64,000 bases of DNA from an uncultured Lachnospiraceae bacterium (GTDB lineage Bacteria; Bacillota; Clostridia; Lachnospirales; Lachnospiraceae). The notes below the pieces were generated by a model. The model was not told the DNA's origin. It saw only the letters and a program-made list of their open reading frames with translations, and did no database searches. The translations under genes and the position numbers were made by a program. The stretch is from contig CAMFDJ010000008.1 in NCBI GenBank assembly GCA_945949085.1, positions 1 through 64,000 of the forward strand, in the 5' to 3' direction. Each line of letters starts with the position of its first letter. Within the stretch, counting starts at the first letter, position 1. Positions 1-64,000 of the stretch are shown here, piece after piece.

Positions 1-51
1 GAAATAATGCTCTTCGAATCGTTTCAACCGGCTTACTTTCAGGCAAAGAAA

Positions 52-94
52 AAGGTCTTGCCAAGCTAATTTTTCATTAGCTCGACAAGACCTT
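52..94 (-). terminator. Rho-independent terminator candidate downstream of guaA
   Basis: AAGGTCTTG...CAAGACCTT inverted repeat with T-tracts on both sides. Confidence 0.6.
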
Positions 95-241
95 TTATTG
101 TCTTATCTGAAACCACACCTGTTAACCATTTGCACTATTTATCAATAATGCAATTTATCACAGTGTTATCATTTTGTTATCAAATCGTTATTGAAAAGCC
201 TCAGAAGCCGCATAAATACGGCATTCTTTGAGTTGCTTTTG

Positions 242-1816
242 TTATTCAAACTCTATCGTTCCCGGCGGTTTACTCGTCAGATCGTAGAATACGCGATTCA
301 CGCCTTTCACTTCGTTTATGATACGACTCATAACTGTCTGAAGCACTTCAAATGGAATCTCCGCAGCTTCTGCCGTCATGAAGTCCACAGTGCGCACTGC
401 ACGGATCGCAACGGCGTAATCATAGGTTCTTTCATCACCCATAACGCCGACGGAACGCATATTGGTAAGCGCTGCAAAGTACTGGTTTGGCATCCACGGC
501 GCTTCCTTGCCGTTTTCAGCCTTGTAAGCTGCTGCCGCCTTGTCCACCTCTTCGCGGTAGATAGCATCCGCATCCTGTACAATGCGTACCTTTTCCGCTG
601 TGACCTCTCCGATGATACGTATACCGAGTCCCGGTCCCGGGAATGGTTGACGATATACCAGATAATCCGGAAGTCCCAGCTCAAGTCCGACCTTTCTGAC
701 TTCATCCTTGAACAGATTGCGGAGCGGTTCTACAATGTCCTTAAAGTCAACACAATCCGGCAATCCTCCGACATTGTGATGCGATTTGATCACTGCGGAT
801 TCACCGCCCAGTCCTGATTCCACCACATCCGGGTAAATCGTTCCCTGTGCCAGGAAGTCCACCGCACCAATCTTCTTTGCTTCCTCTTCAAATACACGAA
901 TAAATTCTTCGCCGATGATCTTTCTCTTCTGTTCCGGTTCGGTAACGCCTGCTAACTTTTCGTAGTAGCGCTGCTGTGCATTCACACGGATAAAGTTGAT
1001 ATCAAAGGAACCGCCTTTTCCGAATACGCTTTCTACTTCGTCTCCCTCGTTCTTGCGAAGTAAGCCATGGTCGACGAAAACGCAGGTAAGCTGCGGTCCG
1101 ATTGCCTTTGCCAAAAGTGCGGCAAGCACGGAAGAGTCCACACCGCCTGAGAGTGCAAGGAGCACCTTGCCGTCTCCGACTTTTTCTCTGACTTCCTTGA
1201 TGGCATTTTCCACGAAGGTATCCATCTTCCAATCACCCGCGCATCCGCAAACACCACGCACGAATTTTTTGATCATCTCTGTTCCGTTAATGGTATGCAA
1301 TACTTCCGGGTGGAACTGGATCGCATATAAGTTTTTCTCCACGTTCTGCACCGCTGCAATCGGACAATCCGCCGTGTATGCGGTCACCTCAAATCCGGGA
1401 GCCACCTCTGCAATACGGTCAAAATGGCTCATCCAGCAGACAGATTTGGAAGGCAAGTCTTTGAACAAAACGGCATTTTCCGTGTATGTGATATCTGTTT
1501 TACCGTATTCTCCTACCTCAGGGGTGATCACCTTTCCACCCAGTACATGCATCATAAGCTGTGCACCGTAGCATAGACCGAGCACCGGAATACCAAGTTC
1601 AAAAAGTTCCTTTGAATAGGTCGGGGAATCCGGCTCATAGCAGCTGTTCGGTCCGCCCGTCAGGATAATTCCCTTGGGATTCATTTCTTTGATCTTGGAA
1701 ATATCTGTCTTGTAGGAGTAAATTTCACAGTAGACATTACATTCTCTGACGCGTCTTGCCACGAGCTGGTTGTACTGTCCACCGAAGTCGATTACTATAA
1801 CAGTTTCTCTTTTCAT
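242..1816 (-). CDS. guaA: GMP synthase (glutamine-hydrolyzing)
   Basis: [26 protein letters not shown] and C-terminal KPPGTIEFE motifs; full length 524 aa. Confidence 0.97.
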
Positions 1817-1908
1817 GTTTTCCTCCGTGGTTTTTATCGTTTCCTATGCGTTTTACTTCCATCTATTATAAAGTAGCCGCCTTGAAAGTACAATGTGTTT
1901 TTGCAAAA

Positions 1909-2484
1909 TCATACAAAAAGTCCTCTGTAGGCTTCCACAAGTCTCTCCAAGCTCCACGCCGCATTTGCCGGGCTGGTCGAGGGCATGGCAATGATTTCTC
2001 TGCCCGTCTCCTGATAGAGATATTTGTCATAGAGCTGCTTGGCTTTTCCGCCGTTTGCTGCAACTTTTTCAATTCTGGTCTTTTGCAAAAGTCCGGCAAT
2101 ATCATTAACTGTGACATTGCGAATGGAGCTGTCGCTGGAACCTACAACATCGCACTCTGCAATGACATCCCACAGCGCAATACCGTTAGCAAGAAGCAAC
2201 TTTCTTTTCTCTTCGATCGTCTCCGGCACGCTACTGCCAAGAACTTCCGCCATCACTTTCCAGAAGCGGTTCTGTTTATGTCCGTAGTAGAAATTTTGTT
2301 CCCGGGATTTGACGCTCGGCAGGCTTCCCAGGATCAAGATTCTGGAATTTTCGTCATAGACAGGCGGAAATGTATGTTGTACGCGTTCGTATTCCATACT
2401 GCTCCTTTCTTTTCTATCCTTCACACTTCTCTTGGTAATAAGTTGTTTGCCCCGGCCAGACGTAGCAAAGTATTTCGCAATCAC
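1909..2484 (-). CDS. DNA-deoxyinosine/mismatch-specific uracil-DNA glycosylase family protein
   Basis: ILILGSLPSVKSREQNFYYGHKQNRFWKVM, typical of the family; true start may be the internal Met at MEYERVQHTFPP. Confidence 0.8.
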   Translation of the reverse strand: MIAKYFATSGRGKQLITKRSVKDRKERSSMEYERVQHTFPPVYDENSRILILGSLPSVKSREQNFYYGHKQNRFWKVMAEVLGSSVPETIEEKRKLLLANGIALWDVIAECDVVGSSDSSIRNVTVNDIAGLLQKTRIEKVAANGGKAKQLYDKYLYQETGREIIAMPSTSPANAAWSLERLVEAYRGLFV

Positions 2485-2532
2485 CTCTCATATCCAACCG
2501 ATTATAAGAAATTGCAGTTTTCCGCAAACCAA

Positions 2533-3024
2533 TTACAGGAGATTTACCTGCCCATCCAGCACTGCTTCCACCAGCTTGTCTCCCCTGTAAGAAAGCTTCA
2601 AGGAAAAGAAAGGTGCATCCTCACCAAGCAGCCGAAAGAATATTTTATCTCCCTCCCAGATGGGAAGCTCATATACTTTTTCCTTTGGCACCCACTCGAG
2701 AATCCCTTCCGGGCAGTCCGGCAGATTTTCCCCATCCGCTTTTGCAATCTGCGCCGTATACAGATGCATGTATTCACTTGGATAATCATCCGACCTGAAT
2801 GTGACAATCCCCCGAAAGTGCCAGCTTGCAAGGGTCAATCCTGTTTCCTCCATAACCTCACGCAGCAGGCATTCCTCCGGGCTTTCTCCCTCCTTGAAAT
2901 GACCGCCCACACCAATCCATTTGTCGTGGTTGATATCGTTTTTCTTGGACACGCGGTGCATCATCAGATAGGCGTCATCCTTCTCAATATAGCAAAGCGT
3001 TGTCAGGTGTTTGATGTCAGGCAT
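2533..3024 (-). CDS. NUDIX hydrolase (8-oxo-dGTP diphosphatase-like)
   Basis: Nudix box GGHFKEGESPEECLLREVMEETGL. Confidence 0.9.
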   Translation of the reverse strand: MPDIKHLTTLCYIEKDDAYLMMHRVSKKNDINHDKWIGVGGHFKEGESPEECLLREVMEETGLTLASWHFRGIVTFRSDDYPSEYMHLYTAQIAKADGENLPDCPEGILEWVPKEKVYELPIWEGDKIFFRLLGEDAPFFSLKLSYRGDKLVEAVLDGQVNLL

Positions 3025-3246
3025 GGCAATCCTCCTGTTTTTCTTTTGATTATTGGAACATCATCGGAACAATTTCAAAACGCAGAAAATAGCTACAGAA
3101 ATGTACTATCATCTGTATAGTTTATATGCGTTTCGCCACATGTATTATACAGTATTTTTCGCTCTTATGCCACCAAATTCCTGCTGCCTGCACGTTCCGT
3201 CAAGTGTATCCTCCGCGGGCTCTTAATTTTGTCCCTCTTAAAAAAG

Positions 3247-3400
3247 TGTAACTATTCAGAACCACATTCGCAAAATCGCATCTGCGATGCTTTCCTTTTG
3301 CTCATGTGGTTACTTCGCCCTATAAATTTCCGCTATCCTGTCCATTCATGCAAGCATGATGTCCCGACCTGCGGAAATTTACATAGCTCTGAATAGTCAC
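3247..3400. repeat. Dispersed intergenic repeat family B, copy 1 (~154 bp, terminal inverted repeats, two internal hairpins)
   Basis: Ends TGTAACTATTCAGA...TCTGAATAGTCAC; inverted homolog at 19814-19965. Confidence 0.8.
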
Positions 3401-3473
3401 AAAAAAATAATGGAAAACGATACCCTATGGTCATCATTTTCCATCATCTTTTTCGCCTTATTTTTTTGCCGTC

Positions 3474-3728
3474 TCAACAGTATTGGTGTGCGTATTTTTC
3501 TTTTGTCGCCATGCCACCTCTGATGTGGCGCTCTGACTTATTGACATCGAGCACTTTTCTGGCCTCCGCCGCCAGTGCATGGTTGATCGTCGGCAGTCGC
3601 TCCGTCACATCTTTATGTACCGTACTCTTGCTGACCCCGAACTGTTTTGCCGCCATTCTCACTGTGGCATTGTGTTCTACGATATAGTTGGCAATGCCGA
3701 TGGCACGCTCTTCAATATATTCCTTCAA
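3474..3728 (-). CDS. spoIIID: Sporulation transcriptional regulator SpoIIID
   Basis: MKEYIEERAIGIANYIVEHNATVRMAAKQFGVSKSTVHKDVTERL. Confidence 0.93.
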   Translation of the reverse strand: MKEYIEERAIGIANYIVEHNATVRMAAKQFGVSKSTVHKDVTERLPTINHALAAEARKVLDVNKSERHIRGGMATKEKYAHQYC

Positions 3729-3802
3729 GGTAACCCCTCAAACAACTTTTTTACATTGTATGAAGGGTTTGCCAAGGGTATGACTTGGAAATACACGATT
3801 TC

Positions 3803-4936
3803 CTATGTCGGCTTTCTGCTGACTTCCATCAATTTGTTCTTTAATTCATTTTCAATTCTTCCAAGCTCGGCTTCGGCCGCCACCCTCTTTTCTCTTCCCT
3901 CTTTTTGGATCTGAATGGTCTCCTCAATCGTGGAGATCAGATTTTCATTGATGCGCTGTAACGTCTCAATATCCACGATACCCCGGTTGGACTCTTTGGC
4001 CGTTTCAACAGTATTTGTCTTTAAAAGCTCGGCATTTTTAACCAGCATTTCATTTGTCGCATCGGTGATCTCCCGCTGCATCCGCAATACTCTCTGCTGG
4101 TTATTGAGTCCCATTGCCATAACAAACTGGCTTTTCCAGATCGGAATGGTATTCAGTATGGCAGTCTGGATCTTGTCCACCAGAACACGGTCATTATTCT
4201 GAATCAATTTGATCTGCGGCGCAGACTGCACGGCAATCGTACGGCTCAGCTCCAGATCGTATATCTTCTTTTCAAACTGGTCTACCGTATCCTCGAAATC
4301 CCTGACAAGCTGAGCATCCATGGGATTTTCAGAGACAGCTGCCTCCTCATGAAGCTTTGGAATGGTAACCGAGCGCATTTCCTCCACTTTTTCTTTTCCT
4401 GCCTGGATGTAGCATCCGAGTTCTTTAAAGCAGTTTAAGTTTTCCTGATACATGATGTCAAATATGCCGATGTCCTTCAGCATTTCCATGCGCGATTTTT
4501 CCAGAGCAGCTTCAATGCGGTCAATCTGCACCTCCGCCTTCGTATATCTCTCTTTTATTTTTTTCATACTGTGCGCAGCGTCCCGCAGTCCCGGAATTTT
4601 GCCGATCAGTCCGTTCCCATCTGCTTTTCCGGCATCTATGCTCCTGACCTCAATGACCAGATCGGAGAGAAGCTCCCCAACCTGTCCGGCATCTTTTGAT
4701 TTTACATTTTGCAGAACGGAATCGGTAAACTCCGTGATTCTTCTCTGTGCTCCCAAACCATACTGCACGCTTGTCTGCGTATCCATAAAATCAATACTTT
4801 CCTTGATTTCCTCAATGTGCTTTCTCTCCTCCGGAGTGAAGGTAAGCTGCTGTGGTGCAATCTCTGCCGGACTGTTGACCTGTACAGACTCCTGATTTTT
4901 TGCTGACGCAAGTGTTGCTAAACTGATTTCTCCCAT
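3803..4936 (-). CDS. Toxic anion resistance protein TelA/KlaA (YaaN-like)
   Basis: TelA family sequence; start set at MGEISLATLASAK because it follows an AAAGGAG RBS; the 25-aa upstream extension of the ORF lies partly in repeat family A. Confidence 0.85.
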   Translation of the reverse strand: MGEISLATLASAKNQESVQVNSPAEIAPQQLTFTPEERKHIEEIKESIDFMDTQTSVQYGLGAQRRITEFTDSVLQNVKSKDAGQVGELLSDLVIEVRSIDAGKADGNGLIGKIPGLRDAAHSMKKIKERYTKAEVQIDRIEAALEKSRMEMLKDIGIFDIMYQENLNCFKELGCYIQAGKEKVEEMRSVTIPKLHEEAAVSENPMDAQLVRDFEDTVDQFEKKIYDLELSRTIAVQSAPQIKLIQNNDRVLVDKIQTAILNTIPIWKSQFVMAMGLNNQQRVLRMQREITDATNEMLVKNAELLKTNTVETAKESNRGIVDIETLQRINENLISTIEETIQIQKEGREKRVAAEAELGRIENELKNKLMEVSRKPT

Positions 4937-4967
4937 AGTTTTCTCCTTTTCTCTTTTCATATGTGAC

Positions 4968-5168
4968 AGGTAATCACGAAACTTATTAGAATTTAAATTG
5001 CGGATGTACAAGTTGCATAGATCCCAAGCAGACCGTTTGACTTGCCGGTACTTAGCGAGGTACTTTCGAGCTTAGTACCGCTGCAATTCATCGGAGCGCG
5101 AGCGTTCTGCGGGGATTTGTGCAGATTGTACAGTCCGCTGCATAGAATATGTTGTTTCGTGATTACCT
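4968..5168. repeat. Dispersed intergenic repeat family A, copy 1 (201 bp, perfect 15-bp terminal inverted repeats)
   Basis: AGGTAATCACGAAAC at 4968-4982 and its reverse complement at 5154-5168; interior closely matches 17645-17785. Confidence 0.85.
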
Positions 5169-5183
5169 ATATGATGTGCGAAC

Positions 5184-6242
5184 TTATTCCAGACTGTCTA
5201 TGATCTTTTTCATCACCTGATAATCCGGCATATTCATCACCCCTGTGATCTGCGCCGGAATCCCCTGTACTTTCATATCCCCCGTCTCCATAGCCGCATC
5301 ATTATTACCGGTCCTGAAACCGTGTTTTTCCCATGCAAGGCGCTGCACTTCTGCATCGGACAATGCCTCGTATCCCTTTTTTCCTTCGTCATTTAACGCG
5401 ATATAAATATGCGTGGACCACACAGTCGGTGAGGGATATATGATGACAATGTCATCCTTTAAGTTCTCGTAGTCCTCCGGGTTTTGCGTGGCAAACTCCA
5501 GCAGCTGATTTTCGTAACCTGCTATCATGGGTTTTGCCCCCACTCCCATACGCAGAAACTGGTTGAACAGATCGGAGGACGAGGTCTCCATATAGCCCAG
5601 TCTGGAGAATAGTACGCGGAGCTTTGGAATGACCTCGTCGACAGAATTCAAATCCACCGTCTTCCCATTGTTGAGCATATTGGCAGTCAGAGCTGCATAC
5701 ATATTGCCGGAGTTGGATTTTGTAGGATCTGTTGTATCCACAATGATCGGTCCATATAACTGAGGAAGTCCGATATCACTCCACGTTTTTTCCGTCATCA
5801 TCAGCTCGGTCAGCTTCTGCATGTCCGCATAATAAACTCCATCCGTCTTCGTGATGATGCCCTCTTTTTCCATGGCATCCGCTACAATCTGATAGGAATA
5901 AAGCACGATTGGCGTGTTGAACATGATTTCATCCGACAGTGCTTTCCCGTACAACTCCTGATAGTATGCAAGCGCCGTCTGACTGGACGGAAACAGATAA
6001 TCTCTCCCTGTCAGATCGGCTGTCACCATATCCAGAGAACCCGCACGGGAATAATGAATCTCCAGATGGTACTTTTTCTTTAATATGCTTTTTATCTCTT
6101 CGTCTTCAATCAATCCTATTTTTTCTCCGCCGAGATAGCCGTTGATCTCTGTTACTGTGATGCGGTTCTGATAGAGAGAGTACCCTCCCCCCGCCAGAAT
6201 GACCAGCACCAGAATTGCAAATCCGATCATTTTTGCCTTCAT
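5184..6242 (-). CDS. Solute-binding-protein-like membrane-anchored protein, TelA neighbourhood
   Basis: N-terminal hydrophobic anchor and periplasmic binding protein-like sequence (SNSGNMYAAL). Confidence 0.6.
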   Translation of the reverse strand: MKAKMIGFAILVLVILAGGGYSLYQNRITVTEINGYLGGEKIGLIEDEEIKSILKKKYHLEIHYSRAGSLDMVTADLTGRDYLFPSSQTALAYYQELYGKALSDEIMFNTPIVLYSYQIVADAMEKEGIITKTDGVYYADMQKLTELMMTEKTWSDIGLPQLYGPIIVDTTDPTKSNSGNMYAALTANMLNNGKTVDLNSVDEVIPKLRVLFSRLGYMETSSSDLFNQFLRMGVGAKPMIAGYENQLLEFATQNPEDYENLKDDIVIIYPSPTVWSTHIYIALNDEGKKGYEALSDAEVQRLAWEKHGFRTGNNDAAMETGDMKVQGIPAQITGVMNMPDYQVMKKIIDSLE

Positions 6243-6715
6243 CTGCCGCCACGCTCCATTTCTACTGTTTTTTCTAAAAGCCGGATTTCCGCATCCATAT
6301 CCAGCATTTCGTTTCTCATAAGCTTTTGAAACTGCTGCTCAAAAGCAGTTTTCAGAACGGTAAGTGCATGAGCCGTATCTGTCTTCAGCCTCCTCACCTC
6401 TGCCGTGTCAAGGCTGGAGTCCTGCAATTCCACATATTTGAGCAGAAGAGAAGCTGTTGTTTCCTGATAATAGTCGATAAACTGTCTTGCCAACGTGATC
6501 TTGTCAGGGTGTGCTTCCAGATAGGAAAGGATTGACGACGCTGTCTGCTGGAGCTCCTGTGCCAAATCCCTGACATTCATATCGTGTATCTTTTGTACGT
6601 TTTTTTCTATTTTCCTGAAATCTTCTTCTGCCTCTTCCAGTCTTCTCTGCAGCTCGGCTCCGTTTGGCATGCTGTCAATGCAAATCCTCCCGATTCTCCT
6701 TTCCGGTTGCATCAA
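6239..6715 (-). CDS. XpaC-family (5-bromo-4-chloroindolyl phosphate hydrolysis) C-terminal-like protein, N-terminally short
   Basis: LARQFIDYYQETTASLLLKYVEL...FEQQFQKLMRNEMLDMDAEIRLLEKTVEME resembles the XpaC C-terminus. Confidence 0.6.
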   Translation of the reverse strand: MMQPERRIGRICIDSMPNGAELQRRLEEAEEDFRKIEKNVQKIHDMNVRDLAQELQQTASSILSYLEAHPDKITLARQFIDYYQETTASLLLKYVELQDSSLDTAEVRRLKTDTAHALTVLKTAFEQQFQKLMRNEMLDMDAEIRLLEKTVEMERGGR

Positions 6716-7403
6716 TGATCAGACACTCATAGTTGACCATTGCATCAAAATCCCCTGCGAGAAACATCTCCTTCAGCCAGTCAGAGCTTCCCGAGCTTCG
6801 GTCTACTCCTGCGAGCAGCGTAGAAATATCTTCTTTTAATTGCTCCTTATCCAGATCTTCCTCCGTCAGCGCCTCTGTCTTACCGAGCAATGCATACAGA
6901 AAACCGATATAAGCGCTTGCGCCCGAATTGGACTGCGTTGCGCTTGTCATACAGAAAGTCAGATCCTTTTGACTGATTGCATCCAAAATATCACTGACCG
7001 ACACTTCATTTCCCACGAATCCCAGTTTTTCTGCCAACGACTTTCTGATGCCGAACACAACCGGAGAAATAGAGATCGACTCATCGTATTTCACCAGGTG
7101 TTGCGTATCCCCAAGGGAGATCCACAGGCTTGACGCAGGCCACACTGCATCGTATTCTCCCGCTCCCTCTTTCAGCGTGTTCATAATATCCACGGAACCC
7201 TTATACGTCATCTCGATCTCGACGCCGGTTTCTTTAGAGCACTCTGCCAGAATTTCCTCCAGTACCTTATTTTCCGATCCTGAGAGAATGCGGATTGTTT
7301 GCCGGTATCCCGGTTTTCCGCTTTTTGCACAGCCTGTCAAAGATAGCAGAATTACTGCAAACAGCAGTACTGTGATCATCCATTTTTTCTTCTTCATACG
7401 CAC
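6675..7403 (-). CDS. Solute-binding lipoprotein, probably C-terminally truncated
   Basis: Lipobox LTGCAKS; SNSGASAYIGFLYAL; ends abruptly after MVNYECLIIDATGKENREDLH. Confidence 0.6.
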   Translation of the reverse strand: MRMKKKKWMITVLLFAVILLSLTGCAKSGKPGYRQTIRILSGSENKVLEEILAECSKETGVEIEMTYKGSVDIMNTLKEGAGEYDAVWPASSLWISLGDTQHLVKYDESISISPVVFGIRKSLAEKLGFVGNEVSVSDILDAISQKDLTFCMTSATQSNSGASAYIGFLYALLGKTEALTEEDLDKEQLKEDISTLLAGVDRSSGSSDWLKEMFLAGDFDAMVNYECLIIDATGKENREDLH

Positions 7404-7542
7404 ACCAAAACCTCTTTTTCCCTTTTCCCGTTTCTCTTTTCGTATGTTTTTTCGTATGTTCTATCATTTTACTCTCAGTTTTTCCCCCTCACTATCACTA
7501 CTATATAAAACCGACGTAAAATATTTGTAAAAAAGACAAAAC

Positions 7543-7586
7543 AGGAGCCTCTGTGCCCGCCGTGTAAAGCGAGTCCAAAGGCTCCT
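7543..7586 (-). terminator. Terminator downstream of the CarD-like gene
   Basis: AGGAGCCT...AGGCTCCT stem with T-rich flanks on both strands. Confidence 0.6.
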
Positions 7587-7611
7587 GTCTTTTTCTTTAT
7601 TTTTTTCTTTT

Positions 7612-8028
7612 TTATTTCCCGGATGTACTGTTCTGTTTCATCACATAGTCCGCTTCCCCCTGCTCATACAGTAGTCTGCATTCCTCTCTGGGAAGTGTAT
7701 CGGCCATCTCATATTGCAGACGCCAGCTGATGGTATCCTGCTCACGAACAGTCTGCTGCGAATCTGTCTCATCATCTGCATCAAGCATCCACTCGCCACT
7801 TTGCTTCCATGCTTTAATCTTTTCTGCCGCCTCTTCTCTTGTGATCAGCGGTCGCAAGGTCACCTCATGATTCTCCACAGGTATGTATGCTGTTTTATCT
7901 TTTTTGTAAATGGAGCGAAGCACATAATAGGACACCGGATTGGTCTTTTGTACGGAAAGACCCGTGATATCGTCCACGCGGCATACACCCATATTTTCGC
8001 TGAAAATAATATCCTTTTTCTGAAACAT
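7612..8028 (-). CDS. CarD/CdnL-TRCF family transcriptional regulator
   Basis: N-terminal CarD-like domain; NPVSYYVLRSIYKKDKTAYIPVEN. Confidence 0.75.
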   Translation of the reverse strand: MFQKKDIIFSENMGVCRVDDITGLSVQKTNPVSYYVLRSIYKKDKTAYIPVENHEVTLRPLITREEAAEKIKAWKQSGEWMLDADDETDSQQTVREQDTISWRLQYEMADTLPREECRLLYEQGEADYVMKQNSTSGK

Positions 8029-8051
8029 GTTATCGCCTTTTTCTGTTTTGA

Positions 8052-9359
8052 CTAATAGATTACCCTTCTGACCGCCAAAATCGTCCTGTAAGTAGCCGGA
8101 CTGTATGTAATACCGGTGCGTTCCGTGCTGGCATGCACGATCTGTCCACCGCCAATATATAATGCCACATGACCTGCATAGCAGATGATATCTCCCGGCT
8201 GGGCAGATGCATAATCTACACCAATGCCACAGCTTCTCTGGCTATAGGAATCTCTTGGGATGGAAATACCAAAGTTAGCATAGACGGACTGCGTAAAACC
8301 GGAACAGTCCGTACCGTCTGTCAGGCTCGTTCCGCCGAATTTGTATGGATTACCGACAAACTGGCATGCATAATTGACAACCTGCTGCCCCAGTCCGGAG
8401 CCTGACGATGTCGTGGTATCAATCGTGCTTCCTGCTCCCGCCGTAAAGTCCGCCGGATCTGTATTCCCTTCGGATGATGTCCCTGTTGTCACATCCCCGC
8501 TTGTGGTATCAATCGTCGTCTCGCCGCCTGCTGCTTCCTGCTGTGCCGCCTGCTGTGCCGCTTTTTTAGCAGCCTCTGCTTCTTTTTTCTTTCGCTCTGC
8601 TTCCTGCTGCTTGCGGATGCGTTCTTCCTCTTCCAGTTGCTGCAACTGCTGCGTCTGTTTCTCTAAGTCTTTTTTGTACTGCTCCGCCTTCTTTTTCGCT
8701 TTTTCAAGCTGTTCGCCGAAGTTTTCAACCGTCTCTTTCTGTTCTTCCACGAGCTGTTCCAGTGCCTGCTGCTCCACACCAAGCTCGTAATTGGAGGCTT
8801 CCAGATCCGCTTCTTCATCTTCAAGTCTCTCTTTCAGTGCCTCCACCTGCTCTCTGCTCGCCACATAGTCTGCTAAGAGCTGTTTATCATAGGCATACAG
8901 CTTTTCAACATAATCTGCTTTATTCATCATGTCGGCATATCCTGATGACTCCAGCAAAAGCTGCATATATGCTTTATCACCTTGCTCATACATGAATTTC
9001 ACGCGTTTTTTCATATTGTCATACTGCGTTTCTTCCTGCTTCTGTACGACCATGAGCTCATCTCTGGCAGAATCAATCTCCCTTTTTTTGATATCGATCT
9101 CTTCCTCGCAGATCTCAATACTGGTGAGGATATCCACAAGCTGACTCTGCAACTTGTCAAGCTGCTCGTCTGCCTGTGCCTTTTCACTCTCGATATTGGT
9201 AATCTGGTTCTGCACACTGTTTAAGGAACTCTGTGTCTGCTGTTGCTGCTTTTTGACACCTGAAATGGTGGTGGCCCAAACGCTTGCCACCATCTCCGTC
9301 ATCACGATGAAACTGATTATCACACAGCATATTTTCTTCCGCATATTTTCACTCACCAC
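8052..9359 (-). CDS. Secreted coiled-coil NlpC/P60 peptidoglycan hydrolase
   Basis: Signal peptide, long coiled coil, C-terminal NlpC/P60 with TDCSGFTQSVY and HVALYIGGGQIVHAS. Confidence 0.9.
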   Translation of the reverse strand: MVSENMRKKICCVIISFIVMTEMVASVWATTISGVKKQQQQTQSSLNSVQNQITNIESEKAQADEQLDKLQSQLVDILTSIEICEEEIDIKKREIDSARDELMVVQKQEETQYDNMKKRVKFMYEQGDKAYMQLLLESSGYADMMNKADYVEKLYAYDKQLLADYVASREQVEALKERLEDEEADLEASNYELGVEQQALEQLVEEQKETVENFGEQLEKAKKKAEQYKKDLEKQTQQLQQLEEEERIRKQQEAERKKKEAEAAKKAAQQAAQQEAAGGETTIDTTSGDVTTGTSSEGNTDPADFTAGAGSTIDTTTSSGSGLGQQVVNYACQFVGNPYKFGGTSLTDGTDCSGFTQSVYANFGISIPRDSYSQRSCGIGVDYASAQPGDIICYAGHVALYIGGGQIVHASTERTGITYSPATYRTILAVRRVIY

Positions 9360-9365
9360 TCATTT

Positions 9366-10556
9366 CTAGCCATTGATCAGTTCTAAGACAGAAACCGGTT
9401 CATTCTCTGTCACTTTGACAATGCCTGCCAGATACTCGTTTACCTTCTCAGCCAGTACATAGTCATAATACGGACCGGATCCCACGTCCGCATACATTGC
9501 CTCCACGGAATCGTATCCAAAGGATTCATATTCTTCCTGTGCATACGTGCTGACATCTTCATCCGTCAAGGTAATACCCGCCTGTTTTGCAATGGCCGCC
9601 ACTGCCAGTTTTTCTTTTGCAGATGCCTGGGAAGCCTCCTCAACCTGCGTTTCATACTCTTCCATTGTAACACCCATACTCTGCTGGATAAATTCCTCCA
9701 GCTCCATCTGGTAGTACTCTGCATATTTTTCAGTGTTTGCCTTGATTCTGGTCTTGGCATCCTCCACAAGCTCACTGGGCGCATCCTTTACCTCACACAA
9801 TGCATAGACTGTCTCCCATACTGTGGATTCTCTGTTGCTTTTATTCTGCTCATCGCAGGTTGTCTGCAGATATTCCTTCATACCCTCTTTGTATGCATCC
9901 ACAGTCTGAAATTCCATTCCCATACCTGCAATCATTTCGTCTGTCATCTCCGGCATGCTTTTTTCGTCGATGGAATTGAGCTTGATCTCAAATATGACAT
10001 CTTTTCCTGCAAGTTCTTCATTCTGATATCCTTCAGGGAATGTCAGCGGCAGGTCAAATTCTTCTCCTACAGCGTGTCCGATCAGTCCATCCTCAAAACC
10101 CGGGATAAATGCACCTGAGCCGATCTCAAGATGCGCACCCTCTGCCGTTCCGCCGTCAAATGCCTCTCCGTCCTTCTTTCCGCAATAATTCAGGTTGACA
10201 ATATCACCTGATTCCACTGTTGTCTTCTCTGTCGCCGCATACTCATACGCATCCATGTACTCCACATAGGATTCAAACTCGGTCTGCATCTGCGTTGTGA
10301 CATCCTCATCGGAGAAATTGTAGACATCTACCGGTACCTCGAGTGAAGAATAGTCTCCTATCGTCACAAAATCTTCTGCATTGATATCCTTTGTGGATAC
10401 AGTGCTCACATCTGTCAGATCCTCTGTTGTATCTTCTGTATCGCCTGCGTTTTGGGACTCTTCCTGCGTTCCCTGACCGTCCTCTTTTGTCCCACATGCA
10501 GTCATGGAGGCTACCATGCTGATCGCAAGCAGAATCGTTAACACTTTCTTTTTCAT
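9366..10556 (-). CDS. Trigger-factor/FKBP-type peptidyl-prolyl isomerase lipoprotein
   Basis: Lipobox MTACGTK; FKBP core IPGFEDGLIGHAVGEEFDLPLTFPEGY. Confidence 0.85.
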   Translation of the reverse strand: MKKKVLTILLAISMVASMTACGTKEDGQGTQEESQNAGDTEDTTEDLTDVSTVSTKDINAEDFVTIGDYSSLEVPVDVYNFSDEDVTTQMQTEFESYVEYMDAYEYAATEKTTVESGDIVNLNYCGKKDGEAFDGGTAEGAHLEIGSGAFIPGFEDGLIGHAVGEEFDLPLTFPEGYQNEELAGKDVIFEIKLNSIDEKSMPEMTDEMIAGMGMEFQTVDAYKEGMKEYLQTTCDEQNKSNRESTVWETVYALCEVKDAPSELVEDAKTRIKANTEKYAEYYQMELEEFIQQSMGVTMEEYETQVEEASQASAKEKLAVAAIAKQAGITLTDEDVSTYAQEEYESFGYDSVEAMYADVGSGPYYDYVLAEKVNEYLAGIVKVTENEPVSVLELING

Positions 10557-10774
10557 AATACTCTCCTATTCTGTATCTGTTCCTCGCGGGCACGTTTTTT
10601 GTGCCTAAAAATACATTTTATTTATACCACATTTCGCAGCGCCGATAAAGCCTTTCGGTGAAATTCACATATTTTTCAGAAATGCTGCATAAATTTGCCA
10701 TCGTTTTCCCCATCTTCCTTGCAAGCGCGCCAAAAGAATGTTATAATTTTTTACAGTTTGTTTAGGAGGTAAAT

Positions 10775-11254
10775 ATGAGCACACTCAGTATTGTATTATT
10801 AGTGATTTTGGCGATACTTATCATCGCAGTAGTTGCCTTGTATTTCATTGGAAAAAAGGCACAGAAGAAACAGGCAGAACAACAGCAGCAGATGGAAGCC
10901 ATGAAACAGACTGTTTCCATGCTGATCATCGACAAGAAGCGGATGAAGATCAAGGATTCCGGTCTTCCTCAGGCTGTCATCGACCAGACGCCAAAGATGA
11001 TGCGTGGCACAAAGCTTCCCATCGTAAAGGCAAAAGTCGGTCCGCAGATTTTATCGCTTGTCTGTGACGAAAAGATTTTTGACAAGGTGCCGCTCAAAAA
11101 AGAGGTCAAGGCTTCTGTCAGCGGTATTTACATCGTTGATGTCAAGGGCATCAGAGGCAATAAGACAAGCGGCGAACCCGCAAAGAAAAAGGGTGTATTT
11201 GCACGTGCCTGGGCAATGGCCAAGGAAAAGGCCGGTGTCAGTCAGGTGAAATAA
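10775..11254 (+). CDS. Conserved hypothetical single-pass membrane protein
   Basis: RBS AGGAGG before ATG, N-terminal TM helix. Confidence 0.65.
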   Translation: MSTLSIVLLVILAILIIAVVALYFIGKKAQKKQAEQQQQMEAMKQTVSMLIIDKKRMKIKDSGLPQAVIDQTPKMMRGTKLPIVKAKVGPQILSLVCDEKIFDKVPLKKEVKASVSGIYIVDVKGIRGNKTSGEPAKKKGVFARAWAMAKEKAGVSQVK

Positions 11255-11309
11255 ACCCTCATAAGACTTTTACAGTTTTTGTTGATCAGCTCTGTTGCAT
11301 GCCTCGCTG

Positions 11310-11750
11310 CTAGGAAAGCAGTGAGATACCATGCTTGGCAGAGCTGATTTCTATTTTTACCGCACAATCCGCTACATATTCGTAGTTGGCTTCTAAAATA
11401 TAGCGCGCATCTACCTGCATATGATCCTCTTCTTCTTTGACACGGACAGATGTTGAGTCAATGCCCATCATGATATCGCCATACGGTGTTGCGTAACAGT
11501 TCATGGATTTCTTATTTTCTTCAAACTCCATGTTCACGTTCACAACGCCTTTTTTATGTACGGTCAGATATCCGTCTTTGAACTTTAAAATATTTTTTGT
11601 GGTCTGGTCAAAGCCTTCCATGACTTCATCAAAAACCACATAGTGCATGTCATTCTTTTTATAATATTTTCCTTTGTTGATGACCTCTACCGCATCCTCA
11701 TGTTCACCCATCTGGATGCCGCTCATGGAAACTAAAACGTCACTTGTCAT
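11310..11750 (-). CDS. DUF1934 (YwiB-like) beta-barrel protein
   Basis: Length and GDIMMGIDS...YILEANYEYVADCAVKIEI pattern. Confidence 0.6.
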   Translation of the reverse strand: MTSDVLVSMSGIQMGEHEDAVEVINKGKYYKKNDMHYVVFDEVMEGFDQTTKNILKFKDGYLTVHKKGVVNVNMEFEENKKSMNCYATPYGDIMMGIDSTSVRVKEEEDHMQVDARYILEANYEYVADCAVKIEISSAKHGISLLS

Positions 11751-11765
11751 AATACAAATCCTCTT

Positions 11766-12152
11766 TTATGGCTCATTTCGCGTGAGACATTCATAAAAAT
11801 AAGAGGCATAGATCACATCATCCCTCCTGCAGGGTGCTTTGCGCTGCCTGTGTCCGGTTTTGCCGAAAGGTTCTTCGAGGTCGCTGATCTGAAGCGGGCT
11901 GCTCTCCTGTACCTGTATGCTGTAAAATCCGTCTCCTGCGTTGTATCCGGCACTATTTTCCTGCTCACATCCGGTGCTGCTTTCCTGCTCGCAGCAGGCA
12001 CTTCCCGAGATTCCCATATCCGGGTACAAAATCCCAAAAAAGAACGCTGTGGCAAATACCATACCTGTCATCCCATATATGATTGTCTCTAAATACTTCG
12101 TTACTCTTTGTTTTTTCTGTTCCATCCGGTATACTCCTTTTCTTTTTTGCAT
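11766..12152 (-). CDS. Hypothetical small membrane protein
   Basis: ORF with one TM helix; start may be MEQKKQRVTK. Confidence 0.4.
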   Translation of the reverse strand: MQKRKGVYRMEQKKQRVTKYLETIIYGMTGMVFATAFFFGILYPDMGISGSACCEQESSTGCEQENSAGYNAGDGFYSIQVQESSPLQISDLEEPFGKTGHRQRKAPCRRDDVIYASYFYECLTRNEP

Positions 12153-12273
12153 CCTGCCTTCTGCGTCTGGATCAGCGGCTGTTACTGATGCTTATTAGGA
12201 GTATATCCCATCCTACTTGATCTAATCATGATCACCGTATCATTTTCTCATTCTGAAATGAATCTATCATTTC

Positions 12274-12948
12274 TCAGGATTCCAAATGCTCCATGATGGA
12301 GGTAAGCTGGTTATGGATGTGGTTTGTAATTTCATCCACTGCTTTTTCCTTATCCCGCAGACGGATATATTCATAAATCCGCTCATGTTCTTCAATCAGG
12401 CGTGCATGATAGGAGGCATCCTTGATATACTCAAAACGATAGCGATACATCTGCTCGGACAGATTGGAGATCATCTGCTGTAGTCTCTCATTACCGGTGG
12501 CACGTACGATGACATCATGCAGTGCCACGTCCGCTTTTGCGATTTTCGTCGCATCCAGTTCTTTCTCCCTTGTCGTTTTGGCAAATTCTTCACAAGCCCT
12601 ATGAAGTTCGTCAAGTCCCTCCTGCGTAATGCGTTCACAGGCGAGCGATGCCGCCAGAGAGTCCAAAGCCACACGCACCTCCAGCACATCCTTCAAACTC
12701 TTGCTCGAAATGTTTGCCACCTCAGCACCTCGTCTGGGCACCATGATCACGAGGCCCTCGAGTTCCAGCTTTCGCATGGCTTCTCTGATCGGGGTGCGGC
12801 TGACACCGAGTCTCTGTGCCAGATGCATTTCCAAAAGTCTCTCACCGGGCTTTAACTCTCCTGTCAAGATGCCCTGTCTGAGCGTCTTAAACACAACATC
12901 CCGAAGCGGAATATATTCATCCATATATTGCAGCATCAAATCCTTCAT
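12274..12948 (-). CDS. GntR (FadR subfamily) transcriptional regulator
   Basis: wHTH GERLLEMHLAQRLGVSRTPIREAMRKLELEGLV plus FCD-like C-terminus. Confidence 0.9.
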   Translation of the reverse strand: MKDLMLQYMDEYIPLRDVVFKTLRQGILTGELKPGERLLEMHLAQRLGVSRTPIREAMRKLELEGLVIMVPRRGAEVANISSKSLKDVLEVRVALDSLAASLACERITQEGLDELHRACEEFAKTTREKELDATKIAKADVALHDVIVRATGNERLQQMISNLSEQMYRYRFEYIKDASYHARLIEEHERIYEYIRLRDKEKAVDEITNHIHNQLTSIMEHLES

Positions 12949-12962
12949 GCTCTTCCCCCTGT

Positions 12963-13853
12963 CTATTCGTCACTGTTGATAAACTCCGTCAAAAATACCT
13001 GCCCGGCAAATGTTGCTTTGACAAGCGCGTCATATGCCTGCTTTGCCGCAACCTCCTGCTCAAAGATACCGAATACGCTCGGTCCGCTGCCACTCATGAG
13101 AGCCCCCATTGCCCCCTTTGCAAGCAAAATTTCTTTGATCTGTGCGATAACAGGATAGTCAGAGATGGTGACGAGCTCCAGCACATTGCCCAGTCTGTCA
13201 GTAATGCCCTGCAAATCCTGCCTCTCAAGGGCATCCAGCATCCCGTCAATATCGGGGTGGTCATACCTGTCTCTGCTGTCAAGTTTGCGGTACACAACCG
13301 GTGTTGACACATTGATGGCAGGTTTTGCTACCACCAGATAGGCCTGCGGCGGGGAAGCGACAGGTGTCAAAATTTCGCCGATTCCCTCTGACAGCGCTGT
13401 CCTGCCCAGCACGCAATAAGGTACATCTGCCCCGATCCGAACACTTTTTTCCTGCAGAACCTCTCTGGGGATCCCCAGTCCGAGCAATTCATTCACGCCC
13501 AGAAGTGTGGCAGCTGCGTCTGCACTTCCGCCTGCCATACCGGCTGCGATCGGAATGCGTTTCTCTAAGTGAATCCTGACGCCGCTCGTATCTCCGGACA
13601 GCTCGCGCAGAAGCATGACTGCTTTATAGATCAGGTTATCCTCTCCTGCCGGAAGTTCACTTTTATCTGTCGTGATGATAATCTCGTCTGCGGCTGCGGG
13701 AGAAAATGTGAGTGTATCGCAAATTTTTACATTCTGCATGATCATCCGCACCTCGTGGTAGCCGTTTGCTAGTCTCCCCACCACATCAAGCCCGAGATTG
13801 ATCTTGGCATATGCCTGCCTTGTGACTGCATGCTTTGTATCCATGGCTTTCAC
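12963..13853 (-). CDS. ispE: 4-diphosphocytidyl-2-C-methyl-D-erythritol kinase
   Basis: AKINLGLDV, IPIAAGMAGGSADAAATL, MSGSGPSVFGIF. Confidence 0.95.
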   Translation of the reverse strand: MKAMDTKHAVTRQAYAKINLGLDVVGRLANGYHEVRMIMQNVKICDTLTFSPAAADEIIITTDKSELPAGEDNLIYKAVMLLRELSGDTSGVRIHLEKRIPIAAGMAGGSADAAATLLGVNELLGLGIPREVLQEKSVRIGADVPYCVLGRTALSEGIGEILTPVASPPQAYLVVAKPAINVSTPVVYRKLDSRDRYDHPDIDGMLDALERQDLQGITDRLGNVLELVTISDYPVIAQIKEILLAKGAMGALMSGSGPSVFGIFEQEVAAKQAYDALVKATFAGQVFLTEFINSDE

Positions 13854-14016
13854 CCTTATCTTATTCTTCTCGTTTTGTTTTGTGATTGTTTTTTGTATAC
13901 AATGCTATAATATACTCTTTGGGCGGAAATTGCAACTGTAGGGAACGAATTGCCAATTATGCACAAAAAAGTGTTAATTGTGTCATGTTACCTGTTTTTC
14001 TTTTTCCACAACAAAA

Positions 14017-14064
14017 AATCCCTGATCAGAATACCGGATTTGTACCGTCATCCAAGCAGGGATT
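14017..14064 (-). terminator. Terminator downstream of the DUF3794/LysM gene
   Basis: AATCCCTG...CAGGGATT followed by T-tract on minus strand. Confidence 0.6.
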
Positions 14065-14149
14065 TCCCTCTATTGATTTCTCACAATTTCATGTGCCACA
14101 ATAGACATTTCCGTCACATAAAAGCTATTTGCCCTTTTCCGCCTGCGGC

Positions 14150-15733
14150 TCACACATCCCGCATCAGGATCAGCTGCTGACCGGGCAGAATCGTATCGCC
14201 TTCCAGATCATTGAGCTGCCGGATCTTGTCAACCGGCATGTAATATTTCTTCCCGATCTGATACAGGGTGTCTCCCGGCTGTACAAAATAGATGACGATA
14301 CCCGGCATCGCCGCCATTTTTTGCTTGCCAAGTGGCTGCACATTGAGCCTGTCGATCAGTTCCTCCTCAAATTCCTCCATAAAGAGTCCGCTGACAGTCA
14401 GGACAGCTTTGACCTCAAGCTGCCGGGCATCTGTCAAGGTACCACTGAGCTGGTCGAGCGATACTTCCACATTGCAGATACAATCCTTTGGCAGTCCTTT
14501 CGCCTCCAGCAGATAAGTAAAAGGAAAGCTCTGGCTGTCCGCCATATATGGCATTTTGTCGTCCTGTGTCACAAAAAGGCTTCTGACAGTCATGATTCCT
14601 TCCACCTGCATCCCATCTTCTACGATGGAATACTCTTCTAAGGACACCTCCCCCTGCATATGGAGCATCTGCAGGATCGGCACCGCTTCATTTAAGGAAA
14701 TGACTTCCTCCACGCGGCATCTTCCGTCATTGCGCAGCAATATTTTGCGAAAACTGCCTTTCTTCCCCTCGGTCAACACTTCATCCCGAATCCCATAGAC
14801 ATCGCTTAAGAGGCTCACCTGCGACTCCTCATACAGCTTGATGCAAAGCTGAAGGGTAAGGTCAATTGCAAAGGAGCGTTCCTCCCCATCAAAGTCAGGC
14901 TTTACTTCAAAATCCAGTGCTGTGATGGTCCACCGGATATCCGGAATCATCATGTCAGTACTGCCGTGACATTCCACAACGGCGCGGAAAGGAAGCTGCG
15001 TCTCATAAAAGCGGATATTTTCTTCCTCATCTCCGCTGTCATAGAGCAGAAAAACCTCCAGTTCCCCGCTGATATGAATTTCATTGTCCCGCGGCTTAAA
15101 CTCCGGGTGAACAATCCTGATGCTCTTATAAATCAGGCGGTAAATATTCGGGTATCCATTCGGCAGACTGCCTTCCTGATGAACGCGGCATACATCACGC
15201 GTCCGCACTGAAAGCTTTGCAATCTGCATCTGTTTTTTCCGGTATTCGACTCTCTCACTTTCCTCGCAGATCAGATCGGTTGCTGCCATCTCGTCATATA
15301 GAGCATCTGCCTGCAAGGTAAAAGTCAGAATACTTCTGATGCTCATCTTGCGTGAATTGATCATCCCGACCGACAAATCCTCTATCTTACAGATGACATC
15401 TACTGTATCCCCTGCCTGAATTCCCTCCGCAAAAACCACCTCTTCAAAAGGAAGCTTTCCACACATGCTGCCAAGTGTCTCCTCCTCTTCTTCTGTCAGA
15501 TACAATATGGAGACGTCAAGTGTGCCCTTCACCGTCACATGGTCAGCCGAAGCTCTGCACTCCGAAATGTTGACCGTTCCCTCCTGCATAATGATGCGGC
15601 TGATATCCGGACAATCTTCTTTCAGATTGATGTCATCTTCCATTGTGATCTGGGACACTGCTTTGCACTTGACCATGTCCATATGTATATTACTCTGTAC
15701 CAGATCCATAAAAAATCTCCCTGTTTCCTTCAC
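14150..15733 (-). CDS. DUF3794 (SPOCS) and LysM domain protein
   Basis: Repeated DUF3794-like segments; C-terminal LysM YFVQPGDTLYQIGKKYYMPVDKIRQLNDL. Confidence 0.8.
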   Translation of the reverse strand: MKETGRFFMDLVQSNIHMDMVKCKAVSQITMEDDINLKEDCPDISRIIMQEGTVNISECRASADHVTVKGTLDVSILYLTEEEEETLGSMCGKLPFEEVVFAEGIQAGDTVDVICKIEDLSVGMINSRKMSIRSILTFTLQADALYDEMAATDLICEESERVEYRKKQMQIAKLSVRTRDVCRVHQEGSLPNGYPNIYRLIYKSIRIVHPEFKPRDNEIHISGELEVFLLYDSGDEEENIRFYETQLPFRAVVECHGSTDMMIPDIRWTITALDFEVKPDFDGEERSFAIDLTLQLCIKLYEESQVSLLSDVYGIRDEVLTEGKKGSFRKILLRNDGRCRVEEVISLNEAVPILQMLHMQGEVSLEEYSIVEDGMQVEGIMTVRSLFVTQDDKMPYMADSQSFPFTYLLEAKGLPKDCICNVEVSLDQLSGTLTDARQLEVKAVLTVSGLFMEEFEEELIDRLNVQPLGKQKMAAMPGIVIYFVQPGDTLYQIGKKYYMPVDKIRQLNDLEGDTILPGQQLILMRDV

Positions 15734-15880
15734 TATCTTGTTTCATTGTATGAAGGAAGCAGGGAGAATATAACTTCTCACGCTTCTAAATCTATTTTAC
15801 CGGATGCATGTTGCAATCACAACACAGCACACCTTAACCGACAATACACGGGCAGAAAACTGTTTTTTCCAATCCGATGT

Positions 15881-16786
15881 CTATTTTACGCAGCCGACAA
15901 TCGAGTTGATATCCTCAATACCCTTTTCCTGCATAAATTTCTCGATACCGGAAACAATCTCCTCGGTTGCATAAGGATTGACAAAATTCATGGCACCGAC
16001 CGCTACAGCGCCGGCACCTGCCATCATGAATTCTATGGCATCCTCAGCCGTCGCAATGCCGCCCATACCGATGATTGGAATTTTGACAGCATTTGCTGCC
16101 TGCCAGACCATGCGCACTGCCACAGGCTTAATGGCAGGACCACTAAGGCCTCCTGTTTTATTGGCAAGTGCAAAACATCGCCTGTTGATATCGATTTTCA
16201 TTCCTGTAATCGTATTGATCAGGGAAATGGCATCCGCACCGCCTGCCTCAGCCGCTCTCGCCATCTCGGCAATATCCGTCACATTCGGGCTCAGCTTCAT
16301 AATGACGGGCTGCTTTGCTTTTCTTTTGATTTCCTGTGTAATATGCAAAAGAGCATCCGTCTTCTGCCCGAAAGCGATTGCACCCTCCTTGACATTTGGG
16401 CAGGATACATTGATCTCCAGCATGTCAACTCGCTCCTCATCCCCGAGACGCTCCACTACCTCCAGATAGTCTTCCACGCTCTTGCCACACACATTGACGA
16501 TCACTTTTGTATCAAACTGCTCCAGAAAAGCCAGATCTCTTTCCACAAACACATCGATTCCCGGATTCTGCAATCCGATCGCATTGAGCATACCGCCGTA
16601 GGTCTCTGCCACGCGGGGCGTAGGGTTCCCCGGCCACGGCACATTGGCAACCCCTTTTGTCACGACTGCTCCAAGCTTGTTTAAATCCACAAACTCACTG
16701 TATTCCATTCCCGATCCAAAGGTACCTGAGGCTGTCATAACGGGATTTTTGAATTCCACTCCCGCAATCTTTACTTTTGTATTCAT
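15881..16786 (-). CDS. pyrD: Dihydroorotate dehydrogenase B, catalytic subunit
   Basis: ISLINTITGMKIDINRR, IIGMGGIATAEDAIEFMMAGA. Confidence 0.95.
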   Translation of the reverse strand: MNTKVKIAGVEFKNPVMTASGTFGSGMEYSEFVDLNKLGAVVTKGVANVPWPGNPTPRVAETYGGMLNAIGLQNPGIDVFVERDLAFLEQFDTKVIVNVCGKSVEDYLEVVERLGDEERVDMLEINVSCPNVKEGAIAFGQKTDALLHITQEIKRKAKQPVIMKLSPNVTDIAEMARAAEAGGADAISLINTITGMKIDINRRCFALANKTGGLSGPAIKPVAVRMVWQAANAVKIPIIGMGGIATAEDAIEFMMAGAGAVAVGAMNFVNPYATEEIVSGIEKFMQEKGIEDINSIVGCVK

Positions 16787-17580
16787 CAGATTTCTACCTC
16801 CTTTGCATCGTAGACCGGTCCGTCCGTACAGATTCTTGCATTGTGCACGTGAGAATGCGCATCCACCTCTTTTGTCTTAACTATGCAGCCAAGGCATGCT
16901 CCCACACCGCAGGCCATGCGTTCCTCCAAGGAGATATAGGCCTCCATATGGTTATCCTCGGCAAACTTTTTGATTGCACGCAGCATCGGCATCGGACCAC
17001 ATGCAAAGATCATATCTCCTTCCAGATGATTGTCTGCAATCGCATCCATGACGGTTCCCCTGCTGCCTGCGGATCCGTCCTCCGTGGCAATATAAAGATC
17101 CGCATACCGTTTCATATCCTCATCCAGAAACAGTTCATTCCGGTAACCTAAGATGGCACTCACAGATGCCGCCTTACCCGCTTTCTTTAATTCCTTTGCC
17201 AGCTCGAGCATGGGCGGAATACCGATACCGCCACCCATCAAAAAGACTCTTTTTCCTTCTGCCAGCGAAAGATCATATCCATTGCCAAGCGTCCCGAGAA
17301 TTGAAATTTCTTTTCCTGCGTGATACTGTGAGAATTCTGTTGTTCCCTGTCCTGCCACGCGGTAGACAATGCGTAGCATCGTCTTTTCTTCATTCACCTC
17401 ACAGATACTGATCGGACGCGGCAGAAGTGTTGCCTGACTATGCGGATACACACTGATGAACTGTCCAGGTCTTGCATCCTGCGCAAGAGACGTCTCTATC
17501 CACATATCATAAATGCCGTCTGCGATTTCATCCTGCCTGTATACGCGGGCAGTTACTTTTTTCTTCTGTGCCATACACAT
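16786..17580 (-). CDS. pyrK: Dihydroorotate dehydrogenase B, electron transfer subunit
   Basis: MGGGIGIPPML; Cys-rich ACGVGACLGC; overlaps pyrD. Confidence 0.93.
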   Translation of the reverse strand: MCMAQKKKVTARVYRQDEIADGIYDMWIETSLAQDARPGQFISVYPHSQATLLPRPISICEVNEEKTMLRIVYRVAGQGTTEFSQYHAGKEISILGTLGNGYDLSLAEGKRVFLMGGGIGIPPMLELAKELKKAGKAASVSAILGYRNELFLDEDMKRYADLYIATEDGSAGSRGTVMDAIADNHLEGDMIFACGPMPMLRAIKKFAEDNHMEAYISLEERMACGVGACLGCIVKTKEVDAHSHVHNARICTDGPVYDAKEVEI

Positions 17581-17606
17581 GTTCCTCTCTTTTTCCTAGA
17601 ATCATC

Positions 17607-17806
17607 GGATAATTATAAAATTTGCAATATCGTAGATGCGGACGTACGAGCTGCACGAATCCCAAGCAGGCCGTTTGACTTGCCGGTACTTAGCGAGGTT
17701 CTTTCGAGCTTAGTACCGTTGCAATTCATCGGAGCGCGAGCGTCCTGCGGGGATTCCGGCAGATTGTACGGTCGGCTATACAGATTCAATCATTTCGCAA
17801 TTACCT
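17607..17806. repeat. Dispersed intergenic repeat family A, copy 2 (~200 bp)
   Basis: Interior AATCCCAAGCAGGCCGTTTGACTTGCCGGTACTTAGCGAGGT...GCGGGGATT closely matches 5030-5120. Confidence 0.8.
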
Positions 17807-17841
17807 GTTCCGGTAACAATCATTGTTTTCAGCTCTATCAT

Positions 17842-19152
17842 TTATTCTGCTTCATATACAATCTTACCGTTACAGATCGTTTTTTCTATTCTACCATAAA
17901 ATGTCTGTCCCAAAAACGGGGAATTCTGCGATTTCGATACAAAATGATCAAATGTAACGGTCTGCGTATCATCAAACAGAATCAGATCTGCCGGTGCACC
18001 TTCCCTGACGGTTCCGTAGGGCAGATGATACAGCTGCGCAGGCGCCAGGCTCATGCGTGCAAAAAGCGTCGGAAAATCCAGATAGCCTTCTTTGACCAGA
18101 TTTGTCACAGCAAGTGCAAAAGCCGTCTCCAGTCCGATGATACCACTCGGCGCCTCTGTCAGCGGCTTTGCCTTCTCCTGCGCCGCATGCGGTGCATGGT
18201 CTGTTGCAATCATATCAATTGTTCCGTCCATAAGTCCTTTGATGACAGCCTGTCTGTCTGCCTCAGTTCGAAGCGGCGGATTCATCTTGGCAAGTGTCCC
18301 ATATCGGATTGCAGCTTCCTCCGTCAAAGTGAAATGATGCGGTGTTGCTTCGGCATGAATGTTATCCTGTCCCATCTCCAAAGCTTTGGCTTTCGCACGT
18401 CGTACCAGCTCCACGCTTTCTGCCGCGCTGATATGCTGCACGTCAAATGCAGCTCCTGTTTCAAGTGCAATCTGCAAATCTCTCTCCACAAGCGAAATTT
18501 CAGCCATCCGGTCGGAGCCGCCAATCCCCAAATGCGCCGATGCCTCTCCGCGATTGATCCCATTATTTTCAATATAAGCCGGATTTTCCTCGTGAAGACT
18601 GATAGGCACATCAAGTGCCGCTGCTTCTTCCATTGCTGCTCTAACCAAATCCTCCGACAAAATCGGAATACCATCATCCGTAAATCCCACAGCGCCTGCT
18701 TCCTTCAGGGCAGCCATATCTGTCATTTCCTGCCCTTTTAACCCTTTGGTGATTGCCGCACAGGTATGCACATGAATATCTGTCGCAAGTCCTTTTTCTA
18801 TGACATAGCGCAGCGTTTGTTCCTCATCCACTGCCGGCTTTGTGTTGGCCATCAGCACAACTGTTGTCACGCCGCCCTTTGCCGCCGCCTTCGCCCCTGT
18901 CAGGATGTCTTCCTTATGCGTAAAACCGGGATCCCTGAAGTGTACATGCACATCCACAAGTCCGGGGCCAATCTTAAGCCCTTCTGCATCTATCGTCTGT
19001 AAGGTATCTCCTTTCGGAAGCACAGTCTCTGCCTCCTTAGCGGAAATCCTGTCTGCCAGACGTAAGATCTTTCCCTCTGCCAGAAGGATATCCTTTTGCT
19101 CCATTGTGCCTCTCTGCGGATCGATCAGAATGCCGTTTTGAATCAAGATCAT
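17842..19152 (-). CDS. pyrC: Dihydroorotase
   Basis: VDVHVHFRDPGFTHKEDILTG, IATDHAPH. Confidence 0.96.
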   Translation of the reverse strand: MILIQNGILIDPQRGTMEQKDILLAEGKILRLADRISAKEAETVLPKGDTLQTIDAEGLKIGPGLVDVHVHFRDPGFTHKEDILTGAKAAAKGGVTTVVLMANTKPAVDEEQTLRYVIEKGLATDIHVHTCAAITKGLKGQEMTDMAALKEAGAVGFTDDGIPILSEDLVRAAMEEAAALDVPISLHEENPAYIENNGINRGEASAHLGIGGSDRMAEISLVERDLQIALETGAAFDVQHISAAESVELVRRAKAKALEMGQDNIHAEATPHHFTLTEEAAIRYGTLAKMNPPLRTEADRQAVIKGLMDGTIDMIATDHAPHAAQEKAKPLTEAPSGIIGLETAFALAVTNLVKEGYLDFPTLFARMSLAPAQLYHLPYGTVREGAPADLILFDDTQTVTFDHFVSKSQNSPFLGQTFYGRIEKTICNGKIVYEAE

Positions 19153-19288
19153 CTGTCTCTTTCTCCTTTTCCGTTAGCCGGTATCCGTTCCTTGCAACAT
19201 ATGATTGTATGCATCGGAATGTCTTTCCTGCTATGCCACGCCGGCTGTTTTGTCTATTGTATCACAGATGGTGATTTCCATCCATCTC

Positions 19289-19735
19289 TCATTCAAAAAC
19301 AACCGTCAGATCAGATAACTCCGTCTTGATCACAATATAGGGATATGACGGCTGCTCTGTCTTTGGCTCCCCTTCTGACGGTCCGATCAGCGATGAACCA
19401 AAATAGATTGCATTCTTTGTCACATATGCCGTTTTTACCATAATACTGTAACCTCCGGTCGGCTGACTGCCATATCCCTGACAGATATATAAAAATCCAT
19501 TATCCTCAAAAGTAAGCTTAAACGGATTCTCTTTTTTGGAATTTATGATTTCCTTAAGCTCTGCCGGCAGCTCATCCTCGCACTGCACCGTATAATCCAA
19601 ATCCCTCAGCTTTTCCTCCGACACGGTTGCCATAGCGCATCCGCACAGCACAAATAAGACTGCAAACAGCCCCATCACCTGTGTCAACATCCTTTTTCCC
19701 AGCTTATCCAAAAACAATTCTGCTCCTTCTCCCAC
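19289..19735 (-). CDS. PrcB C-terminal-like lipoprotein
   Basis: Lipobox FVLCGCAM; GGYSIMVKTAYVTKNAIYFGSSLIGP...YPYIVIKTE. Confidence 0.5.
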   Translation of the reverse strand: MGEGAELFLDKLGKRMLTQVMGLFAVLFVLCGCAMATVSEEKLRDLDYTVQCEDELPAELKEIINSKKENPFKLTFEDNGFLYICQGYGSQPTGGYSIMVKTAYVTKNAIYFGSSLIGPSEGEPKTEQPSYPYIVIKTELSDLTVVFE

Positions 19736-19813
19736 TCAGACATTTTCTACTATTCTATGAAAAAAGTCCATCATCTATGCCACCCTTGTTATTTTCTTCC
19801 TGGTTTTGTATAA

Positions 19814-19965
19814 TGTAACTATTCAGAGCCATGTAAATTTTTAAAATATTGGGCGTCATGCTTGCATGAACGAACAATGTTTTGAAAATTTATAGGGCGA
19901 AGTAACCACATGAGCAAAAGGAAAGCCTCGCAGAGGCGATTTTGCGAATGGGGTTCTGGATTCCA
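19814..19965. repeat. Dispersed intergenic repeat family B, copy 2 (inverted relative to copy 1)
   Basis: Reverse complement shares CGCAAAATCGC.TCTGCGA.GCTTTCCTTTTGCTCATGTGGTTACTTCGCCCTATAAATTT with copy 1. Confidence 0.8.
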
Positions 19966-20039
19966 TCGAGAAGAAGCGAAAGCGGATTCGAGATGGTTTC
20001 ACATTTTATCATACATTTAAACGAGAATCGGAGCCTATC

Positions 20040-20792
20040 ATGATACGTTTTATTTTAGTAGCACTTTTTGTCATCATTTTTCTGATCTTGAGCATTCCAC
20101 TGCTCGTGATCGAATGGATCATAGGGAAATTTAATATGCCACTGAAGGACAAGAGTAGTCTGGCGATTGTGACCTGGGCTTTTCGCGTGTGCCTCTTTTT
20201 ATCAGGTGTCAAAACTACTGTCATCGGCAAGGAAAATGTTCCAACAGATACCGCAGTACTCTACGTCGGCAATCACCGCAGCTATTTTGACACACTTCTG
20301 ACATACGATCAGGCAATCCGTCCGACCGGAAGCGTAGCCAAAATTGAAATGGAAAAAATCCCGCTTTTATCAAACTGGATGCGCAATCTGCACTGCACCT
20401 TCTTAGACAGAACAGATCTGAAAAAGGGACTTTTGACGATCAAAGAAAATATTGAACTGCTCAAAAGCGGCATTTCCGTAAATGTTTACCCGGAGGGTAC
20501 GCGAAACAAATCGCAGGATACACTGTTGCCATTTCATGACGGCAGTTTCAAGATGGCCGAAAAGAGCGGTTGTCCCATCGTACCGGTTACCATGAATGAC
20601 ACCAGTCAGATTTTTGAAGCACATTTGCCCAAGATCCAAAAGCAGCATATCATCGTCGAGTATGGAAAGCCAATCTACATGGCGCAGATGAGCCGCGAAG
20701 AGAAAAAAATGGTCAGCAAACAGGTACAGAATATCCTGACAGCAACCTATGAAAAAAATAAAGCGCTTGCTGCAGAAAAGAACAAGCGCTAA
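20040..20792 (+). CDS. plsC: 1-acyl-sn-glycerol-3-phosphate acyltransferase
   Basis: GNHRSYFD and YPEGTRNKS motifs. Confidence 0.9.
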   Translation: MIRFILVALFVIIFLILSIPLLVIEWIIGKFNMPLKDKSSLAIVTWAFRVCLFLSGVKTTVIGKENVPTDTAVLYVGNHRSYFDTLLTYDQAIRPTGSVAKIEMEKIPLLSNWMRNLHCTFLDRTDLKKGLLTIKENIELLKSGISVNVYPEGTRNKSQDTLLPFHDGSFKMAEKSGCPIVPVTMNDTSQIFEAHLPKIQKQHIIVEYGKPIYMAQMSREEKKMVSKQVQNILTATYEKNKALAAEKNKR

Positions 20793-20796
20793 AACG

Positions 20797-22221
20797 TTAC
20801 AACTGCTCAAGCAATGTTTCAAATGCCATGCCGTGGGAGGCCTTGAGCAAAATGGTATCTTCCGCACGCAGAATCTCATCCCTGCGCGCAAGAAAAGAAG
20901 CTTTGTCTGTAAAATAATACAGGGAAAGCTTATTTTTTTCATCCTGTGCCATCACACGATCGGCGCCCTCAAAAATATACCTCGCATTTTCGCCGATGCA
21001 GACAAGGACATCTGCCTTTGACAGAGCCGCATATTCGCCCACACTCCTGTGCAGTGCATCGGAATCCTCACCCAGTTCGAACATATCACCCAGCACGGCT
21101 ACTTTTCTGCCAAGTGCAAGCCCGAGCAGATCCAGCGCAGCGCGCATGGAAACGGGATTTGCGTTATAACAGTCATCTATGACCGTCAGCTCTCCCTTTT
21201 GCACAATATGGTTTCTGCCTCCGATGGCGCGCACCATGCGGATTCCCGTTTCGATTTCTTCCTTCGTCATACCAAGAAGCTGTGCCACCATAACGGCAGC
21301 CATTGCGTTTGATACCTGATGCGCCCCCGGCACTCCGATCTGCGCCCAAATGACACAGTCCTTTGTATGAATCCGACAATCCGTGCCAAATAATCCTCTG
21401 CTCACCACATCTGTCGCGTAACAGTCCTCACTGTCAAAAAAATATGGTTTTTTGCCATGTACCTGCGAGATTGTAATCAGCTTATCATCCGCACCGTTTA
21501 AAACAGCATACCCATCCTTGGAAAGTCCTTCAAATATTTCCGTCTTTGCCTTTAATATGCCATCCCTTGTCCCCAGATTTTCCAGGTGACATTGTCCGAT
21601 ATTGGTGATGACACAGATATCAGGTCTGGCAATCGCCGTCAGTCTGCTCATCTCACCGAAATCACTGATTCCCATTTCCACGACTGCTACCTCATGACAA
21701 TCCCGGATAGACAGTATTGTCAGCGGAAGACCAATCTCATTGTTCAGATTTCCCTCTGTTTTAAGCACCTGAAACTTGGCAGACAGGACACCTGCAATCA
21801 TCTCCTTTGTACTGGTCTTACCCACACTGCCGGTGATTCCGACCACCGGAATGGAAAGCCGGCTGCGGTAAAATGCAGCAATGTCTTTTAATGCCTGAAA
21901 GCTGTCTGAAACCTGTATGTAGCAGATCTCGTTCTGCGGGCCGAAATCCTCCTGCTGCAATGTGCGCTCCGCAATCACACAAAGCGCCCCTTTTTCCATC
22001 ACCTGTCTGACAAAGCTGTGACCGTCCACGCGTTCTCCCTTTGTGGCAATGAATACAAATCCCGGCTCTGCCTTTCTGGAATCAATGACTACACCCTCTG
22101 CCATGGAGGAAAGCTTCTCCTGCGGTCCATGATAAGTGCCGTGACAAGCTTCGATGATGTTGGAAAGTGTCATTTGTTTCATATTCTGTACACTCCTGTT
22201 TTTTGTTTTCTTTTCCTGCAT
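20797..22221 (-). CDS. murF: UDP-N-acetylmuramoyl-tripeptide--D-alanyl-D-alanine ligase
   Basis: GITGSVGKTSTKEMI, DDCYNANPVSMRAAL, LGDMFELGEDS. Confidence 0.95.
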   Translation of the reverse strand: MQEKKTKNRSVQNMKQMTLSNIIEACHGTYHGPQEKLSSMAEGVVIDSRKAEPGFVFIATKGERVDGHSFVRQVMEKGALCVIAERTLQQEDFGPQNEICYIQVSDSFQALKDIAAFYRSRLSIPVVGITGSVGKTSTKEMIAGVLSAKFQVLKTEGNLNNEIGLPLTILSIRDCHEVAVVEMGISDFGEMSRLTAIARPDICVITNIGQCHLENLGTRDGILKAKTEIFEGLSKDGYAVLNGADDKLITISQVHGKKPYFFDSEDCYATDVVSRGLFGTDCRIHTKDCVIWAQIGVPGAHQVSNAMAAVMVAQLLGMTKEEIETGIRMVRAIGGRNHIVQKGELTVIDDCYNANPVSMRAALDLLGLALGRKVAVLGDMFELGEDSDALHRSVGEYAALSKADVLVCIGENARYIFEGADRVMAQDEKNKLSLYYFTDKASFLARRDEILRAEDTILLKASHGMAFETLLEQL

Positions 22222-22310
22222 TTCATTTCCCAGGCAATGCTTCCTGACCGCTCCCTATGGCCATGTCTGCAACATTCCGAATGTATTTTTGCATTTTCCT
22301 GTGCCTGACT

Positions 22311-23375
22311 CTATTTTCTGAGGGACGCCTCGATAATCCACTCACACAGGCGATTGAAATCATATCCCAGCGCCTGTGCCTCCTGCGGCAGCAGTGAAGT
22401 TGGTGTCATACCCGGCAATGTATTGGCTTCCAGGCAGAACATCTCACCCTGTCCATTCATCATAAAATCTATTCTTGCATAGGACTCAATATGTAAAGCC
22501 TGATACGCCTTCTGTGCATATTCCTGCATTTTCTGCGTAAGCTCCTCGGAAAGTTCTGCCGGGCAGGTTTCCACTGTGCTGCCCGCCTGATACTTGTTTT
22601 TATAGTCATAAAAGCCCTGGAGCGGAGCAATCTCAATAATCGGCAAAGCCTTACCCTCTATGACGCCGACAGAAAACTCCCGTCCCTTGATATACTGCTC
22701 GATCACAACCTGATCATCATAGGCAAAAGCCTTTTGCACCGCCTCTTCACACTCTCCCCGGTTCTGCACGATATAAACACCTACGCTCGAGCCACCGTTG
22801 CATGCCTTTACCACTGCCGGATAAGTGAAATCCTCTGCAATCGCTTCTCCCTTGCGAATCGTGTACCCTTGCGGAGTCGGAATATCGTTTCCCACAAAAA
22901 TCTGCTTGGAAAGACCTTTGTCCATGGATATTGCTGCACCGAGAGGTCCTGTCCCTGTATATTTGATTCCCTCCAGGTCAAGTGCCGCCTGCACTCTGCC
23001 ATCTTCTCCGTTTGCACCATGCAAGCCCATGAACACCAGATCTGCCTGATGGCAGATATCCAATACATGCGGTCCGAAAAAGCCCATACCGCCCCGCATC
23101 TGCTTGATCTTTTCAATATCGGGATCTTCTTCCGTGATGGCACTGATCTGCGCCGCCCAATCACGTTCCACGGAAAAGATATCCTGATAATTTTCTTCGT
23201 CATAACCGAAAAAAACATCGAGCAAAACAACGCTGTGTCCATTTTGACACAATGCCTGATATACCATTTTGCCCGTAATGAGCGATACATCCCTCTCTGT
23301 ACTCGTTCCGCCTGCCAGAACCACTATTTTCATTTTGTTTCCTCGCTTCCTGTTATGATATTCAAAATCAGCCAC
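22311..23375 (-). CDS. ddl: D-alanine--D-alanine ligase
   Basis: LHGANGEDGRVQAALD, ARIDFMMN, CLEANTLPGMTPTSLLP; start probably at MKIVVLAGG. Confidence 0.95.
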   Translation of the reverse strand: MADFEYHNRKRGNKMKIVVLAGGTSTERDVSLITGKMVYQALCQNGHSVVLLDVFFGYDEENYQDIFSVERDWAAQISAITEEDPDIEKIKQMRGGMGFFGPHVLDICHQADLVFMGLHGANGEDGRVQAALDLEGIKYTGTGPLGAAISMDKGLSKQIFVGNDIPTPQGYTIRKGEAIAEDFTYPAVVKACNGGSSVGVYIVQNRGECEEAVQKAFAYDDQVVIEQYIKGREFSVGVIEGKALPIIEIAPLQGFYDYKNKYQAGSTVETCPAELSEELTQKMQEYAQKAYQALHIESYARIDFMMNGQGEMFCLEANTLPGMTPTSLLPQEAQALGYDFNRLCEWIIEASLRK

Positions 23376-24817
23376 ATAGCCGATCTGCTTTCGTCCTGCA
23401 TATCTGCAAGCTGCGTATCATGCATCAGATAATGCATCTGCTGCCTGCACACCGTCACGTACTCCTGTCCAACCACAGTATAGTCTGCGATTGCAAGACG
23501 AATGGCATGCTGCCTGATCATTTGCCGGCGCATGCGTTCCCATTCCTCTTTCTGCGCGTCTGTCAATTCTTTGCCCGTCACAGCCTGCATCCATGCACTT
23601 CCTGTCGTAAGACCATATGCGCCCACAGCTGCTTCATCCAGATAACCGGCACACTCTGCCACGAAATCTGTCATCATCTCCTCACAGATTGCATAATCCA
23701 CAGTGCGCTCCGTCGTCAGATAGAAAAAGGATGCCAGAAACAGGCGATAAGAAAAATCTGCCTCTGCCGCAAAAACATCGATAGCAGCGATATCGCTCTT
23801 TGGATCCTGATCTGCTTTCTGCCGGATGTCACGATACACTTTTTTTACCTGATTATGATATGTTGCATTTCCCGTTGCTCTGTACAGCGCTGCTGATGCC
23901 ATATAGGAATATGACTCATCTCCTGTATCCTGCGCTGCCAGGGCAGCCTGCTGATAAGCTTTGCGACTCGTCTGCAGACATTGTCTGCAAAGTGCTGCGT
24001 CTTTCTCCTGTATCACAGATGCAAAATGAGCAAGGCAGGTACTGATCAGGTAGTTCTCGCCGGCAGACAGAACATCTTTCCGTTTGTCTGCTTCGTCCTT
24101 CCAGACGGCAAGATAGGATGCCTCCTCACAAAGTCTCTGCAAGATGATCTCATCAAACGCATCCGGCACGAGCTGATAGGAAATGCTCATCTGCAAAAAT
24201 CCATACAGGGAATCCTCCGTCGGCTCCTTGCCCGCATTTTCAAAATAGACCGCCGGCTCTTTTTCCAAAAAAAGCTGTCGAAGCTGCCCGATGACCCTTT
24301 CATCATAGTCTTCTGTGATCTCGAAGTCATACGATCTGCCGATCACCGGCATTTGTATGTAATAAGTGCCCGGCTCTGTCACGCTACTGAAATCTCCTCT
24401 GTACACAGAATGTGCAAGCAGCGGATCATCTTCTGTCTGCATGATTCTGCCTGCAAAAACAAGCTTCCCGCTGTCTCTCTCATATACCGAGAACTCTCCC
24501 TGCAGATTCTCCCCACAAAAAAACGCCTGTTTGCCGTCCTGCGACCCATATCCCTGCACATCTATATAAATATGTGAATCCATCTGCGGTTTGACAAAGT
24601 TCTTTTTGTAGGCCTCTTCTCCCACAAAGCCTTCCATATCCTGCCGAAGCATTTCCAGGTCTTCTTCACCCTGCCCGGCACTCTCTTCCTCGCGCAGCGT
24701 CTGTCTCTGCCCATTACCGGGAAAAAAGCTGCATCCGGTCACAAAAAAGCTGACCAGCAATATTGCGAGAAGAGGTAGTAGTCTCTTTTGTGCTTTCAAA
24801 AAATTACCTCCATACAC
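23330..24817 (-). CDS. Lipoprotein with GH9-type N-terminal Ig-like (CelD_N) domain and degenerate GH9-like helical region
   Basis: Lipobox FVTGCSF; GENLQGEFSVYERDSGKLVFAG...TEPGTYYIQMP. Confidence 0.65.
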   Translation of the reverse strand: MYGGNFLKAQKRLLPLLAILLVSFFVTGCSFFPGNGQRQTLREEESAGQGEEDLEMLRQDMEGFVGEEAYKKNFVKPQMDSHIYIDVQGYGSQDGKQAFFCGENLQGEFSVYERDSGKLVFAGRIMQTEDDPLLAHSVYRGDFSSVTEPGTYYIQMPVIGRSYDFEITEDYDERVIGQLRQLFLEKEPAVYFENAGKEPTEDSLYGFLQMSISYQLVPDAFDEIILQRLCEEASYLAVWKDEADKRKDVLSAGENYLISTCLAHFASVIQEKDAALCRQCLQTSRKAYQQAALAAQDTGDESYSYMASAALYRATGNATYHNQVKKVYRDIRQKADQDPKSDIAAIDVFAAEADFSYRLFLASFFYLTTERTVDYAICEEMMTDFVAECAGYLDEAAVGAYGLTTGSAWMQAVTGKELTDAQKEEWERMRRQMIRQHAIRLAIADYTVVGQEYVTVCRQQMHYLMHDTQLADMQDESRSAMWLILNIITGSEETK

Positions 24818-24908
24818 GATTTCAATTATACTCTACGTGCCATGACAGGTAAAGTGTTAAATCTTTATCTTTCGCTTAAAACAGCATCTTTGTTCATATG
24901 TCGGATCA

Positions 24909-25760
24909 TCACTCCATCAGTTCCATCGGATCGACAGGCTGCCCATCTTTTTCTATTTTCAGATAGACATGCGTTCCTTCCACCGCATAATATTTTGTGA
25001 CCGGAGCCACCTTGGCAATCACCTGACCTCTGGCAACCGTATCTCCTTTGGCCACTTCCAGGTCATCCAGTTGCCCATAGGTTACTTCATAGCCGTCTCC
25101 CAGATTCATTTTTACATATTGCCCGATCAGCACATCAGAACCGATTTCCGTGACTTGTCCCTTCGCACAGGCACTGACATTGTCACCCTCCTGCGCACTG
25201 ATATAGATTGCCGGATTATAGCGGTATTGCTGCAGTGTTTCAAAGAAAATACTTTTATCCATGCTGTATCCAAGGATCACATCACCGTTCACCGGCCATC
25301 CACAGCCATCCTCCGGCGCAAAATGCAGAGATGCGTCAGGCACAAGAGTCTCCGGTGTCTGCAATGTTTCTTCCTCGTGCATGACCGCCTCATTTCCTGC
25401 AGGTACAATCTCCGCCTGCCCGGTCATTGCCTTTTCTCTCTCAAGCTGCGCGGTGAGTTTTCCGGCAGGAGACGGATTGACTACATCCGATCCGCTTGCC
25501 CGCGCAAGCTCCTGCGCTGCTCCCGCATCTGCTCCGATACCATCCGACGGCAATCCCTGCGCTTCTTCATTTTGCCCTGTCGCATTGTCAAGCGCCCCAT
25601 CAAGCTGTGACAGATCCACAGAATAATCACCGGACTGTTTCATGGCAGAATTTGCATACAAAGCAGATAGCAGACATCCGAGTGCGATCACAGCCGTAGA
25701 AAAAATAATACCCTTCTTTTGTTTTTTATTCTGATTCCACATATTCATCACCTCAGACAT
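24909..25760 (-). CDS. M23-family (LytM) protein, SpoIIQ-like
   Basis: N-terminal TM helix; degenerate LytM region NVSACAKGQVTEIGSDVLIGQYVKMNLGDGYEVTYGQL. Confidence 0.75.
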   Translation of the reverse strand: MSEVMNMWNQNKKQKKGIIFSTAVIALGCLLSALYANSAMKQSGDYSVDLSQLDGALDNATGQNEEAQGLPSDGIGADAGAAQELARASGSDVVNPSPAGKLTAQLEREKAMTGQAEIVPAGNEAVMHEEETLQTPETLVPDASLHFAPEDGCGWPVNGDVILGYSMDKSIFFETLQQYRYNPAIYISAQEGDNVSACAKGQVTEIGSDVLIGQYVKMNLGDGYEVTYGQLDDLEVAKGDTVARGQVIAKVAPVTKYYAVEGTHVYLKIEKDGQPVDPMELME

Positions 25761-25783
25761 ATTGTTGCCCGAAATGCTATGTG

Positions 25784-26761
25784 TTATTCGATTCTTTCAA
25801 AAGTTATTTCATCATCAAAATAATGCAGTATTTCCTGAAAATCATCCCCGTTTTTTGCAAGTTCATTTGCATAATACTGATCAAATCCAAAGCCATGGCC
25901 GATGCCTTTGACAGTAAAGCAATACTTTCCCTTATCTTGTTCCCATGTAAAATTAGCAGAGGGTAATCCGAACTCCACGCGAAATTTTTCGCCGCTCACC
26001 CAGACTCCGTTGCGCTCAATCCACTCCACATATCCCTGCTCATCGCGCCTCGCCTCACCGAGCGTGCCTGTCTTTTCCTTCCTAATCTTTACCTTTGTCA
26101 TATAGTCTTTGGCTGCAAGATTACCGGGGCATGAAACACCTTGCCTGCCGCTGTCAAGGTGTGTTCTGGTCATGCCGCTGCTCATCGCATGATAGCTCAT
26201 GCAGAAGATTTCCCCGTCTTTTTGCATCACGATACCTCTGGTGTCAAGAACAGCCTGCAGCATACGGATCATAGAGTCTTCGCTTTCTTTTTTTACCCCC
26301 TCGTTTCCCGTAATTGTTTCTGACGGTTTTGTTTCACTCCATGCAGACGCTCTGTCTGATTGTTTCCCCGCCCATAACCGGCTGCGCAAAATAACGGCCT
26401 GCGCCTTTAATGTCTCTGCTTCATAAGAAGTATCGATGCTTCGGGAAAGCACTTTCAATACATACAGTTCCACCCAGCTTTCCTCGTCCTTACAGCACTG
26501 ATATAGCTCCCGATATAGGTTTTCCGTCTGTGAAAATGTTCCATCCGTCCGGACATGCTCCTCTTTCTCCTTATTTTCCTCTTTCTGTTCTCCTGCCAGC
26601 ATCGTTTCCCGGTTCATTGCCTCTTCGGCTGGCTGATTCTGTATTCTCATTCCCATCACTGCCGTCAGCAGTATCAAAAAAAGGATTCCTGCCAATATCT
26701 TCTTTTCCGGTAAAATACGATCACCTGATCTCACATAGCTTCTCCTATATGTATGTCCCAT
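25784..26761 (-). CDS. spoIID: SpoIID/LytB domain protein
   Basis: SYEAETLKAQAVILRSRL; GIGHGFGFDQYYANELAKNG. Confidence 0.85.
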   Translation of the reverse strand: MGHTYRRSYVRSGDRILPEKKILAGILFLILLTAVMGMRIQNQPAEEAMNRETMLAGEQKEENKEKEEHVRTDGTFSQTENLYRELYQCCKDEESWVELYVLKVLSRSIDTSYEAETLKAQAVILRSRLWAGKQSDRASAWSETKPSETITGNEGVKKESEDSMIRMLQAVLDTRGIVMQKDGEIFCMSYHAMSSGMTRTHLDSGRQGVSCPGNLAAKDYMTKVKIRKEKTGTLGEARRDEQGYVEWIERNGVWVSGEKFRVEFGLPSANFTWEQDKGKYCFTVKGIGHGFGFDQYYANELAKNGDDFQEILHYFDDEITFERIE

Positions 26762-26800
26762 TCCGAAGTGATAGAACCATCCGGATCCTCGGACAAAATA

Positions 26801-26836
26801 AAGAGCTGCACACCGTTTTACGGTGTAGCAGCTCTT
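26801..26836 (-). terminator. Terminator downstream of the large GH10 gene
   Basis: AAGAGCTGCACACCGTTTTACGGTGTAGCAGCTCTT hairpin followed by TATTTTG on minus strand. Confidence 0.7.
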
Positions 26837-26857
26837 CTCTCATTTGCTTTTATAAAC

Positions 26858-29800
26858 TTATTTTATTGTTGCTTTCTTGCTGAGTCCCTTTGCTGTGAGA
26901 AGCTTTTTATATGCTTTCTTCTTAGCCTTCGGTACTGTTACTTTCACATTAGACTTAACACCCTTGAATGCGCTCTTTCCAACTCTGCTGTTATTGAGCT
27001 TAGTTGTCTTGATCCTAATCGTACCAAGCTTCTTGCATCCATAGAAAGCGCTCTTTCCAATCTTAGTAACCTTCGCAGGAATCGTAATCTTTGTCAGAGA
27101 AGTACATTTGTAGAATGCTTTGTCTGAAATTGTGGTTACATTAGCACCCATGGAAACTGTTTTTAATTTTGTACATCCGCTGAATGCTTCCTTGCCGATC
27201 GATGTGATGTTCTTTCCAACAGTTACCTTAGTCAGCTTCTTATTGTTCTTGAATGCCTTCGGTGCAATGGAAGTAACTTTATAAGTAACACCGTCTTTCA
27301 CAATGGTAGCCGGAATCTTCACGGAAGTGGCTTTCTTGTTTGCAGACTTTGTGTATGCTACAGTCGGGTTCTTCACATCATCACTTGTCACCTTATAAGA
27401 TGCCTTTGTCTGTGTATCGCTCCATACAGTTCCATTTTTAGCCGGTGCAGGTGCTGCAGGCTCTTCCGGTTTGCTTGGCTCTTCCGGTTTACTTGGCTCT
27501 TCTTTTTGTGCATCCTTGTAAGTTGCAGTTATCTTTACATTCTTTGCAGGCATAACAAAGGTTGTAGTCTCTTTTGCAGCATCAGCCAGCTTAACTGTAT
27601 CGCCTTCTACTACCCACTTGTCAAACACTTTACCTGAAGTTGCCTTGTCTGCCTTAATTGTAACCTTTGCACTTGCTTTGTAAAGCGCACTGCCTGTTCC
27701 GTTGATTACAGTTGCCTTGTAGGTAACAGGGATAACGTCTTCCTTATCTTCAGGGATCTCACCTGCAATCAGTTTGGCTGAACCAAATACTGACGGATTA
27801 GACCAACCGTTTCCGCTTGCGTCAAACAGATTGCGTGTACCAATACGTCCGCCATTCTTACCATCATTGATCTGAACATCCAGACCGATGATTGCATCAG
27901 CTGCTGCGTCTAACGATGTCCACTTGATTGCAGCATAGATGACATAGCCATCCTCTGTTGTCTGTGCAATTGATTTGATATTTTCTTCTTTACATGTTGT
28001 ACCGTTGTAAGACTTCTGGTTCTGATAATTGACACGATACTGCTTATCATTGTCGTCATAAGAACCGGCCTTTTCATTGCATTCGTCAATAAAGATTTCA
28101 ACGGAATCCTGCTCATGCGTTGCTGAAGCAGTTGCGTCGAGTGACGGATCCACTACATCTACTCTGACATAAAGATTATGTTCATCCCAGAGGATTTTTG
28201 CTTTCGCTGTTGCTTCCGGTTCGCTGCCCTTAATATCAAGAGATACCGCATCGGTTGTATCCCATTCTGCGCTGTTGATTGAAACAGGCGATCCCTTCTT
28301 AACCGGCAATACCTTTGCAGACAGCTTCAGTGCACCGTAATAGAGATTTGATTTCTCCTGATTGCCCGTTGTATCAGACCAGGAAGCCTCTTTGCCATCA
28401 TTTACAACCTTGACATCAAACAGCATTGTCTCAGGCAATTTGTCACCCTCAGCCGGAGTGATTGTGACATATGCCTCATATCCGTCATCTGTTGCAATTG
28501 CATCAGCTCTGGAGATCTCAATCACCTTGATATTGTCACCTGTATTACGTGTTCCGACAAGGTCATAATAAACCTTGATTGCATCATCTGCACTATATGT
28601 TGCGTCTTTTACGCTGATTTTTACTTTTAACGCATTATCATTCCAAGCTGTCTTGAAAGAAACTTCTGTTGCGTCAGCCTTAAAGCTTTCCTCCAAAGCA
28701 TCGCCTGTTCCCTTTGCATTCACTGCCTTTGCATCCTTTGTTACAGGAGGCTCTGCAGGGAGCTTGCCTGGATCTACAAATGCCCAATATGCAGGCTTTG
28801 CAGCATATGTCTTATCAAACAGAAGCGGACAAACTTTGTGCTTGCCGTCTGCGCCGCCACCGGCACCATTGAAATCATTCAGCCATGAATTGCCATCATC
28901 TGTTCCCCAGAAAGTAATCGCTGTTACCTTTACATCTGAAGTCTTATTAAATGCAAGGATAGAGTTGTAATATCCCAAATAACGGTATGCCTGTTTTGCA
29001 TATTCTACATCATGGAATTTTCCATCATAATCATCTGAGCCCTTCATGTCGAGCTCTGTAAGCTGAATTTCCTCTACACCTGTTGCAGCATATGATTTTA
29101 ATGCATTCTCAAACTCTTCAAACGAAGGATAGTTGATGTTGTAATGTCCCTGCATGCCGATACCGTCGATTCTGGCTCCTTCTGTGGCTTTGATATCTTT
29201 CACAAGCTCGCAGATATAACCGCATTTTGCAGGTGTTGTATCATTATAATCGTTGTAGAAAAGTTTTACATTTTCAGGCGCATACTTGTTTGCATAAATA
29301 AATGCATTCTTGATATATTCATCGCTTCCGTCATATACCTTTGCCCAGTCAGTTCCCAAACGGATACCCGGATTCTGGCTGTCGTCATTTGCCTGTTCGT
29401 TTACTACATCCCATGCGTAGATCAAATCTTTATACGGACTGTCTTCGCCATAATAATGCTCCATAACAAGCTTGATATACTGCTCTAAACGAGCATTCAT
29501 TTTAGCTTTATCAAGGTACGGTTTTTCCGTATCAAAGTCTTCGTGGAAGAACTTGGCAGGTGTCTGAGAATGCCATACCAGCACATGTCCTCTTAACTTA
29601 ATCCAATCTTTTTCCTGCTTGCCTGCATTATATTTTAACAATTCATCGGCAACCGCATCACCCTGTGAAAAGTCAAGTGCTACTATTTCGTTTCCACTGA
29701 CAGTCGCATTGCCCAGGAAAGAATCAGGTTTCATTTCATTTTCACAGGTTACACTGTTGAAATGATGTGTCACCAGCTTCAATCTCTCCTCATCCTTTAA

Positions 29801-30811
29801 TGCAGAGAAAGGAACACAAGTACCTGCAATCAGTCCGTTTTCACCAAGTGCATCGCGAACCGGTTTTAAAGATGTGTCAACTTTCTTTTCAACAGGCGCT
29901 TCATTATCTCTCAATACGAAGGTAACGCTCTTGAGCGTTATGCTTAATCCGGCCTCGGCCAAAGACATGAGACCGATAGACTTAATGGTAAGCCCCTCTA
30001 AATTATTCTTTGTATAGCTGTTGTTTCCATATGTAACATCCTTTTCGCTGCCGATCTCATATCCGCCAACCTTCTCGAATACTTTCACAGCTAAAGAACT
30101 TGATACATCTTCTTTAACATTGAATGTTACTGACTCCAGACGTTTCTGTATCGCTTCCGGCACCTCAAAGCGAACCTCCTCGTACTGTTTCTTGTAATTA
30201 ATTTCTGCCTCATTACCGGAAACTGTATACTCGGCATCATTTGTAACAAACGAATTATTCAGCTCACTTACCGTAAAAGTAACGGGACCTGAAGGATACT
30301 GATCGTTCATTTCAAACGTGACACTCTCAAGTGTGATATCCAATGTACCGTCTTTCAGGGACATCAGACCAAATGATTTTACGCCGACACCTTCCAGATT
30401 ACCTTTTCTATATACATTTGTACCATAATCGACATCTTTTTCGCTGCCGATTTCGTATCCGCCAACCTCTTCGAATACTTTCACAGCCAAAGATGTTGCT
30501 GATCCTGCTTCCTTTATATTGCACGTGATCTTCTCAACGCGGCCTACCAGTGATTCAGGCACAGCATAACGGACCTCTTCGTACTGCTTTCCATAAGAAA
30601 TTTTGGCACAGTTGTCAGAAATTGTAATGGTAGCATTGTTTGAGCAAAATGAGTTTTCCAAATCAACAATGCTGTATTCTTTGGTTTCAACTACATCTGC
30701 CGCTTTTGCTTCCACAGAACCGGACAATCCATCTGCGCCAAAAGCATTGCCCGTCAGCACCATTGCCGAACTGAGCAACAGGCATAAAGCCCTTTTGAAT
30801 TTTCCTTTCAT
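26858..30811 (-). CDS. Multimodular secreted endo-1,4-beta-xylanase: two tandem N-terminal CBM-like modules, GH10, two CBM9-like modules, InlB B-type repeat, Pro-rich linker, BspA-type LRR_5
   Basis: WDVVNEQAND and LTELDMKG GH10 catalytic motifs; HEQDSVEIFIDECN (CBM9); PEEPSKPEEP linker; C-terminal leucine-rich repeats. Confidence 0.9.
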   Translation of the reverse strand: MKGKFKRALCLLLSSAMVLTGNAFGADGLSGSVEAKAADVVETKEYSIVDLENSFCSNNATITISDNCAKISYGKQYEEVRYAVPESLVGRVEKITCNIKEAGSATSLAVKVFEEVGGYEIGSEKDVDYGTNVYRKGNLEGVGVKSFGLMSLKDGTLDITLESVTFEMNDQYPSGPVTFTVSELNNSFVTNDAEYTVSGNEAEINYKKQYEEVRFEVPEAIQKRLESVTFNVKEDVSSSLAVKVFEKVGGYEIGSEKDVTYGNNSYTKNNLEGLTIKSIGLMSLAEAGLSITLKSVTFVLRDNEAPVEKKVDTSLKPVRDALGENGLIAGTCVPFSALKDEERLKLVTHHFNSVTCENEMKPDSFLGNATVSGNEIVALDFSQGDAVADELLKYNAGKQEKDWIKLRGHVLVWHSQTPAKFFHEDFDTEKPYLDKAKMNARLEQYIKLVMEHYYGEDSPYKDLIYAWDVVNEQANDDSQNPGIRLGTDWAKVYDGSDEYIKNAFIYANKYAPENVKLFYNDYNDTTPAKCGYICELVKDIKATEGARIDGIGMQGHYNINYPSFEEFENALKSYAATGVEEIQLTELDMKGSDDYDGKFHDVEYAKQAYRYLGYYNSILAFNKTSDVKVTAITFWGTDDGNSWLNDFNGAGGGADGKHKVCPLLFDKTYAAKPAYWAFVDPGKLPAEPPVTKDAKAVNAKGTGDALEESFKADATEVSFKTAWNDNALKVKISVKDATYSADDAIKVYYDLVGTRNTGDNIKVIEISRADAIATDDGYEAYVTITPAEGDKLPETMLFDVKVVNDGKEASWSDTTGNQEKSNLYYGALKLSAKVLPVKKGSPVSINSAEWDTTDAVSLDIKGSEPEATAKAKILWDEHNLYVRVDVVDPSLDATASATHEQDSVEIFIDECNEKAGSYDDNDKQYRVNYQNQKSYNGTTCKEENIKSIAQTTEDGYVIYAAIKWTSLDAAADAIIGLDVQINDGKNGGRIGTRNLFDASGNGWSNPSVFGSAKLIAGEIPEDKEDVIPVTYKATVINGTGSALYKASAKVTIKADKATSGKVFDKWVVEGDTVKLADAAKETTTFVMPAKNVKITATYKDAQKEEPSKPEEPSKPEEPAAPAPAKNGTVWSDTQTKASYKVTSDDVKNPTVAYTKSANKKATSVKIPATIVKDGVTYKVTSIAPKAFKNNKKLTKVTVGKNITSIGKEAFSGCTKLKTVSMGANVTTISDKAFYKCTSLTKITIPAKVTKIGKSAFYGCKKLGTIRIKTTKLNNSRVGKSAFKGVKSNVKVTVPKAKKKAYKKLLTAKGLSKKATIK

Positions 30812-31097
30812 TTTGTAACCTCCTATTTTTCCACCCCGGAGAATTGCGTCTTACAGGTGCCAGTCTATATGACAGCCAATCCCTCAAAATGGTTATTGCA
30901 CTGTATTGGTTCAGACAACCAATGCATGTTCTCTTTCAGTTTACAGTTTTGTTCTTTTCCTTTCTTTACACTTATGGCTATTTTCCTTTACAAAAATTGC
31001 CCGGGTACAGTGAATGATCTTTTGGTTTCTCAACTTTCTATCATTCCATGTAAAAATGGTCTGATTCTTTCACTCTTTGTTAATAAGAGTAGAGTCA

Positions 31098-31137
31098 AAA
31101 AGAGCCGCGCACCGCTTTACGCGATGTGCAGCTCTTT
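31098..31137 (-). terminator. Terminator downstream of the GH5 gene
   Basis: AAAGAGCCGCGCACCG...TGTGCAGCTCTTT hairpin. Confidence 0.6.
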
Positions 31138-31174
31138 CCAGTGTCATGATCGTTTTTATTGCTATGCCTCTTAC

Positions 31175-32212
31175 TTACAAAATTGCGATAAATTGATCCT
31201 TGATAGACTCAAAGCTCTCATCTACAAGTCCAAAATCCTTTTCCTTGTAGTTCCATAAAGCACGTCCGATCCCATGCTTTTTGAATACACTGTGGATATC
31301 GGAAAGCCATTTGATTTTGCCCTCGTTCTCTGCCAGATCAATCACTCCATATTCTCCGCAATATAAGCATACATTATCCTTTTCTGCTTTTTCTATTGCA
31401 GGTTTAAAAATATCTTCAAAGAAAGCTTCTCCAATCTCCGAAATGCCCTCATCAAACACAGCACCTGCCAGGTTCTGAGAAAGACTCCTGCTCGTTTCCC
31501 TGTACTCTTCCAGTGTCTTCGGATAACCGATTCTGAAATCGCGCGGCATCTCATCTACCCAGTACGCACCCTGATGGGTGTAGATCATCGGCTCATAGCA
31601 ATGGAAGTTATAGACGATCTTATCATCAATCGGAACGTCAAGAAGCGGAACTGTCAGAACATTGTTATAGCACACGCCGCCAATGACCAGATAGGCATCC
31701 GGAACGATTTCCCTCATCATCTTGACATATTTTGTTGCAATCTGATTCCACAGATCTTTTACTTCTACCAGAACTACTTCATTTAACGGTTCAAATGCAA
31801 CCTGATGTTGATAATCGGCAAATCTTGTTGCAATTTCACGCCACAGCTTAAAAAAGCGTGCCTGTAATGCTTCATCAGAAAAGAATTTTTCACGGTCCAT
31901 GTCCTTTTTCAACGGATCAAAGGAATATCCATAGCATTCATGAAGATCGATCAACATATTTATGCCGGCTTTTTCACACCACTGTCTGCAATTCTCCAGA
32001 TAATGAAAGCCTGTCTCCTTTAGTTCTCCCTCTTCCGTCTCAAGCACATTATAGTCAACCGGTACTCTGACATGATCGAAGCCTAAAGAAGCAATATAAT
32101 CAATATCCTTTTCCGTAATAAATGTTGCAAAATGTTCTTCATCATATTTGGCAAACTGAGAAATCCATCCCCCAAGATTGACACCCTTCATAAATCCTTG
32201 TAGCTCTTTCAT
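31175..32212 (-). CDS. Glycoside hydrolase family 5 (cellulase family), no signal peptide
   Basis: KGVNLGGWIS, FEPLNEV, CGEYGVID. Confidence 0.88.
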   Translation of the reverse strand: MKELQGFMKGVNLGGWISQFAKYDEEHFATFITEKDIDYIASLGFDHVRVPVDYNVLETEEGELKETGFHYLENCRQWCEKAGINMLIDLHECYGYSFDPLKKDMDREKFFSDEALQARFFKLWREIATRFADYQHQVAFEPLNEVVLVEVKDLWNQIATKYVKMMREIVPDAYLVIGGVCYNNVLTVPLLDVPIDDKIVYNFHCYEPMIYTHQGAYWVDEMPRDFRIGYPKTLEEYRETSRSLSQNLAGAVFDEGISEIGEAFFEDIFKPAIEKAEKDNVCLYCGEYGVIDLAENEGKIKWLSDIHSVFKKHGIGRALWNYKEKDFGLVDESFESIKDQFIAIL

Positions 32213-32301
32213 AGCAGTCTCCTTCTCTATGTGTCCTATTTTTGCTTACTCTGCTATTGTATGGTTTTTTCCCGCTCTTTTCAACACCTATTTCGCTTTT
32301 C

Positions 32302-33402
32302 TCACTGCGCAAGATCAAGCTGTTGCATGGTTCCCACATTTCCATTTTCATAGAGAAATATACCTGTGCTGCGAATCTTTCCGTTTGCCTGATTGTCCTT
32401 TAAGGAATTGAGTGAAAAATCCGTCGCTGCTTTCTGCAAACAGATGGCACCGACACCTGCCTCCTTTAGGGTGTACAGCACATCCTTGCCCGTCTCGTCC
32501 TTTGACCAGATCAGAAGCTTTTCAAACACGTCATCGTTTTCGTCGATCCATCCGTTTCCATCCCTGTCATACTGCGCCAGATCCCGGAAGCCGTCACCGC
32601 TGCTTGTCCCAAACAGCTCGGAGCCGTCGCCGATGATACCGTCACCGTTTTTATCGAGTGCCAGATATCCGCTGCCACTCTGCAGATAGGGAATGCTGTC
32701 CTTGATACCGTCTGCATCGATATCAAACTCAAACCTTTGATCTGACAAAGTAGCCATCTGTGTATCCAGATTGATGACAAGCGGATCTGTCATCGGCGGA
32801 AGCTGATCAGATATATTCTCCTCATAATATTCCTGAAAGCTCCGGCTCATGGTCAAATCGAGATTAAAGTTAATCTCTCTGCCGTCTGCAGTGCGTACGA
32901 TGCCCTGTGTGGAAAAGCTTGTCGTTTCCATCTCCCCATGGTAATAGCTTGCATTCCAGTAGGACCCACTGCCAATACTCTGACCGAAGCCCTGCGCCGG
33001 ATTCTGCTGCATACTCTGTTGCTTCGTTTGCCACTCATCCGCAAACGGGGGTGACACACTCTCCTGCATCTGATCCATCGGTCTTCCCCTCATACCGGAA
33101 TACAGCCACTTGATCAAAAACAGTACGCACTGCTCCCGGATAGACTCAAGCGTCTTCCGCTCCTGAACAGAGGAGACCTCCCGCGCGTTTACAAGGCTTC
33201 TGACCTGTATGCGGCGCGAGCCCATCTGAACCATGTTTTCTCCTTCTTCCTTCGTATGTAACAGGCCCGCAAAAGACCCGTCTGACATTTCACTTCCCTG
33301 TCCTGCAATCCCGCCCGTCAGGCTGGCTGAGATGCTCTTTCTTGTCACAGAAGCATAGCTTCTGGCGGATTCCATTCCTATCATGCTGGAATCGATTTTC
33401 AA
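32302..33402 (-). CDS. EF-hand-like calcium-binding hypothetical protein
   Basis: DKNGDGIIGDGSE and DRDGNGWIDENDD loops. Confidence 0.6.
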   Translation of the reverse strand: MKIDSSMIGMESARSYASVTRKSISASLTGGIAGQGSEMSDGSFAGLLHTKEEGENMVQMGSRRIQVRSLVNAREVSSVQERKTLESIREQCVLFLIKWLYSGMRGRPMDQMQESVSPPFADEWQTKQQSMQQNPAQGFGQSIGSGSYWNASYYHGEMETTSFSTQGIVRTADGREINFNLDLTMSRSFQEYYEENISDQLPPMTDPLVINLDTQMATLSDQRFEFDIDADGIKDSIPYLQSGSGYLALDKNGDGIIGDGSELFGTSSGDGFRDLAQYDRDGNGWIDENDDVFEKLLIWSKDETGKDVLYTLKEAGVGAICLQKAATDFSLNSLKDNQANGKIRSTGIFLYENGNVGTMQQLDLAQ

Positions 33403-33701
33403 ATGTTTCCTCCTTCTTCCTGTTGATTTGTGGGGCTGCGTGGCCGGGTATCCATATCTATATAGATGTGTGATCTGTACAAATCCCCGGCCACGCAGCC
33501 GTGCTCATAAACGCGGAAGAAGGTATACACCCTTACGGGTATATACCTTCCATGGCGACATAAGCACAAAGATTCTTGTTCCCTGAACCTTTGTACTATA
33601 TATCGGTTCTTTTTGTGTTTTCGTAACCTCAGAAAACTAATTTGTGTCTTTTCTGTGTTTTTTCTGTGTCCTGATCAGGCAATAGAACTATTCGGCACAA
33701 A

Positions 33702-36008
33702 TTATACGCGGTTGTAGTTGATGAGGCAACCCTTTAAGATGATTTCTCTCTCCTCGTCTGTCAGTTCACCGAGTGTCATAGTAAATTCAACAAGCTCATC
33801 CTTTACCGCATATGCCTTAATCTCTGTCCATTTTTCTTCCACTGCCTTTTTGATATCCGGCACGAAAATGTAATCCAGATTCTCAAAAGGAAGCGCTCCC
33901 TCGGAAATGATGAATGGAAGCATACCCCAGTTGATGAGGTTCGAACGATATCTTTTCGTCGCATACTCGTTGGCGATATTAGCCCAGCCGCCGAGTACCT
34001 TCTGACAGCTTGCAGCCTGCTCTCTGGCAGAACCGTCACCCGGCTTCACCGCAAAGATCGTTGAACCAATGCCACAGTTCTCAAAGCTGATATCTGTAAA
34101 CTGCTCCTTGATCTTATCCATCACCGGCTTGATCTCGGCAAGAACAGTGCAAGGACAATCCTTTGACTCACCTGCGACCATTGCCTCACGCTGTTTCTCT
34201 GCCTTCTGCACCTCCTTGGCGCGTCCCACATAGGCAGGGTCCTTACGAGACAATGTAAACTCTGCAAGTCCCAATGGGTTAGAACGGAAAGAAGATGTCT
34301 CTCCTGATGGAATCAACTCATCTGTTGTTGTAACAGGGTCATGAATTTCAGATACCACCTTAAGCACTAGATTATCTGTCAGGGCAACCATCTTTGGCCA
34401 GTCCTTGATATTTGGACCAAACTGGATTTCCACGCTTGGATCTGCCACTCCCTTGGAGTCAAATACACGATTCTCATAAATCTTAGAATCAAAATAATAT
34501 TTATACTGTTCAAAGTTGCCGTCAAACTCTGTTGCAGGTGTAAGCTGTCCCTTATTTGCTGCTGTTGCTGCGATAGAACGAGCATCCATAAGTGCAACCG
34601 AAGAAATCTGGCCATTTTGCAGCTTAGATCCCTCTCTGTTCGGGAAGTTACGAGTTGAATGGCGGATACTGAATGCATTGTTGGCCGGTGTGTCACCTGC
34701 ACCAAAGCAGGGTCCGCAGAATGCAGTCTTCATGACAGCACCCGTCTCCATGATGGTTGCTGCGCAGCCATTCTTAATCAGTTCCATGTAGACCGGCATG
34801 GACGCAGGATATACAGACAATGTAAATCCATCTGAACCAATATAGCGTCCTTTCAGGATATCAGCTGCCGCACAGATATTTTCAAATCCGCCGCCGGCAC
34901 AGCCTGCGATGATACCCTGATCTACCATGAATTTGCCGTTGACAACCTTGTCCTTCAGAGAATAGGGCACCTGTCCGTCCAGAGAAACCTTTGCTCTCTC
35001 CTCTACATCATGCAACACATCTGCAAGGTTTGCATTGACCTCGTCAATGGTATATGTATTGCTCGGGTGGAACGGCATTGCGATCATCGGCTTGATCTGT
35101 GACAGATCGATCTCAATCATGCCATCATAGTAAGCCACCTGACCGGGATTCAGTTCCTTGTAATCCTCGCTTCTGCCGTGGATGTCATAGAACTCCTTGA
35201 TCCGGTCATCTGTCTTCCAGATAGAAGAAAGACAGGTTGTCTCTGTCGTCATGACATCGATGCCGATACGGAAATCTGCTGACAGGCAGGCGACGCCGGG
35301 TCCGACAAACTCCATAACCTTATTCTTCACATAGCCGTTTGCAAACACCTCGCCGATGATGGCAAGTGCAACGTCCTGCGGTCCGACACCCTTCTGCGGT
35401 GCTCCCGTAAAGTACACACCGACTACGCCCGGCATGTTGATATCGTAGGTTTGGGAAAGAAGCTGCTTAACAAGCTCAGGGCCGCCCTCGCCCATCGCCA
35501 TGGTACCGAGTGCACCGTAACGGGTATGGGAATCAGATCCCAAAATCATTCTGCCGCCACCTGCAAGCATCTCTCTTGCATACTGGTGGATAACTGCCTG
35601 ATGAGGAGGTACATAAACGCCGCCGTATTTCTTGGCACAGGTCAGACCAAACATGTGGTCATCCTCGTTGATGGTTCCGCCCACTGCACAAAGTGAGTTG
35701 TGACAGTTCGTCAGAACATAAGGAATCGGGAATTTCTCCAGTCCTGAAGCTCTTGCTGTCTGAATAATGCCGACAAATGTAATGTCGTGGCTTGTCAATT
35801 TATCAAATTTGATCTTCAGCTTTTCCATGTTACCAGAGGTATTGTGCGCTTCCAAAATCCCGTATGCGATCGTGGATTTCTTTGCTTCTTCTTTGCTGAT
35901 TTCTTTTCCTGTCTCGGCCTTTACAGCCATCTGCGCCTCGGGTCCGTCGGGAATGATCTTTGATCCCCCTACCAGATAGACGCCGCCCTCATGTAATTTC
36001 ATATGCAT
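33702..36008 (-). CDS. Aconitase-family hydratase (YbhJ-like)
   Basis: [44 protein letters not shown]. Confidence 0.85.
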
Positions 36009-36121
36009 CTCCTCCTGTCAGTACTTAATTGAAACCATACAAAGTTTATCATGGATTAGGGCGTACTGCAAATGGTTTCTTATGCTTAGCAGTGTAATCC
36101 ATGCTTTCTATATTGCAAAAA

Positions 36122-36200
36122 GTTATAAAAGGTTATAAAATAAAACAAAAGTTATAAATACTTATAAAACAAACCCGAGGTTATAAAGACTTATAAAAAG
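36122..36200 (+). promoter_or_regulatory. Three 29-bp iterons, each with two TTATAAA boxes 10 bp apart, upstream of an AAA ATPase
   Basis: TTATAAA at 36123, 36133, 36152, 36162, 36181, 36191 (spacings 10, 19, 10, 19, 10). Confidence 0.85.
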
Positions 36201-36210
36201 GAGAATGCTT

Positions 36211-37251
36211 ATGAACAATCCGTTTACGCTGTCTTTTGGCAAGAGACCAGTGCAATATATCTCGCGTATCACGCAGACAAGTCGTATCATTGATACATTC
36301 AGTGCGCAGTCGCCTTCCAATCAGATATTTATGATCACAGGGGTGAGAGGTTCCGGAAAGACAGTCATGATGACTCACATAGCAGGAGAGATGCGCAAAA
36401 ACAAAGATTGGATTGTACTGGAATTAAATCCCACAAGAGATCTTCTGCAAAGCCTTGCCGCTAAGATCTACGGTTTGCCACAGATGCATGACCTGTTCCT
36501 AAAAGCAAAACTTGATTTTTCTGCATTTGGACTTGGTGTGTCTATTGAAAATGCCGCGCCGATCACAGATATCGAAGATGTTCTCGGAAAAATGCTGGAA
36601 CAAATACAAAAAACCGGCAAAAGACTTCTGATTACCATAGACGAGGTAATCAATTCCGAGTATATAAAAATATTCGCAAGCGCTTTTCAAATTTTTCTGC
36701 GTCAGGATTACCCAATCTATCTTCTCATGACCGGATTATATGAAAATCTTTATGAATTACAAAATGACAAGTCCCTGACTTTCCTGTATCGTGCACCAAA
36801 AGTGGTACTGGAACCGTTGAATTACACAGCAGTGCGGAAACACTATCAGGACATCTTTGGAATTGATGCGGAAGTTGCAGGCAAAATGACTTCTCTTACA
36901 AAAGGTTATCCGTTTGCGTTTCAGGTACTTGGATATCTTTACTGGGAGAATCGCACAAGTAAATCTTTGGACGAAATACTGCCGGAATATGACCAGTATT
37001 TAGAAGAATATGTCTATAGTAAAATATGGTCGGAATTGTCGGAAATAGACAAAAAAGTCCTGACAGAACTTTCCCTAAGCGGCGACAACAAAGTCAAAAC
37101 CATACGCGAAAACCTGGATATGAAATCAGAGCAGTTTTCCGTTTATCGAGACAGGTTGAAGAGAAAAGGCGTGATTGATACATCAGAGTATGGCAAGATT
37201 TCCCTGGCTCTGCCACGGTTTGACGAGTTTGTGAAGATGCAACAGCTTTAA
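36211..37251 (+). CDS. Standalone AAA/STAND-like ATPase with C-terminal winged helix
   Basis: Walker A GVRGSGKTVM, Walker B LLITIDEV; start set at second Met after AAGGAG. Confidence 0.85.
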   Translation: MNNPFTLSFGKRPVQYISRITQTSRIIDTFSAQSPSNQIFMITGVRGSGKTVMMTHIAGEMRKNKDWIVLELNPTRDLLQSLAAKIYGLPQMHDLFLKAKLDFSAFGLGVSIENAAPITDIEDVLGKMLEQIQKTGKRLLITIDEVINSEYIKIFASAFQIFLRQDYPIYLLMTGLYENLYELQNDKSLTFLYRAPKVVLEPLNYTAVRKHYQDIFGIDAEVAGKMTSLTKGYPFAFQVLGYLYWENRTSKSLDEILPEYDQYLEEYVYSKIWSELSEIDKKVLTELSLSGDNKVKTIRENLDMKSEQFSVYRDRLKRKGVIDTSEYGKISLALPRFDEFVKMQQL

Positions 37252-37260
37252 AGGTATGCA

Positions 37261-37455
37261 ATAAGAGAGTCTCTGTCAATATCGCAACTACTTTGTCTGT
37301 TCAGACTGACGAATTACTCTACGACCTGCCGGATAACACCCCTTCTGCAAAACGTGAAATTCTGGAACTGTTTGATTCCTGTTCCACGCGCGACACATTC
37401 ATTCTGAGGGATATTATCAAAAATATTAAAATCACACTGGAGAAATATAAATAAC
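37261..37455 (+). pseudogene. C-terminal remnant of an XRE-family regulator
   Basis: Open frame reads VNIATTLSVQTDELLYDLPDNTPSAKREILELFDSCSTRDTFILRDIIKNIKITLEKYK*, without the HTH start. Confidence 0.5.
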
Positions 37456-37701
37456 ACGATTTTCTCTTGAAGCTATATCTATAGTGTGTTATTATTAGAA
37501 TTGCAAAAGGAACAACCTCCCACAAGGTGGGTTGACCTCGTAATGGAATAGAAAATATCAGGTGGAGAAATATCAACAAAAAATTATTGCATACATTTCG
37601 GCTTCTGTGTACAATACTTATAGAGATGAGCAATCATCAGGTGAGTCCTACCTTATAAGTGGAAACGATAAGAGAGTTTTCCGTTGCGGCGGATACTACC
37701 A

Positions 37702-37729
37702 AGAGGCTATGCTGATGCATAGCCTCTTG
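37702..37729 (+). other. Perfect 12-bp hairpin preceding a GGAGG motif
   Basis: AAGAGGCTATGC-TGAT-GCATAGCCTCTT. Confidence 0.7.
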
Positions 37730-37802
37730 TGTTATGGAGGAATAATGAACAAACGATTCAAGCTATACAATGTAAAAGCAAAAGCCTCATAATATCCCCG
37801 TC

Positions 37803-39167
37803 TCACGAAACTCTTCGCAAAAACTTCTTGCATAGAAAAATGCATACAAAAAACGTGAGCACCAATGAAACCGGCTGTGCTTCCTGCACACCGCTCATAC
37901 CACGCAGCTTAGAGAAGACAAGCAGCATCGGAATAAAAAGCAGTCCGCTTCGAAGGCTCGAACTAAAACTTGCCAAAAGCCTTGCTCCCGTACTTTGAAA
38001 GCCCATCTCAACCATCATCGTAAGCGGCACAAACAACTGTCCTACGCACATCAGGCGAAGTGCTCTGACACCGTAGTTTGTTACCTGCACGTCATCCCTG
38101 AGAAGCCTGATCAGTGGCGACGCATACACTGCAATCGGTACTGACAATAAGAGAATCGCCATTTCCGCGCCAAAAAGTGCCGACCAGAAAGCCTGTCGCA
38201 CACGCTCACTTTTGCCTGCCCCATAATTAAAGCTTGATATCGGCTGAAAGCCCTGTCCGATTCCGATTGCAACCGCCATCGGGAAAAAGCTGATGCGCGA
38301 CACAATACTCATCGCAGACACCGCCGCATCACCATACACGCCGGATGCACCATTCAGCAGCATGGTTGCCACGCTGTAAAGTGCCTGCCGTAGAAGACTC
38401 GGAAACCCGGTGGAAAGCACACCCCAAACATCTTCCTTTTTTCTTGATACCAGCCGAAGTGCTATCTTTGTCTGCGTTTTTCCACGCAAAAACATGCTAA
38501 GTAGGATAGAAAAACTGATTAGCTGCGATACTGCTGTTGCGATTCCGGCTCCTGCAATTCCCATTTTTAAGGTAAACATCAAAAATGCATCCAGACCAAT
38601 ATTCAAAACAGATCCCGTCATCATTCCCACCGTTCCAAGTACCGCCCTGCCTTCATAGCGAAGCAGGTTGTTCATGGTAAGACTTGATGTAAAAAACGGA
38701 GCCGCCAATAAAATAAAAACAATGTATGTCTTTGCAAAAGGTGCGATCGTCGGCGTACTTCCAAGTAGCCTTACCAGTGGATCTAAAAAAAGAAAACCGA
38801 AAACTGCAATCACAAGCCCTAAGGAAAAAGAAGAAAAGAACGCTGTTGATGAGAACATGGAAGCATCCTTCAGATTCTTCTCTCCCAGCTTTCTCGACAT
38901 CAGACTGCCGCCACCCTGCCCGCACATAAAGGCTACCGCCTGCAAAATGGACATAAAGCCAAATACCACACCCGTGGCTCCACTCTCACTCGTTCCCAGC
39001 GTTCCAACAAATGCAGTATCTACAATGTTATAAATATTCGTTACCATCATACTGATAATTGTCGGAATGGATAATGTCACCAAAAGCTTTCCAATCGGCT
39101 GACTTGTCATCTTATCAAATTGTTTTTTCTGTTTTTCTGTCTCCGACAATGTTCTATGATCTGTCAT
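37803..39167 (-). CDS. MATE family efflux transporter
   Basis: PTIISMMVTNIYNIVDTAFVG; 12-TM MATE pattern. Confidence 0.93.
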   Translation of the reverse strand: MTDHRTLSETEKQKKQFDKMTSQPIGKLLVTLSIPTIISMMVTNIYNIVDTAFVGTLGTSESGATGVVFGFMSILQAVAFMCGQGGGSLMSRKLGEKNLKDASMFSSTAFFSSFSLGLVIAVFGFLFLDPLVRLLGSTPTIAPFAKTYIVFILLAAPFFTSSLTMNNLLRYEGRAVLGTVGMMTGSVLNIGLDAFLMFTLKMGIAGAGIATAVSQLISFSILLSMFLRGKTQTKIALRLVSRKKEDVWGVLSTGFPSLLRQALYSVATMLLNGASGVYGDAAVSAMSIVSRISFFPMAVAIGIGQGFQPISSFNYGAGKSERVRQAFWSALFGAEMAILLLSVPIAVYASPLIRLLRDDVQVTNYGVRALRLMCVGQLFVPLTMMVEMGFQSTGARLLASFSSSLRSGLLFIPMLLVFSKLRGMSGVQEAQPVSLVLTFFVCIFLCKKFLRRVS

Positions 39168-39255
39168 TTTACTCTATCATCTCGATTTCCTACTCTTATT
39201 TTCGTTGTCTATTGTATCACATTTAAATCGGAAATTCCAAGCAGTGGCCTCAGGT

Positions 39256-39332
39256 TTTTGTCAATGTTGCAGCGGAAATGTTGCAACCGCTTTGTCTGTT
39301 CAGGCAGATGAAAAAAATAAAAGAATATGATG
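39256..39332 (+). pseudogene. Second XRE-regulator fragment
   Basis: Reads NVATALSVQADEKNKRI*; nucleotide match GCAAC.RCTTTGTCTGTTCAGRC to 37290-37315. Confidence 0.35.
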
Positions 39333-39380
39333 AACCCCAAACTCCGTCCCCTAGGGTCAACCCCAAACTCCGTCCCCCTG
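39329..39380 (+). repeat. REP-like repeat, two tandem copies (left of esterase)
   Basis: GATGAACCCCAAACTCCGTCCCCTAGGGTCA then AACCCCAAACTCCGTCCCCCTGGATC. Confidence 0.8.
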
Positions 39381-39458
39381 GATCCTAGAATTTGTCGGTT
39401 TCATTTCCTCGAAAAAAATGAAATGATAATAATAACAATAGAAACATGGAGGATTACT

Positions 39459-41003
39459 ATGCTTAAAATTGTAAAAACCGAAAATGGTCTCGTAAGAGGA
39501 CTTGCCGGAAACAACGCCAGAATAAGCGTCTTTAAGGGAATTCCCTATGCAGCGCCACCGGTCGGCAGGAACCGTTGGCGTGCTCCAAGGCCTGCACAAA
39601 ACTGGGATGGAATAAAGGACGCTTTCTCGTTTGCTCCTATCTCCATTCAGGATACACCCGGTCTTGGAGATGATATCTACTGCAGGGAATTTCATGTGGA
39701 CTCCCAGATTGAAATGAGCGAGGACTGTCTGTATGTCAACGTATGGACACCTGCCCTCTCAGAGAGCGATAACCTGCCGGTTCTCGTATGGTTCTTTGGC
39801 GGCGGCTTTCAGTGGGGATATCCTTCCGAAATGGAATTTAATGGAGAAAACATTGCCAAAAGAGGTGTTGTGGTTGTCAGCGTCAACTATAGGCTTGGTC
39901 CGCTTGGCTTTCTCGCCCACGAGGAACTGACAAAGGAGGCCCCTGAGGCATGCACAAACTTCGGGCTTTTGGACCAGCTCGCCGGGCTCATGTGGACAGA
40001 GCGTAATATTACAGCTTTTGGCGGAAATCCGAAGAACATTACAATTGCCGGACAATCTGCCGGGGGGGCCAGCGTGCTTTCCCACCTGACAAGCGAAAAG
40101 GCAATCGGTCATTTCCAGAAGGCAATCATTTATAGCGGAATCATTCGAAACCCCTATACAACAGATGATTTTATCACTCCGCAGCCTCTCAAAAAGGCAC
40201 AAGCACTCGGAAAAGCCTTCTTTGATTACCTGAATGTGACAAGTCTGGAAGAAGCCCGTCAGCTTGATGCCCTTGTAATACGGGACAAATATGCAGAGTT
40301 TGCCGCCTCGCATCCGCGGTTTTCTCCCTGCATTGACCGGCATTTCATTACCGCTGATCCGTTCCGTCTGTTTCTGGCGGGCAAGCATGCCCATGTTCCG
40401 CTTCTGTCCGGAAATACCTACGACGAATTTCCAAGCTTTATTGAGGCACCGTCGCAGGAAGCGTTTCTCCAAAAAGCACGTACTATTTTCGGTGCGAAAA
40501 CAGATGCCTTTCTTGCCTTTGCGCAAGCACATACTAAGGTTAACAACTCATTCTATGCCCCCTGCCGCGGGATTGAGTTAGCTGTAAAGTGTGCATTTGC
40601 CCATAATAACGCAGACAGCTATTACTACTCTTTCGAAGCGGATATTCCGGGAAGTGACAATCCGGGCACTTTTCATTCCGTGGATTTGTGGTTCTTTTTT
40701 GAGACACTGGCGGCATCCTTCAGACCTTATACGGGCAGACATTTTGACCTGGCAAGACAAATGTGCAATTACGTGACCAATTTTATTCAATCCGGGAATC
40801 CAAACGGACCGGATCACGATGGCACCCCAATGCCCGAGTGGCTTCCTTACCGTACCGATGCACAAAACGAAATGCACTTTACAAAGGACGGCTGCAGACC
40901 GGATGTACAGCATTTGGAATTTTATGATTTTCTGATTGACTGTATGCGGGAACAAAATCAAACCATTTGCAAGCAGGATTTTAATCCGTACCTTTCCTCC
41001 TAG
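39459..41003 (+). CDS. Carboxylesterase type B
   Basis: FKGIPYAAPPVGRNRWRAP, EDCLYVNVWTP, GQSAGGAS; start at ATG after GGAGG. Confidence 0.93.
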   Translation: MLKIVKTENGLVRGLAGNNARISVFKGIPYAAPPVGRNRWRAPRPAQNWDGIKDAFSFAPISIQDTPGLGDDIYCREFHVDSQIEMSEDCLYVNVWTPALSESDNLPVLVWFFGGGFQWGYPSEMEFNGENIAKRGVVVVSVNYRLGPLGFLAHEELTKEAPEACTNFGLLDQLAGLMWTERNITAFGGNPKNITIAGQSAGGASVLSHLTSEKAIGHFQKAIIYSGIIRNPYTTDDFITPQPLKKAQALGKAFFDYLNVTSLEEARQLDALVIRDKYAEFAASHPRFSPCIDRHFITADPFRLFLAGKHAHVPLLSGNTYDEFPSFIEAPSQEAFLQKARTIFGAKTDAFLAFAQAHTKVNNSFYAPCRGIELAVKCAFAHNNADSYYYSFEADIPGSDNPGTFHSVDLWFFFETLAASFRPYTGRHFDLARQMCNYVTNFIQSGNPNGPDHDGTPMPEWLPYRTDAQNEMHFTKDGCRPDVQHLEFYDFLIDCMREQNQTICKQDFNPYLSS

Positions 41004-41052
41004 GAATACTTCCCACTGCCAGGGCGGATTAGGGACTTTCGCACGTTTATAA

Positions 41053-41080
41053 AACGAGGGTAGCACACGCTACCCTCGTT
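41053..41080 (+). terminator. Terminator downstream of the esterase
   Basis: AACGAGGGTAGC-ACAC-GCTACCCTCGTT. Confidence 0.65.
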
Positions 41081-41115
41081 CCATTCTGTCATTTTCTTAT
41101 TCTAAATTATTCTAC

Positions 41116-41185
41116 CGGATGAACCCAAAACTCCGTCCCCAAGGGTCATTCCGGATGAACCCCAAACTCCGTCCCCAAGGGTCAC
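41116..41185 (+). repeat. REP-like repeat, two tandem 35-bp copies (right of esterase)
   Basis: CCGGATGAACCCAAAACTCCGTCCCCAAGGGTCATT / CCGGATGAACCCCAAACTCCGTCCCCAAGGGTCACT. Confidence 0.85.
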
Positions 41186-43698
41186 TCAGCATCTGCTGTT
41201 TTCTTTGCTTCTCTCTTCTTCGGAAGAGTCACCTTATCAAGCTTCCAGATGTCATCCACATATTCCTGGATGGTTCTGTCGGATGTGAACTTGCCGGAGC
41301 AAGCGACATTTAAGATAGCACTCTTTGCCCAACCTGCTTCATCTCTGTAAGCAGCCTCAACTTTCTTCTGTGCTTCAGCATATGACTTGAAGTCTTTCAG
41401 GATAAAGTATGTATCGGCCTTTGCCGTGCACTTTGTATTGAGCAGAGAGTTGTAAAGATCTCTGAACATTTCCGGATCGTTCGGTGCATATGTGCCATTG
41501 ATGAGCTGCATGAGCACTTTGCGGATATCGGCATCATTATTGAAAATGTCCATCGGATTATACCCGCCAAACTTCTCATACTGGATGACTTCATCGGAAG
41601 AAAGACCGAAGATAAATGCATTCTCACGTCCAACTTCTTCCACGATCTCCACATTTGCACCATCCATCGTTCCAAGTGTCAGCGCACCGTTTAACATGAA
41701 CTTCATGTTACCTGTGCCGGATGCCTCCTTGGAAGCTGTGGAAATCTGTTCTGAGACATCCGCAGCGGCAAAAATGATCTCTGCATTAGATACACGATAA
41801 TTCTCAATGAATACAACTTTGATCTTACCATTAATGGATTCATCATTGTTGATGACATCAGCCACGGAGTTGATCAGCTTGATCGTCAGCTTTGCATTCT
41901 TGTATCCGGCTGCTGCCTTTGCACCAAAGATAAAGGTTCTTGGATAGAATTCCATATCCGGATGCTCTTTCAGTTCATTATACAGATACATAATGTGCAA
42001 AATATTCAAAAGCTGGCGTTTGTATTCATGCAATCTCTTGACCTGTACGTCAAAGATGGATCTCGGATCCACCTCAATGCCGTTATGTTTCATTATATAG
42101 TCGGCAAGACGTACCTTATTCTGATATTTGATATTCATAAATTCCTGCTGTGCCTTTTCATCCTCGGCATAAACAGCAAGCTTTTTGATCTTCGGAAGGT
42201 CTGTGATCCAATCTGCCCCAACATGCGCTGTCACCCATTCTGCCAAAAGCGGATTTCCGTGCAGAAGGAAACGACGCTGTGTGATACCGTTTGTCTTATT
42301 GTTGAACTTCTCAGGCATCATTTCGTAAAAATCTTTGAGTTCCTGATTCTTCAGAATCTCTGTATGCAGTCTTGCCACACCGTTGACACTGTAACCGGCT
42401 GCAATTGCCAGATGTGCCATTTTGACCTGACCATCGTAGATGATTGCCATTTTGGCTATCTTTTCCTGATTGCCCGGATATCTTGCCTGAATCTCCATCA
42501 CAAAACGTCTATTGATCTCCTCGACAATCTGATAAATACGAGGAAGCAGACGGCTGAACAGCTCGATTGGCCATTTCTCAAGTGCTTCTGCCATGATGGT
42601 ATGATTTGTGTAAGCACAAGTCTTTGTTGTTACATTCCATGCTTCATCCCATGTCAGATAATATTCATCCATCAGGATACGCATCAGCTCTGCTACTGCA
42701 ACTGTCGGATGTGTATCATTGAGCTGGAATGTTACCTTCTCATGGAAGTTTCTGATATCATCATGTGTTCTCATGTATTTGGCAACCGCTTCCTGCACGG
42801 ATGCAGAAATGAAGAAATACTGCTGTTTCAGACGAAGCTCTTTACCTGCATAGTGATTATCATTTGGGTAGAGCACCTCTACGATATTACGTGCCAGATT
42901 CTCCTGCTCAACAGCCTTCTGATAATCGCCCTTATCAAAGGAATCGAGCTGGAAGCATTCTACCGGCTGTGCATCCCAGATGCGGAGCGTATTGACAATA
43001 CCGTTACCATAGCCGACGATCGGCACATCATAAGGGATCGCTGTGACAGACTGGTATCCTTCCTGACGGAAGTTATTTCTGCCGTTGGCATCCTGATATA
43101 CCTTCACATAACCACCGAACTTCACTTCTTTGGCATATTCCGGACGGCGAAGTTCGAACGGATTGCCATCTACAAGCCAGTTATCCGGCACTTCTACCTG
43201 ATAACCGTCTCTGATCTCCTGCTTAAACATACCGTAGCGATAACGGATACCGCATCCATATGCCGGATAACCAAGTGTTGCAAGAGAGTCAAGGAAGCAT
43301 GCTGCCAGTCTTCCCAGTCCACCATTACCAAGTGCTGCGTCAGGTTCCTGATCCTCAATCACATTGATATCGATGCCAAGCTCATCAAGTGCTTCTTTCA
43401 CCTGCGTATATGCCTGCATATTGATCATGTTATTGCCCAGCGCACGTCCCATCAAAAATTCCATAGACAGATAATAAACCGTCTTGGCATCTTTCTTTTC
43501 ATACTGTTTCTGTGTCTCCATCCAGTTTTCTACGATCTGATCCTTGATCGCATAGGATACAGCCTGGAAAATCTGCTGGTCAGTTGCCTCCTCCATCGTT
43601 TTGCGATACAGTGTTCTGACATTGTAGAGCACACTTCTCTTAAAGAGCTCTTTGTCAAAGGTCGGTGATACCGGTACAGTCGTCTTTTTTGCTGCCAT
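41182..43698 (-). CDS. glgP: Glycogen/starch/alpha-glucan phosphorylase
   Basis: EFLMGRALGNNMIN, GGLGRLAACFLDS, EASGTGNMKFMLNGALTLGTMDGANVEI. Confidence 0.97.
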   Translation of the reverse strand: MAAKKTTVPVSPTFDKELFKRSVLYNVRTLYRKTMEEATDQQIFQAVSYAIKDQIVENWMETQKQYEKKDAKTVYYLSMEFLMGRALGNNMINMQAYTQVKEALDELGIDINVIEDQEPDAALGNGGLGRLAACFLDSLATLGYPAYGCGIRYRYGMFKQEIRDGYQVEVPDNWLVDGNPFELRRPEYAKEVKFGGYVKVYQDANGRNNFRQEGYQSVTAIPYDVPIVGYGNGIVNTLRIWDAQPVECFQLDSFDKGDYQKAVEQENLARNIVEVLYPNDNHYAGKELRLKQQYFFISASVQEAVAKYMRTHDDIRNFHEKVTFQLNDTHPTVAVAELMRILMDEYYLTWDEAWNVTTKTCAYTNHTIMAEALEKWPIELFSRLLPRIYQIVEEINRRFVMEIQARYPGNQEKIAKMAIIYDGQVKMAHLAIAAGYSVNGVARLHTEILKNQELKDFYEMMPEKFNNKTNGITQRRFLLHGNPLLAEWVTAHVGADWITDLPKIKKLAVYAEDEKAQQEFMNIKYQNKVRLADYIMKHNGIEVDPRSIFDVQVKRLHEYKRQLLNILHIMYLYNELKEHPDMEFYPRTFIFGAKAAAGYKNAKLTIKLINSVADVINNDESINGKIKVVFIENYRVSNAEIIFAAADVSEQISTASKEASGTGNMKFMLNGALTLGTMDGANVEIVEEVGRENAFIFGLSSDEVIQYEKFGGYNPMDIFNNDADIRKVLMQLINGTYAPNDPEMFRDLYNSLLNTKCTAKADTYFILKDFKSYAEAQKKVEAAYRDEAGWAKSAILNVACSGKFTSDRTIQEYVDDIWKLDKVTLPKKREAKKTADAE

Positions 43699-43888
43699 AG
43701 TTGCCTCCTTATTTCTTCATAATCATCCCTAAATCAACCTCTGTAGAATTCTAACAGATGTATGTCAGTTTCCTACCGGTTGACCATTTATCTTACTTAA
43801 TCGTTTAAGCACCGCAACTATTATACAACAAAGAGTCGCAAAAAGGAAGAAAAAACGCCAAAATCGTCATTTTTTCCAAATTCTGCTA

Positions 43889-44086
43889 TCATCCCTCTTC
43901 GTACATCCAGATCCACCATGATCTCTCCCTGATACAGAAAAAGGCCTTTCTTTCCGACCCACATGTTCCATTTTTCGCTTCTATCTGTTTTTCAGACTTG
44001 AAGTAATATCCATGAACAGCATCCGGATGCACCACGGACGACGATGCCATATCATAAAAGATCCCTTCGATCAGCTCCGCGTGCAT
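43889..44086 (-). pseudogene. Possible truncated Uma2-family fragment
   Basis: MHAELIEGIFYDMASSSVVH resembles Uma2 N-termini; remainder does not. Confidence 0.3.
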
Positions 44087-44095
44087 TTCCCATTT

Positions 44096-44809
44096 TCATC
44101 CCTTCTTTGCCAGCAATATGAGTCCGGCGGCAATCAACACAACCACCGCATAGAGCCCCCACGTCAGCCGCTTTGTCATCTGCTTCATCGGTCCATGAAG
44201 CTGAGAAGCCGTAGGAATATTGGTATTTAAGTCCATCTTTCCAAATTCTTCCTCTAATTCCCACTCCGTAAGGGTCAGTGCATCATTTTGCAATGCAAGC
44301 ATCCAGTCATCCAGCTTATCCATGTAACCCTGATAGCGCGTGAGCACCTTCTGACAGTTCCTCTGCTCGGCCAGAAAGGTTACCACCTTATATTTGCGGA
44401 TGACCTCTGTATATTTTTCGCTGTAATAGTTGAGCGCGATCATCATGCAGGTCTGCGAAATATTGTGTGCGATGGCGGGTCCAAAGATAAGAAGAGCAAA
44501 CTGTGCCAAAAGATACGGCACTACCACAATGAGTTTTTCCATGACATTACCGAAGTCTACCACCATGCCCAACAAGTAAATGATAAGCAGATCCGCATTG
44601 ATCATACCCACATAATAAAATATATCCTGCTTGAGGTGGTGCATTTTGCGCATCGCAATATCAAGCTGGCGACGCACCTTTTTTATTTCAAATTCGACAA
44701 TCTCCGCCTGCTGATGCAAAAGATAGTCGCGGTTATCCTTGTAAAAATATTCCCGTTGCATAATTTCCCCTGCTTCGCTCGTGCTTGGTTTCTTTCCTCT
44801 TTCACTCAT
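44096..44809 (-). CDS. Hypothetical membrane protein; likely start near MQREYFYKDN
   Basis: Long ORF with several TM helices; the first ~16 codons come from a dispersed repeat. Confidence 0.6.
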   Translation of the reverse strand: MSERGKKPSTSEAGEIMQREYFYKDNRDYLLHQQAEIVEFEIKKVRRQLDIAMRKMHHLKQDIFYYVGMINADLLIIYLLGMVVDFGNVMEKLIVVVPYLLAQFALLIFGPAIAHNISQTCMMIALNYYSEKYTEVIRKYKVVTFLAEQRNCQKVLTRYQGYMDKLDDWMLALQNDALTLTEWELEEEFGKMDLNTNIPTASQLHGPMKQMTKRLTWGLYAVVVLIAAGLILLAKKG

Positions 44810-44861
44810 AATTCCTACCGCTTCGCGTCAGTCGCGCTTCGCGCTCTACGAATTATTCGTG

Positions 44862-44922
44862 CACGCTCGGATGAAACCAAATACTTCGCTTCGCTCGTGC
44901 TTGGTTTCTTTCCTCGCTACAG
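44862..44922 (-). repeat. Dispersed hairpin repeat family C, copy X
   Basis: TGTAGCGAGGAAA-GAAACCAA-GCACGAGCGAAGCGAAGTAT-TTGGTTTC-ATCCGAGCG on minus strand. Confidence 0.75.
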
Positions 44923-44949
44923 ATAGGCGGGAATTTCTTCCCGCCTATC
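44922..44949 (-). terminator. Strong hairpin downstream of ileS
   Basis: GATAGGCGGGAA-loop-TTCCCGCCTATC, perfect 12 bp. Confidence 0.5.
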
Positions 44950-44994
44950 CTGCTGTCAAATTACGTTTCTATTCTTTCTTTTGTTACCCATTGC

Positions 44995-47900
44995 TTACTG
45001 CTTTTCAACAGAAATCGTCACTTTCTCGCCGTTGACATTCCACTCCTTGCTGTTTGCATAGGTTGCATCCTTGTCGATGGAATCTGCCAGTACTTTGTCG
45101 GCGATGGCTTTCTCGTTCTTTGCCACGATTGCAGACAGCTTATCATTTCCTGCGATACCAACCCTGATGCGATCCATGACCTCGAAGCCGGAATCCTTAC
45201 GCATCGTCTGGATCTTGGAGATGATCTCCGCCGCAAAGCCTTCCTCGATCAGTTCCTCTGTCAGATTGCAATCAAGTACAACCGTAACCGTGTTGTCAGC
45301 CTCTGACATGTAGCCTTCCTTCTGGCTCATTTCGATGAGGAGATCTTCCTTACCGAGGGAAACTGCTGTACCGTTTACGTCAAATACAAGACTCTCGCCT
45401 GCATTCAGCTTATCCATTGCCTCATTGCCGTCAAGCTGTTCTAAGTATTGCTTGATACCACCGAGCTGTTTGCCGTATTTCGGTCCGACTGTTTTAAGCT
45501 GTGGTTTGAAGGTGTAAGTTGTAAAGTCTCTGACATCATCTGTGAATTTTACTTCTTTGACATTCAATTCTTCTTCTATAATTTCCTGATAGAACGCGGA
45601 AAGTGCTTTCTCAGCCTTTACAAACATGGTGCCAATCGGCTGACGATTCTTGATATTGGCTGTATTTCTCGCAGCACGTCCCATAACGACAATCTTCAGG
45701 ACTGCTTCCATGTCCTCCTCAAGCTGCTTATCCACAAATGCAGGATTTGCAACCGGGAAATCACACAGATGTACAGATTCCGGTGCCGTAGGATCATTTG
45801 TGCAAACAAGATTTCTGTATATATCCTCTGTCATGAACGGGATCATAGGTGCGGCAAGCTTGGAAACTGTCACCAGAGCGGTATACAGCGTCATGTAGGC
45901 ATTGATCTTATCCTGCTCCATGCCTTTTGCCCAGAAACGTTCACGGCTGCGACGCACATACCAGTTACTCATTTCATCCACAAAATCGTCCAGTGCTCTG
46001 GCTGTCTCCGGGATTCTGTAATTCTCAAGATTCGTGTCCACCTCGGTGATCAGGGTGTTCAGCTTGGACAAAAGCCACTTGTCCATAACGGGCAGCTTGT
46101 CATACTCCAGTGTATATTTGGATGCATCAAATCCGTCAATATTTGCATACAGAACAAAGAATGCGTAGGTGTTCCACAGAGTACCCATGAATTTACGCTG
46201 TCCCTCCTGTACTGCCTTTCCGTGGAAACGGTTCGGAAGCCACGGTGCGGAGTTGATGTAGAAGTACCAGCGGATCGCATCTGCGCCGTAAGTCTCCAGC
46301 GCCTCAAACGGATCAACGGCATTTCCCTTGGATTTGCTCATCTTCTGTCCGTTCTCATCCTGCACATGACCTAATACAATAACATTTTCATATGGTGCTT
46401 TGTTAAACAGAAGTGTTGACTCTGCCATAAGTGAATGGAACCAGCCTCTGGTCTGGTCAACTGCTTCGGAAATAAACTGTGCCGGGAACTGGGATTCAAA
46501 CAGTTCCTTATTCTCAAACGGATAATGATGCTGTGCAAACGGCATTGCGCCCGAGTCAAACCAGCAGTCAATCACTTCCGGTACACGTCTCATTGTCTTG
46601 CCGCAATCAGGACAGGTAAAGGTCACAGCATCGATATATGGACGGTGAAGCTCTACCTTTGCATCCTCCGGGTTACCGCTTCTTTCTGCCAGCTCGGCGC
46701 GGCTTCCGATGGATTCCAAGTGTCCACACCCTTCACATTCCCAGATATTGAGCGGAGTACCCCAGTAACGGTTACGTGAGATTGCCCAGTCCTGAATGTT
46801 CTCCAGCCAGTTGCCAAAACGTCCCTTACCGATAGATTCCGGAATCCAGTTAACTGTGTTATTATTGCGGATCAGATCATCTCTGACTGCTGTTTCTTTG
46901 ATATACCAGGACTCTCTTGCGTAGTAAATGAGTGGTGTATCACATCTCCAGCAGTGTGGGTATTCATGCTCGAATTTCGGTGCATCAAACAGCTTGCCCT
47001 CTTTGTCAAGATCTACAAGGACATCCTTGTCGGCATCCTTTACAAATTTACCGGCATAAGGTGTTTCCTCTGTCAGTTCACCCTTACCGTTTACGAACTG
47101 TACAAACGGAAGATCATAGTTGCGGCCTACATTGGCATCGTCTTCACCGAATGCAGGTGCGATGTGTACGATACCGGTACCATCCGACATGGTAACGTAG
47201 CTGTCGCAGGTTACAAAAAAGCCCTTTTTGTTCTGCTTGTCAGCTACTTCCTTTGCACAGGCAAACAATGGTTCGTATTCTTTGTATTCAAGCTCTTTTC
47301 CTTTGTAGGTTTCAAGAATCTCAAATGCCTTGTTGTCGTTTTCTTCGTTTGCAAGTCTTGATGATAATACAGTATCAAGCAGTGCTTTTGCCATATAATA
47401 CGTATAGCCGTCGGCAGCTTTTACTTTGACATACGCTTCATCCGGATTCACGCAGAGTGCCACGTTACTTGGCAGTGTCCATGGCGTTGTCGTCCATGCC
47501 AGGAAATAAGCATCCTCATCTGCCACCTTAAAGCGCACGATTGCGGAGCGCTCCTTGACTGTCTTGTAACCCTGTGAAACCTCAGCCGTGGAAAGCGGTG
47601 TACCGCAGCGCGGGCAGTAAGGCACGATCTTAAAGCCCTTATACAAAAGACCTTTCTTCCAGATTTCATTCAATGCCCACCACTCTGACTCGATAAAGTT
47701 GTCATCATAGGTAACGTAAGGGTTGTCCATATCTGCCCAGAAACCGACTGTGCCGGAGAAATCCTCCCACATGCCCTTGTATTTCCATACAGATTCCTTA
47801 CATTTGGCAATGAACGGCTCCATACCATATTCTTCAATCTGCTCCTTGCCATTAAGTCCGAGCAGTTTTTCTACCTCCAGCTCTACCGGAAGTCCGTGGG

Positions 47901-48159
47901 TATCCCAACCAGCCTTACGGGGCACCATGTAGCCCTTCATGGTTCTGTATCTGGGGATCATATCCTTGATGACACGTGTCAGGACATGACCGATATGCGG
48001 TTTGCCGTTGGCTGTCGGCGGTCCGTCATAAAAAGTGTAAGTAGGGCCGTCCTTGCGGGCATCCATACTCTTCTGGAAAATGTTGTTCTCGCGCCAGAAT
48101 TTCTCTGTTTCTTTCTCGCGCTCCACAAAGTTCATGTTGGTTTCAACTTTCTGATACAT
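44995..48159 (-). CDS. ileS: Isoleucyl-tRNA synthetase
   Basis: PPTANGKPHIGHVL, KMSKSKGNAVDPFE; 1054 aa. Confidence 0.97.
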   Translation of the reverse strand: MYQKVETNMNFVEREKETEKFWRENNIFQKSMDARKDGPTYTFYDGPPTANGKPHIGHVLTRVIKDMIPRYRTMKGYMVPRKAGWDTHGLPVELEVEKLLGLNGKEQIEEYGMEPFIAKCKESVWKYKGMWEDFSGTVGFWADMDNPYVTYDDNFIESEWWALNEIWKKGLLYKGFKIVPYCPRCGTPLSTAEVSQGYKTVKERSAIVRFKVADEDAYFLAWTTTPWTLPSNVALCVNPDEAYVKVKAADGYTYYMAKALLDTVLSSRLANEENDNKAFEILETYKGKELEYKEYEPLFACAKEVADKQNKKGFFVTCDSYVTMSDGTGIVHIAPAFGEDDANVGRNYDLPFVQFVNGKGELTEETPYAGKFVKDADKDVLVDLDKEGKLFDAPKFEHEYPHCWRCDTPLIYYARESWYIKETAVRDDLIRNNNTVNWIPESIGKGRFGNWLENIQDWAISRNRYWGTPLNIWECEGCGHLESIGSRAELAERSGNPEDAKVELHRPYIDAVTFTCPDCGKTMRRVPEVIDCWFDSGAMPFAQHHYPFENKELFESQFPAQFISEAVDQTRGWFHSLMAESTLLFNKAPYENVIVLGHVQDENGQKMSKSKGNAVDPFEALETYGADAIRWYFYINSAPWLPNRFHGKAVQEGQRKFMGTLWNTYAFFVLYANIDGFDASKYTLEYDKLPVMDKWLLSKLNTLITEVDTNLENYRIPETARALDDFVDEMSNWYVRRSRERFWAKGMEQDKINAYMTLYTALVTVSKLAAPMIPFMTEDIYRNLVCTNDPTAPESVHLCDFPVANPAFVDKQLEEDMEAVLKIVVMGRAARNTANIKNRQPIGTMFVKAEKALSAFYQEIIEEELNVKEVKFTDDVRDFTTYTFKPQLKTVGPKYGKQLGGIKQYLEQLDGNEAMDKLNAGESLVFDVNGTAVSLGKEDLLIEMSQKEGYMSEADNTVTVVLDCNLTEELIEEGFAAEIISKIQTMRKDSGFEVMDRIRVGIAGNDKLSAIVAKNEKAIADKVLADSIDKDATYANSKEWNVNGEKVTISVEKQ

Positions 48160-48214
48160 ATTTTTGCTCCTTCCATAGAAATCTTTTGTTTATACTCATT
48201 TGAGACAGGTGATT

Positions 48215-48274
48215 ATTTCGCTCGGGTGAAAATGAATACTCGCTTCGCTCGTGCTCATTTTCCTTCCTCGCTAC
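48215..48274 (-). repeat. Dispersed hairpin repeat family C, copy Y
   Basis: TGTAGCGAGGAAG-GAAAATGA-GCACGAGCGAAGCGAGTAT-TCATTTTC-ACCCGAGCG on minus strand. Confidence 0.75.
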
Positions 48275-48540
48275 ATATAAAAACCCCGTCCTGTAATAGG
48301 ACGGGGTAATATCCGCTAACCACCTGTTACTGCATACTCGCTGTATTCTATAAAACAACTTCATATGCGCCTGCCTTAACGCGACAGAATCGGCAGCACC
48401 TACTTTGCAAATCACATTTGTTTTCAGCCTGCAACTCGGAAGTGATCTTCGGCAAATCGCTACTCATATCCGGCTCGCACCCTCCCGGACTCGCTTTGAC
48501 TTTCGTCAATATGCTTACTGTCTTCGTCAACGTTTTTCGT
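48275..48540 (-). promoter_or_regulatory. T-box leader of ileS with terminator
   Basis: GAGTCCGGGAGGGTGCGAGCCGGATATGAGTAG, candidate specifier ATC in GAAGATCACTTCCGAG, T-box-like CAGGTGGTTAGCGGATATT, terminator CCCCGTCCT...AGGACGGGGTTTTT. Confidence 0.85.
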
Positions 48541-48625
48541 AATCGCTTAACTAAACTGATTATAGAACTGCAAATGTGCGGGTGTCAAGCCCTAAAAAGC
48601 TTACGACAAAACCTTATTGCTCCTC

Positions 48626-49903
48626 TTACTCGTCAAATCCCGCCATTTCTTTTATCTGCGCCGCCCCAAAATATGCATACTTCGGCTGGCATGCTGCATC
48701 ATAGAGAAGAGGATTTGCATTTTTTCTCCAGGAATAAGAATCGGACACACCCCAGAAAGTCAGCGAATCCATATTGATGCTACCGGCGTCTACCCTCTCA
48801 AACAGCCCCTGAATGAGGCTATAGTAAAATCTGCCCTGCACCTTTAGATTGTCATCAGTTGCTTCCAGCGTATTCTGCCATTTACCGAGGGAAACATCCA
48901 GCTCAGTAACCTCGATTTTGAGCCCCGTCTTGCCAAGTGTATCCACCATTCTGAAATATTGATTCAGATCATCCATCGTATAAAGATGCCCCTGCAAACC
49001 GATTCCATCGATCAGGAAATTGCCGTCTTCATCAACAAGCGTCTCAACAAATTTTACCAGTGTTGCCGTCTTAAATTGCTCATTGTAGTCATTATAATAT
49101 AAATCGATGGTCTCCGGCGCGTACTGATCGGCATAATAAAATGCATACCACAGATAATCATCTCCGATGATTTCAGACCAGTGATTCTCCCGCAGCAAGC
49201 CGTCCTCCATCCATGCTTCATTTACCACATCATAGGCATAGAACAACTCTGCATAGCCGGACTCTGTGAGCTTTTCAAATACCTGTCTGATATAACTCTC
49301 CATTCGTGCCAGCATCACGTCACGGCTTACAAAATCTTTTTGCGTGTCAAAGTCTTCATAAAAGATCCAATCCGGTGTCTGACTGTACCAGACCAAAGTA
49401 TGACCGCGTACTGCCATGTCATTTTCCTTTGCCCAGTCCAGCATTTCTATCGTATCCTTGTTAAACTCCACAACCAGATCACCGGCTTCGATGCTTTTCT
49501 GTTTATTAAAAATATAGTCCGGTTTCATGGAATTTTCCATCGTGATGCTGTTGAACTGCTCGCAGATCAGCTTGCTCATCTGCGGTATTTTGATCATCTG
49601 CGCACTCAGGCAGGTACCGACTTTCATATTGTGCCCGGCATATATCTCCTTGAGCACCACATTCGCAGAAGTGTCTTCTGTACCCAGCTGCGCATCTTCC
49701 TGCACATCCTCTGCACTGCCTTCTGCCTTCTCCTGCGATTTTTCCGTTTCTGCCTGCGTGTCAGTTTCCGCGGTACTTTCCTCACTCTGGTCGTCTGTCA
49801 AAGACGATGTCTCTGTCGCCACGCTTTTGCCGCAACCTGCCATACAAACTGCCAGCAGGAGCACTAATACGAGCACTTTTGAAATGACTACTCTTTTTTT
49901 CAT
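48626..49903 (-). CDS. GH10 endo-1,4-beta-xylanase lipoprotein
   Basis: Lipobox CMAGCGKS; YDVVNEAW; EVTELDVSLG. Confidence 0.93.
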   Translation of the reverse strand: MKKRVVISKVLVLVLLLAVCMAGCGKSVATETSSLTDDQSEESTAETDTQAETEKSQEKAEGSAEDVQEDAQLGTEDTSANVVLKEIYAGHNMKVGTCLSAQMIKIPQMSKLICEQFNSITMENSMKPDYIFNKQKSIEAGDLVVEFNKDTIEMLDWAKENDMAVRGHTLVWYSQTPDWIFYEDFDTQKDFVSRDVMLARMESYIRQVFEKLTESGYAELFYAYDVVNEAWMEDGLLRENHWSEIIGDDYLWYAFYYADQYAPETIDLYYNDYNEQFKTATLVKFVETLVDEDGNFLIDGIGLQGHLYTMDDLNQYFRMVDTLGKTGLKIEVTELDVSLGKWQNTLEATDDNLKVQGRFYYSLIQGLFERVDAGSINMDSLTFWGVSDSYSWRKNANPLLYDAACQPKYAYFGAAQIKEMAGFDE

Positions 49904-50086
49904 AAGAAGCTTTCCTTTTCTACATTTTTTGCAAAATCAAGATTGCTTCTTTCATTATTACGTTGCCGACAAGATTATTCTTTACATTTCTTGCTGTTAT
50001 GCCATTCAAAAATTGCTGTCTGTCGTGCCTTGTATCAATCCGTATCTATTCCGATGGATTATATTATCGGTATCGCAATAATCCGC

Positions 50087-50500
50087 CTATTCCTCACAAA
50101 ACAAAACCTGTTCCGCGATGGCAGCCGCATCCCTGATGCAGTCCGGGCAGCTGCGCAGCACCTTGCCGGTCTCCACGCCTTTGAGATCCTTACAGGTGAG
50201 CGAACCATTCTTTTCCAGAAACTTCTGTGTGATCTCTCTGGAGAGCTTGTAGCTTTCCGCCTTACTGTTTGGCGTATCCAGATTTGCGGTGCTTCTCTTC
50301 ATCCCGGCCAGCACGCAGGCTCCGCTGACAGCACCGCAGGTTCCCTGCATACCACCCATGCCAAGGCCAAGGGCCTCCGTCATGCGGAACATCGTCTCCT
50401 CATCCACACCAACCAGATCACAGTAGGTGCAGGCTACCGCCTGTGCACAGTTAAATCCTTTGTCGTGTCTTGCAATTGTTTCTTCTACGCGTGTTTTCAT
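50087..50500 (-). CDS. C_GCAxxG_C_C family protein
   Basis: GFNCAQAVACTY, GTCGAVSGACVLAGM. Confidence 0.8.
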   Translation of the reverse strand: MKTRVEETIARHDKGFNCAQAVACTYCDLVGVDEETMFRMTEALGLGMGGMQGTCGAVSGACVLAGMKRSTANLDTPNSKAESYKLSREITQKFLEKNGSLTCKDLKGVETGKVLRSCPDCIRDAAAIAEQVLFCEE

Positions 50501-50562
50501 ATGTATGCTCCTTTCTTTTGTTCGCTTCTTTCATGCTCCGTTCAACAAACCGGAAGTTATTA

Positions 50563-51087
50563 TTACAAATCAATATCTATCTCGTACTTATCATCAATCA
50601 GCACATATTTTACATTGTTCTTTTCTGCAAGTTTCATAAACTGTGCATTATCTTCTAAAACGCTTTCCACAGTACACCATTCATCGTCTAAGCGACTTTC
50701 TATGGCACTTGCATTTTTTTTGATATTGTTGAAATGCTTTTTAATATAATTTTCGCTCATTACAAGGCAAAAGTATTTGATATTATCAAGATATTCTTTT
50801 ACAAAGTCATTTGCCCAATCAAAAGGGATATAACACCCTTCAATAATAAGGTTTTGCTTATTCTCTATGGCGGTTTTTATTATTTCACGAACAATAGGCC
50901 ACAGATACTCTGTGAGCTTATCGTCATCTTCGGGTGTGAGTTCGGTATAGCCGCTACGAATTAAACCCATTTTCAAATGGTCTATCGATAAATAAGGATA
51001 TCTATACTTTTCAAGCAGTTTTTGAGCAAGCACAGTCTTACCTGTGTGTGATGCACCTGTTATTAAAATAATCATCATTTTCTCCAT
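50563..51087 (-). CDS. P-loop kinase-like ATPase
   Basis: Walker A LITGASHTGKTVLAQKLL. Confidence 0.65.
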   Translation of the reverse strand: MEKMMIILITGASHTGKTVLAQKLLEKYRYPYLSIDHLKMGLIRSGYTELTPEDDDKLTEYLWPIVREIIKTAIENKQNLIIEGCYIPFDWANDFVKEYLDNIKYFCLVMSENYIKKHFNNIKKNASAIESRLDDEWCTVESVLEDNAQFMKLAEKNNVKYVLIDDKYEIDIDL

Positions 51088-51100
51088 TCTAAGCAGAAAA

Positions 51101-64000: not shown

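Follow-up and report, generated by a model that had tools for sequence, protein, structure and literature searches.

The RNA family Clostridiales-1 (RF01699) was listed without a cis-regulatory role in the original paper (Weinberg et al. 2010, PMC2864571), and it is annotated in Rfam as an sRNA. It has a three-way-junction plan with a GCUUGC hairpin tip, a CG linker, and a CAUGAGCA..UGCGAAUG core. Insertion sequences of the ISBst12 group of IS66 encode a single-ORF IS66 transposase without tnpA/tnpB. A fresh insertion of one of them, ISDge4, has the ends GTGACTACTCAGCA and GTAACTGCTCAGCA and an 8-bp repeat, CCTCGATG (PMC12898284). Structured MITE-like repeats are already known elsewhere. In the Bacillus cereus group, bcr1–bcr3 are intergenic, high-copy, and MITE-like, and bcr10 and bcr18 are repeats with a conserved RNA fold that are transcribed (PMC3446304, PMC6542083). 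REP/BIME and RAYT-mobilised repeats are also short, palindromic, and intergenic. RAYT repeats are not known to have target duplications.

The element described here is 153 bp long and lies in the genome of an uncultured Lachnospiraceae bacterium, within the window, which is the whole stretch of 64,000 nucleotides that was analysed. It resembles the bcr repeats by description, but these belong to another host group and show TTTAT-associated insertion. It shares the traits of REP/BIME and RAYT-mobilised repeats named above and differs from the RAYT repeats in its 8-bp duplications and DDE-type ends. The plan, tip, linker, and core of Clostridiales-1 are all found in it; canonical Clostridiales-1, however, has TGATG/CATC ends, repeats of about 6 bp, and extra 3' hairpins, whereas the window element has GTAAC/GTTAC ends and 8-bp duplications and is without these hairpins. 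Its ends are nearly identical to those of ISBst12-group IS66 elements such as ISDge4 (GTAACTGCTCAGCA), which also have the 8-bp direct repeat, but the ends are all that it has in common with them, and it has no transposase. The kind of element is thus known; the novelty lies in finding that an orphan Rfam RNA belongs to this kind and has more than one set of ends. The literature was covered in part, which is no proof of novelty, and no paper on a mobile Clostridiales-1 or on an IS66-ended MITE of Lachnospiraceae was found. The best explanation, with a probability of about 80%, is that the element is an ISBst12/IS66-type MITE with a selected Clostridiales-1-type RNA domain, moved in trans by an IS66-type transposase.

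The first-pass annotation had described terminal inverted repeats around two hairpins at this place, and its coordinates and sequence description were confirmed. The inverted repeats hold, except that the outermost T (3247) and A (3401) are part of the flanking 8-bp target duplications (Table 1). The paired changes that it quoted for copy 2 (GCCTC-TGC-GAGGC and an altered second stem) were found as described at 19815-19966, while the link of this structure to Clostridiales-1 in Rfam had escaped it. The RNA strand of the element is the window minus strand. Its neighbours across the intergenic gap are spoIIID (3474-3728) on one side and a NUDIX gene (2533-3024) on the other; both genes are encoded on the minus strand, and the element has the same orientation as these neighbours. 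It is inserted directly in the T-tract of a putative spoIIID terminator. An empty site at spoIIID was not obtained; the nearest relative has spoIIID on one contig and the NUDIX gene on another, and synteny is lost there. The computed folding energy of the element is -68.3 kcal/mol for the minus strand (z = -10.6 relative to 200 dinucleotide-shuffled sequences) and -48.5 kcal/mol for the plus strand (z = -7.8); the fold is far beyond chance. The core hairpin has conserved tandem G-A pairs (CAUGAGCA / UGCGAAUG) and a conserved asymmetric GGAAA/GA loop. In the long hairpin, pairing is kept between copies despite widely differing sequence.

Table 1. Coordinates of the element and related features in the window (R1, RNA covariance model from 13 divergent copies; A1 and A2, alignments described in the text).
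Feature	Position	Strand	Remarks
Whole MITE	3248..3400	-	R1 158.9 bits, E 1.5e-33; RF01699 end to end 34.7 bits
Left target-site duplication AAAAAAGT	3240..3247		7/8 identical to right flank; duplication length of family exactly 8 bp
Right target-site duplication AAAAAAAT	3401..3408		inside minus-strand T-tract of apparent spoIIID terminator
Terminal inverted repeat GTAACTATTCAGA, 13 bp	3248..3260	+	18 bases GTAACTATTCAGAACCAC same as an end of the L349 insertion sequence
Second terminal inverted repeat GTGACTATTCAGA (minus-strand reading)	3388..3400	-	one mismatch
Core hairpin CCACATGAGCAAAAGGAAAGC..GCGATTTTGCGAATGTGG	3261..3310	-	motif common to A1 and the RF01699 alignment
Variable long hairpin, tip contains GCTTGC	about 3317..3387	-	helices 2 and 3 of A1, helices 2-4 of A2
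Second copy	19815..19966	+	R1 151.4 bits; RF01699 43.2 bits at 19827-19998
Third, distant Clostridiales-1-like element, other ends GCGGTGC/GCACCGC	52791..52953	+	R1 32.7 bits, E 1.9e-5; RF01699 29.7 bits

In this draft genome, BLASTN gave nine matches at E<1e-16; six near-full copies and several partial ones were found. Most of the full copies have an 8-bp direct repeat just outside GTAAC..GTTAC, such as ATGATATT/ATGATATT and GAAAATAC/GAAAATAC. One end of the second window copy is degraded, with GATGGAATCC where the terminal repeat is expected. Copies similar to the third window element are found elsewhere in the genome (L055 and L057). An intergenic repeat with TTCCTCGCTACATCTCGCC at two other loci (L017, G000:C1:150860; L018, G000:C2:148991) has the hairpin tip CATTCATGCAAGCATGATG in common with the element. 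A T-box leader match was also seen on the minus strand at window 48294-48539, below the gathering score (56.7 vs 93 bits).

Kinship with Clostridiales-1 was found in both directions of search. The minus strand of the window element matched RF01699 over positions 1-166 of 166 (E 1.8e-6), with the consensus fold and conserved motifs present end to end, although its score and that of copy 2 (34.7 and 43.2 bits) lie under the gathering cut-off of 48 bits. A scan of the whole window with RF01699 matched each of the three elements of this kind, at 3253-3395, 19827-19998, and 52801-52953. RF01699 was also compared with 20 loci that carry related elements. Three of them (L132, L135, and L136), whose GTAAC ends are those of the window element, exceeded the gathering score (49.2-54.8 bits), and most of the others matched below it. 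In the reverse search, R1 matched RF01699 loci with a best E of 3.3e-7. The letters in common include the GCUUGC tip, the CG linker, and CAUGAGCA..UGCGAAUG with a middle able to form tandem G-A pairs. By these model scores, the window element is Clostridiales-1-like and not a formal member of the family.

The similarity extends well beyond the two loci from which it was first noticed. Of 397 genomes from the same family, 150 had R1 matches (E<=0.001), as did 137 of 334 genera; at most seven candidates were scored per genome, which makes the copy numbers per genome minimum values. When named genomes were scanned for an exact pattern, the matches listed included Lachnospiraceae and Clostridia, such as Coprococcus catus, Fusicatenibacter saccharivorans, Hominifimenecus, Eubacterium ramulus, and Ruminococcus faecis. 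In ten copy-rich genomes, the terminal inverted repeat GTAACTRTTCAGA occurred up to 71 times per genome, against 0-1 for the reversed control pattern. No match to the element was found in the plasmid records searched, and matches in phage records were only to unannotated fecal phage fragments. Two copies (L197:503-644 and L201:7487-7629) are within contigs of a viral collection; these contigs are probably prophages, and the element may be spread by phages.

Several variants of the element were also observed. At L181 (512-675, G315:C37), L183, and L184, paired elements have just one 7-8-bp target copy between them, arranged at L181 as element-AAACTGTA-element-AAACTGTA, which would fit tandem insertion or recombination between target duplications. 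At L130 (G224:C26, positions 452-160 of the minus strand), the core hairpin and terminal repeat, which make up the 3' half of the element, occur three times in tandem in 67-bp steps. In further elements (L138-L140, L142-L145 and L147, L155-L158), the ends and long hairpin are the same and the second hairpin is swapped (CGCCACACCGA..GGAGGTTGG; CCACATCGAGATG..AATCGAGATGG). The core hairpin therefore seems to be an exchangeable module.

Covariation was counted, in place of an R-scape analysis, in A1, a MAFFT alignment of 13 sequences, and in A2, a model-fitted alignment of 86 distinct sequences that is biased towards the model and contains a few low-scoring hits from the opposite strand. In A1, 31 of 52 pairs had changed on both sides, and in A2, 50 of 52. 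The covariation scores were 0.362 against 0.132 (sd 0.012) when shuffled for A1, 0.488 against 0.133 (sd 0.005) for A2, and at most 0.074 in slid controls; they take no account of relatedness and are not probabilities. Covariation is thus present on many copies. Within the structure, G-U outnumbered A-C by 86 to 26 in dereplicated A2 and by 22 to 7 in A1, and in the terminal repeats the two were even (31 and 28). Since the RNA model may bias the counts in A2, a strand-symmetric stem search was performed as a control. The asymmetry was weaker in it, with 127 G-T against 87 A-C cells and 33 elements leaning to G-T against 9 to A-C. The RNA strand folds better in 77 of 89 dereplicated elements, and one G-U pair on this strand is near-fixed (51 of 55). 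The G-U excess, the symmetric search, and the fold preference point to selection that acts on one strand. The proposal in the first-pass annotation that the structure is under selection is borne out by the covariation and by the strand-specific G-U excess inside the element, and a three-way-junction RNA under selection on the window minus strand, as a putative transcript, is supported.

Two other origins of the paired changes have to be weighed. The element could be a palindromic repeat at the DNA level (REP/BIME-like), in which cruciform or hairpin DNA is selected, e.g., as a protein-binding or nucleoid site, and the RNA is not. The strand-symmetric mismatches of the terminal repeats, the folding of both strands, and the random gene orientation agree with this, but the interior favours G-U over A-C on the one strand that also folds better in most elements, and the conserved G-A pairs and the near-fixed G-U pair are on the RNA strand, which makes such an origin unlikely. 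The paired changes could also be mutational, with hairpin-templated correction (quasipalindrome repair) or repeated inverted-DNA recombination copying the changes of one arm to the other. Hairpin-templated repair is known for quasipalindromes, and the long hairpin varies wildly yet is almost perfectly paired (helices 2-4 of A2). However, templated correction should erase G-U pairs and internal loops, whereas the G-U pair is near-fixed, the G-A tandem and the GGAAA/GA loop are conserved, and the excess of G-U over A-C is found only in the interior. This origin is considered just as improbable as the previous one, and selection on the RNA strand is the preferred reading of the fold.

The elements are short and multi-copy, and they are bounded by terminal inverted repeats. 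Perfect 8-bp flanking repeats were present in 67 of 188 distinct TIR-paired elements, which came from many genomes, and a further 22, like the window copy, matched at 7 of 8 positions. When right flanks were shuffled among elements, 0.22% were perfect over 8 bp, i.e., about 0.4 were expected against the 67 observed. Perfect 7-bp repeats were found in only three of the 188 elements and 9-bp repeats in none, so the length of the duplication is exactly eight. Target sites are A+T-rich (84% vs 69% in nearby flanks), with A favoured at the first position and T at the last, and identical element sequences are found at different sites with different flanks. By simple ORF calling, long ORFs were seldom interrupted (5 of 59 elements), and there was no orientation bias to the neighbouring genes, with 25 elements co-oriented with both and 20 opposed to both. 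The lack of bias is unlike a cis-acting mRNA element. Judged from flanks and insertion sites, these results show the family to be mobile, in the manner of a MITE, i.e., a non-autonomous transposable element.

Apart from 52 short elements (81-154 bp), a single long element (L219:645-2440) was recovered when TIR pairs bordered by matching 8-bp sequences were sought. The long one is a 1,796-bp insertion sequence with the same ends as the MITE and a perfect 8-bp duplication, CTATGGCA, on both sides. Its IS66 transposase gene is broken by a frameshift, and the ORFs of >=80 aa in its interior are the two fragments of this transposase plus two short ORFs that overlap these fragments. At L349, an intact, single 481-aa IS66 transposase lies beside GTAACTATTCAGAACCACCC and matches NF033517 (264 bits, cut-off 180) and PF03050; 18 bases of this end are identical to the end of the window element. 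Both L349 and L219 fit the ISBst12 group in having a single-ORF IS66 transposase without tnpA/tnpB. At L350, both ends are present (GTATCTGTTCAGAACCCCC and GTTCTGAACAGTTAC), and further ends are found at L351-L354. No second end was found at L349, and the flanks of L350 did not match each other. Since the ends are common to three such elements (L219, L349, and L350) and agree with the published ends and 8-bp repeat of ISDge4, ISBst12-group IS66 is the probable source of the MITE ends and of the transposase. The mobility suggested by the first-pass annotation is thereby upheld, with exact 8-bp target duplications and ISBst12-group ends. Selection and mobility, the two halves of its reading, both hold, but separately, as mobility rests on the end sequences and the fold is not its basis.

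Other candidate partners were examined. Among typical IS66 elements at 30 loci, those ends that could be recognised are GTAAGCG, and GTAACTATTCAG was in none of them. IS256/Mutator elements (Transposase_mut), for which duplications of 8-9 bp are expected, have different ends at five loci. Long TIR pairs in two genomes (G026 and G315; L178-L181 and L187) have unlike flanks, and inspection of their ORFs by eye revealed no transposase; each such pair is read as two separate copies.

Relatives of the L219-type transposase are rare, being present in 4 of the 397 family genomes. Across these 397, the ISBst12-type transposase was not found in the window genome, where no insertion sequence of this group is assembled, or in copy-rich genomes such as G026 and G232, and G026 had no IS66 match at 1e-30. 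That the partner is unseen in copy-rich hosts is the main gap, and draft assemblies lose repeated insertion sequences. A different transposase, not of the IS66/ISBst12 type, could therefore move an element whose ends are similar by chance, as the lack of a detected partner in most copy-rich genomes might suggest. This is slightly less probable again than the two origins discussed for the paired changes, because MITE and insertion sequence share 18 identical end bases and the same 8-bp duplication, and IS256 ends gave no match. A structured RNA that stays in place, as a cis-regulator, a terminator, or an sRNA gene, and is present in many copies without mobility would fit the strong covariation, the Rfam annotation, and the co-oriented intergenic window copy, but it is very improbable and may be regarded as refuted for the family by the exact 8-bp target duplications, with identical copies at unrelated sites and no orientation preference against it as well.

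Canonical Clostridiales-1 was found in 96 of 200 family genomes, often with at least 13 copies per genome. These highly repeated copies (L356-L424 and L047) have ends of the form TGAT(G/A)CC... and ...ACATC. Identical 6-bp flanks at that boundary were present in 22 of 41 copies, against at most 7 in 1,000 shuffles; the rule for the ends was drawn up after part of the loci had been viewed, so the count is descriptive, and copies fetched later obey the rule. The repeat length is less sharp than in the GTAAC type because a few copies fit repeats of 7-9 bp. On these boundaries, canonical Clostridiales-1 also looks mobile. Its ends and repeats differ from those of the GTAAC type, and therefore the same RNA core lies within two kinds of ends. 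At least two kinds of transposon end thus seem to carry a known orphan RNA. It can be proposed, tentatively and at a little under even odds, that Clostridiales-1 is an RNA module carried as cargo by at least two unrelated end systems across Lachnospiraceae and is no fixed sRNA gene, with the fold kept for an element function, e.g., shielding host transcripts from insertion or control of mobility.

The preferred account of a MITE moved in trans would work as follows. A full-length element that is gained and lost again would provide an IS66-type DDE transposase in trans, and this transposase would recognise the GTAACTATTCAGA ends. The 153-bp unit would then be moved or copied into A+T-rich intergenic DNA, leaving an 8-bp duplication. 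Between the ends, it would carry the three-way-junction Clostridiales-1-type RNA domain on the window minus strand. The sequence of this domain would drift, and selection acting on the RNA, or on that one strand, would preserve its fold. The fold may serve the element or the host, e.g., if read-through transcripts tolerate the insertion.

If this is true, the abundance in gut Lachnospiraceae of Clostridiales-1, a family described in 2010 without a function, would be explained by carriage on transposable elements. It would also be a caution that mobile elements can be caught by comparative RNA discovery, and it raises the question of why short transposons with different ends keep one RNA fold under selection. 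The element would serve as a marker for past ISBst12/IS66 activity and for insertions near genes that probably vary between strains of common gut bacteria.
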